This document shows, in pieces, positions 1-64,000 of a DNA stretch of 64,000 nucleotides. The translations under genes were made by a program, and so were the position numbers. The stretch is from NCBI RefSeq assembly GCF_000010785.1, contig NC_013799.1, forward strand, positions 744,001 through 808,000, in the 5' to 3' direction. The stretch's first letter is position 1. Every line of letters starts with the position of its first letter. The notes under the pieces are model-generated. The model worked only from the letters and a program-made list of their open reading frames with translations. It was not told where the DNA came from and searched no databases. Source of the DNA: Hydrogenobacter thermophilus TK-6. Its GTDB lineage: Bacteria; Aquificota; Aquificia; Aquificales; Aquificaceae.

Positions 1-663
1 AAGCCTTATGAGCCTCTCCTCTATCTTTGGCTTTAGCTCTGCAGATATTACCCTTACGAATTTGTAGTCATCTTTTAAGTGCTTTCTTGCAAGCAGTTCT
101 ATCTCCTTTGGTATGGTCGCGGAAAAGAGAAAGGTCTGTCTGTCTTTTGGTGTATAGGCTATTATGCTCTCTATGTCCTCCACAAAGCCCATGTCAAGCA
201 TAAGGTCCGCTTCATCAAGGACAAGAAAGGAAACACCACCAAGGTTTAGCACCCCCCTACTTAGGAGGTCCTTTATCCTGCCAGGCGTGCCTATGACTAT
301 GTTAGGTACAACCTTGGATAGAAGTTCAAGGTCTCTCCTTACAGGTGTTCCTCCGTAAAAGACAAACACCTTAAGAGCTTTGTACTTGGATAGGGCATAG
401 AGCTGTTCTTTAACCTGAAGGGCAAGCTCACGGGTAGGTGTAAGAACCAGAGCCTTTAAGCCGTCATCTTTGCTTATCTTCTCTACTATGGGAATGCCAA
501 AGGCAGCAGTTTTCCCCGTTCCCGTTGCCGCCTGACCCATAATGTCATAACCTTTCAAAGCTAAAGGTATAGCTTCCTTCTGTATGGGTGTGGGTTCCTC
601 ATAACCCAGATCCCTTATTGCCTTCTGAAGTATTTCACTAAGCTGTTGAAAATTAAACTCCAT
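1..663 (-). CDS. DEAD-box RNA helicase, N-terminal part (runs off window)
   Basis: ATP-dependent RNA helicase that unwinds or remodels RNA. The first 221 residues, read leftwards from an ATG at 663, hold the ordered motifs of RecA domain 1: a Q motif (PTPIQ), Walker A (ATGTGKT), PTRELA, GTPGR, DEAD and SAT. The second helicase domain lies beyond the left edge, so the subfamily (RhlE/DeaD-like) cannot be fixed. A GGAGG ribosome site lies at 674-678 and a TTGCAA/TATAAT promoter upstream. The gene is divergent from the sulfite dehydrogenase gene. Confidence 0.93.
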   Translation of the reverse strand, partial: MEFNFQQLSEILQKAIRDLGYEEPTPIQKEAIPLALKGYDIMGQAATGTGKTAAFGIPIVEKISKDDGLKALVLTPTRELALQVKEQLYALSKYKALKVFVFYGGTPVRRDLELLSKVVPNIVIGTPGRIKDLLSRGVLNLGGVSFLVLDEADLMLDMGFVEDIESIIAYTPKDRQTFLFSATIPKEIELLARKHLKDDYKFVRVISAELKPKIEERLIRL

Positions 664-685
664 AAATAAAAAACCTCCTTATCTA

Positions 686-713
686 ATTATAGTCCTTTTT
701 ACACCTTTTGCAA
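686..713 (-). promoter_or_regulatory. Sigma-70-type promoter of the DEAD-box helicase gene
   Basis: On the minus strand TTGCAA (708-713) is followed after 16 bp by TATAAT (686-691), about 23 bp upstream of the ATG at 663. The match is by eye. Confidence 0.6.
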
Positions 714-766
714 AAATTCTTATAATCTAATATTAGTTGGGTTTATAACGCAATAAAAGTTTCTTA

Positions 767-795
767 TTGAAACCATTTTTTAGATAGAATACAAT
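767..795 (+). promoter_or_regulatory. Sigma-70-type promoter of the sulfite dehydrogenase operon
   Basis: TTGAAA (767-772), a 17 bp spacer and TACAAT (790-795) precede the sorA-like gene. The transcript would have a leader of about 35 nt carrying the AGGAGGT ribosome site at 822-828. Confidence 0.55.
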
Positions 796-835
796 TATCA
801 GGCAAATTATAAAAATAAAATAGGAGGTAGAAAAT

Positions 836-2074
836 ATGCTTAGCAGGCGGAGTTTTTTGAAAGGCAGCCTTGTTGCAACGGCAGGGGGGCTTCTGGTGCC
901 AAAGTATGTATTGGCATCGGTTGACCCTTCCTTGCTAAGTACTGCGGCAAAGGAGCTTCCCGAGGGAGTTTTAGAGGAGCAGGTGCTGGAAGCTCTACCT
1001 GGCAAAAAGCCACTGATAAAAAAGACCTACAGAGCTCCCAACTACGAAACCCCAGTTAAGTACTTTAACGAGATCTTTACACCCAACGATGTCTTCTTTG
1101 TGAGGTACCACCTTTCCAACATACCTGAGGTGGATGCACGCACTTGGAAGCTAACAGTAGGGGGCGATGCGGTAGAGAGACCTCTCGAGCTGACGCTAAA
1201 TGACTTAAAGACCAAGTTTGAACAGGTGGAACTGGTGGCTTTGTGTCAGTGCTCCGGAAACAGAAGAGGACTCTTTAAACCTCATGTAGCGGGTGTAGAA
1301 TGGGGATATGGGGCTATGGGAAATGCCAAGTGGAAGGGAGTCAGGTTAAAAGATATCTTAGAAAAGGCAGGACTAAAAGCCAATGCCCTTGAGGTGGTGG
1401 TTGACGGTGCAGACACGGGTGTAGCAGCGGGTACGCCTGATTTTGTAAAGAGCATACCTGTCTGGAAGGCTCTTGACGAAAACACCATAATAGCCTACGA
1501 GATGAATGGAGAGCCACTGCCTCACTGGAATGGATTCCCCGCAAGGCTGATAGTGCCTGGCTGGACTGCCACTTACTGGATGAAGCATATAGTGTCTATC
1601 AATGTAGTTTCCAAACCCTTTGACGGCTTTTGGATGAAAAGTGCGTACAGAATACCCCTCGGCAAGTTTCCCATAAGGGACAGGTTCATATCTCAGGAAA
1701 CTGCTGTCAACACACCCATAACGGAGATAGTTGTAAACTCTCTGATAACCAACATAAACGACGGGCAGACTTTCAGACTGGGACAGGTGATTGAAGTCAG
1801 AGGTATAGCGTGGGACGGTGGCTACGGCATAAACATGGTAGAAATCTCTACCGACGGTGGCAAGACCTGGCGTGAAGCCGAGCTAGGCAAAGACTACGGG
1901 CGCTACTCCTGGAGGCAGTTCACCTACAGGTTCAAACCCAGCAAAAAGGGAGCTTATACCATAATGGCAAAGGCAAGCAACAGACTTGGGCAGACCCAGA
2001 CCTTTGAACTCATATGGAACCCGGCAGGATACCACCACAATGTGGTGCAAAAGATAAACATAAAGGTAGTGTAA
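836..2074 (+). CDS. Sulfite dehydrogenase, molybdopterin subunit (SorA-like), Tat-exported
   Basis: Periplasmic sulfite oxidation: a molybdopterin enzyme of the sulfite oxidase family takes two electrons from sulfite and passes them to cytochrome c. The N-terminus has a twin-arginine signal (SRRSFLKG, residues 3-10) followed by a hydrophobic stretch. The molybdenum-ligand motif CSGNRR is at 139-144 (Cys139), followed by the rest of the Mo-cofactor domain and a C-terminal immunoglobulin-like dimerisation domain with the motif EISTDGGKTW. At 412 aa it fits SorA/SoxC-type enzymes. The next gene, 14 bp downstream, encodes a small monohaem cytochrome, which fits SorAB better than SoxCD, since no sox genes are nearby. 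AGGAGGT lies 7 nt before the ATG. SorA and SoxC cannot be fully separated without a tree. Confidence 0.88.
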   Translation: MLSRRSFLKGSLVATAGGLLVPKYVLASVDPSLLSTAAKELPEGVLEEQVLEALPGKKPLIKKTYRAPNYETPVKYFNEIFTPNDVFFVRYHLSNIPEVDARTWKLTVGGDAVERPLELTLNDLKTKFEQVELVALCQCSGNRRGLFKPHVAGVEWGYGAMGNAKWKGVRLKDILEKAGLKANALEVVVDGADTGVAAGTPDFVKSIPVWKALDENTIIAYEMNGEPLPHWNGFPARLIVPGWTATYWMKHIVSINVVSKPFDGFWMKSAYRIPLGKFPIRDRFISQETAVNTPITEIVVNSLITNINDGQTFRLGQVIEVRGIAWDGGYGINMVEISTDGGKTWREAELGKDYGRYSWRQFTYRFKPSKKGAYTIMAKASNRLGQTQTFELIWNPAGYHHNVVQKINIKVV

Positions 2075-2088
2075 GGAGGTAAAAAAAC

Positions 2089-2370
2089 ATGAAAAGGGTG
2101 ATGTTCTTTGGATTTTTGTTGGCTTCTCTCTCCTTTGCGGGGGAGGAGAAGGTCAAGCTCAAAGATGGAGAAGGCAAGGCTCTGGTGGAAGCTAACTGCT
2201 CTGTATGCCACAGTCTTGACTACATACAGATGAACTCTCCCTTCCTTGACAAAAAAGGATGGGAAGCCGAGGTTAACAAGATGATAAAAGTCTTTGGTGC
2301 ACCCGTAAAACAGGAGGATGTTCCCAAGATAGTGGAGTACCTTACCAAGTACTACGGTAAGAAGGACTAA
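2089..2370 (+). CDS. Monohaem cytochrome c, SorB-like electron acceptor of sulfite dehydrogenase
   Basis: A 93-residue secreted cytochrome c. A signal peptide (about residues 1-17, cleavage after SFA) is followed by one CSVCH haem site (37-41) and a C-terminal helix ending with EYLTKYYGKKD. Met65 (NKMIKVFGAP) is a likely sixth haem ligand. The size, single haem and position right behind the molybdenum subunit (14 bp gap carrying GGAGGT) match the small subunit of sulfite:cytochrome c oxidoreductase. It would carry electrons to the terminal oxidase. Confidence 0.88.
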   Translation: MKRVMFFGFLLASLSFAGEEKVKLKDGEGKALVEANCSVCHSLDYIQMNSPFLDKKGWEAEVNKMIKVFGAPVKQEDVPKIVEYLTKYYGKKD

Positions 2371-2374
2371 GTGC

Positions 2375-2380
2375 TAAAAT
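2375..2380 (+). promoter_or_regulatory. -10 box predicting a leaderless transcript for the flavoprotein gene
   Basis: TAAAAT ends 6 nt before the ATG at 2387, and no Shine-Dalgarno sequence is correctly spaced for that ATG. I see no convincing -35 hexamer, so this is tentative. Confidence 0.3.
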
Positions 2381-2386
2381 ATCTTT

Positions 2387-3502
2387 ATGTACGACCTTGT
2401 GGTGGTGGGTGGAGGACCTGCGGGTTCCTCCTGCGCCTACCACGCTTCAAAAAATGGTCTTAAGGTTCTTCTCCTTGAGAAGCATAAAGTACCGAGATTT
2501 AAACTCTGCGCAGGCTGTCTCTCAAAGAGAATATCTTCACACCTTCCAGATGGCTGGGAAAAGCTGGTACTAAACAGGATAAAAGGGGGTGTATTGGGAT
2601 ACGCCGGCAGAGAAGATTTTGAGCTTATGAACGACCAAGATATAGCCTACATTGTAGACAGAGCTGAGTTTGATGCCTTCCTTTTGGAAAAGGCGCAGGA
2701 GGAGGGGGTTGAGGTTTTGCAGGAGTGCGAGGTATTAAGCATAGAGGCAAACTCTGGCAAGTGTAAAGTTGTTACATCAAAAGGCTCTTTTTACGGGGAT
2801 TTTTTGGTAGGTGCTGATGGCTTTTATTCAACAGTAGCCAAAGCTCTGGGATACAAAAAAAGTAAGTTTTTTAAGTCCCTTGAATTTTTCACTTTTGGAG
2901 ACCTTGTGGAAAAAGTCATCATAGACATAGGATGGGTCAAAAGAGGATACGCGTGGGTGTTTCCAAAGGGGGATAGGCTAAGTGTAGGGATAGCTTGCAG
3001 GGAAGGAGGGGATCTTAGTAAAAACCTTTTTGAGTATGCAAAGACAAGGGGTATAAAAATTGATGGGAGAGTGTATGGCTGGCATATTCCTTATATGGAG
3101 AGGGAAAGGGATGTGTTTTATGGTGCTGGTCGTGTGCTTCTGGTGGGTGATGCTGCGAATCTGACAGACCCTTTATTGGGAGAGGGTATATACTACGCGG
3201 TGCTAAGCGGTAAGCTGGCAGTTCAGGCTATAGCTGAATCGCCGTCAGAACCACTGGCGCTATACAGAGAGCTTCTAAAAGGTTTAGTGTCGGAGCTTGT
3301 GTACGCTGGAAAGATAGCATCCCTAGGCTACAGGTTTCAGAAGGTGGCTTACAGTATGAGCAAGAAGGGAATACTCAAGCACTACTACAGACTTCTTACG
3401 GGAGAGTTAAGCTACAGAGAGCTTTACATAAAGGGTTGGTTTTACTTTTTAAAAGAGCTTGTGAGCGAGTACGCAAATATTTATAATTATTTGAGGAGGT
3501 AG
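2387..3502 (+). CDS. FAD-dependent oxidoreductase of the geranylgeranyl reductase family
   Basis: A flavoprotein of the geranylgeranyl-reductase / p-hydroxybenzoate-hydroxylase fold. It has an N-terminal FAD dinucleotide motif GGGPAG (8-13), an unusual CAGC at 41-44 where relatives often read CGG, the mid-domain GADG motif (142-145), and VGDA (253-256) followed by GEGIYYA (265-271). Relatives reduce isoprenoid double bonds in lipids or quinones, or hydroxylate small molecules; the substrate here is not evident. It starts 16 bp after the cytochrome gene and ends 4 bp before the encapsulin gene, so it is probably cotranscribed with encapsulin. Its C-terminus (NIYNYLRR) does not resemble a known encapsulin cargo-loading peptide. 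Confidence 0.82.
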   Translation: MYDLVVVGGGPAGSSCAYHASKNGLKVLLLEKHKVPRFKLCAGCLSKRISSHLPDGWEKLVLNRIKGGVLGYAGREDFELMNDQDIAYIVDRAEFDAFLLEKAQEEGVEVLQECEVLSIEANSGKCKVVTSKGSFYGDFLVGADGFYSTVAKALGYKKSKFFKSLEFFTFGDLVEKVIIDIGWVKRGYAWVFPKGDRLSVGIACREGGDLSKNLFEYAKTRGIKIDGRVYGWHIPYMERERDVFYGAGRVLLVGDAANLTDPLLGEGIYYAVLSGKLAVQAIAESPSEPLALYRELLKGLVSELVYAGKIASLGYRFQKVAYSMSKKGILKHYYRLLTGELSYRELYIKGWFYFLKELVSEYANIYNYLRR

Positions 3503-3506
3503 AAAG

Positions 3507-4352
3507 ATGGACTTTCTCGGAAGGGATTTATCACCTCTTACACAGGAGGAGTGGAGCGCGCTGGAAAGTACTGTGGTTGAAGTATTTAAAAAGTCTGTTG
3601 TTTGCAGGAGATTTATGAGCGTTGTAGGTCCCATAGGTGCTGGCCATCAGGTTATATCTTACGATGTGTTTCTGGGTGTGGAGCCCGGAAGCTGTGAGGT
3701 AAGACCCGGCGAAGAAAGTCAGGTGTGCGAGCCGGTAAGAACTGGCACAAGAAAACACCTCGTTATGCCTACCATATACAAACCCTTTAACATAAGCTGG
3801 AGAGACCTTGAGTACTGGAGGCAGTTTAATCTGCCAATAGATGCATCCTCTGCTGCATCAGCAGCCTTTGCTACCGCGGTGGCGGAAGACACTCTCATAC
3901 TTCATGGCAACAAAAAGCTTGAGATTGAAGGTCTTCTTACGGTGGAAGGAAGACAGAGCATGTCCATGAGCGACTGGGATGTGGTGGGCAATGCCTTCAG
4001 CGATGTGTCTATGGGCATTTCCAAGCTCTCTGAGATGGGCTTTTTTGGACCTTACTATCTGGTGCTGAACCCAAAGCAGTACTTCCAGCTCAACAGAGTC
4101 TATCACAACACGGGTCTCCTTGAGCTGGAGCAGATAAAGAAAGTGGTGGCGGATGTTTTCTACACCCCCATAATGCCTGAGGGCAAGGCACTGCTTGTTT
4201 CTGCTGGACCTCAAAACATAGACATTGTCATAGGGCTGGATGTTAGCCTGGTTTATGTGGAAAGCACCAACATGGTGCATCAGTTCAGAGTTATGGAGGT
4301 GATAGCTCCCAGGATAAAGCGTCCGGGTGCGGTGCTGGTCATTGGGAAGTAA
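3507..4352 (+). CDS. Encapsulin nanocompartment shell protein (family 1, linocin-M18-like)
   Basis: A 281-residue HK97-fold shell protein that should self-assemble into a cytoplasmic protein cage. The start (MDFLGRDLSPLTQEEWSALE) matches family 1 encapsulins such as that of Thermotoga maritima (MEFLKRSFAPLTEKQW). The later blocks EDTLILHG, GLLTVEG, GPYYLVLNP and the carboxyl end also align by eye. Family members hold iron-storing ferritin-like proteins, DyP peroxidases or other cargo bound through C-terminal peptides. No such cargo gene is seen within this window; the closest neighbour is a flavoprotein 4 bp upstream. GGAGGT lies 8 nt before the ATG. The 3' end overlaps the convergent TetR gene by 14 bp. 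Confidence 0.87.
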   Translation: MDFLGRDLSPLTQEEWSALESTVVEVFKKSVVCRRFMSVVGPIGAGHQVISYDVFLGVEPGSCEVRPGEESQVCEPVRTGTRKHLVMPTIYKPFNISWRDLEYWRQFNLPIDASSAASAAFATAVAEDTLILHGNKKLEIEGLLTVEGRQSMSMSDWDVVGNAFSDVSMGISKLSEMGFFGPYYLVLNPKQYFQLNRVYHNTGLLELEQIKKVVADVFYTPIMPEGKALLVSAGPQNIDIVIGLDVSLVYVESTNMVHQFRVMEVIAPRIKRPGAVLVIGK

Positions 4353-4896
4353 GAGCTTTCCAGAGAAGGTCTGCTACTTCTCCTTTGATGTCTTTATATT
4401 TCTCTAAGAGTCCGGCTTGGGTAAATAAAAAGACCCTCTCAAGAGTTCCCACAAACATAGCCAGCGCCAGCTCAGCCCTGATTTTAATAACCCCTCTCCC
4501 TTCTTCCAAAAGCTTAAGGATAGCATCTTTTGGTAGCTTTTTAAACTCCTTGACTTCCTCCGCTCTCAGGTAATGAAAAAGGTCAAGGTACTTAAAAGCT
4601 TCCGGGTTTTCAAAACAGAAGCTCAAAAATTCCTCAACAGCTCTGTAAAACTTATCTCTGTATGTTTTTTCCTCAAAAGCCAGCATAAGCCTGTCGTAAA
4701 ACTCTTCTGAATACATGCCAAAGAGTCCCCTGACTATCTCGTCCTTGCTGGTAAAGTGCCTGTAGATGGCTCCCTCTGTTATACCCACTTCTTTGGCTAT
4801 GTCCTTTATAGTTGTTTCCCTTATGCCTTTTTCAGAAAAGAGTTTAAGCGCTGACTCTAATATTCTCTTCTTGGTATCCTTCCTTTTTACTCTCAT
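4339..4896 (-). CDS. TetR-family transcriptional regulator
   Basis: A 185-residue repressor-type protein. The N-terminal helix-turn-helix (about residues 8-54) carries TTIKDIAKEVGITEGAIYRHF, the classic TetR recognition pattern, followed by an all-helical ligand/dimer domain of unknown inducer. It is last in the order leuA, reductase, deoC, tetR, but its own -10 box (4903-4908) lies 6 nt before the ATG. Its target is unknown; the convergent encapsulin operon and its own operon are the obvious guesses. Confidence 0.85.
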   Translation of the reverse strand: MRVKRKDTKKRILESALKLFSEKGIRETTIKDIAKEVGITEGAIYRHFTSKDEIVRGLFGMYSEEFYDRLMLAFEEKTYRDKFYRAVEEFLSFCFENPEAFKYLDLFHYLRAEEVKEFKKLPKDAILKLLEEGRGVIKIRAELALAMFVGTLERVFLFTQAGLLEKYKDIKGEVADLLWKALTSQ

Positions 4897-4902
4897 ACCT
4901 TT

Positions 4903-4908
4903 ATTATA
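4903..4908 (-). promoter_or_regulatory. -10 box 6 nt before the tetR start
   Basis: Minus-strand TATAAT is followed by AAAGGT and the ATG. This implies either a leaderless or ultra-short-leader mRNA. No good -35 is visible. Confidence 0.4.
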
Positions 4909-4923
4909 GCAGAAAGTGATGGC

Positions 4924-5565
4924 TTACTCTCTTTTAAGTATGCTGAAGGTGTGGCTTGTGCCTATCCTTTCTGCTCCCATCTTTAAAAATCTCTCTGCTT
5001 GCTCAGCTGTTCTTATACCACCAGAAGCCTTTACCTTTATGCGTCCCTTTGATAGCTCTACCAGAAGTTTCACATCTTCCTCACTGGCACCCGCCGGAGC
5101 GTACCCCGTAGAGGTTTTGACAAACTCAAAACCTGCATCCACAGCAAGCTCCAAAGCTAACTTCTTCTCCTCATGGCTCAAATAAGCTGTTTCTATTATT
5201 AATTTTCTCGTGTAGCCTTTTGTATGCCTCCCTATAGCCTTTAGCTCCTCCGCCACATACTTAGTAAGACCGCTTTTGAAAGCTGAGATGTTCATAACTA
5301 TGTCCAGCTCGTGCGCGCCATCTTCCAAAGCCCTGAGAGCCTGCAACACTTTTTGCTCCTTTGTGTCAAGCCCAAAGGGGAAGGATATTACAGAACAGAC
5401 TTTAAGTTTACCCCCAGATAGTTCGGTTGCTTTTTTCACCCAGAATGGATTCACACAGACTGCGTAAACGCCAAGCTCTATGCATCTTCCTATATGCTCC
5501 TCCAGGTCCCTCAGAGTCTGACTGGGTTTTAGTACAGAATGGTCTATGTAGCTGTTTATATCCAC
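4924..5565 (-). CDS. deoC: Deoxyribose-phosphate aldolase
   Basis: Cleaves 2-deoxyribose 5-phosphate to glyceraldehyde 3-phosphate and acetaldehyde (deoxynucleoside catabolism). This is a 213-residue TIM barrel with the DeoC landmarks: SVISFPFG, ELDIVMN, and the Schiff-base region FVKTSTGYAP with its lysine. The second lysine is in KVKASGGIRT, near the phosphate-binding end GTSHT. The first 10 bp of the gene overlap the end of the upstream reductase gene, indicating translational coupling. Confidence 0.95.
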   Translation of the reverse strand: MDINSYIDHSVLKPSQTLRDLEEHIGRCIELGVYAVCVNPFWVKKATELSGGKLKVCSVISFPFGLDTKEQKVLQALRALEDGAHELDIVMNISAFKSGLTKYVAEELKAIGRHTKGYTRKLIIETAYLSHEEKKLALELAVDAGFEFVKTSTGYAPAGASEEDVKLLVELSKGRIKVKASGGIRTAEQAERFLKMGAERIGTSHTFSILKRE

Positions 5566-6485
5566 GAGCTTACCCCATAGGTGAGGTCATGATGTATGGA
5601 TAGCAGAGCCTTTGCTCCTTCCCCGGCAGCTGTTATTATCTGTTTGGCAAATATGTTGGTGCAGTCTCCAGCTGCGTAAATACCTCTCTCTGAGGTTCTG
5701 TTGTTGCAGTCTATTATAATCTCATCCCTGCTTGTGGTCAAAACCCCCAGACTTTTAGCCAGCTCCGAGTTAGGCTTTAGTCCCACTTCTACAAATACGC
5801 CCTGCACTTCAAGTGTGTATGTGCTTCTGCTTTGCAGGTCTTCCACAAGCACCTCCCTGACACCGGTTTTATCTCCCCTTATCTCCAGCACTCTGTGCCT
5901 TAGCAGAGGTTTAACTTTTGGGTGGCTTAGCACATTTTCTCTTAGCACCTCGTCCGCAACAAACCTGTCTGATATCTCTATGAGGTAAATCTCGGAAGCG
6001 TAGTGAGTCAGCTGCTGTGCAGCCTCAAAGCCCGAGTTTCCCCCTCCCACCACCGCCACCTTAACATCCCTGAAGAAGGGAGCATCGCAAGTATAGCAGT
6101 AAGAGACCCCTCTTCCTGTGTATTCCTTTTCCCCCGGTACATTGAGCCTTCTGTGCTCCGCACCTGTGCAGAAGAGGAGGGTTTTTGCAGAGTACTCCTT
6201 TCCTGAAAGAGTTCTGGCTACAAAGCCATCACTGACTTTCCTGACTTCTATCACCCTGTCCAGCACGGGCTCTACGCCCAGTCTTTCCATTTGCTGTATT
6301 ATCTTCTCAACAAAGGCTATACCGTCCACCATAGCGTAGCCCAGGTAGTTTTCTATCTCCCCAGCCTTTATCACCTGACCCCCCACTTCCTCCGTTATGA
6401 GGACAAAATCCATTCTCTTCCTTGATGCATATATGCTGGCGGATATACCCGCGGGTCCACCACCTATTATTAAAAGCTGGTGCAT
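5556..6485 (-). CDS. Thioredoxin reductase-like flavoprotein with AhpF-type features
   Basis: A 309-residue flavin disulfide reductase. FAD motif GGGPAG is at 8-13, the redox site CYTC at 130-133 followed by Asp134, the pyridine-nucleotide motif GGGNSG at 147-152, and the C-terminal FAD block AAGDCTN. After the nucleotide-binding strand it reads LIEISDRFVADEVL, an acidic AhpF-like pattern, rather than the HRR arginine motif that binds the NADPH phosphate in classical TrxB. NADH use is therefore possible. There is no N-terminal AhpF thioredoxin domain. It would reduce thioredoxin-like or peroxiredoxin partners. It lies 10 bp after leuA. Confidence 0.85.
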   Translation of the reverse strand: MHQLLIIGGGPAGISASIYASRKRMDFVLITEEVGGQVIKAGEIENYLGYAMVDGIAFVEKIIQQMERLGVEPVLDRVIEVRKVSDGFVARTLSGKEYSAKTLLFCTGAEHRRLNVPGEKEYTGRGVSYCYTCDAPFFRDVKVAVVGGGNSGFEAAQQLTHYASEIYLIEISDRFVADEVLRENVLSHPKVKPLLRHRVLEIRGDKTGVREVLVEDLQSRSTYTLEVQGVFVEVGLKPNSELAKSLGVLTTSRDEIIIDCNNRTSERGIYAAGDCTNIFAKQIITAAGEGAKALLSIHHDLTYGVSSWI

Positions 6486-6495
6486 GCAGTATATT

Positions 6496-8055
6496 TTAAA
6501 CTGTTCCTTCTTCCCTTATACTCTCCTTGGATAGAATGTAGTTCCTTCTCATGATGGCTCTGTTTAAGGCATCTACAAAACCGCTTACGCTGGCTTTTAT
6601 TATGTCCGTATCCACGCCTCTACCTGAGGCTTTTACATTATCCAGCTCTATCACAAGGCGCGCCTCTGCCTGCGCATCCGTGTTGGGGGTGAGAGCTTTT
6701 ATAGAAAAGTCAATGAGTCTGGGCTCCACCTTAAGAGCTTTCTGTATGGCTTTTATCACAGCATCCACAGGACCGTTTCCCGTAGATGTGGCAGTCCTTT
6801 CTTCACCTCTAAAGCTCAGCACTACTGTAGCGGTAGGAAGCAGGTTGTCCCCTGTCTGAACCTGATAGTGTTTTACCTTTATAGGCTCTTCCTCCTCCAC
6901 CTTCATAAACTCTTCGTATATGAGGGCTTCCAAATCCTCATCATATACCTCCTTTTTCTTATCCGCAAGAGCCTTGAACTTTTCAAAGATCCTCTCCAGG
7001 TCTTCATCGCTTAGCTTAAAGCCAAGTTCATTCAGTCTCCTCTTTAGAGCGTGCCTCCCTGAGTGTTTACCAAGTATTATTCTGGTGGAGGGAAAACCTA
7101 CATCCTCGGGGTTCATTATCTCGTAGGTGAGAGGGTGAGCCAGCACACCGTGCTGGTGTATGCCCGATTCATGAGCAAAGGCATTATCCCCCACTATAGC
7201 CTTGTTGGGTTGAACAAAAGAGCCGGTTATCCTGCAAAGGAGCCTGCTGGTTTTGTATATCTCTCTGGTGTTTATGTCCGTGTAGAGCCCTCCAAAGAAG
7301 TCTTTGCGCACTTTGAGAGCCATCACTATCTCCTCAAGGGCTGCGTTTCCTGCTCTTTCACCTATGCCGTTGATGGTGCACTCTACCTGTCTTGCACCGT
7401 GCTTTACCGCCATAAGGGAGTTGGCAACAGCCATCCCAAGGTCATCATGACAGTGCACGCTTATAATGGCTCTGTCTATGTTGGGCACGTTGTTCCTTAT
7501 GTCCTCTATGAGCCTTGCAAACTCTTCTGGCACCGCATAGCCAACGGTGTCGGGAATGTTTATAACGGTAGCACCTGCCTTTATGGCTGTTTCTATCACC
7601 CTGTAGAGGAACTCTCTCTGGCTTCTGGTGGCATCCTCGCAGGAAAACTCCACATCGTCAGTAAACCTTCTGGCAAACTCCACAGCTTTTTTAGCCCTTT
7701 CCAGAACCTCCTCTGGGGACATCCTAAGCTTGTACTTCATGTGTATCTCGGAAGTAGCTATGAAGGTGTGTATCCTCTTTCTTCTGGCTGGCTTTAGAGC
7801 CTCCCCTGCTAGCTCTATGTCCTTTTCCAATGCTCTGGCAAGGGAGCATATTATCGGACCTTCTACCTGCTGTGCTATCAGATGGACGCTCTCAAAGTCT
7901 CCCTTAGATGCTGCTGCAAAGCCTGCCTCTATAACATCCACCCCCAGCTTGGCAAGTTGGTGAGCCATCTGAAGTTTTTCATCAGCAGTCATAGAAAAAC
8001 CCGGCGCTTGCTCTCCGTCTCTCAGCGTGGTGTCAAATATGTAAACCTTCTCCAT
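6496..8055 (-). CDS. leuA: 2-isopropylmalate synthase
   Basis: First committed step of leucine synthesis: condenses acetyl-CoA with 2-oxoisovalerate. The 519-residue protein is a full-length bacterial LeuA. It has the catalytic barrel with TTLRDGEQAPGFSM near the N-terminus and HCHDDLGMAVANS (metal-binding His residues), then HESGIHQHG, and a C-terminal LeuA dimer regulatory domain (about 390-519) for leucine feedback. GGAGGT lies 9 nt upstream of the ATG. It heads the operon that continues into the disulfide reductase and deoC. No leader peptide or T-box is seen in the short 5' region. Confidence 0.96.
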   Translation of the reverse strand: MEKVYIFDTTLRDGEQAPGFSMTADEKLQMAHQLAKLGVDVIEAGFAAASKGDFESVHLIAQQVEGPIICSLARALEKDIELAGEALKPARRKRIHTFIATSEIHMKYKLRMSPEEVLERAKKAVEFARRFTDDVEFSCEDATRSQREFLYRVIETAIKAGATVINIPDTVGYAVPEEFARLIEDIRNNVPNIDRAIISVHCHDDLGMAVANSLMAVKHGARQVECTINGIGERAGNAALEEIVMALKVRKDFFGGLYTDINTREIYKTSRLLCRITGSFVQPNKAIVGDNAFAHESGIHQHGVLAHPLTYEIMNPEDVGFPSTRIILGKHSGRHALKRRLNELGFKLSDEDLERIFEKFKALADKKKEVYDEDLEALIYEEFMKVEEEEPIKVKHYQVQTGDNLLPTATVVLSFRGEERTATSTGNGPVDAVIKAIQKALKVEPRLIDFSIKALTPNTDAQAEARLVIELDNVKASGRGVDTDIIKASVSGFVDALNRAIMRRNYILSKESIREEGTV

Positions 8056-8078
8056 TTTCCAGAAACCTCCTTTAAATG

Positions 8079-8107
8079 ATAATAATTCTCAATTAAATAA
8101 AAGTCAA
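8079..8107 (-). promoter_or_regulatory. Sigma-70-type promoter of the leuA operon
   Basis: On the minus strand TTGACT (8102-8107), a 17 bp spacer and TATTAT (8079-8084). The -35 overlaps the last codons of the upstream kinase-like gene, so leuA can be transcribed independently of the sulfur cassette. Confidence 0.65.
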
Positions 8108-9063
8108 GCGGGTATGAGGTGTGCATAGTGGGCGCTCAATTTGAAAAGCTTTTGTGCCATAGCCTTTGCCTGCTCTTTCTGCTGGTAGTTAGGGTCATCC
8201 AGAAGAAAGCTGTTTACTTTCCCTCTCACATAGGCCCTGTAGCACTTGAAAAAGGGCAGGAAAATATCAAAATCCTCGTCCATTGAAAAGCTTTTATACT
8301 CATCCTCGTAAGCTCGGGACAGCTCGCTTTTGCCATAAAAGTCCAGCTCCATAGAGAGAAAACACATATCATTTATCACATCACCACACCTGAAGCGCTC
8401 GTTGAACTCAATGCAGTCAAATATGCATATACCCTCCTCCAGAAAAGCCACATGCTCCAGCCTGAGGTCTCCGTGCCCGTCTCTTATCCTACCTTCTTTT
8501 ATTCTCTTATTAAAAAGCTCGGCGTATCTCTTGTAAAAAGCCTCCGTCTTATCCACTATAAACTGATAGTCCTTCCTGTCTATGGTTATACCTATGTACT
8601 TTTTTGTCTGTTCAAAATTTTCATCAGTGTTGAACTTCATAACTTCCAACTTTCCAAATTCGTTCCTTATTTCGGCTTCCCGATGAAACTTAGCTATGTG
8701 TCTTGCAATACTTCTTATTTGTTCTTCAGATACACTGCTTAGCATATTTACCAAAAGTTTCTCCTGGGGTATTCTCCTCATCTTTACTGCATACTCTACC
8801 ACTTTGCTATCATTCTCTATAAGGTAGCTTCCGTTGACATAACTTATAGGTACAACGCCTAGATATATGCCCTTGCAGAACCTTCTGTTTAAAAAGACTT
8901 CTCTCTCGCAGTTTTCCTTTCTCTTTTCAAGGGTGGAGTAGTCAAGAAACCCAAAGTTGACAGGTTTTTTTATCTTGTAGACCACATCCTTTGCTATAAG
9001 CACCCAGCTGGTGTGAGTTTGAACAACCTCAGCACCCAGCGCCTCTGCCAGAGCTTCTACCAT
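8104..9063 (-). CDS. APH-fold phosphotransferase-like protein (COG2187-type, N-terminal half only)
   Basis: A 319-residue protein of the aminoglycoside-phosphotransferase / protein-kinase-like fold. The lysine-bearing ATP-binding start (VVYKIKKPVNFGFLDYST), the catalytic-loop motif DGHGDLRLEHV (about 194-204) and the metal motif IFDCIEF all fit. In many bacteria this domain is fused to a C-terminal P-loop AAA kinase; here only the APH-like half is present. The substrate is unknown and resistance should not be assumed. It begins 9 bp after the second FccB-like gene and is probably cotranscribed with it. Confidence 0.7.
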   Translation of the reverse strand: MVEALAEALGAEVVQTHTSWVLIAKDVVYKIKKPVNFGFLDYSTLEKRKENCEREVFLNRRFCKGIYLGVVPISYVNGSYLIENDSKVVEYAVKMRRIPQEKLLVNMLSSVSEEQIRSIARHIAKFHREAEIRNEFGKLEVMKFNTDENFEQTKKYIGITIDRKDYQFIVDKTEAFYKRYAELFNKRIKEGRIRDGHGDLRLEHVAFLEEGICIFDCIEFNERFRCGDVINDMCFLSMELDFYGKSELSRAYEDEYKSFSMDEDFDIFLPFFKCYRAYVRGKVNSFLLDDPNYQQKEQAKAMAQKLFKLSAHYAHLIPA

Positions 9064-9072
9064 TCTTATATT

Positions 9073-10329
9073 CTATCCGAACATGTCCCTCCACAGTCCT
9101 TTTGCCCACTCTATGTACCTCTTGGCGGTGCTTTCCTTTCTCTGATTGTCTTCCCTGTGTATGGGTATAAACCTTCCTCTGTCTTTCTCATACTTGAAGC
9201 TCGTTTCCGTCATTATAGCTTCCCTGTCATCTACCATGGCATAACAGACCATCTGAAGGAGTTCTTCCTTAACTTCCTTACCCATTAGCTTTGCGTTTAT
9301 CAGTTTTGCTACTACCTTACCTTCCGAGTGAGCCGCATATCCACTCTTTGGCAGGTAGCTCATAGATGCATCCCCTATAACAAATACATTCTCTACCTGC
9401 GTCTCAAAGGTGAGGGGATTGACGCTCACCCACTTTTCGCCCTTCTTGAGAAGCCCAGCAGACTCTAAGATGCTGTGAGCCTTCATGGGTGGTATTATAT
9501 TGGCTATATCAAACTTAAAGTCTCCGTATGATGTTTTGACCACCTTCTTTCCTACATCCACATCCTTTACCTGCGCGGATGTCACATAGGTGGCAACATC
9601 CTTGTAAAGGTCATAGTAAGCTGACAGGAAACCTTCCGAGTTTATGAGAGGTCTTTCGTTGGCATCTATGAAGTAAAGGTGGGCTTTTAGTTTATTCCTC
9701 TTTATCATGCTGGCTATGAGAGCTGCCCTTTCGTAAGGTGCAGGTGGACATCTATAGGGAGGTGGTGGGACTGTTATCACTATATCGCCACCCTCAAACT
9801 CGCTCAGTAGTTTTTTTAGATATATGTGCTCGGACCCCGGCTTAAAGGCTGGAGGATAGTAAACTAAGGCTTCCGCATAGAAAGGTTTATCCTCTATGTC
9901 GTAATCTATACCCGGAGAAAGCACGAGAAAGTCATAGCTTATGTATCCCTGAGAAGTTCTTACCACCTTTCTGTCCAGCTCAATGCCTATAACTTTATCG
10001 TTAATTACTTTAACACCGTACTTTACCTCCAGCACGTTGTATGCAAAGCAAAGAGGTGTTAACTCCATAAGTCCTGCCAGAAAGTGGTTAGATAGAGGAC
10101 AGGACATGAAAAAGTGTCTCTGCTCAATTAGAATAACGCTTAATTTAGGGTTTTCCTTCTTTAAATACTTGGCGGTTGTCACACCACCGTACCCACCCCC
10201 CACTATCACCACCTGAGCATTCTCTCTTTTAGCTTCTCCTTTTGTAAAGGCTAATGTGGGAAATATACTCACTCCCACAGCGGACTTTATTAAGTCCCTC
10301 CTGCTAACACCTGATGATTTCCTTGACAT
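9073..10329 (-). CDS. FccB-type flavoprotein 2 (sulfide dehydrogenase flavin subunit family), Tat-exported
   Basis: A 418-residue periplasmic flavoprotein of the flavocytochrome c sulfide dehydrogenase family. The twin-arginine signal SRRDLIKS is at 9-16, the FAD motif GGGYGG at 44-49 and the C-terminal FAD block VIGDAS at about 317-322. The active-site segment YRCPPAPYERA places Cys194, and Cys362 lies 168 residues later, matching the redox disulfide of FccB (Cys161/Cys337, spacing 176). It should oxidise sulfide or a polysulfide-like sulfur compound. It overlaps the end of the Rieske gene by 26 bp; GGAGGT lies 8 nt before the ATG. No FccA-type cytochrome gene is adjacent. Confidence 0.82.
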   Translation of the reverse strand: MSRKSSGVSRRDLIKSAVGVSIFPTLAFTKGEAKRENAQVVIVGGGYGGVTTAKYLKKENPKLSVILIEQRHFFMSCPLSNHFLAGLMELTPLCFAYNVLEVKYGVKVINDKVIGIELDRKVVRTSQGYISYDFLVLSPGIDYDIEDKPFYAEALVYYPPAFKPGSEHIYLKKLLSEFEGGDIVITVPPPPYRCPPAPYERAALIASMIKRNKLKAHLYFIDANERPLINSEGFLSAYYDLYKDVATYVTSAQVKDVDVGKKVVKTSYGDFKFDIANIIPPMKAHSILESAGLLKKGEKWVSVNPLTFETQVENVFVIGDASMSYLPKSGYAAHSEGKVVAKLINAKLMGKEVKEELLQMVCYAMVDDREAIMTETSFKYEKDRGRFIPIHREDNQRKESTAKRYIEWAKGLWRDMFG

Positions 10330-11020
10330 ACTTTCCCACCTCCATAACTACGCATTTATCCACCAGCTCCTTTGCCTTTGCGGTAGAGCCATACTCCTTT
10401 CTTAGGTCCGTCTTGTAGTTTTCAAAAAAGGCATCAAACTGGTCTTTGCCCAGCACACCCACCGCATACAGCTTACCCCCTTCCTCTTCAAGAAGTATAG
10501 AAGCCAGAGGAACTTCCGCAGGACCTTCTATGACTTTTCCTCCCGCCTTGGGGTCAAACACAGTAAGGTGAGCGCAGCACTGGATGACTCCTGCCTTCTT
10601 GGTGGTTTCAGACGGCTTATCTGGAGGATAGTAGTTTATAAAGGCGTAGTCTTTAGTGGGGTAGCTCCACTGATGAGAACATATGGCGGAGTAGGCTACT
10701 ATGCTTTTTTTACTTCCCACTCCACCCTTCCAGAGGTAAGTTTGTCCGTCGTTGAGCTTTAGCTGAGCACCTTTTACCTCATCACCGAGGTTTATAAGAT
10801 AGCAGGGTGTGGAGGCAAAGGGATAGAAGAATATGTACTCTCTGTGGGGTGCTATATCCTTTTCAGTGAGGGGAGTGCCGTCCTCTTTGAGAAGTATGGC
10901 TTTGCTGTATAGCTTTAGAAAACCCTCCTGGCTGGCTAAAGCCTCTGAGAAAAACTTGGTATCCAAAAAGGATGCCACCGCTATGGCTCCGCAAGTCTTT
11001 ATAAAATCCCTCCTGTCCAT
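10304..11020 (-). CDS. Tat-exported Rieske [2Fe-2S] protein between two FccB-like genes
   Basis: A 238-residue secreted iron-sulfur protein. The chosen start (ATG at 11020, AGGAG just upstream) gives MDRRDFIKTCG, a twin-arginine signal, then the Rieske cluster ligands Cys114-Ser-His116 and Cys148-x-x-His151. The usual disulfide cysteines of bc1 Rieske proteins are absent at the expected places (CSHQW, CCAH), so it is not a standard bc1 subunit. A C-terminal tail of about 50 residues follows the Rieske fold. The gene sits between two flavoprotein genes and could take electrons from their FAD in place of a cytochrome. An upstream start at 11098 is possible but would read through a hairpin. Confidence 0.83.
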   Translation of the reverse strand: MDRRDFIKTCGAIAVASFLDTKFFSEALASQEGFLKLYSKAILLKEDGTPLTEKDIAPHREYIFFYPFASTPCYLINLGDEVKGAQLKLNDGQTYLWKGGVGSKKSIVAYSAICSHQWSYPTKDYAFINYYPPDKPSETTKKAGVIQCCAHLTVFDPKAGGKVIEGPAEVPLASILLEEEGGKLYAVGVLGKDQFDAFFENYKTDLRKEYGSTAKAKELVDKCVVMEVGKYVKEIIRC

Positions 11021-11058
11021 ACTTATCTCCTTGCAATTTTCGTACCAAAAAGGGAACA

Positions 11059-11074
11059 CCTCCCAAAAGGGAGG
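11059..11074 (-). promoter_or_regulatory. Perfect hairpin between FccB-like gene 1 and the Rieske gene
   Basis: CCTCCC, a 4 nt loop and GGGAGG form a perfect 6 bp stem in the 70 bp gap, followed on the minus strand by TGTTCCCTTTTT. The T-run is interrupted, so it may attenuate transcription or protect the mRNA. A second inverted repeat, GTTTGC/GCAAAC, spans 11081-11100 across the stop codon. Confidence 0.45.
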
Positions 11075-11090
11075 CTCAGGTTTGCATACT

Positions 11091-12410
11091 TTACGCAAAC
11101 ATATCCTTGTACATGCTCTTTGCCCATTCGTAGGTTGCCTTTGCCAGAGATTCAGAGCGCTCGTTTATGACCTTTGGTTTGGGTACTATCTTCTTTTCTT
11201 TGTCATTGTAGTCATAGGTGACATTTATGACAATAGCCTCCTGAGGCTCTCCGTTTACCATAGAGTAGCAGGTGTTGTCAGGAAGTGTGGGTTTTATGTC
11301 CTTGCCTGCTATGCGTGAGGCTATTATCTTGGCTACTATCTTGCCCTGAGAGTTGCCCATGTGTCCGCTCTTGGGATAAGGCACACCTCCTATGACATCA
11401 CCCACCAGGAACACGCGCGGGTCTGCCTTTGCCTGGAAGGTGAGGGGGTCTTGGTCTGCCCATCCTGTGGGTTTGCCGTCCTTGTCCTTGGCTATCAGAT
11501 CCGCCATCCAGACCAGCTCACCCGCCTGATGAGGAGGTACCAGGTTAGCATCTGCAAACTTAAAGTCTCCCGCAGTGGTCTTTATTACTTTGTTTACTGG
11601 GTCCACCTCCTTTATCTGAGCCTTTGGTACATACTCCACAATACCCAGATAGAGCTGTTCGTAAGCAGCCCTAAAGCCAGGGCCTTTTGGAGCTATGTCC
11701 TCCTTGGGGTCAAGGATTATAACTCTACCCTTTACATTATTCTTCTTGAAAACATAGGCTATCATAGCTGCTCTCTCGTAGGATGCGGGAGGGCATCTGT
11801 AAGCTCCGGGGGGAACAGTTATCACAAAGTCCCCCTCCTCAAACTCCCACACCTTTCTTTTAAGAGCCAGATGCTCAGAACCGGGGATAAAGGCTGCAGG
11901 ATAGTTTACCTTGGTGTAGTATGCCATATTCTTGTCCCCCTTGAACCACGCATCGTAGTTGTACTTTATGCCCGGAGCGAGTACAAGGTAGTCGTACTCT
12001 ATGTACCCGTGATTGGTGTAAACCCTCCTTTTGTCCCTTTCTATGCCTACTACCACAGCGTTTATAAACCTGTATCCGTACTTGGATGCAGGCTGGTTAT
12101 AATCGTGAGATATAAAATCTAAGCTTACCAGACCTGCCAGCCACTCGTTGGATATGGGGCACGAGAAAAAGTTAGGTCTCTTTTCTATGAGCACCACATC
12201 TATGTTGGGGTTTTCTTTCTTGAGATACTTGGCAACGGTCAGTCCTGCCCATCCTCCTCCGCACACAACCACCCTGCTGCCCTTGGATGGGGGAAGTATG
12301 GCTTCCGCTTTCTTTACCCTCTCCGCCGCAGAAAAGCCTACGGATGGGATACTGGCTGTCAGAGCCCCAACTCCTGCCAGTTTAAAAAGGTCGCGCCTTG
12401 TCATACTCAT
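11091..12410 (-). CDS. FccB-type flavoprotein 1 (sulfide dehydrogenase flavin subunit family), Tat-exported
   Basis: A 439-residue paralogue of the gene at 9073-10329. I place the start at 12410 because GGAGGT lies 7 nt upstream, giving MSMTRRDLFKLAG with a twin-arginine motif. The in-frame ATG at 12437 has no ribosome site. The FAD motif GGGWAG is at about 51-56, the active-site segment YRCPPASYERA has Cys206, and Cys381 (NTCYSM) is 175 residues later, matching the FccB disulfide spacing. An extra Cys84 (FFSCPISN) is shared with the paralogue. It is first in the cassette, with a strong promoter, and probably forms a heteromeric complex with the Rieske protein and the second flavoprotein. Confidence 0.83.
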   Translation of the reverse strand: MSMTRRDLFKLAGVGALTASIPSVGFSAAERVKKAEAILPPSKGSRVVVCGGGWAGLTVAKYLKKENPNIDVVLIEKRPNFFSCPISNEWLAGLVSLDFISHDYNQPASKYGYRFINAVVVGIERDKRRVYTNHGYIEYDYLVLAPGIKYNYDAWFKGDKNMAYYTKVNYPAAFIPGSEHLALKRKVWEFEEGDFVITVPPGAYRCPPASYERAAMIAYVFKKNNVKGRVIILDPKEDIAPKGPGFRAAYEQLYLGIVEYVPKAQIKEVDPVNKVIKTTAGDFKFADANLVPPHQAGELVWMADLIAKDKDGKPTGWADQDPLTFQAKADPRVFLVGDVIGGVPYPKSGHMGNSQGKIVAKIIASRIAGKDIKPTLPDNTCYSMVNGEPQEAIVINVTYDYNDKEKKIVPKPKVINERSESLAKATYEWAKSMYKDMFA

Positions 12411-12440
12411 GCTTTTTACCTCCCATAAAGTTTTCATAAA

Positions 12441-12468
12441 ATTATAGTTTTTAATACAAAAAAGTCAA
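12441..12468 (-). promoter_or_regulatory. Strong sigma-70-type promoter of the FccB-Rieske-FccB cassette
   Basis: On the minus strand TTGACT (12463-12468), a 16 bp spacer and TATAAT (12441-12446), about 24 nt before a good ribosome site and the ATG at 12410. The surrounding 12438-12530 gap is AT-rich with no other feature recognised. Confidence 0.7.
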
Positions 12469-12530
12469 TTAATTGATGGTAATAACTTTATTAAAAACAC
12501 TTATATAAGCTTTTTTGAATATAAAGAAAA

Positions 12531-13088
12531 TTATTTTAAAAACAAACTTACCCCCGCTATGCCGTAGGCTCCGTTCTTATAGCAGAGCTTTATTTTCTCC
12601 CAAGTTATACCCCCAAGAGCGTAAACAGGGATGGAAACTCTCTTGGATATATCCTTTAGGACTTCCAGTCCGAGTGGCTCTCTCTCGGGGTGAGAAGAAG
12701 TTTTAAAGATGGGACTCAGAGTTATAAAGTCTGCGCCTTCTTCCTGAGCGTAAAGGGCTGACTTAAGGTCATGAGCGGAAAAGCCTACTATTAGGTCTTT
12801 TTTTATCTTGCGCACACAGGAGGGTGGTAGCCCTTCCTGAGGAAGGTGCACACCATCCGCACCTACCGCAAGGGCTATATCCACCCGCTCGTTTATGAGC
12901 AAAAGGGCGGAGTACTCTCTGGTTATCTCTCTTGCCTCCAGGGCTTTCTGGTAGTACTCTTTTGCGCTCAAGGCCTTTTCCCTCAGTTGCACCATCCTAA
13001 CACCTCTTTCCAGAACCCTGCGCAGGCTCTCCCAGAAGTCCTCCCCGTACCTCTGGCTGTCTGTTATAGCATATAGTCTTGGCAACAT
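12531..13088 (-). CDS. thiE: Thiamine-phosphate synthase
   Basis: Joins the pyrimidine and thiazole halves of thiamine into thiamine phosphate. The 185-residue TIM barrel has LYAITD at the start, MVQLREK, the phosphate/Mg loop LLINERVDIALAVGADGVHL, FSAHD, TLSPIFKTSSHP and ALGGIT. It is slightly shorter than typical ThiE (about 200-210 aa). The open frame extends upstream to 13226, but that part is the antisense of tRNA-Leu, so the ATG at 13088 is used. No Shine-Dalgarno and no TPP riboswitch are seen upstream. The start codon lies inside the divergent tRNA-Leu promoter. Confidence 0.92.
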   Translation of the reverse strand: MLPRLYAITDSQRYGEDFWESLRRVLERGVRMVQLREKALSAKEYYQKALEAREITREYSALLLINERVDIALAVGADGVHLPQEGLPPSCVRKIKKDLIVGFSAHDLKSALYAQEEGADFITLSPIFKTSSHPEREPLGLEVLKDISKRVSIPVYALGGITWEKIKLCYKNGAYGIAGVSLFLK

Positions 13089-13107
13089 TGCGCTTATCGT
13101 ATATAAT
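13079..13107 (+). promoter_or_regulatory. Consensus-spaced promoter of tRNA-Leu and murJ
   Basis: TTGGCA (13079-13084), a 17 bp spacer and TATAAT (13102-13107), 9 nt before the tRNA 5' end. The promoter overlaps the thiE start codon on the other strand. Confidence 0.7.
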
Positions 13108-13116
13108 ATACACTCA

Positions 13117-13203
13117 GCCGGAGTGGCGGAACTGGCAGACGCGCTGTCTTGAGGGGGCAGTGCCCGTGAGGGCGTGCGGGTTCGACTCCCGCCTCCGGCA
13201 CCA
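13117..13203 (+). tRNA. tRNA-Leu (GAG anticodon), CCA encoded
   Basis: An 87 nt class II tRNA. The acceptor GCCGGAG pairs with CTCCGGC, the anticodon loop TTGAGGG gives GAG at 13151-13153, a long variable arm (GCCC/GGGC) follows and the T-arm has GTTCGA. The 3' CCA is encoded (13201-13203). It is 5 bp upstream of murJ and probably cotranscribed with it. Confidence 0.95.
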
Positions 13204-13208
13204 GAAAA

Positions 13209-14708
13209 ATGGGACTCATAAAGCACTCTCTTAGCTTTTCTGTTGCCACTCTGCTGAGCAGAGTCTTAGGTTATGTAAGAGATGCCCTCATAGCCTACTA
13301 CTTTGGTGTCTCTTACATTACGGATGCCTTTTTTATAGCCTTCAGACTTCCCAACACTTTTAGAAGGCTTCTGGGAGAGGGAGGCTTTAACGCTGCCTTT
13401 GTACCCATATACGCCAGGGACATAAAGAGCGGAAGGGAGAGAGAGTTCCTATCATCCTCTTTCACTTACTATAGCCTGCTGAACCTTCTGATAACTCTTC
13501 TGGGTATTGTTTTTGCAGAATACATAGTGAGCCTCATAGCGCCAGGTATAAGAAACAAGCCTCACTTTGAGCTTACCGTGTTCATGTCCTGCTGGCTCTT
13601 TACATACCTGTTTTTTGTGGGGCTAAGTTCCTTCTTCATGGCTGTTCTCAACACTAAAGGGGTGTTCTTTGTACCCGCCTTTGCGCAGGCAGTCTTTAAC
13701 ATAGTATTTTCCGGCGTACTGGCTTTTAGCGTCGGCTGGCTGGGTTTTTACTCCCTTATAGCTGGAGTTATTTTGGGTGGTATAGCACAGGCTCTTTTTA
13801 ATATACCTTCCCTGATAAAAACCGGTGTGAGGTTTGGGCTTTCCCTTCGCATTGACCCGGAGCTTAAACTTCTTGTAAAGAGGCTTTTGCCTTCACTTTT
13901 GGGATTTGGAGTTGCACAGCTTTCTTTCTTTATAGACACCTTCCTTGCTTCCTTTCTGGCTCTTGGTTCTATATCTTACCTTTACTACGCCAACAGGATA
14001 TTTCAACTGCCTCTTGGTGCCGTATCTGTGGGTATAGCTAATTCTTTACTTTCAACTCTTTCCAGAGGCGAAGATGCAAAAGTCAATACACGCTTAGCCT
14101 TCAGGTTTGTGCTTCTTGTCTCTATTCCTGCCTCCATCGGGCTAATAGTCCTTTCGGAGCATATAATAGCCCTGCTTTATGGTAGGGGTAGATTTTCGGA
14201 AAGTGATGTTTATGTAGCTTCCTCTGTACTTGGTGCTTACGCTCTGGGTCTTACCTTTTTTTCTCTGCAGAAGGTTTTAAGTAGCGTATTTTTTGCCAAA
14301 GGTGATACAAAAACCCCTGTAAAGGCATCTTTGATAGCTGTTGTTTCTGAAGGCCTATCGGGAAGTTTTTACGCCTTTGCTCTAAAGATGGGTGTTGTGG
14401 GTCTTGCTCTTGGGACATCAACCTCTTCATTGGTAGGATTTGCTTACCTACTTTTAAAAGCAAGAGATGAAGCGGTGTCTGTAGGGGAGCTTTTAAAACT
14501 CCTGTTTAGACCACTTCTGGCTTCTGCTAGTATGTCTCTGGTGGCTATCTTGCTAAAAGAGCTGATAATAAACCCACTTTACACGCTGGTCATCATACCC
14601 CTTGCCATGGCAGTCTACTTTCTTAGCTTGCTTACCCTTAAAGAACCCTTATCCCTGGTTCTGCTGGGCAGACTTAAGGGCTTTGTTAAGCAAGGTGCTC
14701 AGCCTTGA
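13209..14708 (+). CDS. murJ: Lipid II flippase MurJ (MviN family)
   Basis: A 499-residue inner-membrane protein with about 13-14 hydrophobic segments. It should flip the lipid-linked peptidoglycan precursor across the membrane. The N-terminal signature FSVATLLSRVLGYVRDALIA and the following FRLPNTFRRLLGEGGFNAAF are typical of MviN/MurJ. The ATG lies only 5 nt after the tRNA-Leu CCA and has no Shine-Dalgarno, so the mRNA 5' end is probably made by tRNA 3' processing. The last 60 bp overlap the convergent rpsT. Confidence 0.94.
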   Translation: MGLIKHSLSFSVATLLSRVLGYVRDALIAYYFGVSYITDAFFIAFRLPNTFRRLLGEGGFNAAFVPIYARDIKSGREREFLSSSFTYYSLLNLLITLLGIVFAEYIVSLIAPGIRNKPHFELTVFMSCWLFTYLFFVGLSSFFMAVLNTKGVFFVPAFAQAVFNIVFSGVLAFSVGWLGFYSLIAGVILGGIAQALFNIPSLIKTGVRFGLSLRIDPELKLLVKRLLPSLLGFGVAQLSFFIDTFLASFLALGSISYLYYANRIFQLPLGAVSVGIANSLLSTLSRGEDAKVNTRLAFRFVLLVSIPASIGLIVLSEHIIALLYGRGRFSESDVYVASSVLGAYALGLTFFSLQKVLSSVFFAKGDTKTPVKASLIAVVSEGLSGSFYAFALKMGVVGLALGTSTSSLVGFAYLLLKARDEAVSVGELLKLLFRPLLASASMSLVAILLKELIINPLYTLVIIPLAMAVYFLSLLTLKEPLSLVLLGRLKGFVKQGAQP

Positions 14709-14936
14709 TGCTCTTCTTGATGCCTCGTTTTTATGGATAACACCTTTTGATGCTGTGTGGTATACAACGCTTATAACTTCCGGTAAAAACTGCTTTGCTT
14801 CCTCAAGTTTGCCTTCCTGCACCATCCTTCTGAACTTTTTTATGTAAGTCCTCATCCTAGAAAGGTGGTATCTGTTTCTGAGTCTTCTCTTTGCGTCTCT
14901 TCTCATACGCTTTTCTGCCTGTTTAGTGTTGGGCAT
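14649..14936 (-). CDS. rpsT: 30S ribosomal protein S20
   Basis: A 95-residue basic protein binding 16S rRNA. MPNTKQAEKRMRRDAKRR is the typical S20 start, and GVIHKNEASRRASRLSTLL near the C-terminus is the S20 signature. The start at 14936 is supported by GGAGG upstream; the longer open frame is antisense to tRNA-Cys. It is 30 bp after tRNA-Cys and overlaps the end of murJ by 60 bp on the opposite strand. Confidence 0.96.
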   Translation of the reverse strand: MPNTKQAEKRMRRDAKRRLRNRYHLSRMRTYIKKFRRMVQEGKLEEAKQFLPEVISVVYHTASKGVIHKNEASRRASRLSTLLNKALKSAQQNQG

Positions 14937-14966
14937 ACCTTCTTTACCTCCTTGTATTACTTTTTG

Positions 14967-15038
14967 AGGCAACGGGCGGATTCGAACCGCCGTAAAAGGG
15001 ATTTGCAGTCCCTCGCCTAGCCTCTCGGCCACGTTGCC
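14967..15038 (-). tRNA. tRNA-Cys (GCA anticodon), CCA not encoded
   Basis: A 72 nt class I cloverleaf. Acceptor GGCAACG pairs with CGTTGCC, the anticodon stem-loop AGGGA-CTGCAAA-TCCCT gives GCA (15004-15006 on the complement), and the T-arm is GGCGG-TTCGAAT-CCGCC. Discriminator U73 is as expected for Cys. The 3' end continues CAA, so CCA must be added. A TATAAT box (15049-15054) lies 10 nt upstream. Confidence 0.95.
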
Positions 15039-15048
15039 TATGATAATA

Positions 15049-15054
15049 ATTATA
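15049..15054 (-). promoter_or_regulatory. -10 box of the tRNA-Cys / rpsT transcript
   Basis: Minus-strand TATAAT 10 nt before the tRNA 5' end. No convincing -35 hexamer is seen. Confidence 0.45.
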
Positions 15055-15082
15055 ACCCCTCTTGGGATAAAATGATAAACGC

Positions 15083-15832
15083 ATGGATTACTTAGCTCTT
15101 TTTGTGTTGGGATGCATTTTGGGAAGTTTTTACAATGTGCTTATATACCGCCTTCCCAGAGGAAAATCCATAGTAAAGCCACCATCTCACTGTCCTGCTT
15201 GTGGCTCAAAGATAAGGTGGTACGATAACATACCTTTAATATCTTACATAGTCCTAAGAGGTAGGTGTAGGAGTTGCTCTGCCAGTATTTCCATCAGGTA
15301 TCCTCTTGTGGAGCTCTCTTCCGGTCTTCTGGCTATCCTTTCCTATGCTAAGTGGGGTTTTAGTTTTGAAGCTTTGGTAATGTTCGTGTTTTTCTCGCTT
15401 CTTCTTGTTCTTTCCCTTATAGATTGGGATACCTTTTTGCTGCCAGACAGTTTGAATCTGGGAGGACTGGCTTTTGGTCTCATCACTTCTCTGTTTAGGA
15501 CTGACTTTAGCTTCTTAGATAGCCTTGCTGGAGCGTTGGTGGGTGCTGTGCCTTTTTTCCTAATATATACCTTTTATGTGAAGGTTAGAAAGATGGAAGG
15601 TTTGGGCTTTGGAGATGTTAAACTTATGGCTTTTATAGGTTCTGTAACAGGCATCTGGGGAGTTCTCTATGCTGTTTTGCTTGGTTCCATCTTTGGACTT
15701 TTGTATGCTCTTCCTATCATATTCAAAAACAGAAATCTATCTTTTGCTGTGCCTTACGGTCCTTTCCTTTCACTGGGTTGTTTTGTAGGCACTGTTTTTC
15801 ATGAGCATCTGAGAGTTATTTTTCTGCCCTGA
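15083..15832 (+). CDS. Type IV prepilin peptidase (A24 family)
   Basis: A 249-residue inner-membrane aspartic protease that cleaves and N-methylates type IV pilin-like leaders. LGSFYNVLIYRLPRG lies near the N-terminus. Two CxxC pairs (CPAC, CRSC) in the cytoplasmic loop belong to the methyltransferase part. The catalytic aspartates sit in LIDWDTFLLPD and GLGFGDVKLM. About eight hydrophobic segments follow the usual order. A TAAAAT box 9 nt before the ATG and no Shine-Dalgarno suggest a near-leaderless mRNA. Its end overlaps the convergent NTPase gene by 17 bp. Confidence 0.95.
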   Translation: MDYLALFVLGCILGSFYNVLIYRLPRGKSIVKPPSHCPACGSKIRWYDNIPLISYIVLRGRCRSCSASISIRYPLVELSSGLLAILSYAKWGFSFEALVMFVFFSLLLVLSLIDWDTFLLPDSLNLGGLAFGLITSLFRTDFSFLDSLAGALVGAVPFFLIYTFYVKVRKMEGLGFGDVKLMAFIGSVTGIWGVLYAVLLGSIFGLLYALPIIFKNRNLSFAVPYGPFLSLGCFVGTVFHEHLRVIFLP

Positions 15833-16346
15833 GGAGGTTTGCCACCTCATCCACCAAACCGTCTCTGTTGCTTTTTGTAAGTTCCAGAAGTACCACTTGC
15901 GGATGTCTTCTTATCCACCTTACCAGCGGATGCACATCCCTTATGGGAAGGGTAATTAACATGGAGCGTTTTGGGTCAGAGAAAAGCTCTTGTACCATAT
16001 CTGCAAACTTTTTGGAGAATAGCTCCATCTTCCCAACCTCGTCTATAACCACCACCTTGTCTTTGCTCTCTCTGGCTTTTTCAAGGATGGGCAGAGCTAC
16101 ACTTTCAAACCTCTCCACATTTACCCCATAGGAGCCTACCAGATGCTTTGATGTGAAAAACTTGCTGGCAAAGATGGCAGATTTGCCATCGGTGCTTTTA
16201 ATCCTAAAGCCCGTCCTTTCTTTCTTTATCCTGTCTCTTACCTCCTCAGTCCAAAAGCCTATGGCTCTATCTTTTAGCCGTTTTATGACCTTTATTACCA
16301 GGGTGGTTTTGCCTATACCAGGAGGACCAGTTATAACCAGCTTCAT
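15816..16346 (-). CDS. Nucleoside-triphosphatase THEP1 (DUF265)
   Basis: A 176-residue P-loop nucleoside triphosphatase. Walker A is GPPGIGKTT (7-15) and Walker B is VVVIDEVGKMEL (about 98-109). It has the RecA-like fold of THEP1, a family known from Aquifex and archaea; its cellular role is unsettled. The start overlaps the carB stop by 4 bp (ATGA), so the two are translationally coupled. Confidence 0.88.
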   Translation of the reverse strand: MKLVITGPPGIGKTTLVIKVIKRLKDRAIGFWTEEVRDRIKKERTGFRIKSTDGKSAIFASKFFTSKHLVGSYGVNVERFESVALPILEKARESKDKVVVIDEVGKMELFSKKFADMVQELFSDPKRSMLITLPIRDVHPLVRWIRRHPQVVLLELTKSNRDGLVDEVANLLRAEK

Positions 16347-17941
16347 TTATGTATATCCTGAATGGCATAAACTCTCAGCTTTCCTCCGTGGCTAAGAAAA
16401 CACTCTATAGCTGAGAGCATGGCATAACCTCCCCGTACTGTTGTGGTGTAAGGCGCATCGTACTGCAGAACAGCCCTCCTTATGTAATAGGCATCGCTTC
16501 TCTCTTTCTTACCTGTAGGCGTGTTTATCACTAAGTTTATGTCTCCATTAGTTATCATATCCACCACATGGGGTCTTCCCTCGGACACCTTAAGCACATG
16601 GGTTGCTTCTATACCATGCTCTCTTAAGAACCTGTAAGTGCCAGCGGTGGCGCAAAGCTCAAAGCCCAAAGCCTTAAAACCTTTAGCAAGGTCAACTATC
16701 TTGGATTTATCTCTATCTGCGACGCTTATAAATACTTTACCTTTCGTAGGTAGCCTCTGTCCCGCGGCAAGTTGAGCCTTATAGTATGCCATGCCAAACT
16801 CTTCATCTATGGCCATAACCTCTCCCGTACTTCTCATCTCTGGTCCAAGTATAGGGTCAACTTCTGGAAATCTCTTCCATGGAAAGACCACCTCTTTTAC
16901 CGCATACAGCTTTTTATCCGCACTCATAAAATCGCTGGCTATATGAACATCACCTTTTTTTATCCTCTCAAAGACTTCTGGCAAGAGCTGTCTGAGTTTA
17001 TTTCCTACACCTACCTTGGCTGCTATCTTAGCAAGGGGATAACCTATGGCTTTGCTGACAAAGGGGACAGTCCGAGAAGCTCTTGGATTCACCTCAAGCA
17101 CATACACATCTTCCCCCTTTATAGCAAACTGTAAGTTTATAAGACCTCTTACATTCAGCGCCTTTGCTATTTTTTTGGACTGCTCCTTTATAGTCTTGAC
17201 CACCTGCTCTCCGAGGGTATAAGGTGGTATGCAAGCGGCGCTATCTCCTGAGTGAACTCCCGCCTCCTCTATGTGTTCCATAACCGCACCTATAAGGTAA
17301 TCCTCACCGTCGCCTATGGCATCAACATCTACCTCTACACTGTCGGATAAGTATTTGTCTATCAGTATGGGTCTTTCGTAACTTACGCTTACCGCCTCCT
17401 CAAGGTAGCTTAAAAGCTCCTCCTCATCGTAAATTATCCTCATAGCTCTCCCACCCAGAACATAAGAAGGTCTCACCAAAACGGGGTATCCTATGCCTTC
17501 CGCTATTTTGATGGCTTCTTCCTTTGACCTTACCGTACCGCTGGGAGGCTGTCTTATACCCAGCTTGTTGATAAGATCTCTGAAAAGTTCTCTGTCCTCT
17601 GCCATATCTATACTCTCAGGCTCAGTTCCTAAGATTTTTACACCTGCCTTTTTCAGATGCAATGAGAGCTTTAGAGGAGTTTGCCCACCAAATTGCAAAA
17701 ATACACCGTCAGGCTTTTCCTTTCTTATCACTTCAAGAACATTTTCAAGCACTATAGGTTCAAAGTAAAGCTTGTCAGCCGTGTCGTAATCTGTAGATAC
17801 TGTCTCTGGGTTGCAGTTGAGCATGATGGTTTCTATGCCTTCCTCACGCAGGGCATATATGGCGTGGACGCACGCATAATCAAACTCTATACCTTGACCT
17901 ATACGATTGGGACCGCTTCCTAAAATGAGGACTTTTTTCAT
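16343..17941 (-). CDS. carB: Carbamoyl-phosphate synthase large subunit, C-terminal half (split CarB)
   Basis: Makes carbamoyl phosphate for arginine and pyrimidines. At 532 aa it equals only the second half of a typical CarB of about 1070 aa. It has an N-terminal pre-ATP-grasp block (VLILGSGPNRIGQGIEFDY), one ATP-grasp domain (LVRPSYVLGGRAM, VLEVNPRASRTVPF) and a C-terminal methylglyoxal-synthase-like regulatory domain from about residue 395 (KVFISVADRDK, FELCATAGTYRFL). A natural start and promoter show it is a separate gene, as in Aquifex. The N-terminal half and carA are not in this window. Confidence 0.93.
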   Translation of the reverse strand: MKKVLILGSGPNRIGQGIEFDYACVHAIYALREEGIETIMLNCNPETVSTDYDTADKLYFEPIVLENVLEVIRKEKPDGVFLQFGGQTPLKLSLHLKKAGVKILGTEPESIDMAEDRELFRDLINKLGIRQPPSGTVRSKEEAIKIAEGIGYPVLVRPSYVLGGRAMRIIYDEEELLSYLEEAVSVSYERPILIDKYLSDSVEVDVDAIGDGEDYLIGAVMEHIEEAGVHSGDSAACIPPYTLGEQVVKTIKEQSKKIAKALNVRGLINLQFAIKGEDVYVLEVNPRASRTVPFVSKAIGYPLAKIAAKVGVGNKLRQLLPEVFERIKKGDVHIASDFMSADKKLYAVKEVVFPWKRFPEVDPILGPEMRSTGEVMAIDEEFGMAYYKAQLAAGQRLPTKGKVFISVADRDKSKIVDLAKGFKALGFELCATAGTYRFLREHGIEATHVLKVSEGRPHVVDMITNGDINLVINTPTGKKERSDAYYIRRAVLQYDAPYTTTVRGGYAMLSAIECFLSHGGKLRVYAIQDIHK

Positions 17942-17951
17942 TAAAGTTTCT

Positions 17952-17983
17952 ATTATAAACCATCTTTCTTCAACGAGAGATGG
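17952..17983 (-). promoter_or_regulatory. -10 box and adjoining inverted repeat upstream of carB
   Basis: Minus-strand TATAAT (17952-17957) lies 10 nt before the ATG. Directly upstream, 17960-17983 forms an imperfect inverted repeat: 9 bp arms with one mismatch around a 6 nt loop, CCATCT...AGATGG. It may be an operator or a terminator for the preceding response-regulator gene. Confidence 0.4.
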
Positions 17984-18011
17984 CTAACATCAAGTATGAG
18001 CAGGGCTTTAG

Positions 18012-19325
18012 TTAAAGTTCTTCTTTTATCCCGTACCTCTCTATCTTTCTGTAAAGGGTTCTGAGTGGTATGCCGAGGATTTCAGATGCCAGTCTTTTGT
18101 TATAATTTACTTCCCTTAAGACCTCCTCTATCTTCCTTCTTTCAAAGTCCTTCAAGAGTTTATGCTCCTCATAGTTTAAAAAGTTCAGATCCTCCTCATT
18201 CACATACTCACCCTCACATAGCAGACACACCCTTTCTACTATGTTCCTAAGCTCTCTCACATTTCCAGGATAGTTATAAGATAAGAGCAACTTCTTTGCC
18301 TCCTGAGTAAAGCCCTTTATGTTTTTAGAATACTTGGTAGCATATAATCTTAAAAAGTGCTGTGCGAGAGGTATTATGTCCTCCCTCCTCTCCCTCAAGG
18401 GTGGTATGTGCAGTTCAAAGGTGTTGAGCCTAAAGTACAGATCCTCCCTGAGCTTGCCATCCTTCACAAGTTTCCTCGGATCCCTGTTAGTAGCCGTTAT
18501 AACCCTAACATCGCTTTCTATCTCTTTCCTACCCCCAACTCTATAAAACTTCTTAGTTTCTATAGCTCTGAGAAGTTTTGCCTGAAGGGAGAGGTCTATC
18601 TCGCTGATCTCATCCAGAAAGAGCACGCCTCCATCCGCAAGCTCAAAAAAACCTTCTTTAGCAGAGCTTGCGCCCGTAAATGCGCCCCTTTCGTGTCCAA
18701 AAAGCTCGGCTTCAAGAAGGTCGCTGGGTATGGAGGCTATATTGATGGCTATAAATGGTTTGGAGCTTCTATCACTCATAGAGTGTACAAGCCTTGCTAC
18801 AACTTCCTTTCCAACACCAGTTTCCCCCACTATAAGCAAGGGGCAATCACTACAGGCTATTTTTTCTACCTGTTTCAGGATCTCTCTCATTTTTACGCTT
18901 TCAAAAATATAACCCTCCTGCTTTAGGTCCCTTTCTTTCCTCATGAGGCTATTTTCCCTCTTGATAATTAGGGATTGGTAAGCCTTCTCAAGCGTAGCTT
19001 CCACTTCTCCCAGCGTGCAGGGCTTTGTTAAAAAGTCGTAGGCACCTCTCTTCATAGCTTCCACAGCAGTCTTTACAGTGCCGTGTCCAGTTAGCACAAT
19101 CACCTCAGAGAGACTCTGTAAAGCTTTTATCTTTTCAAGAAGGTACATGCCATCTATGTCAGGGAGAAAAAGATCAAGTAAGATAAGGTCAAAGGCATAC
19201 TTTTCCGCATACTCAAGGGCAGATTTTCCATCTTTTGCAAGCCAAACCTTGTAATTCCTCTCCTCAAAATACTCTTTGAGGAGATTGCCTAAATCTTCCT
19301 CATCTTCCACTATCAAAAGTCTCAT
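18012..19325 (-). CDS. Sigma-54-dependent response regulator (NtrC family)
   Basis: A 437-residue transcription activator. The receiver domain (1-120) has the phospho-acceptor Asp51 (LLDLFLPDIDG), T79 in LTGHGT and Lys101. The AAA+ domain has Walker A GETGVGKE (167-174) and the sigma-54 contact motif GAFTGA (214-219). The C-terminal Fis-type helix-turn-helix reads NKRLASEILGIPLRTLYRKI. I prefer the ATG at 19325, which gives the standard receiver start MRLLIVEDEE; a TTG at 19349 is also open. It overlaps mazG by 26 bp. The kinase at 22301-24205 is a likely partner, though four genes intervene. Confidence 0.93.
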   Translation of the reverse strand: MRLLIVEDEEDLGNLLKEYFEERNYKVWLAKDGKSALEYAEKYAFDLILLDLFLPDIDGMYLLEKIKALQSLSEVIVLTGHGTVKTAVEAMKRGAYDFLTKPCTLGEVEATLEKAYQSLIIKRENSLMRKERDLKQEGYIFESVKMREILKQVEKIACSDCPLLIVGETGVGKEVVARLVHSMSDRSSKPFIAINIASIPSDLLEAELFGHERGAFTGASSAKEGFFELADGGVLFLDEISEIDLSLQAKLLRAIETKKFYRVGGRKEIESDVRVITATNRDPRKLVKDGKLREDLYFRLNTFELHIPPLRERREDIIPLAQHFLRLYATKYSKNIKGFTQEAKKLLLSYNYPGNVRELRNIVERVCLLCEGEYVNEEDLNFLNYEEHKLLKDFERRKIEEVLREVNYNKRLASEILGIPLRTLYRKIERYGIKEEL

Positions 19326-20070
19326 CTTTGCTGAGCTTCTTGGCTTCAAGCCAGAGGCTGTCCATCTCCTTAAGACTCATACTCCTTAGGTCCCTTCCCA
19401 TTTTCTTTGCTTTTTGCTCCATGTACCTGAATCTCCTCTCAAACCTGTCGTTTGCCTTTTGAAGGGCTATCTCCGCATCCACCTGGAGCAATCTTGCAAG
19501 TTCAACCACGGCTGTGAGTATGTCCCCCAGTTCGTGCTGTATGTTTTCTCTGTCTCCTGCCTGCACAGCTTCTTTTAACTCCTGAATCTCTTCCTGAAGC
19601 TTTTCAAAGGCTTGGTCTGTGTTTTCAAAGTCAAAACCTACAAGACTTGCTCTGTCTTGCAACTTCTGAGAACGCATAAGGGCTGGCATACTTTTGGGGA
19701 TGCCATCAAGGATGCTATCCCTGTTTTCGGCTTTCCTCTCCTCCCAACTTTTTAGCACTTCTTCTGCGGGTGCTTCACCAAACACATGAGGGTGCCTTTC
19801 AATGAGCTTGTTTTTCAGATGCACGGCTACATCTTTGAAGCTAAAAGCTTTTCTCTCGCTGGCTATCTGTGAGTGAAGAAGCACCTGGAGCAACACATCA
19901 CCAAGCTCCTCAAGCAGTCTTTTGTCATCACCGCCATCTATGGCATCCATAAGCTCGTAAGCTTCCTCCAAAAGGTACTTTTTGAGGCTTTCGTGAGTCT
20001 GTTTTCTGTCCCAAGGGCACTCCCTTCTGATTTTTTCTACAACATCAAGAAGGTCCTTAATCTCATCCAT
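19300..20070 (-). CDS. mazG: Nucleoside triphosphate pyrophosphohydrolase MazG
   Basis: Hydrolyses (d)NTPs to NMP and pyrophosphate, cleaning the nucleotide pool. The 256-residue protein has the MazG start (RRECPWDRKQTHESLKKYL), the metal-binding EEAYEL and EELGDVLLQV blocks, the HPHVFG segment and a second MazG-like half with the EELGD-like HELGDILTAVVE. It lies 3 bp after the lapA-like gene, in an operon moeB/thiF, lapA, mazG, response regulator. Confidence 0.93.
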   Translation of the reverse strand: MDEIKDLLDVVEKIRRECPWDRKQTHESLKKYLLEEAYELMDAIDGGDDKRLLEELGDVLLQVLLHSQIASERKAFSFKDVAVHLKNKLIERHPHVFGEAPAEEVLKSWEERKAENRDSILDGIPKSMPALMRSQKLQDRASLVGFDFENTDQAFEKLQEEIQELKEAVQAGDRENIQHELGDILTAVVELARLLQVDAEIALQKANDRFERRFRYMEQKAKKMGRDLRSMSLKEMDSLWLEAKKLSKDETFDSGR

Positions 20071-20073
20071 AAC

Positions 20074-20298
20074 TCACCTCAGAAGGTTTAGGATGCTGTG
20101 AAGCAAGTATCCCAGAACCAATCCCGAAAAGAAAAAAAGAAGCACCAGAAGTCCCAGGGGAACTTGGTAAGTGGCGTAAGCATACTCCCCCATCTGGGGA
20201 GTGAGCCATATACTCACAGGTTGTTGATTGAGAAAAACCAAGTAAGCAGAAGCTCCAAGCACAATCACCAAGAGGATAAAGTATAGGATCAGCTTCAT
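20074..20298 (-). CDS. Small inner-membrane protein of the LapA family
   Basis: A 74-residue protein with two membrane helices (about 3-23 and 46-68) separated by FLNQQPVSIWLTPQM, the FxxxNxxxVxL-type pattern of LapA (DUF1049). LapA helps lipopolysaccharide assembly in Escherichia coli; the function here is inferred only from the family. It lies between moeB/thiF (3 bp upstream) and mazG (3 bp downstream). Confidence 0.75.
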   Translation of the reverse strand: MKLILYFILLVIVLGASAYLVFLNQQPVSIWLTPQMGEYAYATYQVPLGLLVLLFFFSGLVLGYLLHSILNLLR

Positions 20299-20301
20299 GA
20301 C

Positions 20302-21117
20302 TCAGAAGTGCACATCACAGACCTGCTCGTACTCAACAAGCTCCTTTATGGTCGCTCTTTCGCCGCACAGAGGGCAGTTGGGGTCTTTGCGCAGTTTTAC
20401 CTTCCTAAAGTCCATGGAGAGGGCATCCATGACCAGCAGCTTACCCACCAGAGGCTCACCTATACCCAGAAGGAGCTTTATGGCTTCTGTTGCCTGAATG
20501 CATCCCATTATCCCACCAATGGACCCTAAGATGCCTGCCTCTTGACAGCTGGGGACCAATCCGGGAGGTGGAGGCTCTGGGAATAGACACCTGTAGCAGG
20601 GAGATTGCTCTTTGTTTCTGTAGTCAAATACGCTTATCTGCCCTTCAAACCTGAGCATAGCAGCAGACACAAGTGGCTTGCCAGCAAAAAAGCATGCATC
20701 GTTTATGAGAAATCTAGTGGGAAAGTTATCCGTACCGTCAAGGACCACATGGTAATCCTTTATTATGTCCATGATGTTGTGCTTGTTTATCATCACATTG
20801 TAAGTAATCACCTTGACATCCGGGTTTAATCTCTCTACCGTCATGCGTGCAGATTCTACCTTTGGGATACCTACCCTCTCGGTAGTGTGGAGTATCTGCC
20901 TTTGAAGGTTTGAAAAGTCCACCACATCAAAGTCTACTATACCTATGGTCCCAACACCTGCGGCAGCCAGGTAAAAAATGGAAGGAGAACCAAGACCACC
21001 AGCACCTATCACCAGCACCTTTGAATTGAGCAGTTTTTCCTGCCCCTTGCCACCAACTTCCGGCAGGATTATGTGTCTTGCATACCTCTTTATCTGCTCT
21101 TCGGTAAACTTAAACAT
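20302..21117 (-). CDS. ThiF/MoeB-family sulfur-carrier adenylyltransferase
   Basis: A 271-residue E1-like enzyme that adenylates the C-terminal glycine of a ubiquitin-like sulfur carrier (MoaD or ThiS). The ATP-binding GAGGLGSP motif is at about 38-45, the catalytic region TDNFPTRFLINDAC follows, and two zinc CxxC pairs (CYRC, CPLC) are present. MoeB and ThiF cannot be separated here. A molybdoenzyme (sorA) and thiE in the window make either plausible. A TATAAT box 7 nt before the ATG suggests a leaderless transcript. Confidence 0.9.
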   Translation of the reverse strand: MFKFTEEQIKRYARHIILPEVGGKGQEKLLNSKVLVIGAGGLGSPSIFYLAAAGVGTIGIVDFDVVDFSNLQRQILHTTERVGIPKVESARMTVERLNPDVKVITYNVMINKHNIMDIIKDYHVVLDGTDNFPTRFLINDACFFAGKPLVSAAMLRFEGQISVFDYRNKEQSPCYRCLFPEPPPPGLVPSCQEAGILGSIGGIMGCIQATEAIKLLLGIGEPLVGKLLVMDALSMDFRKVKLRKDPNCPLCGERATIKELVEYEQVCDVHF

Positions 21118-21124
21118 AGATTAA

Positions 21125-21130
21125 ATTATA
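21125..21130 (-). promoter_or_regulatory. -10 box of moeB/thiF, predicted leaderless
   Basis: Minus-strand TATAAT, then 7 nt, then the ATG at 21117. There is no room for a Shine-Dalgarno. Confidence 0.5.
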
Positions 21131-21150
21131 TATCCATCGCACGAGTGTGA

Positions 21151-21156
21151 TAGAAT
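21151..21156 (+). promoter_or_regulatory. -10 box of argJ, predicted leaderless
   Basis: TAGAAT, then 7 nt, then the ATG at 21164. The divergent moeB/thiF promoter lies in the same 46 bp gap. Confidence 0.45.
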
Positions 21157-21163
21157 TTTCTCT

Positions 21164-22300
21164 ATGAATGTCCTTATGGGAGTAGGAAAGGCGGGACTCA
21201 AAAGCGAAGGCAAACCAGATGTGTTGGTGGTGCTTCTACCTCAAATCTGTAATGCTTCTTTTCTCTTTACCAGCAATCACTTTAAGGCAGGAAGTGTAAT
21301 ATACTCTCAGCAGGTTTTTGAAAAGAGCAGAACAGTAAGGGCTTTTGTGGTAAACAGCGGTAATGCCAACTGCGGTGTGGGGAAGGAAGGTATAATGCAT
21401 GCAGAGCAGATGGCAAAAAGGGTAGCTCAGCATCTTGACATAGAAGAAGGTCAGGTGCTGGTATTTTCAACGGGCATCATAGGCAAGCCTTTACCCATAG
21501 ATAACCTTTTGAAAGCCATTGATGATGCCTGCAGTCTTCTTGAGCCACTTGACCTCAAAAGAGCCAGTGAGGTCATATCTACCACAGATAGGTTTCCCAA
21601 GTACGATTTTGTCAAAATGGGATCTCTTGAGGTTTACGGTTTTGCAAAGGGGGCAGGCATGATCCATCCCAACATGTCCACCATGTTAGCTTTTCTCTTT
21701 ACCAATGCGCAAATAGACAGCTATACACTAAGTTATCTTCACAGACAGGTGGCAGAAAGGACCTTCAACTCTATAAGCGTTGATGGGTGTACCAGCACTA
21801 ACGATAGCTTTGGCATAATAAGTCTTGGGGTGATAAAAGAAGACCTTGAGAAGGTGAGAGAGGCTATTTACGAGGTGTCTTTGAGTTTGGCAAAAAAGAT
21901 GGTGGAAGATGGAGAAGGAGCAACTAAGATCATCAAAGTTGTAGTAAAAAATGCATCCCTTGAGCTAAAGGCAAAAACAATAGCGGAGAAGATAGCCACG
22001 TCAAACCTTGTAAAGACGGCCATCTTTGGCAGAGATCCCAACTGGGGGAGGATATTAGCCTCAGCAGGCTCTACCGCCTTTCCCATAGACCAGTTCAGGT
22101 TAAAACTTTACATAGGTAATCACTTGGTTTACGATGGGAAAGCACATCCTAAGGCTAACGAGAAGGCAAAGGCATACATGGAAGAAAACAGAGAAGTTGA
22201 GATAGTGCTTGACCTCATGGAGGGTAAAGAGAGCTGGACTTACTATACCTGTGACCTCTCTTACGATTATGTGAGGATTAACGCTGAGTACAGTAGCTGA
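21164..22300 (+). CDS. argJ: Glutamate N-acetyltransferase / amino-acid acetyltransferase
   Basis: Recycles the acetyl group from N-acetylornithine to glutamate in arginine synthesis; some members also use acetyl-CoA. The 378-residue protein has the autocleavage site MSTML, with the nucleophile Thr173. KGAGMIHPN precedes it, along with STGIIGKPLP and STTDRFPK. The C-terminal half keeps GRDPNWGRILASAGS. Relatives usually read ATML at the cleavage site; Ser here is a mild change. Divergent from moeB/thiF. Confidence 0.95.
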   Translation: MNVLMGVGKAGLKSEGKPDVLVVLLPQICNASFLFTSNHFKAGSVIYSQQVFEKSRTVRAFVVNSGNANCGVGKEGIMHAEQMAKRVAQHLDIEEGQVLVFSTGIIGKPLPIDNLLKAIDDACSLLEPLDLKRASEVISTTDRFPKYDFVKMGSLEVYGFAKGAGMIHPNMSTMLAFLFTNAQIDSYTLSYLHRQVAERTFNSISVDGCTSTNDSFGIISLGVIKEDLEKVREAIYEVSLSLAKKMVEDGEGATKIIKVVVKNASLELKAKTIAEKIATSNLVKTAIFGRDPNWGRILASAGSTAFPIDQFRLKLYIGNHLVYDGKAHPKANEKAKAYMEENREVEIVLDLMEGKESWTYYTCDLSYDYVRINAEYSS

Positions 22301-24205
22301 TCAGAAAATCTGCAAAGGTAAGCTTATTTTAACCTCTAAACCACTCTCGGTGTTCCTCAGGTTTATACTTCCGCCCATGTCTTCCACAAACCTCTTCACC
22401 AAGGAAAGTCCAAGTCCAGTACCGTCTTCCTTGGTGGTGTAAAAAGGTTCAAACACTTTACTGAGATCCTCATCAGCAATTCCCTTGCCGTAATCCCTTA
22501 CTATCCAAACGTAGCTATCCCCTTCCCGCCTTAACTTAATCTCCACCTTCTGACCCTGCTCAGAAGCATCTATGGCATTTTCTATAACATTTACCAGAAC
22601 CTGCTCCAATTTCCAAGAGAAGCAAACTATACCTAATTCTGGGTTTGTATCGCTGGTGAATTCAAGGATAACTTTCTTTCTCTTAGCTTTGAAGGATAGG
22701 AGTTGAATCACCTCCTTTGTTATGTTATAGGGATTTACCTTCTGTGGCTTTCCGTCAAAGGCTCTTGCCAAATCCAAAAGCCTTCTAACTGTTTCTGCAC
22801 TTTTGAGTGCCTGCTTTATTATCACTTGGGCTTTCTCTTTTAACCTTTGGTCGCTGGATGCATTGTGTATGTACTCTGCATGCGTCAGTATGGAGGCAAG
22901 GGGATTGTTTAATTGGTGAGCTATAGAACAGGCTATCTCTCCCGCCACCGATAACTTTGATGTTCTGTAGATCATAAGCTCAAGCTCTTTCTTTTCCGTT
23001 ATGTCCCTGAGCTGATATAGAGTGAACTCTCCATTTTCCGTATTTATCTGCACAGCACACATGTTGATTATGTATTTCTTACCTCCCAATGTGAGAAGCG
23101 CTTCAGGAAGGAAAAGAGCCTCAGGTGAGTAAGGTTCTATGAACTCTGATATATGCCTGCCCACAAGGCTTTCTTCACTTACCGAATATCTCTCCAAGAA
23201 GCTCTTGTTAGCTTTTCTTACTCTCCCTTCCCTGTCCACGAGGAGCATACCATCCACCGAGCTGTTAAATATGCTCATGTAAACTTCTTTCTCCCTCTCC
23301 AAGCGATCCACAAGTCTTTCAAAGGTTTTGGAAAGCAACCCTATTTCATCATCGCTTTGGAGGTTTATACGCCTGTTTTTATTCCACTCAATAATGTTCT
23401 CTTTCAGTCTATCAAGCGGTTTGAATATACGCAGTATTATCAAAAAAGCTACAATCCCCAATCCTACAGTGCTCATAACTCCAAACATTAAGGATCTGAA
23501 CAAAAATCCGTAAGCGGGGCTAATAACGGCGCTATAAGGTTCTTCAAGGACTAGCATCCAGTCCGTGCCTTTGACTCTGGCGCTCGCTTTTAGGGAATTC
23601 TCTTTACCTGTCTGACGCATGCTTAGCAAGACTTTACCTTTACCATCTAAGAGGTATAGGTTAGCATTCTGCAGACTGAGTGGATAAATGTCCTCCAAAA
23701 GAGTGTTTAGATTTATGCCAACCACATAAAAACCTTTAAACACATTATCCTGAAAATCAGGAATTTTGACCTTTACATAAAGCTCTCCGTAACTATCCGT
23801 GTAATATCCAAGCATTTCTGTCTTTTCAAGCAGGGAGCTCAGCACATCCTCAAAGACGGATGAAGTTTTCAGTCTGCTTGAGAAAGCCACACGCTTACCT
23901 GTAATATCATAAAAGGCGCCTTCGGTTATGCTGTTTATATCCCCCGATAGACGCCATAGGATCTCGTCAGGTGAAAAGCCCATTCTTTCGTACTTGGCTA
24001 TAAGCGTGTTTATCTCGCTAATCTTCTCTTCCAAAAGATAATTCAGTCTGTCGGATATTGCATTAGCCAGCACATTTGCGTTTTTATACCATCTTTCCAC
24101 CAGCTCTGACTTGATGAGATAGAAGTGGTTCAAGTAAGAAACCACCTGAACTGCAAGGACAAAAGTCAAAAGCAAAAGTATCCTACCCTTTAAACTCCTC
24201 CTCAT
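22301..24205 (-). CDS. Membrane sensor histidine kinase (Cache-like sensor, HAMP, PAS)
   Basis: A 634-residue two-component kinase. TM1 is at about 9-27, a periplasmic sensor of about 200 residues with Cache-like features (YLLDGKGKVLLS) follows, then TM2 at about 233-258. The HAMP region is at about 258-305 and a PAS domain at about 308-405 (GMLLVDREGRVRKANKSFLE). The dimerisation helix has phospho-acceptor His430 in AHQLNNPL. The ATP domain has Asn543, DYGKGI (571-576) and GTGLGL (595-600). Its start overlaps the stop of the binding-lipoprotein gene by 4 bp, so sensing is probably coupled to that protein. The likely regulator is the NtrC-type gene at 18012-19325. Confidence 0.93.
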   Translation of the reverse strand: MRRSLKGRILLLLTFVLAVQVVSYLNHFYLIKSELVERWYKNANVLANAISDRLNYLLEEKISEINTLIAKYERMGFSPDEILWRLSGDINSITEGAFYDITGKRVAFSSRLKTSSVFEDVLSSLLEKTEMLGYYTDSYGELYVKVKIPDFQDNVFKGFYVVGINLNTLLEDIYPLSLQNANLYLLDGKGKVLLSMRQTGKENSLKASARVKGTDWMLVLEEPYSAVISPAYGFLFRSLMFGVMSTVGLGIVAFLIILRIFKPLDRLKENIIEWNKNRRINLQSDDEIGLLSKTFERLVDRLEREKEVYMSIFNSSVDGMLLVDREGRVRKANKSFLERYSVSEESLVGRHISEFIEPYSPEALFLPEALLTLGGKKYIINMCAVQINTENGEFTLYQLRDITEKKELELMIYRTSKLSVAGEIACSIAHQLNNPLASILTHAEYIHNASSDQRLKEKAQVIIKQALKSAETVRRLLDLARAFDGKPQKVNPYNITKEVIQLLSFKAKRKKVILEFTSDTNPELGIVCFSWKLEQVLVNVIENAIDASEQGQKVEIKLRREGDSYVWIVRDYGKGIADEDLSKVFEPFYTTKEDGTGLGLSLVKRFVEDMGGSINLRNTESGLEVKISLPLQIF

Positions 24206-25158
24206 CTTAGCACCTGATCCGCAAGGGAGATAATCTGCGGATCGTAAGGTATTCCTAACTCCCTCAAAGCTTTCTGGTTTATGACAAGTTTTATATTCCT
24301 AACCTTCTCAAAGGGTACATCCTTCACCTGCTCTCCTTTGAGCAATCTGTAAGCTATAAAGGCTGCCTGATACCCTTGCTCATAACCAGAACTTCCGTAA
24401 GCGACAGGACAGCCTCCCTTTGCCTGCTCGGGCGAGAGACACATAACTGGCACCTGATAGAAATTTGCGTACTGAAGTATATACGAAGTCAGGAAGTTTT
24501 CCGTATAAAAGCAGGGCGTTATTATTATTCCACCAAAGCCATCCTCCTTCATATGACTTATGACATACTCCAGGTCAAGAGCGTCCCTCACAGATACGGG
24601 AACCACCTTTATACCATACTTCTCACCTGCCTTTACCGTTATCCTTGTTGCCAGCTTGGATGCCTCAAACTGCGGAGTACAAAAAACCACAACCTTTTTT
24701 ATGTGTGGGAAGATCCTGTGAAATATCTCCATCCTCTTTTCCATAAGCTCTGCGTTTAGATTGTCCACACCGGTTATGTTGTCGGTAGGTCTGCTCATGC
24801 TGTCCGTGAGCCCCCAAGCTCTTACCGCAGTCCCCCCCATTATCACAACAGGTTTTTTCATGTCAGGTTTTAGCTTTTTAAGATAGTATGCCTCTATGCT
24901 TCCACCAACAGCTATAAGTTTGTACCTTTCAAGTCTGTTTATTACTTCAATAGCCTTCTCTTCCAGCTTTTTAAGGTTGTTATCTCCCACATAAACATCC
25001 AGTTTAATGTTTTTGACACCCAACGCTCTGAGCCCCTCCTCAAAACCTTGCACTTTGCTCATTCTACCCTCACCTGATATGAGTACAGCTACTTTTGTAT
25101 CCTCTTTTGAACAGGAGAGCAGAGTAAGAAAGCACAGAAGGATGATAAAGAGCCTCAT
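24202..25158 (-). CDS. ABC-type substrate-binding lipoprotein coupled to a histidine kinase
   Basis: A 318-residue periplasmic binding protein of the ABC_sub_bind (COG2984) type. The lipoprotein signal ends LTLLSC (Cys16), followed by a type I binding fold starting VAVLISGEGRMSKVQGFEEGL. Relatives bind aromatic amino acids or other small molecules; the ligand here is unknown. No permease or ATPase gene is next to it. Instead its stop overlaps the histidine kinase start by 4 bp, which suggests a ligand sensor rather than an importer. TATAAT lies 6 nt before the ATG, predicting a leaderless mRNA. Confidence 0.85.
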   Translation of the reverse strand: MRLFIILLCFLTLLSCSKEDTKVAVLISGEGRMSKVQGFEEGLRALGVKNIKLDVYVGDNNLKKLEEKAIEVINRLERYKLIAVGGSIEAYYLKKLKPDMKKPVVIMGGTAVRAWGLTDSMSRPTDNITGVDNLNAELMEKRMEIFHRIFPHIKKVVVFCTPQFEASKLATRITVKAGEKYGIKVVPVSVRDALDLEYVISHMKEDGFGGIIITPCFYTENFLTSYILQYANFYQVPVMCLSPEQAKGGCPVAYGSSGYEQGYQAAFIAYRLLKGEQVKDVPFEKVRNIKLVINQKALRELGIPYDPQIISLADQVLR

Positions 25159-25160
25159 GC

Positions 25161-25172
25161 TATAATTATATT
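25161..25172. promoter_or_regulatory. Shared palindromic -10 region of two divergent leaderless genes
   Basis: The 19 bp gap between the lipoprotein gene (-) and gpsA (+) contains the perfect palindrome TATAATTATA (25161-25170). On the minus strand TATAAT (25165-25170) ends 6 nt before the ATG at 25158. On the plus strand TATAAT (25161-25166) or TATATT (25167-25172) lies 11 or 5 nt before the ATG at 25178. Confidence 0.5.
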
Positions 25173-25177
25173 GCCCT

Positions 25178-26158
25178 ATGAAGCTCTCTATACTTGGCGG
25201 TGGAAGGTGGGGTGTGGCTCTATCTCTGCACCTGGGAAGGTTGAACCACCAAGTTCTTGTATACGACAGAAACCAAGATATTGTAAGAGAAATAAACAGA
25301 GGAAATCATCCCTATATGAAGGACATAAAGCTTAAAGGCGTGGAAGCTACCACCAGTTTGGAAGACATTGAGCATTATTCGGACTATGTGATTATAGCCC
25401 TCCCAGTTCAGGCAATAAGGGGAGTTATTCAAAGCTTAGACCTCTCACAAAAGATGGTAATATCCGCATCAAAAGGTTTGGAGATAGGTACCTACAAAAG
25501 GGTATCTCAAATAGTGAGGGAAGTTCACAGCTCCGCACAGGTGTTCTCCCTTTCGGGTCCCTCCTTTGCCTCAGAAGTGTCAAAAGGACTGCCAACCGCC
25601 TTAGTTTTGGCAGGCGAGGACACAGACCAGATGAGAAAGATAAGAGACGCTTTCTTTTCGGAAAATTTCCGCATTTACCTCTCTACGGACATAGTAGGTG
25701 TTGAGCTTGGTGGAGCCTTAAAGAATGTTGTAGCCATAGCCTGCGGTATATCCGACGGGCTGGGATACGGTGAGAATGCAAGAGCTTCTCTCATAACAAG
25801 GGGACTTGCGGAGATGGTAAGGATAGGTGTAAAGCTGGGAGCAAAGAGAGAAACCTTTTATGGGCTTTCTGGTATGGGTGACCTCTTTCTGACTGCAAGC
25901 TCACCCCAGTCAAGAAACAGAACCTTTGGGTTTTTGATAGGCAAAGGCAAAAGTGCACAGATGGCTTTTAAGGAGATAGGACAAGTAGTTGAAGGAGCTT
26001 ATACTGTAAGAGCAGTAAAGAAACTCTCGGAGGAGCTTAGCATATACGCACCCATATCTTGTGCAGTTTATGAGGTGATAATTGAAAATAAGAATATTCA
26101 AGAGGTGGTAAAGTCCCTGCTTCTCAGACCGCCAAAAGAGGAATTTGAAGTCCTTTAG
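25178..26158 (+). CDS. gpsA: Glycerol-3-phosphate dehydrogenase [NAD(P)+]
   Basis: Reduces dihydroxyacetone phosphate to sn-glycerol 3-phosphate for phospholipids. The 326-residue protein has an N-terminal dinucleotide motif GGGRWGVAL (7-15), where many relatives read [15 protein letters not shown] and the catalytic lysine region [20 protein letters not shown] follow, with [11 protein letters not shown] and SRNRTFG in the C-terminal domain. No Shine-Dalgarno is present. Confidence 0.96.
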
Positions 26159-26168
26159 CTTTAAAAGT

Positions 26169-26174
26169 TATAAT
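26169..26174 (+). promoter_or_regulatory. -10 box of gyrA, predicted leaderless
   Basis: TATAAT, then 7 nt, then the ATG at 26182, with no Shine-Dalgarno. Confidence 0.5.
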
Positions 26175-26181
26175 TTTAAAC

Positions 26182-28467
26182 ATGGAGATAACCACCGTTG
26201 CTATAGAAGAAGAGGTAAAACAGTCTTACATAGACTACGCCATGTCCGTTATAGTAGGTCGTGCTATTCCCGATGCACGCGATGGTCTAAAGCCTGTGCA
26301 AAGAAGGATTCTATACGCCATGTATCAAATGGGTCTAACTCCAGAAAAACCTTTTGTCAAGAGCGCAAGGATAGTGGGTACGGTCTTAGGATACTATCAT
26401 CCTCACGGCGACCAGGCGGTTTACGATGCTTTAGTAAGGATGGCACAGGACTTTAACATGAGATACCCTCTCATCTCAGGACAGGGAAATTTTGGTTCCA
26501 TAGATGGTGACCCTCCCGCTGCCATGAGATATTCCGAAGCCAAACTCTCCAAGGTAGCCATTAAGATGCTTGAAGACATAGAAGAAAATACCGTTGATTT
26601 TATCCCCAACTTTGACGGCTCTACTGTGGAACCTGCCCTTTTGCCTTCCAAGTTTCCCAATATGCTTTGCAACGGTAGCAGTGGCATAGCGGTGGGTTTG
26701 GCAACATCTATTCCACCCCACAACCTCAAAGAAGTCTGCAGTGCTCTCATAGAGCTTGCCAAAAATCCCAACATCTCCACAGAGGAGATAATGAAGCGTA
26801 TAAAAGGTCCAGACTTTCCTACAGGTGGTATAGTGGAAAATTACCAAGAACTTATAGAGTATTACCATACAGGAAGAGGACATGTCAGAGTCAGAGCAAA
26901 AGCACATGTAGAAAAACTTCAAGGCGGAAGGGAGCAAATAGTTATAACCGAAATACCCTATCAGGTCAACAAAGCTGAACTTATAAAGAGAATGGCGGAG
27001 CTGGTAAGGGAAGGCAAGCTCAAGGAGATATCCGAAATAAGAGATGAGTCGGATAAGGAAGGTATAAGGATAGTTATAGAGTTAAAAAGGGATGCGCAAG
27101 GTCAAAAGGTTCTGGAAAAGTTATACAAACACACAGCTTTGAGGAAGAACTTTCCCATAAACTTTGTGGTGCTTATAGACAACCAACCCAAGCAGGTAGG
27201 TATAAAGGAGCTTCTTCAGGAGTTTCTAAGACATAGACTGGAGGTGATATTAAGAAGGGCAAAACATCACCTCAAAAAAGCAGAAGACAGACTCCACATA
27301 GTTGAAGGTCTTACCAAAGCTCTTGAGCATTTGGATAAGGTTATACAAGACATAAGAAGCTCCAAAGATGTCCCGCAGGCAAAAGAAAAGCTTATGAAAA
27401 ACTACACACTTAGCGAAAGGCAAGCTAATGCTGTGCTGGATATGAGACTTCAAAGGCTCACCTCCTTGGAAAGCTCCAAGCTGGAGGAAGAAAAGAAACA
27501 GCTTATCCAAAGCATAGAACACTACAAAAAGCTCATAAGTAGTGAAGAGGAGAGGATAAAAGTCTTTATTCAGGAGATGGAAGAGATAGTCAAAGAGTTT
27601 CCCTCACCCAGAAGAAGCTTTGTGCTGGGATTTGAAAATGAAGAGGTGGGGCAGATTACTGTCATCATATATTCCAACGGAAAGATCATGCCTCTGGAAG
27701 AAATGCAGGAGGAGGGGCAGGTGGTTGATGTGCTGGATGTGCCCTTCAGCGAAGGGCTCTTTATGGTTTCCAACAGGGGAAGAGTCTACTGGATAGCTGG
27801 GTCTCAGGCTCTTCAGGGAAGTAAGGTTTCCTTTAAGGAGGCAGATGAAAGCGTTGTGGGTGCTTTTGTCAGGTCTCAGGCAAGCCATCGCATAATACTT
27901 ATCACAAAGCGTGGATATGTGAAGAAGATACCCATAGTGGATTTTGAGTACAAGACGCAGGGCATGTCCATAATAAAGTTTTCCGAAGAGGAAGATGAGG
28001 TGGTCAAAGTTTTACAATCTCCCGAAGAGGGGGATATATTACTCCTTACACGAAAAGGAAAGATGCTCAGGTTTCCCATCAGAGACATACCTCCCGCCAC
28101 AGTAGGGTCAAAGGGAGTTATAGGCATAAAACTGGAAGGTGATGATACGCTTATAAGTGCAAGAGCCATAACTGACTTTCCTTACCTTCTGCTCATAACA
28201 CAGAAGGGAGCGGTCAAAAAGATCAATGCCAAAGACATACCTGCAAGAGGAAGGGGCAGTAAAGGTATGACAGCCACGGCACGCACCAAAGGGGATGCGG
28301 TGGACATAGTGCCCATAAAAGAGAGCGTTGAGCTTATGATAGCCACTCAAGAGGGGAAGGTGTTTTACGACAGACTTGAAGAGAGGGAGATACCTTTAAA
28401 GGAAGTCCAAAGGTGGAGCATTGATGAGGACATTATAACAAGAGTGGCAGTAAAAAAAGCACAGTAG
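26182..28467 (+). CDS. gyrA: Type IIA topoisomerase A subunit (GyrA/ParC) lacking a GyrA box
   Basis: Breaks and rejoins the DNA gate with the B subunit. The 761-residue protein has a GyrA-like core: [23 protein letters not shown] and catalytic Tyr117 in AAMRYSEA. It then has the tower, coiled-coil and a beta-pinwheel C-terminal domain from about residue 480. The first pinwheel blade, where gyrases carry QRRGGKG, here reads [16 protein letters not shown], so the GyrA box is missing. ARGRGSKG occurs in a later blade. An Aquifex homologue has been reported to act more like topoisomerase IV, and the same may hold here. Gln78 replaces the usual quinolone-contact serine. The 3' end overlaps comEC by 35 bp. 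Confidence 0.93.
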
Positions 28468-29698
28468 GAAGAGCTGCCAGAAGCTTCCACCAGTTTTTTA
28501 AAAAGTAGAGAAGAGCGCCCCCAACCGCACCTACAAAGACAGCCTGAAAGACAGAGATAGGCACATTAAGAGTAAAGCCTGCGAAAGAGAAAAGGCTCAC
28601 AAGCTTGAGAATGAGCTTTCCCAACACTTCAAGGGGAAAGGAAGGCAGGCTAAAGAAGGTCAGAAGCTCTAAAACTCCGTAAGCGGTAAAAAGTAAAAAA
28701 GGAAGGCTCAAAAGGGGAGTGAGCAAAATACCAACAGGTGTAATCAAAGAGAAAGTTGCCACTATACTGCATGTGCCAAAGAAGGCAAAAAAGGAAGTCC
28801 AGAAGGACATAAAAACCCTGTAAAGGTTCTCAGAAGAAATAGCCTCTTTTATTTTCTCCGTATGCCTAAGGGCTAAGACAATGTATAAAGTAGCCATAAA
28901 GGAAAGCCAGAAGGAGTAAGAAGATACATAGTCTGGAAATAAAAACAGCAAGACGCAGGCAGAAAAGAGAAGCAAACTGAGATAATCTGGTCTGTGATAA
29001 GAAAGCTTTATAAGAAGAGCCATAAATATCATGATGTAAGCTCTCAGGACAGGAGGGTCGGGTGGCACTATGAAAAAGGTGTAAAGGCTCACACCCACCA
29101 GCGAAAGAAGCAAGCCATACACTCCCGGAAGCAAAAACCTTAGAATTATGGCTATGAGCGTAAGGTGAGCACCAGACACTACAAGAAGATGCAAAAGCCC
29201 TGTACTAAAAAAGGAAGCTTGATACTCAAAAGGTAAAACTTCCTGAGACTCTCCAAAAAGGTACGAAAATACAAGACCTTTGACCTCCTGATCCTTTACC
29301 CTCTCTTCAACCCTCTGCATAAACAATCCCCTGATGCTTTTTCCGGTAAATACCAAACTTTTTATATCCTTATAGCTGGCATAAATAAACACTCTCCCGT
29401 TATTTAGCTTTACTTTGCCCAGAACCTCAAAGCTCTTTGAGGGTATGCTTTCAGCTCCAAAAAGCGTGAGATATCCGGTTTTTCCGTAGGTTTTTGAGAA
29501 ATCTCCACCCAATACTCTTACCCTGACTTTTAACCTGTTGGCTTCCACATGAGGCACGCCTTCCACTGTCAGCACCAATCTGCCCTTGCCTAAATCATCA
29601 GGATCTTGCTTTTGACCACCTTCAGACCTAAGAAAAGCAATAAGTATTGCAACAAAAAACAAAGCTAACTGCTTTAAGTGCCGTTCTGTCTCCCCCAT
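28433..29698 (-). CDS. ComEC/Rec2 competence-type membrane protein, short form
   Basis: A 421-residue polytopic inner-membrane protein with the ComEC 'Competence' domain. A single N-terminal hydrophobic segment is followed by a soluble OB-like region (about 40-130) and [17 protein letters not shown], the conserved competence motif. About eight further membrane helices follow. The C-terminal metallo-beta-lactamase nuclease domain of classical ComEC is absent; the frame ends after the membrane part. It should conduct single-stranded DNA during uptake. It shares a 20 bp bidirectional promoter region with the helicase gene. Confidence 0.85.
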
Positions 29699-29702
29699 GA
29701 TT

Positions 29703-29711
29703 TATATTATC
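29703..29711. promoter_or_regulatory. Overlapping -10 boxes of divergent comEC and helicase genes
   Basis: In the 20 bp gap, minus-strand GATAAT (29706-29711) lies 7 nt before the comEC ATG at 29698. Plus-strand TATATT/TATTAT (29703-29710) lies 8-10 nt before the helicase GTG at 29719. Neither gene has a Shine-Dalgarno. Confidence 0.4.
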
Positions 29712-29718
29712 TTACATA

Positions 29719-31608
29719 GTGCTTCTTTACCAATTTCTGCTTAAAAGAGGACTGGAGAGTAGGAAGAGTCAGGAGGAGTTTTTTAAACTGATGCTTTCCG
29801 CAATGGAGGAAGGGGGAGTTAAAATCATCCAGGCACCTACCGGCACAGGCAAGACTTACGGCTACCTTATACCCATAGTAGAAAAAGGTCAGAAGGCAAT
29901 AATTTCAACAGGTACAAAGCTTTTACAAGAACAGCTAAGAAGAGACTTGGAAGTCATCAAAAGCTATGCCGGCTACATACTGGGCAACCATGTCAGCTAT
30001 GTGGTGCTTAAGGGAAAGTCCAACTATTTATGTCTGGACAGGTATTACGCAGAGGCACAAAAAGTGCCTGAGCTGGAGATGGCTATAAACTCCGGCTGGG
30101 ATGGAGACTTTGAGTTTGTGAACCTTGATGTAGACCTCAGGGAAAAGCTGTGCGTAGATGACGACTACTGCACCCCTTACTACAGAAATATGTGCAAATA
30201 CCGATATGAATGCTACTACTGGAGCAAGCTAAAGAATCTGGAAAAATCTGCACAAATACTTATAATTAACCATGCCCTTTTGAGTCTGAGGGAGTTTGAA
30301 AATCCAGAGGAGAGACTCTTGGTTATAGACGAAGCTCACGAGCTTGACAAATACATTACAAGCAGTCTTAAAACAGGCTTTTCCACTTACACTCTGCGGA
30401 TAGACATTCTTGGAAGAATACGGGAGTTTTTGCCTTCCGCCCATGTGGACATAGAGAGCTTTTTTACAGACAACTTTGAACACCTCTTTAAGGAAGGAAA
30501 GGAGGAAGTAGCTCTTGAGAACCTATGTCCATACGCAGAAGATTTTGAAAAGCGAATCATGACAGCACTTTTTTCCCTCTACCAGAGAGTAAAAGAAGAA
30601 GTTATGCACAGCATCCACAGCTTTTTAAAGGAAAGGCTATTTGTAAGTCTAAAGCTCAAAGACTACCTTTTAAATAGCGGGGTGCTTGCTTGGGAGGACT
30701 ATCTGAAGATAAATTCCAACTACGAAGAGTTAAGCCAAGAAGAAGAGAAGCTTTTAAAGAAGCTCAAAACATACCAACTTCTTACCAAAAGGCTCACAAG
30801 GCTTAAAGAGTTTTTCCAGCTTATGAAGGAAGAAAAGCCCGAGATGGGATACATGGTTAGCAGAAGCTGGAGCAGGAAGCTACAAACTTACAATTACAGG
30901 CTTGAGTGCTTTCCAGTCTTTCCATCAGGCTTTATAGACTTTAGCGGTTATAAGGCAGTGGTGATAACATCAGCTACTGCCAACCCAATAGACCTTGAGA
31001 AAACTCTCGGAATTGTGGGGGATTACTACGAGCTGGAACACACCTTGCCGTATCATCAGATTGACTTTGTTGTTTACCTTGTGGATCCAAGAGAAGAAGA
31101 CTGGAAGGATTGTCTTATGAGAGCTTACAAGTATCTTAGAACCTTGTACGATAAGGTCCTAATACTTTTAACCAACAGGGAGCACATGAAGCTCTTTGAG
31201 AAAGAGGAGGGATTAGCCTTTCAGGGGGAAGATAGTCTTTCTAAACTGGTGGAGCATCTCAGAGAGGGAAGAATAAAGGCTCTTGCCGGGCTTGACAGCC
31301 TTTGGTTTGGAATAGATGTAAAGGGTGAAAAGGGGCTTTTGATGGCAAAGCTACCCTTTGAAAGTCCGGAGGACCCCATAACCTTCCACAGGATAAGGTT
31401 TTTAAAGTCTGTTGGGGAGGACCCCTTTGAATACCAGAAGAGGAAAGCCCTCATCAAGTTTCAGCAGGGTATAGGCAGACTTATAAGGAGCAAAGAAGAC
31501 AGAGGAACCATAGTGTTATGTGATAAAAGGATATTCAAGTTTAAGGAATTTCTTAGAGTAGTAGAAAAGCTGGGGATAAAGGTAAGGGTGGTTAAGATGC
31601 TAAAATAA
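29719..31608 (+). CDS. DinG/XPD-type iron-sulfur DNA helicase
   Basis: A 629-residue superfamily 2 helicase that unwinds DNA 5' to 3'. Walker A is in APTGTGKT (39-46), and the DEAH box is in VIDEAH (202-207). An inserted iron-sulfur domain has Cys105 (NYLCLDR), Cys145, Cys151, Cys159 and Cys165; four of these would ligate a [4Fe-4S] cluster. The C-terminal helicase domain ends with the QGIGRLIRS arginine-finger motif. The GTG at 29719 is the best start because it sits 8-10 nt from a -10 box. Probably a repair or R-loop helicase; exact role unknown. Confidence 0.9.
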   Translation: MLLYQFLLKRGLESRKSQEEFFKLMLSAMEEGGVKIIQAPTGTGKTYGYLIPIVEKGQKAIISTGTKLLQEQLRRDLEVIKSYAGYILGNHVSYVVLKGKSNYLCLDRYYAEAQKVPELEMAINSGWDGDFEFVNLDVDLREKLCVDDDYCTPYYRNMCKYRYECYYWSKLKNLEKSAQILIINHALLSLREFENPEERLLVIDEAHELDKYITSSLKTGFSTYTLRIDILGRIREFLPSAHVDIESFFTDNFEHLFKEGKEEVALENLCPYAEDFEKRIMTALFSLYQRVKEEVMHSIHSFLKERLFVSLKLKDYLLNSGVLAWEDYLKINSNYEELSQEEEKLLKKLKTYQLLTKRLTRLKEFFQLMKEEKPEMGYMVSRSWSRKLQTYNYRLECFPVFPSGFIDFSGYKAVVITSATANPIDLEKTLGIVGDYYELEHTLPYHQIDFVVYLVDPREEDWKDCLMRAYKYLRTLYDKVLILLTNREHMKLFEKEEGLAFQGEDSLSKLVEHLREGRIKALAGLDSLWFGIDVKGEKGLLMAKLPFESPEDPITFHRIRFLKSVGEDPFEYQKRKALIKFQQGIGRLIRSKEDRGTIVLCDKRIFKFKEFLRVVEKLGIKVRVVKMLK

Positions 31609-31618
31609 ATACATTGGC

Positions 31619-32797
31619 ATGGACATTATAGAGTTGAAAGGAGTCTCAAAGGTTTACAGAGTATACAAAAAACCTGCGGACAGGCTGAAGGAAATTCTGT
31701 TAAGAAGAAGCTTTAGCTACGAAAAGGTAGCCCTTAAGGATATAAATCTAAAAGTTAGAAAGGGTGAGGCGCTGGGGATAGTAGGAGAAAACGGCGCAGG
31801 GAAAAGCACGCTGCTCTCCATAATATCCGGCGTATTAGAGCCTACTTCAGGAGAGGTAAAGGTGCTGGGAAGGGTGGCTGCTATACTGGAACTGGGTGCA
31901 GGTTTTCATCCCGAATTTACCGGTATAGAGAATGCATACATGTATGCTTCTTTAAATGGTCTTTCCAAAGGCGAGATAGACAAAAGACTTGACTTTATAG
32001 CCGAGTTTTCCGAGCTGGGTGACCTTCTGCACCAACCCATAAAAACATACTCTACTGGTATGGTGGTAAGGCTTGCCTTTTCCGTGATGATAGCTTTAAA
32101 TCCCCAAGTCTTTATAATAGACGAGGCTCTATCCGTAGGTGATATACACTTTCAAAAGAAATCCTTTGACAAGATAAAAGAGTTCAAAGAAAGCGGAGGG
32201 ACGCTTATTTTCACCACCCACTCCACCTATCAGATAACCAATGTATGCGACAGGGCAATATGGATAAAGGATGGCAGGATACAGATGGAGGGCGACCCCT
32301 TCTCGGTAGTTAAAGAGTATGAAGATTACATGAGAGAAAAGGATAAGATAGAGCAGGAACACTTGCAGGTGCAGAGGGCTAACATAACTCACGCCTACAT
32401 AGAGGATTTTAGGCTCTCTCATCAGGAGATAAGACCCGGAGAGACCCTCAAGGCTTGGATAAGAATAAGGTCCAAGAGAAGGGAAAAGGTTGTCCTTGCC
32501 ATACTTTTTAGGAGAAACGACAATGAGCTAATAAGTGTCTATTCTACCAAGCATGAGGGCGTTGAGATAGTTGTAAACGAGAGTGTAAATGCTGTATTTT
32601 CCTTTCCAGAATTCCCGCTACTGCATGGAAAGTACTTTGCAGATGCCTACCTTCTTGATGAGGCTGGGGCAGTGATTTACGATGTTAAAAGCTTACCCTT
32701 TGATGTGCCAAAAGAGTCCGTCGTTGACCTGGGCATATTCAGGATAAAGGCAAGTCTTGAGTTAAATCCTATCGGCTATAGCTTTAGCAAACTCTAA
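31619..32797 (+). CDS. ABC transporter ATPase for polysaccharide export (Wzt-like)
   Basis: A 392-residue ATPase for export of O-antigen-type glycans. The ABC domain (1-235) has Walker A GENGAGKST (56-64), the signature YSTGMVVRLAF, Walker B VFIIDEALSVGD and a TTHS switch region. A C-terminal beta-sandwich domain (about 250-392; IRPGETLKAWIRI, GKYFADAYL) resembles the glycan-binding domain of Wzt. The partner permease Wzm is not next to it. The 3' end overlaps the convergent icd by 36 bp. Confidence 0.88.
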   Translation: MDIIELKGVSKVYRVYKKPADRLKEILLRRSFSYEKVALKDINLKVRKGEALGIVGENGAGKSTLLSIISGVLEPTSGEVKVLGRVAAILELGAGFHPEFTGIENAYMYASLNGLSKGEIDKRLDFIAEFSELGDLLHQPIKTYSTGMVVRLAFSVMIALNPQVFIIDEALSVGDIHFQKKSFDKIKEFKESGGTLIFTTHSTYQITNVCDRAIWIKDGRIQMEGDPFSVVKEYEDYMREKDKIEQEHLQVQRANITHAYIEDFRLSHQEIRPGETLKAWIRIRSKRREKVVLAILFRRNDNELISVYSTKHEGVEIVVNESVNAVFSFPEFPLLHGKYFADAYLLDEAGAVIYDVKSLPFDVPKESVVDLGIFRIKASLELNPIGYSFSKL

Positions 32798-34027
32798 GGT
32801 GGTAAGCTCTTTAGCTTCCAATCCCTGCTTTCTAAAGCCGTTAGCTATGTCCGGCGTTCCAAGCCTTTCAGCTATGGTCCTTTTGACTGCGGAGTATATA
32901 AGCTCGGAGGCTTCTTTCCAACCCAAGTATTCAAGCATCATAGCACCGGACAGCGTCAGCGATAGAGGATTGGCAATACCTTTGCCTGCTATGTCGTAGG
33001 CGGTTCCGTGAGTGCTTTCAAACAGGGCATATCCGTCACCTATGTTTCCGCTGGGCACAAACCCTGGACCACCCACCAATGCGGAGGCAAGGTCAGATAT
33101 GTAATCTCCATTCAGGTTTTGAGTTATTATCACATGGTAAGCCTCCGGCTTTAACACCAGCTGCATGAGCATCTGATCGGTGATAACTTTAACCATCAAA
33201 ACCTGACCATCTTTTGGCTCTCCCTCCGTTATCACTTTTCCTTCAAACTCAGGCTCTTTTGCCACCTCAAAAGCCCAGTTCATAAAGGCACCTTCCGTAG
33301 CTTTCATTATGTTGCCTTTGCCTACAACAGCTACCACCTTTTTGTTATTCTGCAAAGCCCAACGGAGAGCTTTTCTTACATGCCTTTTTGTCTTAAACTC
33401 ACTCATAGGCTTTACCGTGATGCCACAATCCTCGGGAAGGGCATATTCGGACACTCCCATCTCTTCAATAAAGAACTTCCTAACCTTCTGCGTCCTTTCC
33501 TCCTTAGGCATGTACTCTATGGACATATAAACATCGTCAGAATTTTCTCTAAAGACAGCCACATTGACCCTCTCGGGGTTAGGTATGGGTGCAGGCTGAC
33601 CCAGCCAATAGACAGGTCTTATGGCTGAATAGAAGTCCATAGACTGGCGCAAGATAGCATTGAGAGATTTACCTCCCTTACCTACGGGTGTGCCAAGAGG
33701 TCCCTTTATGCCAACAACCGCTTCCTTTAAAAACTCTATAGTCTCTTCTGGCATACGCTTGCCTGTCTTTTCTTCAGCCTTGTCCCCGGCCAGAAGCTCT
33801 ACCCAAAAGATGTTTCTTGAACCTCCGTAAGCCTTCTCTACGGCAGTATTTACTATGTGTATCATGGCAGGCATAATCTCGGCACCTATTCCATCCCCCT
33901 CTATGAAAGGTATGATGGGAAAGTTAGGCACTTCTATACTTTTGTCCTCCTTGAGTTTTATAAACTTTCCTTCTTGTGGCACCTTCAGGCTACCTTCCCA
34001 CCTATAAACACTTTCCACCTTTAACAT
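32762..34027 (-). CDS. icd: Isocitrate dehydrogenase
   Basis: Interconverts isocitrate or oxalosuccinate with 2-oxoglutarate. In Hydrogenobacter-type autotrophs the enzyme works in the reductive TCA cycle, taking oxalosuccinate to isocitrate. The 421-residue protein has IEGDGIGAEIMPAM, KGPLGTPVGKGGKSLN with the substrate serine in RSLN-like context, VFRENSDDVY, and FESTHGTAYDIAGKGIANP. The ATG at 34027 is chosen because GAGAGG lies 8 nt upstream; a GTG at 34036 is also in frame. An isolated icd between convergent and degraded genes is likely monocistronic. Confidence 0.94.
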   Translation of the reverse strand: MLKVESVYRWEGSLKVPQEGKFIKLKEDKSIEVPNFPIIPFIEGDGIGAEIMPAMIHIVNTAVEKAYGGSRNIFWVELLAGDKAEEKTGKRMPEETIEFLKEAVVGIKGPLGTPVGKGGKSLNAILRQSMDFYSAIRPVYWLGQPAPIPNPERVNVAVFRENSDDVYMSIEYMPKEERTQKVRKFFIEEMGVSEYALPEDCGITVKPMSEFKTKRHVRKALRWALQNNKKVVAVVGKGNIMKATEGAFMNWAFEVAKEPEFEGKVITEGEPKDGQVLMVKVITDQMLMQLVLKPEAYHVIITQNLNGDYISDLASALVGGPGFVPSGNIGDGYALFESTHGTAYDIAGKGIANPLSLTLSGAMMLEYLGWKEASELIYSAVKRTIAERLGTPDIANGFRKQGLEAKELTTLEFAKAIADRI

Positions 34028-34121
34028 CGCTTTCACCTCTCCGTCAGTTATGATTTCAATATTTTAACACCTCAGCTATGAAAAAACTGGGTTTTAAGTT
34101 CCAAGTTTTTCCATCCACCCT

Positions 34122-34142
34122 GCAGGAAGTAATACTCCCTGC
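34122..34142 (-). repeat. Stem-loop just after the TnpB remnant
   Basis: GCAGGGAG, loop TATTA, CTTCCTGC: an 8 bp stem with one G-T wobble, 3 bp after the remnant's stop codon. Such hairpins mark the right ends of IS200/IS605 elements, which fits a decayed element here, but it could also be unrelated. Confidence 0.4.
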
Positions 34143-34145
34143 TTA

Positions 34146-34290
34146 CTATCCCCTATCCACTATGTTCAATGCTCCCAAAAGGTCTGCATGAAAAACCTTG
34201 TTCAATACATTGTCCTTTATCTCAAGTTCTCTCAGCTCTTTTATCTAATTCTTTAAGCAATCCATCCAAGACCTCAGTTTAGCCCTTTCT
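34146..34290 (-). pseudogene. Remnant of an IS200/IS605-type TnpB (OrfB) gene
   Basis: One minus-strand frame reads NKERAKLRSWMDCLKN, a stop, then a stretch ending VFHADLLGALNIVDRG and a stop at 34146-34148. HADLxGALNI followed by a short basic end is the hallmark of TnpB C-termini. The zinc-finger cysteines, the RuvC core and the N-terminus are gone, so this is dead. The remnant begins at the stop codon of the cfa-like gene. The whole 34028-34293 gap is the largest non-coding stretch in the window, and I see no other gene in it. Confidence 0.6.
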
Positions 34291-34293
34291 TTG

Positions 34294-35481
34294 TTAAACC
34301 ACAAAATTATTGACTATAAACTGTCTTTTCATAATCGGGTAGTTATTGAGAACACCCTTGGAGAATAGAATCTGGAAAAGATGGTTGGACCCTGTTAGGA
34401 ATGAGACGGCGGAAGAAACAAGATAAAGCTCCCACATACGAAAGAATTCCTCACCGTGCTTCTGTACAACATCTCGGGTATGCTGATAAAATCTTTTTCT
34501 CCACTCTCTAAGTGTTCTATAGTAGTGAAGCCTCCAGTCATCTATATCTATGAGGTTAAAACCCAAACCTTTTGATGCTTCAAGTATCTCTGTAAGTGCA
34601 GGTATATACCCACCCGGGAATATATACTTTCTGATCCACCTGCTCTGGCTCTCTGGCAGAACCTTCCCTATAGTATGAAGAAGAAAGAGCCCCCCCTCAT
34701 GAATAACTTTCTCCACCACTCTAAAGAACTTTCTGTGCCTTCCCTTTCCCACATGTTCAAACATACCAACAGAGACCACTTTGTTAAACTTCTTGTCAAG
34801 CTTTGGCAGGTCCTCGTAATGCATAAGGTAAACCCGCACCCTATCTTTTAAACCCTCGCTTTCTATGCGAGATTTTACATACTCGTACTGATTTTTTGAA
34901 AGTGTTATACCTGTAGCTTCTATATTGTAGAGCTTTGGTGCCTCAAGTATTATGGATCCCCATCCACAACCTATGTCCAAGAGGCTATCTCCATCGGTAA
35001 GCTGGAGTTTCTCGTAAATTATGCTTCTTTTCTCTGCCTGAGCTTCCTCCAGGCTTTGGTCTTTATTGGAAAAGAAGGCGCACGAGTAAGTCATAGAACT
35101 ATCCAGCCATAGCTGATAGAAATCGTTACCAAGGTCGTAATGCCTTCTCACCTCTTTTCCCTCAAGGAACTTCAAAAGTCCAAGGTACTTAAGAAGCATC
35201 CTCCCCCAGCTATTTCTGAAACTTTTATCCTCATCTTTCTCCCTCAGATAACAAGTGCATGCTACCAAAAAACTTTCAAGATCTCCGTCTACCTCTATGC
35301 CTCCCTTAATGTAAGCCTCGCCAAAGCCCATCTCCGGGTCCTTCAACACCTTTTTAATTACATCTTTGTCTTTTATCCTCACTTTGCACTTGCCAGCGCC
35401 CAAAACTTTCCCATCGGGAAGCTCAACGCACAAACCCCCATCCAATCTTTTGCTTACTTCTTCCACGATGGATGCTATCAT
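34294..35481 (-). CDS. Cyclopropane-fatty-acid synthase family methyltransferase
   Basis: A 395-residue SAM-dependent enzyme that adds a methylene group across double bonds of membrane lipid acyl chains. Aquificaceae membranes contain long cyclopropane fatty acids, so the role fits. The N-terminal lipid-binding domain is followed by HYDLGNDFYQLWLDSSMTYS, the SAM-binding LLDIGCGWGS, EHVGKG and FPGGYIP. AGGAGG lies upstream of the ATG. The end (FIVNNFVV) abuts the TnpB remnant, so the last residues may have been changed by that insertion. Confidence 0.9.
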   Translation of the reverse strand: MIASIVEEVSKRLDGGLCVELPDGKVLGAGKCKVRIKDKDVIKKVLKDPEMGFGEAYIKGGIEVDGDLESFLVACTCYLREKDEDKSFRNSWGRMLLKYLGLLKFLEGKEVRRHYDLGNDFYQLWLDSSMTYSCAFFSNKDQSLEEAQAEKRSIIYEKLQLTDGDSLLDIGCGWGSIILEAPKLYNIEATGITLSKNQYEYVKSRIESEGLKDRVRVYLMHYEDLPKLDKKFNKVVSVGMFEHVGKGRHRKFFRVVEKVIHEGGLFLLHTIGKVLPESQSRWIRKYIFPGGYIPALTEILEASKGLGFNLIDIDDWRLHYYRTLREWRKRFYQHTRDVVQKHGEEFFRMWELYLVSSAVSFLTGSNHLFQILFSKGVLNNYPIMKRQFIVNNFVV

Positions 35482-35514
35482 GACTCAACCCTCCTAATTC
35501 CATAATTTATGCCC

Positions 35515-35543
35515 TTGAAGAAGTTATTCTCTTTTTATATAAT
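35515..35543 (+). promoter_or_regulatory. Consensus promoter of the outer-membrane protein gene
   Basis: TTGAAG (35515-35520), a 17 bp spacer and TATAAT (35538-35543), about 33 bp before the start. A GGAG ribosome site is at 35568-35571. Confidence 0.65.
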
Positions 35544-35575
35544 AAATCAATATTCAATCTCAATTTTGGAGTGTA

Positions 35576-36269
35576 ATGATGAGTAGGATGCTTCTGTGCC
35601 TTTTCTTAATTTCGGTATCCTTTGCCTTTTTCCCTTTCACCGGTGAGGATGCAGATACTCTGGGTAAAGGTGGTCTTCAGTGGGAAACTCAGTACGCACG
35701 TTTCAAGCACTACGATGAAACAGTGCATAAGGATGTAGTTCTGCAGATTACCGGCGGAATTAAGGACAACACGGATATAGCCTTGATAATTCCTTACTCA
35801 TTTTACAGGTACAAGGACGGAACGAGAAATGACGGATTTAGCGATGTGGGCGTTTTTATCAAGCACATACCCGTTGAAGCTGGAAACTTTAAAGCAGGTT
35901 ATAAATTGCAACTGAATTTTAATACAGGTAAAGAGGGAATAGGCTACGGGAAGATAACTGGCAATGTAAACCTCATAGCCCAGGTGTGCAAAGACAGTAT
36001 GTGCTACAATACTAACTTCGTTTACATAAAGGCAAGCTTTGTAGAGGAGCTGAGGGACACTTACGGCATCATCTTAAGCAATTACAAGAAGTTAGGTAAA
36101 AGCTTAACTTTAGGGGGAGAGGTAAAACTCCTCAGACCGGCGGAAGATGGTGTGAATAAATTGGATTCTCACATACTTTTAGGTAGTGTTTATTCCTTTG
36201 ATAAGTTAAGCGTTGCATAGCACTTTTGCAAACTGGGGCATACTTGCAGGTTTCTTAATGACTTTCTGA
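35576..36269 (+). pseudogene. Outer-membrane beta-barrel protein with a 3' frameshift
   Basis: The intact frame (35576-36220, 214 aa) has a signal peptide (cleavage after about SFAF) and alternating strands such as GGLQWETQYARF, DIALIIPYSFYRY and LTLGGEVKLLRP. It resembles the MetA-type or 'transporter' beta-barrel family. It stops early after YSFDKLSVA. The next frame, from about 36210, continues HSTFANWGILAGFLMTF to a TGA at 36267-36269. That ending, an amphipathic strand with a terminal Phe, is the standard C-terminal signal for outer-membrane insertion. A one-base indel near 36203-36220 or a sequencing error is implied. The ATG at 35579 has better ribosome-site spacing than 35576. The 3' end overlaps nfo. 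Confidence 0.6.
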
Positions 36270-37097
36270 GAGCAGTTTTCTCAGAGTTTGAAGATTTTTT
36301 CTGTCCCAGTCATCTACCTTTGGGGTTTCCAGATAGTAAGGGAGCTGTGAAAAGTAGGGATCTTTCAAAAAAAGCCTAAAGCCTTCAAGACCTATGTAGC
36401 CATGACCTATATGCTCATGCCTGTCTTTCTTTGCACCAAGCGGTACTTTTGAATCGTTGCAGTGAATAGCTTTCACTTTATCTAAACCTATGCTTCTGTC
36501 TATCTCACCCTTAAAAGCTTCAAAACCCTCCTTCGTATTTATGGCATAGCCATATGCAAAAGCGTGGCATGTATCTATACACACTCCCACTTTTAGCCCC
36601 TTAAAGGGCTCTATCAGTCTCTTTAGCTCCTGGGTGTTTTTACCAAGGTCTCCCCGCTCACCTGCGGTGTTTTCAAAAAGCACGCATGTGTAAGAAGGTA
36701 TAAAGCTGGAAAAGATCTCCTCAAGGCCCTTTATTATGTTTCTCAATCCCTCTTCTTGGCTCACATCTTTGGCTGTGCCGGGATGGAAGTTGTAATACTC
36801 TATTTTTAAAAGCTCACATATTTTTAGCTCTTCAAGAAAAACCTCAATGGATTTGCTCCTCAGCTCCGGATGGGAACTTGCCAAGTTAATAAGGTAAGGA
36901 GCGTGAACCATTAGAGGTCCCCAGCTTCCTTTGAGTTTTATAAACTCCTCTATTTCCCACTGACTTATACTCTTTGCCTTCCAGGCTCTTGGGCTTCTCA
37001 AAAAGAACTGAAAAGCTTCCGCTCCTACTTCTCTGGCTCTCTCAAAGATTTTTAAAATAGGTCCTGCGGACGATACATGAATGCCTAAGCTGGGCAT
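36255..37097 (-). CDS. nfo: Endonuclease IV (AP endonuclease)
   Basis: Cuts DNA 5' of abasic sites in base-excision repair. The 280-residue TIM barrel begins PSLGIHVSSAGP and has the zinc-binding landmarks: YNFHPG, FENTAGERGDLG, GVCIDTCHAFAYG, AIHCNDSKVPLGAKKDRHEHIGHG-type residues, and YLETPK. The start overlaps the end of the DHH phosphoesterase gene by 13 bp. Confidence 0.96.
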   Translation of the reverse strand: MPSLGIHVSSAGPILKIFERAREVGAEAFQFFLRSPRAWKAKSISQWEIEEFIKLKGSWGPLMVHAPYLINLASSHPELRSKSIEVFLEELKICELLKIEYYNFHPGTAKDVSQEEGLRNIIKGLEEIFSSFIPSYTCVLFENTAGERGDLGKNTQELKRLIEPFKGLKVGVCIDTCHAFAYGYAINTKEGFEAFKGEIDRSIGLDKVKAIHCNDSKVPLGAKKDRHEHIGHGYIGLEGFRLFLKDPYFSQLPYYLETPKVDDWDRKNLQTLRKLLSESH

Positions 37098-38092
37098 TGA
37101 ACAGTTTGAGCGGAAGGCTCAGTAAGTTCTTCTTTTATTGCGAAAAGCACCATGTTTATAGCTTCGCTTGCTGAGCTTGCTCTTATCTTGCATCCAGATG
37201 CGTACTTGTGACCACCACCACCCAGCCTGCTAGCTACGCTGGCTACATTGACCCTCTCTTTAGACCTCAGAGATACTTTCCATACACCTTCGTCGGGTTT
37301 TTCTATGAGAGCAAAGGCTACCTCCACACCTTCTATGGATCTGGGGAAGTTAACAAGACCCTCACTGTCAGGATAAGTGGTGCCTGTTTCTTTGAAAAAC
37401 CTGTCGTAGATGACTATCCCTGCCACCAGTCCATCCTCGTAAAGAGTTAAAGTGTCAAGAACCTTGGATATGAGCTTCATCTTTCCCAGAGACTCTCTTT
37501 CGCTGAACATAATGTAAGTCCTGTGAGGGTCCGCACCTTTCTCAACTAGCTCCTTAGCCATCTGGAAAGTTTCCGCTGAGGTGTTGGAATACTTAAAAAA
37601 TCCCGTATCTGTGGCAAGTCCCGCATACAGACATTGCGCTATCTCTGTGTCTATAGCTGACTCGTCCCACAGTTTGAGAAGCTGGTAAATGATGGCTGTG
37701 GTGGAAGGGGCAGAAGGGTCTATGTAATCGTACATACCGTAAAACTCGCCACCTATGTGGTGGTCTATTCTCACTTTTCTGATAGCTCTCACCTCTGTAC
37801 CTGCTCTGTAAAAACCGCTGGCGTCTACTACTATGCCCACATCAAAAACTTCGGTGGTTGGAAGCCTTATAATCTCCTCCCAATGAGGTAGAAAGTCAAG
37901 AAAGTGAGGCACCGTGTCTTTACAGCCTACCTTTACATTTTTACCCTTCTTTTTAAGAAACAGATAAAGTGCAAGAGCGCTTCCAAGCGTATCAGCATCA
38001 GGATTCTCATGGGAAAATACAAGTATGGAACCCTTCTCCTCTTTAAGCAGGTCTATTAAAGGCACACTCTCGTGTCGCATACCAACCTCCAA
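37085..38092 (-). CDS. DHH-family phosphoesterase (NrnA-like oligoribonuclease / pAp phosphatase)
   Basis: A 335-residue manganese phosphoesterase that degrades short oligonucleotides and may hydrolyse pAp. The DHH domain has HENPDADTLGSALAL and the signature RIDHHIGG. The DHHA1 domain ends with SRLGGGGHKYASGCK. It lies 11 bp after ileS at the end of the ribosomal array. pAp phosphatase activity would be relevant to sulfate-type sulfur chemistry but is not shown. Confidence 0.9.
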   Translation of the reverse strand: MEVGMRHESVPLIDLLKEEKGSILVFSHENPDADTLGSALALYLFLKKKGKNVKVGCKDTVPHFLDFLPHWEEIIRLPTTEVFDVGIVVDASGFYRAGTEVRAIRKVRIDHHIGGEFYGMYDYIDPSAPSTTAIIYQLLKLWDESAIDTEIAQCLYAGLATDTGFFKYSNTSAETFQMAKELVEKGADPHRTYIMFSERESLGKMKLISKVLDTLTLYEDGLVAGIVIYDRFFKETGTTYPDSEGLVNFPRSIEGVEVAFALIEKPDEGVWKVSLRSKERVNVASVASRLGGGGHKYASGCKIRASSASEAINMVLFAIKEELTEPSAQTVQCPA

Positions 38093-38103
38093 AGGGATAT
38101 AAT

Positions 38104-40872
38104 TTATACCCTTTGACCTGTTTTAGCTATGGCGTTTGCACACCTTTGGCAGACTTCACCCACAAACTCCTCCTCTGGATAGTAAACCCAGCATCTTGGA
38201 CACTTCCTCCCTTTCGCTCTGTCTACTCCTATGTGAAGACCTTTCAAGCTTTCTGCAGTTAGCCTGTACTTTCCACCTTCTTTCAGCTCCACCTGACTCA
38301 CAGTAAAGTAGAACTTCAAATAGTCCTGGTACTTCTCCAAAAGGCTCACATCTCCCCAGAGAAAAACTCTGGCTTCGTAAGGATGGTTTATGTATTTATC
38401 TCTTCTTGCCTGTTCTATGGCTCTCATCACATCTTCCCTTATCCTGCCAAGGACTTCATAATCCTTTAGCAGTTCTCTATCTATAAGACTTTCCTGTGAC
38501 TGTGGTATCTTGCTCATAAATACGCTCTCTGGAAGTCTGTTGTCTATGTTTCTGAGGTGTTCCCACACCTCCTCCGCGGTAAAGCTCAGAAAAGGCGCTA
38601 TGCTGGTAGTCAAAGCAATGGCAAGCTCATAAAGGACTGTCTGTGCAGAGAGCCTCTCCCAAGAGTCAGGAGCGTATATATATAGCCTGTCTTTTAACAC
38701 ATCAAGGTAGAGGCTTGAGAGGTCCACGCTACAGAAGTTTCTGATAGTCTGGTAGACTCTGTGAAAGGCATACTCCCTGTAAAACCTGCCAATTTCTTCC
38801 AGAAGCATCTGAAGGTAGGACATCATCCACCTGTCAAAGTGGTGGAGTTGATGATAGGCAATGCTCCTTTGAGGGCTAAAGTCATAGAGATTAGCCAGAA
38901 GAAACCTGAGAGTGTTCCTTATCTTCTTATAGTCTTCTACTATCCTTTGAAGTATGGACTTTCCAAGCTTTACATCCTCTGTGTAATCCTCCGAAACCAC
39001 CCAAAGCCTCAAGATGTCAGCGCCATACTGCTTTATAATTTCCTGAGGAGATATCACATTACCCAGAGACTTGGACATCTTCCTTCCCTGCTCGTCAACG
39101 GTAAAGCCATGAGTAAGCACCGCTCTGTAAGGGGCTTTTGAATAAGAGGCTACCGACTCAAGAAGTGAGGACTGAAACCAGCCTCTGTGCTGGTCCGAGC
39201 CTTCTAAATACATGTCAGCAGTGTCTATACCAAGTCTTCTCAAAACGCAGGCGTGAGAAGAGCCAGAATCAAACCACACATCCAGTATGTCCTCTTCCTT
39301 TTTAAAATCCTCAGAACCACAGTTGGGGCATTTATAACCCTCAGGCAAAAGCTCCTTCTCGCTAAGCTCAAACCATATGTCAGAGCCTTTTGGAGAGCTT
39401 TCTATGAGCTTGGCTACATGCTCAAACACCTCTTTATCCGCAACCACATTTCCGCAGCTTTTGCAGTAGAAGACGGTTATGGGAACCCCCCAGTATCTCT
39501 GCCTTGATATGCACCAGTCTGGCCTTGACTCCACCATAGACTTTATTCTGTTTTTTCCATAGGACGGTATCCATTTTACTTTTTCTATCTCTTCAAGGGA
39601 AAGCTCTCTTAAGGTTTTGCCGTTTAGCTTTCCCTCCATGCTTATAAACCACTGAGGTGTAGACCTGAATATGACGGGATTTTTACACCTCCAACAGTGG
39701 GGATAAGAGTGGGTGATCCTGCCCTCATAAATCAAAAACCCCCTCTTTTTAAGATCCTCTACTATGAGCCTGTTGGCATCAAACACTCTCACACTCCTTA
39801 AAAAGGGTGGCGCCTCTTGGGTAAACCTTCCTTCATCATCAACAGGAGAGTAAGGCTCAAGACCGTATCTTAGTCCCACTATGTAATCTTCTCTACCGTG
39901 CCCGGGTGCCATATGCACTATGCCAGTACCGGAGCTGAGTTCAACAAACTCCGAAGGATAAACTTTGCCTTCCTCTTCTGCATAAGGTCTTATGTAAGAT
40001 AGGCCTATAAGCTCCTTACCCTTTACCTTCTTTGTAATGCTGCCCTTTAGCCCCGTGGTGTTTTGAAAGTTCTCTACAAGATCCTCCGCTATTATGTATG
40101 TTTCTTTGCCTACCTGGTAATATACATAAGTGTAGTCCTCCCCTACCATAAGCCCCATGTTGGCCGGCAATGTCCAAGGTGTTGTAGTCCACACAGCAAA
40201 GAAAGTATTCTCCTCACCCTTTAAAGGAAGCCTTACATATATGCTTGGGTCTTCCCTATCATAGTACTCTACTTCAGCTTCTGCTTCAGCAGTTTTGTCG
40301 TATATGCACCAGTAAACGGGCTTTTTACTTCTTATGATGAGACCTTTATGGAAAAGTTTGCCCAGCTCTCTGACCTCGCAGGCTTCGTAAGCAGGATCCA
40401 TGGTGAGGTACGGATTTTCCCAATCGCCTAAAACTCCAAGTCTTTTAAACTCTTCTCTTTGAATGTTTACAAATCTCTTAGCATACTCCCTGCATAATTT
40501 TCTAAACTCCTGCTTGCTTATGTCTTCTTTTTTTATGTTTTTGGCTTGCAGCTCCTTCTCCACCTGCTGCTCAATGGGAAGCCCGTGGCAGTCCCACCCC
40601 GGAATATAATGCACTCTATAGCCAGACAGAAGCATGTACTTGTTTATCACATCCTTTAGTATCTTATTAAGGGCATGTCCTATGTGTATGTTGCCGTTGG
40701 CGTAGGGAGGTCCATCGTGAAGCACATAAAGAGGTCTATCTGAAGTAAGCTTCTGAAGTTTTTTGTACAAACCTTCCCACTTTTTGAGGATAAGAGGCTC
40801 CCTCTCGGGAAGGTGAGCTTTCATAGGAAAATCTGTTTTGGGTAAGTTAAGAGTGTCTTTGTAATCCTTCAT
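38104..40872 (-). CDS. ileS: Isoleucyl-tRNA synthetase
   Basis: A 922-residue class I synthetase charging tRNA-Ile. The HIGH motif lies in [13 protein letters not shown] and the KMSKS motif in [10 protein letters not shown]. The CP1 editing domain contains [13 protein letters not shown]-terminal zinc finger (CPRCW...CQRC) is present, as in the bacterial type. It begins at the base after the rpsQ stop, so it is expressed with the S10 ribosomal block. Bacteria normally have rplN at this spot. Confidence 0.97.
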
Positions 40873-41136
40873 CTATGAGGCTTCTTCTGGAGATTTAGCT
40901 CTCTGGAGTATCTTTACCACCACCCACCTCTTGGTTTTGGAGAGGGGTCTCGTTTCCCTGATAAGAACTGTATCACCCACCTTGCACTCGTTGTTGGGGT
41001 CGTGAGCGTGGTACTTTTTGCTCTTTATTATGTGCTTTTTGTAAAGGGGATGAGGCACCTTTCTGTCAACTTTTACCACCACTGTCTTTTGCATTTTATC
41101 ACTTATAACCGTTCCAACAAACTCCTTCCTCTTCAT
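40873..41136 (-). CDS. rpsQ: 30S ribosomal protein S17
   Basis: An 87-residue OB-fold protein binding 16S r[24 protein letters not shown] and [23 protein letters not shown] are S17 signatures. The ATG overlaps the rpmC stop by 4 bp. It is the last ribosomal gene of this block. Confidence 0.96.
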
Positions 41137-41336
41137 GTTTCTTCACCTCTTAACTCCTTTTCTCTTATCACCGTAAGAACTCTCGCCAGAGCTTTTCTGG
41201 TGTTCCTTATAGCCATGATGTTGGGTAAGCCCTCCACCTTCTTTTTAAACCTGAGCCTCAAAAGCTCCCTTCTCAGCTCTTCCTCTTTCTTCATGAGGTC
41301 TTTTATACTCAGCTTTCTCAGTTCATCCGCCTTCAT
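41133..41336 (-). CDS. rpmC: 50S ribosomal protein L29
   Basis: A 67-residue helical protein near the exit tunnel. It shows [20 protein letters not shown] and [19 protein letters not shown], the L29 pattern. It overlaps both neighbours by 4 bp, indicating tight coupling. Confidence 0.95.
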
Positions 41337-41758
41337 GTCAGAGAACCTCCCGCCTTTAAGAGTCTTACCTTTATGGGCAGTTTTGCAGAAACCAGTCTGA
41401 AGGCTTCCTCTGCCACACTCTCAGGCACTCCTGAGAATTCAAAGAGTACTCTACCGGGCTTTACCACTGCTACAAAACCTTCAGGGTCACCCTTACCACC
41501 ACCCATCCTGACTTCATTGGGCTTTTTGGTATAAGGTTTGTCAGGGAAGATGCTTATCCACACTTTTGCTCCCTTCCTGAGGGCACGCACAAGGGCTATC
41601 CTCGCCGCCTCTATCTGTCTTTGGGTTATCCAGTGGGATTCCAGCGCCTGTATGCCGTATTCACCAAAGGCAAGTTTGTTGCCTCTAAAAGCTTTTCCTT
41701 TTAAGGTTCCTCTCTGTGTTTTCCTAAACTTGGTTTTTTTTGGTGCTAAAAAAGACAT
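41333..41758 (-). CDS. rplP: 50S ribosomal protein L16
   Basis: A 141-residue protein at the peptidyl-transferase / A-site region. [15 protein letters not shown] near the start, the [19 protein letters not shown] helix and [21 protein letters not shown] are typical. Confidence 0.97.
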
Positions 41759-41761
41759 ACC

Positions 41762-42457
41762 TTATACCTCCTTTTCCGCCTTTTTGAGGTCTTCCTCTAT
41801 CTTCTTTATAATTTCCTCCTTTCCACCTTTGAGGATATCACCTTTGTATATCCAGACTTTTACGCCAAGAACACCGTACTTGGTTTGAGCGGTGGCATAA
41901 CCGTAGTCTATGTCAGCTCTGAGGGTTTGAAGGGGCATCCTTCCTACCAGAAACCATTCCGCTCTTGCCAGCTCCGCACCGCCTATCCTTCCCTTAACTT
42001 GAACTTTGACCCCTTTTGCACCAGCTTTGAAAGCGTTGTCTATTGCCCTCTTCATGGCTCTCCTATGAGATACGCGCCTTTCAATCTGAAGGGCTATCTC
42101 TTCCGCCACTAACTGAGCATCAAGCTCTGGGACTCTCACCTCATCAACGGTTATGGTAACATCCTTACCTACTGCGATGCTTTCTATGTCCTTTTTAAGC
42201 TGCTCTACCTCCGCTCCCTTTCTTCCTATGATTATGCCCGGTCTTGCCGCAAGTATTCTAACTTTAACCTTTTCTGCAGCTCTCTCTATAATCACCTTGG
42301 AGACGCCTGCAGAGGCATACCTCCTTTTTATGTAATCCTTTATGTTTATGTCCTCATGAAGTAGCTTTGTGTAATCTCTTTTACTGGCAAACCACTTGGA
42401 GTTCCAGTCCTTTATAACGCCTATCCTAAAACCTATGGGATGCGTCTTCTGTCCCAT
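41762..42457 (-). CDS. rpsC: 30S ribosomal protein S3
   Basis: A 231-residue protein at the mRNA entry site. [18 protein letters not shown] opens it, the KH domain has [20 protein letters not shown], and the C-terminal domain has [13 protein letters not shown]. It directly follows rplV with no gap. Confidence 0.97.
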
Positions 42458-42799
42458 TTACTGCTCCTCCTTTTTCTCCTCTAACACTATGGTTATGTGA
42501 GAAGTCCTCTTTCTGAGCATCGTGGCTCTTCCGTGAGCTCTTGGCATCCACTTCTTATACATGGGACCCTCATCAGCCACAGCCTTCTTCACATAAACCT
42601 TCTCAATATCAAGCCCGTGCTGCTCTGCGTTAGCAAGCGCGCTTCTTAGAACACCTTCTACTATCTTGGCGCTCCTTTTGGGTATAACTTTGAGCTGGTA
42701 AAGGGCATTTCCCGCACTTTGACCTTGTATAACTCTCAGTACCTGCCTCACCTTGGTAGGTGATATCTTTGCATACCTCAAAACAGCTCTCACTTCCAT
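42458..42799 (-). CDS. rplV: 50S ribosomal protein L22
   Basis: A 113-residue protein lining the exit tunnel. It shows RYAKISPTKVRQVLRVI and KKWMPRAHGRATMLRKRTSH, with the long hairpin of the L22 family. Confidence 0.97.
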   Translation of the reverse strand: MEVRAVLRYAKISPTKVRQVLRVIQGQSAGNALYQLKVIPKRSAKIVEGVLRSALANAEQHGLDIEKVYVKKAVADEGPMYKKWMPRAHGRATMLRKRTSHITIVLEEKKEEQ

Positions 42800-42808
42800 G
42801 ACTTTACC

Positions 42809-43264
42809 TCACTTCTTTTTGGCTACTTTTGCGGACTTTTCTGGGTGCCCCTTAAAGGTTCTGGTGGGTGCAAACTCACCCAGCTTGTGCCCCACCATGT
42901 CCGCAGTAATATACACTGGTACGAAAGTTTTTCCGTTATGCACCGCTATGGTGTGTCCTACAAACTCTGGAATTATGGTGGTATCTCTACTGTATGTTTT
43001 CACTACTTTTCTATCGCCAGTTTGGTTCATAAGCCTTATCCTCTTCCATAGCTTTGGGTCAACCCAAGCCCTCTTGTTGACCAAAGACCTGTACTCATCC
43101 CACACCTTTTTATATTTTTCAAGAGCTCTCTGAAAGAGGCTTTCTGTGTGTTGCACCTTTCTTACTCTTTTGTATATTCGCTGAGTCTTCTTGTAGAGCT
43201 TGAGGAATGTGTCAGGGTCCTCTATAAGTCTGCCCCTTTTATTCCAAGCGCCCCTAAAGCTCAT
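42809..43264 (-). CDS. rpsS: 30S ribosomal protein S19 with a long N-terminal extension
   Basis: A 151-residue protein, where typical S19 is about 90. The canonical core starts near residue 63 ([14 protein letters not shown]) and includes [21 protein letters not shown] and [15 protein letters not shown]. The first 60 or so residues are extra: highly basic and helical in character ([18 protein letters not shown]). The start is supported because it overlaps the rplB stop by 4 bp, so the extension is not a start-site error. It may reach into neighbouring rRNA or proteins in the 30S head. Confidence 0.95.
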
Positions 43265-44127
43265 ACCTGCGCTCCTCCTTTCCTTCTGGATATAATAAAC
43301 TTATCTGAATACTTTTTGCCCCTCCTTGTCTTATAGCCTTTTGTCTTCCAGCCCCAAGGAGATTCGGGATGTTTACCTTTAGTCTTTCCTTCACCACCAC
43401 CATGAGGGTGGTCCACAGGGTTCATAGCTGTTCCCCTCGTGTGGGGTCTCCAACCAAGCCACCTGTATCTTCCCGCTTTTCCGTACTTTACAAGTTCGTG
43501 CTCTGCAAGACCCACAGCGCCTATGGTTGCCATACATCTCTGATGCACCAGCCTTATCTCTCCAGATGGAAGCCTGAGCTGTACATAGTCATCCACCTTA
43601 CCAAGGATTTGAACTGACATACCCGCAGCTCTTGCCAGCTGTCCCCCCTTGCCAGGATGAAGCTCCACATTGTGTACTATAGTACCCACCGGTATGTACT
43701 TTAAGGGCATGGCATTTCCTACCTTTATTTCGGGAAGCTCTTTGCCAAGCTCTGCATCCTGATAAGATATGGACATGACAGTAGCACCCACCTCAAGACC
43801 TTCTGGCCAGAGGATGTACCTCTTTTCACCATCCGCGTAGTGCAGAAGGGCTATTCTGGCTGACCTGAAAGGGTCGTACTCTATGGCGACCACCTTTGCA
43901 GGTACCAAACTCTTATCCCTTTTGAAGTCTATAAACCTGTATTTCTTTTTGTGTCCGCCACCGCGTGATCTTGCTGTTATTTTGCCTTGTTGCCTTGACC
44001 TTCCTTTAGCTCTGTGCCAGTATATGGTTAAGGACTTTTCCGGCTCTTTTTTGGTTATCTCCTTAAAATCGTAAAGGATGGCATGTCTCTGCCCATTGGT
44101 GACTGGTTTTAACTTTCTCACACCCAT
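43261..44127 (-). CDS. rplB: 50S ribosomal protein L2
   Basis: A 288-residue primary 23S-binding protein needed for peptidyl transfer. It has the L2 C-terminal signature [17 protein letters not shown] with the conserved histidine, and [20 protein letters not shown] near the start. Confidence 0.97.
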
Positions 44128-44137
44128 ACAACTTACC

Positions 44138-44434
44138 TCACATGTTTAGTAAATCTATCTCCCTGTCGGGAGGTATGGTAACTATAGCCTTTTTGTAAGA
44201 GCGCGTGTAGCCATACTTTCTCAACTTGCCTAAAACCCTCTTCTTCCTCGGTTTTACCATCATGGTGTTTACCTTTATAACTGGCACCTTAAAAAGTTGC
44301 TCCACTGCATACTTTATCTCGTGTTTTGTAGCATCAAGAGCCACCTCAAAGGTGTACTTTTTGTGGTCCTCCATTAGCCTGTTGCTCTTCTCCGTAATAA
44401 TGGGTCTTATTATTATCTCCTCTGGTCTTCTCAT
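44138..44434 (-). CDS. rplW: 50S ribosomal protein L23
   Basis: A 98-residue protein at the exit tunnel and docking site for trigger factor and SRP. I use the ATG at 44434, which overlaps the rplD stop as ATGA; the frame is open further upstream but inside rpl[21 protein letters not shown] and [16 protein letters not shown] fit L23. Confidence 0.95.
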
Positions 44435-45030
44435 GATGATAACCTCTCGTAAATCTTTTCTATAGCCTGTTTTTGTATGGCAAGCACATCCGCCCAAAGA
44501 ATGTCGTAAACATTAAGACCTTCAGCTGGAAGCACTTTTACATTTGGAAGATTCCTGAAAGACTTCATCACTATCTCATCTTTTTCTGGGATCACTATGG
44601 TTACTTTAATGTCTTTTATTCCATTACTGTTCAAAAACTCAATTGCCTTCTTGGTTTTTGGAACATCGCCTATGTTTATACTGTCAAATAAGAGCATCTT
44701 ACCTTCCTGAGCTTTGGAAGAGAGTGCCATCTTTAGTCCCAACTTCCTAACCTTTTTGGGGAGGCTGTAATAGTAGTCAGTAGGTCTTGGACCGTGAGCT
44801 ACACCACCCCCTACGAATATATTAGCACCTCTATCACCGTGCCTTGCATTTCCTGTACCTTTCTGGGGAAGGAGCTTCCTTCCGCTGTATGATAATTCAC
44901 CTCTTGTCTTGGTGCTGTGAGTTCCTTGCCTTCTGCAGGCAAGCTGCCACTTTATCACCTCCCACAGTATATGCCTCTTTACTTCAACATTAAACACATC
45001 GTCTCTTAATTCCATGTCTCCTAGCTTCAT
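44431..45030 (-). CDS. rplD: 50S ribosomal protein L4
   Basis: A 199-residue protein with its extended loop in the exit tunnel. [20 protein letters not shown] and [20 protein letters not shown] are L4 signatures. It overlaps rplC and rplW by 4 bp each. Confidence 0.97.
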
Positions 45031-45734
45031 GCTTGCGCTCCTTTTAAGAGGTTCTCGGTTATGTGTTTAAGTCTGTTTAGCTTGAGCCTTTGCGACTTCC
45101 TTTCTGCTATGGTGCTCTTTTCCAGCACCACTAAACCACCTGCCGGACCAGGAACAGAACCTTTAACCAGCATTAGGTTTTTCTCTGGGACTATATCAAC
45201 CACAAACAAGGATTGAATCCTAACTTTCTGCGCACCATAATGCCCAGCCATTCTCTTGCTCTTCCAAACTCTTCCGGGGTCTGACCTGTTGCCTATGGAT
45301 CCTACAGCTCTGTGGTACCTGTGACCGTGAGACTTGGGAAAGCCTCCAAAGTCCCACCTTTTCATAGTGCCGGTAAAGCCTCTACCTTTGCTAATGCCCA
45401 CCACATCCACCAGCTCGCCGGGAGAGAAAACGTCCGCCACAGTCAGTTCCTGACCCACCTGATAACCTGCTATGTCATCAACTCTGAACTCTTTTAGCCT
45501 TCTTAAAAGTCTTACACCAACTTTTTGGAGATGACCCATTTCAGGCTTTGTTAAGTGCTTTTCCTTCGCAGAATAGGCACCCAGCTGAAGAGCGGAGTAT
45601 CCGTCCTTTTCTATACTCTTTATGGCAACCACTGTATGAGGGGGGATTTCAATCAAAGTCACGGGGATGGCTGTACCATCCTTTAAGAAAACCCTTGTCA
45701 TGCCGACCTTTTTACCTATAAGCCCTATAGCCAT
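45027..45734 (-). CDS. rplC: 50S ribosomal protein L3
   Basis: A 235-residue protein near the peptidyl-transferase centre. [16 protein letters not shown] opens it; [19 protein letters not shown] and the [20 protein letters not shown] loop are typical. Confidence 0.97.
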
Positions 45735-45736
45735 GC

Positions 45737-46048
45737 TCAGCTCCTCATTTTTAGTTCCACATCAACACCAGCCGGCAGATTAATGCTCATAAGAGATTCT
45801 ACCGTTTGGGGTGTGATCCTCGTTATGTCAATAATTCTCCTGTGCTCCCTTATCTCAAAGTGTTCCCTTGATTGATCAAATTTGTGGGGAGAGCGAAGCA
45901 CTATCCACCTCTTTTTTAAAGTGGGAAGCGGAATGGGACCTTTGGCTATGCCACCTGTTCTCTTTACCGTATCTATGATCTGCTTTACAGACTGATCAAG
46001 GAGTCGGTGATCATAAGACCTCAGCTTTATGCGTATCAGCTCCTCCAT
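45737..46048 (-). CDS. rpsJ: 30S ribosomal protein S10
   Basis: A 103-residue protein, also NusE of transcription antitermination complexes. It shows [20 protein letters not shown] and [19 protein letters not shown]. The spacer and ribosome site before its ATG are identical to those between tuf copy 2 and rpmG. Confidence 0.97.
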
Positions 46049-47181
46049 CTTTACACCTCTCAGTCAAGGATTTGGGTAACCACTCCTGCTCCCACCGTCC
46101 TGCCTCCTTCCCTTATGGCAAATCTTAGCCCTTCTTCCATAGCCACAGGCTGTATGAGTTCCACCTCCAGCTCCACGTTGTCGCCTGGCATCACCATCTC
46201 TTGCCCCTCGGGTAGCTTTACCACTGTCCCCGTCACATCCGCTGTCCTAAAGTAAAACTGTGGCCTGTAATTGACAAAAAAGGGTGTGTGCCTGCCTCCT
46301 TCTTCTTTGCTTAACACATACACCTGTGCCCTGAAGCGCTTGTGTGGCTTTACAGTGCCCGGCTTTGCCAACACTTGTCCCCTCTCCACATCGTCTTTGC
46401 CTACTCCACGCAGCAAAACCCCCACATTGTCACCAGGCAACGCTTCATCCAGTATCTTCCTAAACATCTCTATAGAAGTTGCCACTGTCTTGAGTGGTTC
46501 TTCCCTTATCCCTACTATCTCCACCTCTTCCCCTGGCTTTAGCACTCCCCTCTCCACTCTACCTGTTACCACTGTACCACGTCCGGATATGCTAAATACA
46601 TCCTCTATAGGCATCAAAAAGGGTTTGTCTGCTTCCCTTACAGGTGTTGGTACATACTCATCCATCGCTTTCAAAAGTTCTACTATGGCATTGCACCATC
46701 TGTCTGGTTTGCCTTGTTCAAGCTCCTGCAAAGCTCCCAGTGCAGAGCCTCTGATTACGGGCACCTCATCCCCTGGAAACTCATACTTAGAAAGAAGCTC
46801 TCTCACTTCCAGCTCCACCAGGTCCAAAAGCTCTGGGTCATCCACCATATCACACTTGTTCATAAAGACCACTATGTAAGGGACATTGACCTGTCTTGCC
46901 AAAAGCACATGCTCTCTGGTCTGTGGCATGGGACCGTCTGCCGCAGACACCACCAGTATGGCACCGTCCATCTGCGCAGCGCCTGTTATCATGTTCTTGA
47001 TATAGTCTGCGTGTCCTGGGCAATCCACATGAGCGTAGTGTCTTTTGGGTGTCTCATACTCCACGTGGGTGATGTTTATGGTGATGCCTCTTTCTTTCTC
47101 TTCTGGTGCTTTGTCAATCTCTTCGTACTTGGTGCATTTGGCTTTGCCACCTGGCAACACACCTGCAGCTAAGACGCAGGT
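46045..47181 (-). repeat. Long direct repeat (tuf copy 1 unit)
   Basis: This stretch is identical to 62828-63964 except for one base (47050 T, 63833 C). It spans most of tuf, its stop, the intergenic spacer and the ribosome site, and ends at the ATGG of the next gene. Offset between the copies is 16783 bp. Confidence 0.9.
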
Positions 47182-47277
47182 AATGGCTGAAGTCAGCGTG
47201 GACTTGCCGTGGTCAACGTGCCCTATAGTTCCCACATTCACATGCTCCTTCTCTCTTATAAACTTCTCCTTTGCCAT
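46060..47277 (-). CDS. tuf: Elongation factor Tu, copy 1
   Basis: A 405-residue GTPase delivering aminoacyl-tRNA to the ribosome. The P loop is GHVDHGKST, with [28 protein letters not shown], and domains 2 and 3 complete. The gene is almost identical at the nucleotide level to copy 2 at 62843 onward. It lies between fusA and rpsJ, the classical str-operon position. Confidence 0.98.
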
Positions 47278-47298
47278 AGCTTTACCTCCGTGTATTCT

Positions 47299-49386
47299 TC
47301 AAGTTTTTGCTCCTGCCATCCGTTCCCCTATGATCTGCTCCGCTATACTTTGGGGAACTTCATCGTAATGAGAAAATTTCATTATAAAGGTTCCTCTTCC
47401 CTGTGTCAAGCTCCTTAAAGTGGTGGCGTATCCAAACATCTCAGCCAAAGGTACAAGAGCCTTAACCACAGTAATGACACCCTTATTTTCCATCCCCATA
47501 ATCTTTCCTCTTCTGGAGTTGAGGTCACCGATGACATCACCCACATAGTCATCAGGTGTTTCCACCTCTACCTCCATTATGGGCTCAAGAAGCACCGGAT
47601 TTGCCTTTTTGGCTGCCTCTTTAAAGGCTATGGATCCGGCTATCTTAAAAGCCATTTCTGAAGAGTCTACCTCGTGGTAAGAGCCGTCAAATAACCTTAC
47701 CTTCACATCCACAACAGGATAACCTGCCAGTACGCCGCTTTGCATAGCCTCTCTTATACCCTGCTCCACAGCAGGAATGAACTCTTTGGGTATAACACCA
47801 CCCACTATAGCATTCTCAAAGATGAAGCCTTGCCCCCTTTCTAAAGGTTCAACATCTATCACCACATGACCGTACTGACCTCTACCTCCCGTTTGCCTTA
47901 TAAATTTACCTTCCGCCTGTGCAGGTTTTTTGATGGTTTCTTTGTAGGCAACCTGAGGTTTACCCACATTTACCTCAATCCCATACTCGCGCTTCATTCT
48001 GTCCACCATTATCTCAAGGTGAAGCTCTCCCATACCGTGTATGAGCGTCTGACCAGTCTCTGGGTCCGCACTCGCCTTAAAAGTGGGGTCTTCCTTCATG
48101 TACTTGTTAAGCACCTGAGAGAGTTTCTCCTGGTCCTTCTTGGTTTTTGGCTCAATAGCCATTGATATGACTGGCTCAGGAAACTCAAGCTTCTCAAGAA
48201 GTATGGGAAATTTTTCATCGCTGAGAGTGTCACCAGTTGCGGCATCAAGACCTACCGCAGCAACTATCTCACCGGCAGAAGCTTCCTGCACATCCTCCCT
48301 TGAGTTGGCATGCATGAGAAGCAATCTTCCTATCCTTTCCTTCTTATCCCTTGTAGCGTTATACACATAAGACCCAGCGGTGACTTTACCGGAGAAAACC
48401 CTAAAGTAAGTGAGCTGTCCCGCATAAGGGTCGCTCATAACTTTAAACACATAAGCACAGAAGGGCTCTTCGTCAAAAGGCTTTCTCTCCTCCTCTTCGG
48501 AGGTTTTTGGATTTATTCCCTTTGCAGGAGGTACATCAAGGGGAGAAGGAAGGTAATCTATGACCGCATCAAGGAGCGGCTGAACACCTTTATTTTTAAA
48601 GGCAGAACCGCAGAGAACCGGCACAAGGTTTCTGTTTATAGTAGCCTTCCTGAGAACCCTCTTTAGGTCCTCAGCGGATATCTCCTCTCCCTCCAAGTAT
48701 CTCATCATCAGGTCGTCATCCTTTTCCACTATGGCTTCTACCATTTTAGCGCGCCACTCTTGGGCTTTATCCAAGTATTCCTGAGGGATGTCCACCACCT
48801 CGTACTTGGCACCAAGAGTTTCCTCAAGCCATATGATGGCTTTCATGCTCATGAGGTCCACCACACCTTTAAACTGATCCTCAGCACCTATGGGTATCTG
48901 AATGGCAACGGGCTTTATGCTGAGCTTTTTTTCTATCTCGTTGAAAACTCGGTAAAAGTCCGCGCCGAGCCTGTCCAGCTTGTTTATAAAGGCTATTCTC
49001 GGCACACCAAATCTGTCTGCCCACCTCCAGTTGGCTTCCGACTGCGGCTGGACACCTTCTACCGCTGAGAAGATGAAGATAATACCATCCAGCACCTTCA
49101 TAGAGCGCACCACTTCTACCGAGAAGTCCACGTGTCCGGGTGTGTCTATGATGTTTATTTGATGATCCTTCCAATAGCATGCGGTGGTTGCTGCTGTTAT
49201 GGTTATACCCCTCTCTTTCTCCTGAGGCATCCAGTCCATTGTGGCTGCACCTTCGTGTACCTCACCTATCTTGTAGGTTTTTCCTGTGTAGTAGAGTATT
49301 CTCTCGGTGGTTGTGGTTTTTCCTGCGTCTATGTGGGCAACTATTCCTATGTTCCTTAGCCTTTCTATGGGTACCGCTCTTGGCAT
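47299..49386 (-). CDS. fusA: Elongation factor G
   Basis: A 695-residue GTPase for ribosomal translocation. The start at 49386 ([20 protein letters not shown]) is supported by GGAGG upstream; an ATG 33 bp earlier is in frame but poorer. P loop [26 protein letters not shown] and domains II-V are complete. It lies 13 bp after rpsG. Confidence 0.98.
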
Positions 49387-49399
49387 CTTTATTCCTCCT

Positions 49400-49882
49400 T
49401 TACCACCTAAAGTGAGCAAAAACTTTGTTGGCTTCTGCCATTCTGTGCGTATCTTCCTTCTTCTTTATAGCACCACCCTTACCTTCCAAGGCATCAAGAA
49501 GCTCCGCCTTTAATCTTTCCACCATGGTGTAGCTTCCTCTGTGTCTTCCTCTGGTTCTGGCTGCATCTACCAGCCACTTTATAGCTAGGCTTATTTGCCT
49601 TCTGGGCGGTACTTCCACGGGCACTTGATAGGTGGCACCTCCTACCCTTCTTGGTCTTACCTCATACTCGGGTTTTAACTGCTCTATCACCTTATGGAGC
49701 AATTCTGTGGGTGTCATTTTTGCTTCTCTTGATGCCTCCTCTAAGGCTGTGTATACTATGTACTCTGCAACGCTCTTTTTACCATCCTTCATCACTTTGT
49801 TTATTAGCTTAGCTACTAAGACATCTCCGTAAATAGGGTCTGGCATCACTTCTCTTGGAGGAACAGGTCCCTTTCTTGGCAT
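49400..49882 (-). CDS. rpsG: 30S ribosomal protein S7
   Basis: A 160-residue assembly-initiating protein of the 30S head. [20 protein letters not shown] and [18 protein letters not shown] are S7 signatures. The ATG overlaps the rpsL stop by one base (TAATG). Confidence 0.97.
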
Positions 49883-50277
49883 TACTTCTTACCTCCTGCC
49901 TGAGCTTGTTTTGGTCTCTTAGCACCGTATTTGGACCTTGACTGTCTTCTGTTAGCCACACCGGCAGTATCCAATGCACCTCTAATCACTTTGTATCTCA
50001 CACCAGGAAGGTCCTTTACCCTTCCCCCTCTTACCAGCACTATGGAGTGCTCTTGAAGGTTATGACCTTCACCAGGTATGTAGGCAGTCACCTCTATACC
50101 ATTGGAAAGTCTCACCCTTGTAACCTTCCTGAGAGCAGAGTTTGGCTTTTTGGGCGTCACTGTGTACACCCTTACACATACACCCCTCTTCTGCGGATTA
50201 CCCTGCAGAGCAGGGGATTTGCTCTTTTTTCTCTTTTGCTCTCTGCCTTGCCTTACAAGCTGGTTTATGGTAGGCAT
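49882..50277 (-). CDS. rpsL: 30S ribosomal protein S12
   Basis: A 131-residue decoding-centre protein. The start at 50277 ([12 protein letters not shown]) has GGAGGAG upstream. The sequence [20 protein letters not shown] carries the conserved lysine that streptomycin-resistant mutants change, so the wild-type residue is present. Confidence 0.97.
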
Positions 50278-50305
50278 ACCATCTCCTCCTTTCAAGCAGT
50301 CTACT

Positions 50306-50314
50306 ATTATAACA
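50306..50314 (-). promoter_or_regulatory. Extended -10 promoter candidate of the str operon inside the rpoC stop region
   Basis: Minus-strand TGTTATAAT: an extended -10 element whose TATAAT overlaps the TAA stop codon of rpoC, about 29 bp upstream of rpsL. No -35 hexamer is evident, as expected for extended -10 promoters. Confidence 0.4.
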
Positions 50315-53300
50315 CATCCTTTAGAGCTTTTGCCTTTGTCTCCTCAATAACTTTGACCACAGCGTACTTTCCTGCACCAGTTCCAGCAGGTATGAGGTTT
50401 CCTATAATTACATTCTCCTTTATTCCTCTCAAGTCATCTACTTTGCCCTCGCACGAAGCATCCGTTAGTACCTTAGGCGTCTCTTGGAAGGATGCTGCGG
50501 ATATCCAGCTTCTCGCGGTAAGCGCAGCCTTAGATATGCCAACCAAGATAGGTTCTACCTTAGGTAGCTTGCCTCCTTCTTCTTTTATCCTCTCAACTTC
50601 CTGCTCAAGGTCTTCCATGTCCACCTCCTCATTCACCAAGAACCTGCTGTCTCCAGGGTCTACTACCCTCCTCTTTCTAAGCATCTGTTTTATGATGATC
50701 TCAAAGTGTTTGTCGTTTATGTCAACACCTTGCAGTCTGTAAACCATTTGCACCTCTTTGAGTAGGAACTTTTGAAGTTCGTCTATGCCCTTTATCCTGA
50801 GGATCTCTTCGGGTACAGGTGTTCCGTCCGTCAGTGGGTCTCCAGCGCTTACTGTATCACCGTTTTTGACCAGAAGGTGTTTGCCCTTTGGTACAAAGTA
50901 CTCTCTCTGAAGTCCGGTGTCTTTGTTATAAACTACAATCTTATACCCTCTTCCCTTTATCCTTACTTGCCCATCTATTTCAGCTTTCACACTCTCGGTT
51001 ATGTTACTTCCCTTCTGTACATATTGACCGTGGCTTACCAGAATGTACTCGTCCTTCTTTATGTCGTACTTTCTTGTTTCACCAGTTTTGGGATTGTAAA
51101 GTATCACCTCATCCGCATCCTCATAAATTCTCACTGTGCCATCTATCTCAGTGAGTATGGCAGGATTTTTGGGCTTCCTTGCCTCAAACAGCTCTTCAAC
51201 TCTGGGCAAACCGCCTACTATGTCCCTAACCTTTGCCATCTCCTTGGGTATTCTTGCAAGCACATCTCCCGGGCTCACCTGATAGCCCTTTACCACATAA
51301 TACTTGTGCTGTATCTCAGTGCCTTCAGATTCGCTACATGTAGGACATATGCTCCACTCGAGCTGTATGTGTTCAGGTGGTATGTTCAGTATAGAATTGA
51401 CGGGTAGGTCATAGGTGAGTTCTCTACCATCTGGGGTAGCCACTACTAACCTTGGAGTGTGGAGCATGGCATCTTTTGGTCTTGTAAAAGACACTACTGT
51501 GGATGTTTTTCCCGAAAGAGGGTCTCTTTCTTCTTTCACCGTCACATCCAGCACTATGTCTTTGAACTCTACCTTTCCACCTTCCTCCGCTATTATGTAT
51601 GTATTGAAGGGATCCCATTCTGCGAGAATTGTACCTTCTTTTACCTCCTGACCTTCCTCTACATGAATGGTAGCTGCGTAGGGTACCGAATGTCTTTCCA
51701 CAGGTCTTGAGTCTTTATCAAGCACTGCTATTGCTGCATCTTTTGAGATGTTTATGAGCTTGCCTTCCTTGTTCTTTATGAGCTTCATATTGTAATACTT
51801 TATTCTGCCGCTGGTTTCGCATGTCAGAACATTCTGAACTCTTTCCGCGACTGCAGCGCCTCCTATGTGGAAGGTCCTCATGGTGAGCTGTGTGCCGGGC
51901 TCACCTATGGATTGAGCTGCTATTATACCCACAGCTTCACCCACATCCACCAGCTTCCTTTGAGAAAGGTCCCACCCGTAACACATGGCACATACGCCGA
52001 ATTTGGCTTCGCATGTAAGAGGGGACCTCACTTTTACCTTCTCTATGCCTGCATGCGCTATCCTGTCTGCTAAACCCTCGTCCACTATCTGGTTCCTCTT
52101 GGCTATTACCTCACCCGTGTAGGGGTCTACAATATCCTCCGCTAAGGTTCTACCTATTATCCTGTCTTTAAGAGGTACCTTTTCCTCTCCACCTTCCACT
52201 ATAGCTGTCATATCTATGCCTCTATGGGTTTTGCAGTCATGTTCAGTAATCATAATATCCTGCGCCACATCCACCAATCTCCTGGTGAGGTAACCGGCAA
52301 AAGCTGTTTTTAGAGCTGTGTCCGCAAGACCCTTTCTCGCACCGTAGGTGGAGATAAAGTACTCAAGTACCGAAAGCCCCTCTCTAAAATTGGATATAAT
52401 GGGGGTTTCTATGAACTCACCCGTGTGCTTTGCCATGAGCCCCCTCATGGCGGCGAGCTGTCTTATCTGGTCTCTGTTTCCTCTTGCTCCAGAGTTTGCC
52501 ATCATGTATATGGGGTTGAAAATGCCCGGATAGACCTTTTCTCCTTCCTTCCTCTGGCTCTTTTCTATCTCTTCAAACATGGCTTTTGAAACTCTATCTG
52601 TTATCTCCGACCAGAGGTCTATGATTCTGTTGTACCTTTCCTTGTTGGTCAGTAGCCCTTTCATGTACTGGTCTATGATCTCGTCCGCCTGCTGGAAAGA
52701 TTCTTTGAGTATGTCCTTCTTTACTTTGGGTATCTGAAGGTCGTCCACGCTTATGGATATAGCCGCTTTTGTAGCCATGTTAAAGCCAAGCTCTTTAAGG
52801 TCATCCAGAAACTTTGCGGTTCTTTCAGTTCCATACTTGTTGTATATGTTTGTGATGAGCTTGGAAACTTTCTTCTTGTCAAGAGGTTCGTTTACGAAGG
52901 GATGGCCTTCGGGCAGTATGCTATTAAAAAGCACCCTTCCAGGAGTCGTTTCTATAAGTTTACCGTCTTCTAATCTAAGCTTTATTCTGGCGTGCATATC
53001 CACCTTTTGATTTTCTAAAGCCAGAAGCACCTCCTCTTTGCTGAAGAAGAGCTTAGCTTCTCCCTTTGCACCTGGTACCTCTTGCGTTATGTAATAAACG
53101 CCCAGGATCATGTCCTGAGAAGGCATGGTGATGGGCTTTCCGTGAGCAGGAGATATGATGTTTTGTGTAGAAAGCATAAGTATGTATGCCTCCAGCTGTG
53201 CGGTTATGCCCAAAGGTACATGAACAGCCATCTGGTCTCCGTCAAAGTCCGCGTTGAAAGGTGGACACACAAGAGGATGGAGCTGTATAGCTTTGCCATC

Positions 53301-55007
53301 TATGAGAACTGGCTCAAAAGCCTGGATGGACATTCTGTGAAGGGTGGGTGCACGGTTTAGAAGCACAGGGTGCTGTTTCACTACTTCTTCAAGGCACTCC
53401 CAGACCTCCGCAGTTTTTTGCTCCACTAACTTCTTGGCATTCTTTATAGAAGTTGCGTAACCTTTCTCCTCAAGCCTCCTGTAAACAAAAGGTTTGAAAA
53501 GTTCCAGAGCCATAATTCTGGGAAGTCCACACTGGTGCATTTTAAGCTCCGGTCCCACCACTATGACGGATCTGCCCGAGTAATCCACCCTCTTGCCCAG
53601 AAGGTTCTGTCTGAATCTTCCCTGCTTTCCTTTCAGATAGTCCGAGAGGGACTTTAAGGCTCTGCCGTTTTGGGTCACTACTCTTCCGCGCTTGCCATTA
53701 TCTATAAGAGCGCTGACCACCTCCTGAAGCATCCTCTTTTCGTTCCTTATGATTATCTCGGGTGCGTCAAGCTCTATAAGTCTTTTGAGCCTGTTGTTTC
53801 TGTTTATGATTCTCCTGTATAGGTCGTTAAGGTCGGAGGTAGCAAATCTTCCTCCGTCAAGAGCTACCAAGGGTCTTAGCTCGGGGGGAAGTACGGGAAG
53901 CACTTCCAGTATCATCCACTCGGGTCTGTTGCCGCTCTTTATAAAGTCCTCTACCAGCTTTAGCACCCTTATAGCCTTCCTTACCTTGGCTTCGGAGACC
54001 TCTTTGAGAACCGCTGACCTTATGTCTTCCTTTATCTTTTCAAAAACCGGAAGCTCTCTTTTCCTCTCTTTTACCCTTTCGTAGTATTCGCGAAGCGCTT
54101 CCCTGCCTGTAAGACAGTCCTCTCCGCCATCTTCCGAAAGAAGCTCACCGGTTTGTATGTTAAGGTAGTACTCTTCGTTCAATATGCCCAGTAGTGCCTG
54201 CTCCAGCGTCATGTCGTCAGGATGCTTTATCTCCACTCCGTACAGCCTGAAGTCTTCCGCTATAACTTTTACTATCCTGTGGTATATTTTCTTGTGCTTT
54301 TCCTCAAGGTGTTTGCCAAGGTCCTCAAACCCAAGGCTGTAAGGTTTTATCTCCTCCCTTAGCTTTCTGGCGTAAGCCTGAAGGTCAAGAGAGGAAAGAA
54401 CCTTTTTTATTATCTCCGCGCCCATACCCCCTTCATACCTGTGCTCCAAGCTTGTGGCGTACTCGCTCATGTACCTGTCTTCGTCAACAACATAGAGCTT
54501 TACAAACTTGGTATTGCCTATGTCGTCCTTTATGGGTATGGTGTCTTCCATCTCCTCAAACTTTTTCTCCTCCTCCTCGCTTATCGGGTACTCTATAACC
54601 AGGTAAGACTCAAAGTAAACCACCCTCTCCGCATCCCTTGTGGACAGGTTGAGAAGGGTGGCTATCTTGGATGGAGAGCTTTTGAGAAACCATATGTGAG
54701 CTACAGGCGCGGCAAGCTCTATGTGCCCGAACCTCTTTCTCCTCACATAAGATTTGGTCACCTCAACACCGCACCTGTCGCATATGGTGCCTTCAAACCT
54801 CTTACCCCTGTACTTTCCACACAGACACTCGTAATCCTTTATGGGACCGAATATCTTGGCACAGAATAGTCCATCCTTTTCCGGCTTGTGAGTTCTGTAG
54901 TTTATGGTTTCTGGCTTTTTGACCTCCCCGTAACTCCAGCTTCTTATCTCTTCTGGCGAAGCCAGCATAAGTTTTATCTTCTCAAAGGGAAGAAGTCCCT
55001 TTCTCAT
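50307..55007 (-). CDS. rpoC: RNA polymerase beta' subunit
   Basis: A 1566-residue catalytic subunit. The N-terminal zinc ribbon is [20 protein letters not shown], the active-site Mg motif is NADFDGDQM, and a second zinc site is [13 protein letters not shown]. It is about 160 residues longer than the Escherichia coli protein because of inserts in the C-terminal half (repeated sandwich-barrel segments such as [18 protein letters not shown]), as in Aquifex. The ATG overlaps the rpoB stop by 4 bp. Confidence 0.98.
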
Positions 55008-58000
55008 CTTTCTTCCTCCTCAATTTCTATCTGGTCACAGGGTTTTGATTCCCCGTTCTCGCACTTAACATTTAGCCCGAGAGCTTTAAGCTCTCTTACC
55101 AGCACCCTGAAGGACTCAGGTATGCCTGGCGTATAGGTGTACTTTCCTTTGACTATGGCTTCGTAAACCTTGGTCCTTCCTTCTATGTCGTCGGACTTGA
55201 CGGTTAGCATCTCCTGAAGGGTGTAGGCAGCACCGTGAGCCTCCAGAGCCCATACCTCCATCTCTCCCAGCCTTTGACCACCAAACTGAGCCCTTCCACC
55301 AAGAGGCTGTTGAGTGACCAATGAGTACGGACCTGTGCTTCTGGCGTGTATCTTGTCATCCACCATATGGATGAGCTTTAGCATATACATATATCCCACG
55401 GTGACTTTGGTATCAAAGGGTTCACCTGTTCTTCCATCGTAAAGCGTGATCCTTCCATCCTCGGGAAGCCCTGCCATCTTCAGAAGCTCCTTTATATGTT
55501 CTTCGTTAGCTCCTTCAAAGACAGATGTTGCGACAGGTATACCCTTTTCCGCATAGCTTTCCACCACTTTTATGAAATCCTCATCACTCAAACTGTTTAA
55601 AAAGCTCTCTATGTACTTGGTGTTTTCTCCATCTTTTGTATCTCCCACCGAGTAGACCTTTTTCAAAAACTCCACTATCTCCTGCCTGCTTGCCATGTGT
55701 TCTATGAGTTCTCCAAGCTTTTTACCAAGCTCTTTGAGCGCCCATCCCAAGTGGGTTTCCAGTATCTGACCTACATTCATACGGGATGGCACACCCAGAG
55801 GATTCAGCACTATGTCAACGGGTGTTCCGTCCGGAAGGAAGGGCATGTCTTCTACGGGAAGCACCACTGATATGACCCCCTTGTTTCCGTGTCTTCCCGC
55901 CATCTTATCACCTACCTTAATCTTCCTCTTCTGAGCTATGTAAACCTTTACTAAGGTGACAACACCGGGTGGAAGCTCGCTCCTTTTACCTATGGATTCC
56001 TCTTTTTCCTTGTAAATCCTTTCCAGAAGTTCCACCTGAGCCTTTGTTCTATCCCTTATCTCGTTTATCCTATTGCACAGATCTTTATCCTCAAAGAGAT
56101 TTTCAGGTTTCGCAACTATGTAGTTGAGAAGCACCTCAAAGGTCTTTTCGTCAATCACTGTACCCGCCTTGTAAGTTTTCTTCTTTACCGTTATGTCCTT
56201 GTCCGTCTTTTTACCCAAAACTAAATCTCTTATTATCCTGTTTCTACCTTCTACGAGAAGTTTCTTTCTCTTTTCCAGCTCGTTGCGAAGAGCTTCCCTT
56301 TCTTGTCTCTCCACATGTTCAGTAAGGTAGTTCCTACGCTCTCCTACCTTTCTTGCAAAGACTTGCACATCAACCACCACACCTTCTACGCCGGGCGGAC
56401 ATCTGAGAGATGTGTCCTTTACATCCCTTGACTTCTCGCCAAAGATGGCTTGAAGAAGTTTTTCCTCCGGAGTTAGTTGCTGTTCCCCCTTAGGTGTTAC
56501 CTTTCCCACCAGTATATCACCCGGCTTTACATAGGTGCCTATCCTGACTATACCAAATTCATCAAGGTGTGCCAGCATCCTTTCAGGAATACCCGGCACC
56601 GACCTGGTGATCTCCTCATAACCTATCTTGGTTTCTCTTGCCTCCACTTCCAGCTCTTCAATGTGGATGGAAGTAAAGACATCATCCTTTACGAGTCTCT
56701 CCGAGATTACTATGGCATCCTCAAAGTTATAGCCCCTCCAAGGCATAAAGGCAACAAGCACATCCTTACCCAAGGCGAGTTCACCCATTTGCGTTGACTG
56801 ACCGTCCGCCAGCACATCACCTTTGCTTACCTTTTGACCCTTAAAGACTAGGGGTCTTTCGTTTATGCAGGTGTTCTGATTGGTCCTTTGCATCTTCTTG
56901 AGTTCGTATATGTCTATACCAATGTCTGTAGGGTCGTTTGGGTCTATCTCTTCGGGATTTACCCTGACTATTATCCTTTTGCTGTCTACCTCCTCCACTA
57001 TTCCACCCCTTTTGGCAACGATTACAGCTGCACTGTCGTATGCTACCTTCTTCTCCATTCCTGTACCTACTAAAGGAGAGGATGTAAACACCAGAGGTAC
57101 TGCCTGTCTCTGCATATTGGAACCCATTAGTGCCCTGTTGGCATCGTCGTGCTCAAGAAAAGGAATCAGCGAGGCGGACACCGAAACCACCTGTCTTGGA
57201 GAGACATCCATGTAATTTACCTGCTGAGGTTTTACTATCTGGATGTCGTTTTTGTATCTTGCAAGAACTCTATCCGCATTTATTTTGCCTTCCTCATCGG
57301 TGGGCGTGTATTGGGCTATGACATAATTCTCCTCTTCATAGGCTGCAAGATACTCTATCTCGTCAGTAACTTTTCCGTCTATCACCTTCCTATAAGGTGT
57401 TATGATAAAACCAAACTCGTTGATTTGGGCGTACACAGTTAAAGAGGTAACCAATCCTATGTTCTGACCTTCTGGTGTTTCTATAGGACATATTCTGCCA
57501 TAATGAGAGGGGTGTACATCCCTTATCTCAAACTTGGCGCTTTCTCTGGTGAGTCCTCCAGGACCCAGAGCGGATAGTCTTCTCTTGTGGGTTAGCGCAG
57601 AGAGGGGATTTGTGTTGTCAAGGTACTGAGAGAGAAGTCCGCCTTTGAGAAACTCGTAAAGGGCGCTGGTAAGATATCTGGGATTTAAGAGGTCCTGAGG
57701 CTTTAAGTGTGGGTCTTCTGGATTGGCAACGGTACATCTATCCCTGAAAAACTTCTCCATACGCGCCACACCTATACGGGCTTGGTTTTCAAGCAGTTCA
57801 CCTATGGATCTCACCCTTCTGTTGCCCAGGTAAGCAATGTCATCCTTTTTCTCTCTACCAAAGCGAAGGTCTATCAGGTACTTAACCGTATTTACCAGGT
57901 CTACGGGCAGGACAAATCGCGCGGCACCTTCCGTATAATCCCTTACCCTTACCTGATCCTTTGTTTTGAAGACCTCCTTTAGCATCTGCTCTGTTATAAG

Positions 58001-59413
58001 TTCACCCTCAATGTATCCACTGACCTTCTCGGCGAGAGCTAAAGGAGGTAAGACTGAGAGCCTTTCCACATCCGCGGGTTTTAGCACCTTTGGTGGTCTG
58101 TGAATCTTTGCATTTATCTTCACCCTTCCCACTCTTGAAAGGTCGTACCTGGTTATGTCTTCAAAGTAAAGGGAGAAGTGGGACCTTGCCCTGCTTACCA
58201 GGTGTTCCAGCTCCATCACCATAGGTTCTACAGCTCTTAGCTTCTTGTATATATCTACAAGAGCTATGTCTCTAAAGGTAAAACGGGCAGGTATTATAAT
58301 AGGACTTCTTTTGTCAGGGTCCCGCGGTGAAGTTTCCGCAATTAAAGTTTCTATAATGATCTTTCCATAAGGGCTTTTGACGGCGCTATCTCTAGGTACT
58401 GCTGTCAAAAGGTCCAGCCTTATTCTCTCGTCTTTGAGCAGTCTCTTGAGGTCCTCAGCATCCTCTATATATCTCTCCTCTAAGAATTCTTCCTCTTTAC
58501 CCTTTCCTTCAAGTTTTCCTTTGTATCTAAGAATAGCAAACAGGTAATTGTTAGATAGGTCTTCCACTCTGTATTCTTCACCCGTTTGTTTATCAAACAG
58601 ACGCCCACCTTCTGAAAAGAAGGCTCTGGTTTCTGGATAAAAGTACTTTAGAATGTCATAGGCGGTTTCTAACCCAAAGGCTCTGAATATGTACGAACCG
58701 CTTATCTTCTTCTTGTCAACCCTCGCAGTCAGGATATCTGTAGTGCTTGAGAGTTCAAACTCTATCCTTGAACCCTTGTCTGGTATTATGCTGGCTCTGT
58801 ATATGATCCTTACTATGGTGGTGTCTTTCTGCCTTTCTTCCTTCTCCTCAAAAAACACGCCAGGAGATCTTATAAGCTGACTTACCACTATTCTCTCGCT
58901 TCCGTTAATCACAAAGGAGCCTGTTTCTGTCATCATAGGTATTTCGCCAAAGTAAACCTTTTTGGGTTCAAGAGCCTTTTCCCCCTTTTTGGTCTTCACC
59001 TTTAACCTCACAAGCACCCTCAAGGGTACCGCGTAAGTAAATCCCTTAGTTTTACACTCTTCTACCGTATACTTTTCCTTGTATGTAAGCAATGTACCAC
59101 ACTTGGGGCATTTTACTCCATATCCACCAAGAAAACTCTGGTCGTTGTATGCTTTGTATCCACACCTATTGCACTCCCACTCGCCTACCTCATATCCTAA
59201 GTACTCAACGGTGATCTTCTCATCTGGGTCCTTGAAGGGAAAGGAGGTTTTGAATATATACTCAAGACCCTTAGATTCGCGCTCATGGGGAGATTTTTTA
59301 AACTGCAGAAAGCTCTCAAAGGATTCTTTTGGTAAAAACAGAAGGTGGGGAGGCTCAAGTATTTCTGACCTTCTTCCAAAGAACTTCCTAGGTAAGGATA
59401 AGTTTCTTCTCAT
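55004..59413 (-). CDS. rpoB: RNA polymerase beta subunit with an N-terminal Cys4 insert
   Basis: A 1469-residue subunit. Conserved blocks include [20 protein letters not shown] (rifampicin region), [27 protein letters not shown] and [16 protein letters not shown]. Between the N-terminal lobe strand [10 protein letters not shown] and [19 protein letters not shown] there is an insert with CNRC (81-84) and CPKC (102-105), a predicted zinc ribbon not found in the Escherichia coli protein. It has its own promoter, downstream of a terminator after rplL. Confidence 0.98.
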
Positions 59414-59449
59414 GGTCTAACCCTCTTTATATACTCTGGGAAACTTATA

Positions 59450-59478
59450 AGTATAAAGTAGGTTAACTAAAAAGTCAA
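59450..59478 (-). promoter_or_regulatory. Consensus promoter of rpoBC
   Basis: Minus-strand TTGACT (59473-59478), a 17 bp spacer and TATACT (59450-59455), about 37 bp before the rpoB ATG. It lies directly after the rplL terminator. Confidence 0.7.
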
Positions 59479-59480
59479 GT

Positions 59481-59511
59481 AAAAAGAAAAACCCCCACAC
59501 TGCACTGGGGG
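59481..59511 (-). terminator. Rho-independent terminator/attenuator between rplL and rpoB
   Basis: Minus-strand CCCCCA, 8 nt loop, TGGGGG, then TTTTTCTTTTT. A 6 bp GC-rich stem with a long T run downstream of rplL. Confidence 0.75.
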
Positions 59512-59546
59512 CTTCACCTTCAGAGAGTTTCATACCTTCCTTAGGA

Positions 59547-59930
59547 TTACTTTATTTCCACTTCTGCACCCGCTTCTTCAAGTTTTTTCTTGATGTTTTC
59601 CGCTTCCTCCTTAGAAACTCCTTCCTTCACCGGCTTTGGCGCTGATTCCACAAGATCCTTTGCTTCTTTGAGTCCCAAGCCTGTTATTTCCCTTACCACT
59701 TTTATCACATTGATCTTGTTGGCTCCAGCACTCTTGAGAATTACATCAAACTCTGTCTTTTCCTCTACCGCAGGGGCAGCAGGTCCCGCCGGTGCAGCGG
59801 CTGGTGCAGCAGCTACCATAGCTGCAGATACACCGAACTTCTCTTCAAGCTTCTTTACCAGCTCGGCAACCTCAAGAAGGGTCATGTTGCCAATTGCCTC
59901 AACGATCTCGTCAATGGTAAGTGTAGCCAT
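59547..59930 (-). CDS. rplL: 50S ribosomal protein L7/L12
   Basis: A 127-residue stalk protein. It has the N-terminal dimer domain, an Ala/Pro hinge ([20 protein letters not shown]) and the factor-binding domain with [20 protein letters not shown]. It lies 14 bp after rplJ and is followed by a terminator. Confidence 0.97.
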
Positions 59931-59944
59931 CTGTAAAACCTCCT

Positions 59945-60478
59945 TTAAGATTTTTTCTCTTCCAAAGCTTTTAAAGTTAAAACCAGCTTTTGGGGCACCG
60001 CCTTAAGGGCCATAATAAAGTTTATAAGAGGCGCCTGAAGGGTACCCATAAGCTTGGAGACAAGGACTTCCACAGGTGGCAATTCCGCAAGAGATTGCAC
60101 ATCCGCAGGCATTAAAAACCTACCTTGCATGTAACCACCTTTCACTTTCTCTAAGGGGTTGTCCTTGTTTAGCTCCTTCCCAAAGTCGTAGATTTTCTTT
60201 GCTATCAGGACAGGGTCACCGTAAGAGAACACTACCGCAGTAGGTCCCACCAGTACCTCCCTGTGGTCCGACAGAGGAGTATCCATAAAGGCTCTGTAAA
60301 GAAGGGTGTTTTTACCCACAAGTATCTCACCATCAGCAGATTTTATCTCGCTTCTCAGCTTAGACATACTCCCAGCATCTACGCCAGTAAAGTTTAAAAA
60401 TATCAAAAGATTGGACCTGTCAAAACGCTCCTTATAACCTCTTATTTTCTGCTCTTTCTCCTTCCAGCTCTTTCTCAT
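59945..60478 (-). CDS. rplJ: 50S ribosomal protein L10
   Basis: A 177-residue stalk base protein that binds L7/L12 dimers through its C-terminal helix. The ATG at 60478 has AAGGAGGT 4 nt upstream and is preferred over 60499. [20 protein letters not shown] and [11 protein letters not shown] fit L10. Confidence 0.95.
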
Positions 60479-60488
60479 GCTGACCTCC

Positions 60489-61214
60489 TTATGCGGCAAG
60501 CTCTTGGAGTCTCCTAAGGGTTTGAGCTATGTCCACCTTAATGCCTGGGCTCATTGTACTGGATAAGGTGATGCTCCTTACATACTGACCTTTTGCACCT
60601 GGCGGTTTGGCTTTAACTATAGCATCAACGGCTGCATACACATTTTCTACAAGCTTCTTCTCATCAAAAGAAATCTTACCCACGGGGATGTGTATATTAC
60701 CCGTCTTGTCCACCCTGAACTCAACTCTACCTCTTTTTGCTTCCTCCACCGCTTGCCTTATGTTGGGTGTGACTGTGCCCGTTTTGGGGTTTGGCATCAG
60801 CCCTTTGGGACCGAGTATTTTACCAAGTTTGGCCACCTTGGGCATTATCTCAGGCGTGGCTATCACCACATCGTAATCCACCCACTCCTCTTTGAGTATT
60901 CTGTTTATAATATCCTCTCCGCCCACATAGTCCGCTCCTGCCTCCTGAGCTACTCTTTGCTGCTCACCTTCTGCCAGGACCAGCACCTTAACTTCCTTAC
61001 CAAGGCCGTGGGGAAGCACTAAGGATCCTCTCACCATCTGGTCCGCGTACTTGGGGTCCACACCCAGTTTCATGGCAAGTTCCACCGTCTCATCAAACTT
61101 AGCACCTGCTTCTTGGTGTATCTTCTTTAGCATTTGTACCGCTTCCTCTACGGTATGAAGCTTGCTTTTGTCAAATAAATTAAGAGCCTTTGTATAGCGT
61201 TTTCCTCTCTTCAT
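60489..61214 (-). CDS. rplA: 50S ribosomal protein L1
   Basis: A 241-residue L1-stalk protein and translational repressor. [20 protein letters not shown] opens it; [19 protein letters not shown] (with K before G) and [20 protein letters not shown] are signatures. The start at 61214 has AAGGAG inside the end of rplK; 61232 is also in frame. Confidence 0.96.
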
Positions 61215-61219
61215 GGCTT

Positions 61220-61657
61220 TCACTCCTTCCATCCTTCTATCTCTATGCCCATGCTTTTTGCTGTTCCTGCTATGCTTCTCATAGCTGCGTTTATGTCCTG
61301 TGTGTTCATATCCTTTAATTTTAAGCTGGCTATCTCCCTTAGCTGTTCTATGGTGATCTTACCTACCTTTTGCTTTTTGGGATCTCCAGAACCCTTTTGC
61401 ACCTTAGCAGCCTTTTTAAGAAGGTAAGAGGCGGGGGGAGTTTTCATTATGAAGGTGAAGCTCCTATCCTGATATATGGTGATCACCACAGGAACAACCG
61501 TACCTGGTTCAAACTCCTTGCTGGCTGCGTTGAACTGTTTTACAAACTCCATAATATTAACACCGTGCTGTCCCAGCGCAGGACCCACAGGAGGAGCAGG
61601 TGTAGCCTGCTGGGCAGGTAACATAAGCTCCACTGTAGCGCTTACCTTTTTAGCCAT
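61220..61657 (-). CDS. rplK: 50S ribosomal protein L11
   Basis: A 145-residue protein of the GTPase-associated centre. [20 protein letters not shown] and the C-terminal [20 protein letters not shown] are typical L11 blocks. Confidence 0.97.
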
Positions 61658-61666
61658 CTTTGCCTC

Positions 61667-62392
61667 CTAAAGCTTTTCCACCTGTGAAAAGTCAAGCTCC
61701 ACAGGTGTTAGTCTTCCAAATATGCTTATAAGCACCACTATCTTCTCCCTTTCGGGGTGCACCTCTTCAACAGTGCCGGTGAAGTTCATGAAAGGTCCTT
61801 CTATAACCCTTACTTGATCACCTTTCTCAAAAAGCACTTTCACGGGTCTTACACCTTTCTTTACAAAGCTGATCACCCTCTCCACCTCTTTTTCATCAAT
61901 GGGTACTACCCTACCTCCTACCAAAACAGGCTTGTAAACATGCGGCGTTTTCTCTATAGCTCTCAGGAGGGCATCGTTCATTTCAGCTTTTATAAGAAGA
62001 TAGCCTGGGAACATCTTGGATTCAAGAATTATTTTGGCTTCTACTTTGTTTTCCTTGCAATTTATCTTCTGACCAGGCTTTGATATGGGTGGTGCTTCTA
62101 TGCATGTATCACCCTCTACGCTCTCTATAACCTTTACTTCACCGTTCTCTATCCTAAATGTGGTCACACCCTTTTTACCCAGCACACTAAGATCCCTGTT
62201 GTTTCCTCTGAGGGATAGCCTGTACTTTTCTTTACCTTGCGTTCTTATTACCACCTTCTCTTCCGCAGGTACCACCACATCTTCCACATACTCTTGCAAA
62301 CCTTCCAGCTCTATAACTTTGAGCAAATTTTCCCTTGCCGTAGCTTCTTTGCCAGCCTCAACTTGCAGTGCATACCACTTAAACTCACCCAT
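61667..62392 (-). CDS. nusG: Transcription factor NusG with an inserted domain
   Basis: A 241-residue elongation/termination factor, about 60 longer than Escherichia coli NusG. The NGN domain starts [19 protein letters not shown], then an extra block of about 60 residues (from about 46 to 110, including [19 protein letters not shown]) interrupts it. NGN resumes at [14 protein letters not shown], and the KOW domain is [19 protein letters not shown]. Aquifex NusG carries a similar insert. The stop and start overlap secE by one base. Confidence 0.96.
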
Positions 62393-62586
62393 CAGCTACC
62401 TCTCAAAGAAAGCAAAAGGTGTATCATCCTCGTAAAACCCACATCCAAAAGCCATAGGTATACACCTATGAGTAAAGAAAAAATTATAACACTTATGGTG
62501 GCCTTTGTCACCAGTTTTCTATCGGGCCATGTTACGCGGTCCACCTCTTGTCTTACACCTTTGATAAAGCTCTTGATCCTCTCCAT
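62392..62586 (-). CDS. secE: Preprotein translocase subunit SecE
   Basis: A 64-residue single-span SecYEG subunit. [21 protein letters not shown] is the SecE signature, followed by one membrane helix (about 29-58). The start at 62586 has GGAG upstream; the longer frame is antisense-free but runs through tRNA-Trp, so it is not used. Located between tRNA-Trp and nusG. Confidence 0.95.
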
Positions 62587-62600
62587 ACTTTTTCTCCATG

Positions 62601-62673
62601 CGGGGCACGGAGGACTCGAACCCCCAACCGCGGGATTTGGAGTCCCGCGCTCTGCCAATTGAGCTAGTGCCCC
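62601..62673 (-). tRNA. tRNA-Trp (CCA anticodon), 3' CCA not encoded
   Basis: A 73 nt cloverleaf. Acceptor GGGGCAC pairs with GTGCCCC, T8-A9, D-arm GCTC/GAGC, and the anticodon stem-loop CGGGA-CTCCAAA-TCCCG has CCA (62638-62640 on the complement). The T-arm has TTCGAGT and discriminator G73 as expected for Trp. The gene is followed by CAT, so CCA is added later. Its first base is the last base of the rpmG stop codon. Confidence 0.95.
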
Positions 62674-62831
62674 TATTTTACCTCTCTGTGTAATGTATGC
62701 TTTTTACACCACTTGCAGTACTTCCTTAGCTCCATCCTCTGTGGATGCTTCTGTTTGTTTTTGGTAGTAGAGTAATTTCTCCTCTTGCATTCGGTACATG
62801 CAAGCATCACTATCTCTCTCACAGCTGCCAT
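62673..62831 (-). CDS. rpmG: 50S ribosomal protein L33
   Basis: A 52-residue zinc-type L33: [20 protein letters not shown] opens it, and the second zinc pair is CKWC, so the protein has the four-Cys (C+) form. The ribosome site GAGAGG upstream is shared with rpsJ. The TAG stop overlaps the first base of tRNA-Trp. It sits between tuf copy 2 and tRNA-Trp. Confidence 0.95.
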
Positions 62832-63964
62832 CTTTACACCTCTCAGTCAAGGATTTGGGTAACCACTCCTGCTCCCACCGTCCTGCCTCCTTCCCTTATG
62901 GCAAATCTTAGCCCTTCTTCCATAGCCACAGGCTGTATGAGTTCCACCTCCAGCTCCACGTTGTCGCCTGGCATCACCATCTCTTGCCCCTCGGGTAGCT
63001 TTACCACTGTCCCCGTCACATCCGCTGTCCTAAAGTAAAACTGTGGCCTGTAATTGACAAAAAAGGGTGTGTGCCTGCCTCCTTCTTCTTTGCTTAACAC
63101 ATACACCTGTGCCCTGAAGCGCTTGTGTGGCTTTACAGTGCCCGGCTTTGCCAACACTTGTCCCCTCTCCACATCGTCTTTGCCTACTCCACGCAGCAAA
63201 ACCCCCACATTGTCACCAGGCAACGCTTCATCCAGTATCTTCCTAAACATCTCTATAGAAGTTGCCACTGTCTTGAGTGGTTCTTCCCTTATCCCTACTA
63301 TCTCCACCTCTTCCCCTGGCTTTAGCACTCCCCTCTCCACTCTACCTGTTACCACTGTACCACGTCCGGATATGCTAAATACATCCTCTATAGGCATCAA
63401 AAAGGGTTTGTCTGCTTCCCTTACAGGTGTTGGTACATACTCATCCATCGCTTTCAAAAGTTCTACTATGGCATTGCACCATCTGTCTGGTTTGCCTTGT
63501 TCAAGCTCCTGCAAAGCTCCCAGTGCAGAGCCTCTGATTACGGGCACCTCATCCCCTGGAAACTCATACTTAGAAAGAAGCTCTCTCACTTCCAGCTCCA
63601 CCAGGTCCAAAAGCTCTGGGTCATCCACCATATCACACTTGTTCATAAAGACCACTATGTAAGGGACATTGACCTGTCTTGCCAAAAGCACATGCTCTCT
63701 GGTCTGTGGCATGGGACCGTCTGCCGCAGACACCACCAGTATGGCACCGTCCATCTGCGCAGCGCCTGTTATCATGTTCTTGATATAGTCTGCGTGTCCT
63801 GGGCAATCCACATGAGCGTAGTGTCTTTTGGGCGTCTCATACTCCACGTGGGTGATGTTTATGGTGATGCCTCTTTCTTTCTCTTCTGGTGCTTTGTCAA
63901 TCTCTTCGTACTTGGTGCATTTGGCTTTGCCACCTGGCAACACACCTGCAGCTAAGACGCAGGT
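62828..63964 (-). repeat. Long direct repeat (tuf copy 2 unit)
   Basis: Partner of 46045-47181. Identity breaks abruptly at 63965 toward the 5' end of the gene, where six silent differences cluster in 22 bp. Confidence 0.9.
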
Positions 63965-64000
63965 GATGGCAGATGTCAGGGTAGATTTGCCGTGGTCAAC
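62843..64000 (-). CDS. tuf: Elongation factor Tu, copy 2 (5' end beyond window)
   Basis: The last 385 residues of EF-Tu, running off the right edge at VDHGKST; by comparison with copy 1 about 20 N-terminal residues are missing. The protein sequence is identical to copy 1 throughout the visible part. The DNA differs at one site (63833) in the body and at six sites within 63965-63986, all silent. Confidence 0.97.

Follow-up and report, generated by a model that had tools for sequence, protein, structure and literature searches.

Comparative sequence analysis supports a conserved genomic pairing, across three phyla, of a separate subfamily of FccB flavoproteins with a Rieske protein, where it appears to replace FccA, the c-type cytochrome with which FccB is paired in flavocytochrome c, the textbook periplasmic sulfide dehydrogenase. 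From gene content, conservation, catalytic residues, phylogeny and predicted folds, we infer that FccB and the Rieske protein probably constitute a two-protein periplasmic dehydrogenase of sulfide (or related sulfane sulfur), with a second flavoprotein, FccB2, as an optional extra and no obligate heterotrimer. If so, Aquificota of hot springs and many sulfur-oxidising proteobacteria would oxidize sulfide via an undescribed redox chain, the scoring of "fccB" in genome surveys would lump two distinct enzymes, and arsenite oxidase would be joined by another respiratory dehydrogenase that employs a Rieske subunit although it is not a bc-type complex. The comparison narrows the question to two proteins, FccB and Rieske.

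The window, a stretch of 64,000 nucleotides from Hydrogenobacter thermophilus TK-6, contains three minus-strand open reading frames encoding FccB1 (12410-11091; 439 amino acids), the Rieske protein (11020-10304; 238 amino acids) and FccB2 (10329-9073; 418 amino acids). Both flavoproteins exceed the Pfam cut-offs for FCSD_central and FCSD-flav_bind, and the middle protein matches the Rieske domain PF00355 with 25.0 bits (cut-off 20.3). All three frames and their domains thus confirm the FccB-Rieske-FccB cassette described in the first-pass annotation, as do the twin-arginine motifs of the Tat signals that it had assigned to every product (MTRRDLFKL, MDRRDFIKT and VSRRDLIKS). The cassette had also been described as tightly spaced behind a strong promoter. 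The spacing is borne out, with a gap of 70 nt between the FccB1 and Rieske genes and an overlap of 26 nt between the Rieske and FccB2 genes; the sigma-70-like promoter just upstream of FccB1 (TTGACT-16 nt-TATAAT; 12441-12468, minus strand) is a consensus match, at 11 of 12 positions. The 70-nt gap contains a pattern match to a hairpin (GCCTCCC-TTTT-GGGAGGT; 11075-11058, minus strand), a candidate element that could cause unequal expression. No gene for FccA or another cytochrome c was found adjoining the cassette, and within the window no molybdoenzyme gene is adjacent to the Rieske gene. Elsewhere in the genome, a piecewise search for FccA yielded a single, weak match with an in-frame stop.

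The cassette FccBs look like putative sulfide:cytochrome c oxidoreductases. The paired redox cysteines reported for them at first reading (C206/C381 in FccB1 and C194/C362 in FccB2) are present and align with Cys161/Cys337 of Allochromatium vinosum FccB; both proteins also retain the covalent-FAD cysteine (Cys42 in A. vinosum) and Glu167, and all these residues are invariant across the 51 aligned FccBs. The predicted model of FccB1 has the FCSD fold, its best PDB matches being the FccAB structures 5n1t (T. paradoxus; the top match, TM 0.89 by target), 3vrd (T. tepidum) and 1fcd (A. vinosum). Along with the flavoprotein fold, the cassette proteins thus have the covalent-FAD cysteine, the redox cysteine pair and Glu167 in common with FccAB, but differ from it in the lack of FccA, the altered C-terminal helix, the replacement of Tyr306 in FccB1 and the Rieske neighbor. 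They also belong to a separate clade: in the tree, Rieske-linked FccBs split from FccA/SoxF-linked FccBs with 100/100 support, and within them the FccBs upstream of Rieske genes (99/97) and the FccB2s (100/98) each form one group. Classical FccAB identity was rejected on the position of the cassette FccBs across this branch from the FccA-partnered proteins and on the missing FccA. Identity with sulfide:quinone oxidoreductase (SQR) is excluded by the Tat signal and the FCSD-specific domains; the SQR-like gene of this genome is separate, with 29% identity.

The Rieske protein carries the ligand motifs C114-S-H116 (10673-10681, minus strand) and C148-C149-A-H151 (10568-10579, minus strand), that is, the CxH...CxxH ligands in a predicted Rieske fold; C114, H116 and Q117 are invariant in the 44 aligned proteins. 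It is nearest to AioB/SoxF, not to bc1, and AioB is also the best structural match of the model. In bc1 Rieske proteins, the pattern CxHxGC...CxCHG includes disulfide cysteines, and the gene lies beside that of cytochrome b. Here, S119 and A150 occupy the disulfide-cysteine sites, and the bc1 Rieske of this genome is encoded by a different gene, adjoining cytochrome b. Oxygenase Rieske proteins were ruled out by grouping and fold comparison; the grouping with bc1 or oxygenase subunits that had been named as a way for the proposal to fail did not occur. AioB is, by both sequence and fold, the closest solved Rieske protein and, like the role suggested here, is a Rieske subunit donating to cytochrome c, but the partner in the cassette is a flavoprotein rather than a molybdoenzyme, and the cassette protein differs further in its CCxH motif and a C-terminal extension of about 47 amino acids ending in cysteine. 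It scores below the cut-off of the AioB model TIGR02694 (47 bits versus 95.65) and, in a rapidly computed tree whose branches are long, cassette-type Rieske proteins form their own clade at 98. AioB identity was rejected on these grounds and on the missing molybdoenzyme gene. The terminal cysteine, C238 (10307-10309, minus strand), is found in 43 of the 44 aligned relatives and is preserved also where no FccB2 gene overlaps the Rieske gene. The C-terminal cysteine of SoxY carries sulfane sulfur. By analogy, C238, or the cysteine beside the cluster ligand, might receive or relay sulfane sulfur from FccB, making the Rieske protein chemically active as well as an electron carrier and placing the pair in a class of its own among periplasmic sulfur oxidoreductases; we offer this as a speculation with a small chance of being right.

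Gene-neighborhood comparison bears out the conservation of the cassette. Among 58 Aquificota Rieske loci, FccB lies directly upstream in 56 and FccB2 downstream in 33, and the order FccB-Rieske-FccB is complete in 31. That complete order and the 26-nt overlap would fit a single obligate heteromeric 1:1:1 enzyme of FccB1, Rieske and FccB2, to which we nevertheless give little credence: 19 Aquificota loci with downstream room lack an intact FccB2, among them those of the single-contig genomes G050 and G052, and in two loci (L077 and L079) and their relatives the FccB upstream of the Rieske gene is of the FccA-linked type. Clear FccA homologs were found in only four Aquificota genomes, all Hydrogenothermaceae; where FccA lies beside the Rieske gene (L077, L078 and L079), the FccB following FccA is canonical and the Rieske-side FccB2 is still present. 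Confinement of the linkage to Aquificota is ruled out by loci in Campylobacterota and in beta- and gammaproteobacteria, where FccB is directly upstream in 31 of 36 Rieske loci; these loci of other phyla contain FccB-Rieske only, with no FccB2. Because FccB2 is often missing and FccB-Rieske is widespread, the minimal unit is FccB-Rieske. The original proposal, that a Rieske center replaces the cytochrome in an enzyme of two different flavoproteins, is supported as regards the conserved linkage without FccA, but not as regards the need for both FccBs in one heteromer; the distribution leans toward FccB1 and FccB2 in separate complexes. Two loci (L162 and L167) hold FccA-FccB and FccB-Rieske in tandem, and the two units are therefore different things.

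The FccB-Rieske pair has its exceptions. In three betaproteobacterial loci (L155, L156 and L159), the Rieske protein is of a side branch and its ligand motif is altered to CCSEH; a single close FccB was found in each genome, preceded by a haem gene and not a member of the Rieske-linked clade. In L154, a Rieske-clade FccB is unlinked to the Rieske gene. Lone Rieske-clade FccBs in L045, L105 and L106 would suit another reading, in which the FccBs, like SoxF and DhsU1, are monomeric sulfide dehydrogenases that reduce soluble cytochrome c, and the role of the Rieske protein is that of a general electron carrier or a Sox accessory. Tamazawa et al. (2012) reported the order cytochrome-dhsU1-Rieske-dhsU2-sox in the uncultured Sulfurihydrogenibium-like LSSB, and found DhsU1, purified by itself, to be a monomer active on sulfide and not on thiosulfate or sulfite (PMC3504083); an FccB therefore need not have a partner. 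Yet the LSSB locus, which resembles the cassette in its phylum, Tat signal and a Rieske gene between two FccB genes, differs in the cytochrome gene upstream and the sox genes downstream, its Rieske protein was not part of that study, and DhsU1 is, by synteny with L079, of the FccA-linked type and so not the counterpart of FccB1. With FccB-Rieske adjacency in three phyla and a separate FccB clade marked by a distinct C-terminal signature also against it, we regard the monomeric reading as unlikely, though worth some weight. That no enzyme of this make-up had been characterized holds in part: in the open-licence literature, which may miss subscription papers, we found no biochemistry of a Rieske-linked FccB and no purified FccB-Rieske enzyme, but the gene arrangement had been reported, in the one paper found there to discuss both genes together (PMC3504083).

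Proximity to sox genes raises the alternative that the substrate of FccB-Rieske is sulfane sulfur bound to SoxY or another protein instead of free sulfide, which would make the pair a Sox helper where SoxCD is absent. The cassette directly precedes soxX-soxY-soxZ-soxA in Hydrogenothermaceae, L180, L182, L184 and L189 have sox genes close to the pair, an FccB of the Rieske-linked type overlaps soxY in Paracoccus alcaliphilus, and no soxCD was seen in the stretch read of the sox cluster of the H. thermophilus genome. However, the cassette is outside the sox cluster in Hydrogenobacter and the other Aquificaceae examined, and DhsU1, though of another clade, used sulfide and neither thiosulfate nor sulfite (PMC3504083), which makes the Sox-helper role distinctly improbable. 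SoxF/SoxEF of Paracoccus likewise involves a periplasmic FccB-type flavoprotein tied to Sox genes, but Paracoccus SoxF groups with the FccA-linked FccBs, away from those of the cassette, and SoxF identity was rejected; the Paracoccus stretch L192 has no annotated Rieske gene.

For the physical complex, substrate, electron path and acceptor of the preferred two-protein dehydrogenase, we infer a scheme in which sulfide would be oxidized by FccB at the cysteine pair and FAD, FAD would pass electrons one at a time to the [2Fe-2S] cluster in the Rieske protein paired with that FccB, and this Rieske protein would in turn reduce a soluble cytochrome c, as AioB does for arsenite oxidase (PMC5574378). 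In Hydrogenobacter, FccB2 might share the Rieske protein or form an alternative complex. A C-terminal helix signature, WA..YRDMF, is common to the Rieske-linked FccBs (EWAKSMYKDMFA in FccB1, 11094-11129; EWAKGLWRDMFG in FccB2, 9076-9111; both minus strand) and absent from the FccA/SoxF-linked FccBs whose C-terminus is present in the alignment; in FccB1, it is a candidate Rieske docking element. The flavin-to-haem path was compared through the residues named in PMC12010331. Tyr306 of A. vinosum, part of that path (PMC12010331), is Y or F in 7/7 FccA/SoxF-linked FccBs, whereas only one of the 32 rows of FccBs upstream of Rieske genes has an aromatic residue at this site, apart from possibly misplaced histidines, which were scored as non-phenolic. 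FccB2 retains an aromatic residue there, so the argument does not extend to it. Thr336 of the same path varies even within FccA-linked FccBs and is therefore uninformative; the C-terminal Trp is kept in every aligned FccB row that reaches the site.

The FccB-Rieske gene pair is a real and conserved variant of flavocytochrome c sulfide dehydrogenase (FCSD), uncharacterized as far as our literature search shows. In the window, three minus-strand genes encode FccB1 (12410-11091; 439 aa), a Rieske protein (11020-10304; 238 aa), and FccB2 (10329-9073; 418 aa). Both flavoproteins contain FCSD_central and FCSD-flav_bind domains and the middle protein the Pfam Rieske domain, with every match above the Pfam cut-off. 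The first-pass annotation had reported paired redox cysteines in both FccBs, twin-arginine signals on all three proteins, and the lack of a cytochrome subunit, and each of these observations was confirmed: alignment shows that the FCSD catalytic residues, namely the covalent-FAD Cys42, Cys161, Glu167, and Cys337 (A. vinosum numbering), are intact in both flavoproteins, an RR motif is found at the start of each protein, and none of the neighboring genes encodes a cytochrome c. TTGACT-16-TATAAT, found upstream of FccB1, is a promoter-like pattern match only. A hairpin just 3' of the FccB1 stop codon is likewise a pattern match only. A SorA-like sulfite dehydrogenase gene 7 kb from the cassette (836-2370, plus strand; 457 bits, below the NCBIfam cut-off of 600) is followed by a small monoheme cytochrome c gene in a SorB-like position.

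We searched 136 Aquificota genomes with each of the three proteins. Rieske matches were detected in 63 genomes belonging to two families, the weak ones being other Rieske proteins, and the neighborhoods of 58 Rieske loci, including that of the window, were compared. FccB is located immediately 5' of Rieske in 56 of these; in the two exceptions, the upstream FccB is broken (L082) or FccB fragments are found on other contigs (L100). FccB2 follows Rieske in 33 of the 58 loci, whereas no intact FccB2 was found in 19 others despite sufficient downstream sequence, and there is no FccB2-type match genome-wide in, for example, the single-contig genomes G050 and G052; FccB2 is therefore optional. Of the FccB-Rieske-FccB order, the first two genes thus form the core unit, and a requirement for two different FccBs in one heteromeric enzyme is not supported. 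One locus (L101) contains four genes, FccB1, an FccB3-type FccB, Rieske, and FccB2, and the varying gene subsets among its relatives suggest differential loss. In Hydrogenobacter sp. KUB_Bin01 (G026; L050/L185), of the same genus as the window, the FccB1 and Rieske matches are interrupted by stops and frame changes, through either recent loss or assembly error, and no FccB2 match was found.

When the Rieske alignment was used to scan 84,980 species, each represented by one genome, Campylobacterota, betaproteobacteria, and gammaproteobacteria were found to have relatives, and FccB, in some cases cut by a contig end, is immediately 5' of Rieske in 31 of 36 such loci. Among the exceptions, L186 is cut by a contig end, and L154 has a Rieske-clade FccB elsewhere in the genome. 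The other three (L155, L156, with upstream sequence limited to 634 bases, and L159) form a Rieske side branch with the ligand motif CCSEH in place of CCAH and no adjacent FccB; in each of these genomes, the sole close FccB found is preceded by a heme gene and is not a member of the Rieske-linked clade. Two loci (L162 and L167) encode a diheme FccA, a classical FccB, a Rieske-type FccB, and Rieske in tandem, so that FccA-FccB and FccB-Rieske coexist as distinct units. In four loci (L180, L182, L184, and L189), soxYZ or soxXA are found near the pair. A Gallionellaceae locus (L166:8001-9681) carries two tandem Rieske genes of the cassette family behind a single FccB. Paracoccus alcaliphilus plasmid p402633 (L190) has the order cytochrome c, FccB, YeeE, second FccB, SoxY, SoxZ; this second FccB is of the Rieske-linked type (43% to FccB1), but its gene overlaps soxY, and no Rieske gene adjoins it.

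In the FccB tree, the two paralogues fall into separate supported groups, FccB2 (bootstrap 100/98) and upstream-of-Rieske (99/97), apart from the FccA/SoxF-linked group (100/100), and the three remain unmixed when long-branched rows are added. The two Rieske-linked groups share a C-terminal helix, WA..[YW]RD[ML]F, located within the final predicted helix of FccB1 (residues 420-438) and not found in those FccA/SoxF-linked FccBs whose C-terminus is in the alignment. The flavin-to-heme path in FccB consists of Tyr306, Thr336, and a C-terminal Trp (PMC12010331, where the printed A. vinosum residue numbers appear partly transposed). The Trp is present in every aligned row reaching that position. 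At the Tyr306 position, 7/7 FccA/SoxF-linked FccBs and 12/12 FccB2 proteins have Y or F; 31 of 32 upstream FccBs carry Asn, His, Asp, Met, or Ser (His in 7, including FccB1 of the window). Judging from the alignment, this fits an altered electron exit in FccB1-type proteins, although the residue change alone gives no destination of the electrons. A third, Rieske-clade FccB in this genome (L045:7898-9230; G000:C1:887.9-889.2 kb) adjoins a gene for a CCG-type iron-sulfur protein and no Rieske gene. Its Tat signal (MRLDRREFLKLSG...) is out of frame with the mature protein, with a ten-A run at the junction; the gene may be a pseudogene, the frame may shift by slippage or phase variation, or the assembly may be wrong here.

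By sequence and fold (predicted structure, pLDDT 89.8), the cassette Rieske is nearest to the arsenite oxidase subunit AioB and to SoxF from Sulfolobus. A bc1 identity is ruled out: neither sequence nor fold groups with bc1, and both bc1 disulfide cysteines are absent. A separate gene adjoining cytochrome b encodes the bc1 Rieske of this genome, and a third Rieske domain occurs in fusion with a NifU-like domain. Beyond the AioB domain, the cassette Rieske has a C-terminal extension, predicted to be well folded. It ends in a cysteine (C238) that 43 of 44 relatives share, including loci without an overlapping FccB2. C149, adjoining a cluster ligand, is equally conserved (43/44), as nearly is C10 within the signal peptide (42/44); a sulfur relay through C149/C238 is speculation.

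Hydrogenothermaceae show a composite arrangement. Three loci (L077, L078, and L079) share the order monoheme cytochrome, FccB, Rieske, FccB2, SoxX, thioredoxin-like, SoxY, SoxZ, SoxA; L081, cut by a contig end, has the same FccB type. The cytochrome is FccA-like, its best PDB match being the heme subunit of flavocytochrome c from T. tepidum. The next gene encodes an FccB of the classical FccA-linked clade, and the FccB2 adjoining Rieske falls on the Rieske-linked side. In L080 and L083, a Rieske-clade FccB takes the place of the FccA-FccB pair. The first-pass annotation knew of no characterized enzyme with this make-up, and we know of no assay of any counterpart of FccB1, FccB2, or the cassette Rieske. 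The gene arrangement, however, is already published: Tamazawa and co-workers described, in the uncultured LSSB, a cytochrome-like gene, dhsU1, Rieske, dhsU2, and sox, the same arrangement as in L077-L079 (PMC3504083). DhsU1, purified alone, was a monomer active with sulfide and inactive with sulfur, sulfite, and thiosulfate, and expression of DhsU2 was unsuccessful (PMC3504083). By synteny, DhsU1 is the counterpart of the FccA-linked FccB and DhsU2 that of FccB2; the DhsU1 assay therefore does not cover FccB1, FccB2, or the Rieske protein. As far as the open papers searched show, what is new is the FccB-Rieske pair as the core unit, phylogenetically apart from FccAB and present in three phyla.

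The conserved pair, the intact FCSD active-site residues, the Rieske ligands, and the distinct FccB clades form the basis for a mechanism modeled on the protein families. Sulfide would be oxidized in the periplasm at the FccB Cys pair and FAD, and electrons would pass to the cluster of the putative Rieske partner and on to a soluble cytochrome c, by analogy with AioB (PMC5574378). FccB2, which differs from nearly all upstream FccBs in retaining the aromatic residue at the Tyr306 position, may share the same Rieske, with a different substrate or affinity. The examined stretch of the sox cluster of this genome (L198) contains no soxCD; it includes a tandem soxA pair with long identical internal stretches (L198:8735-10297).
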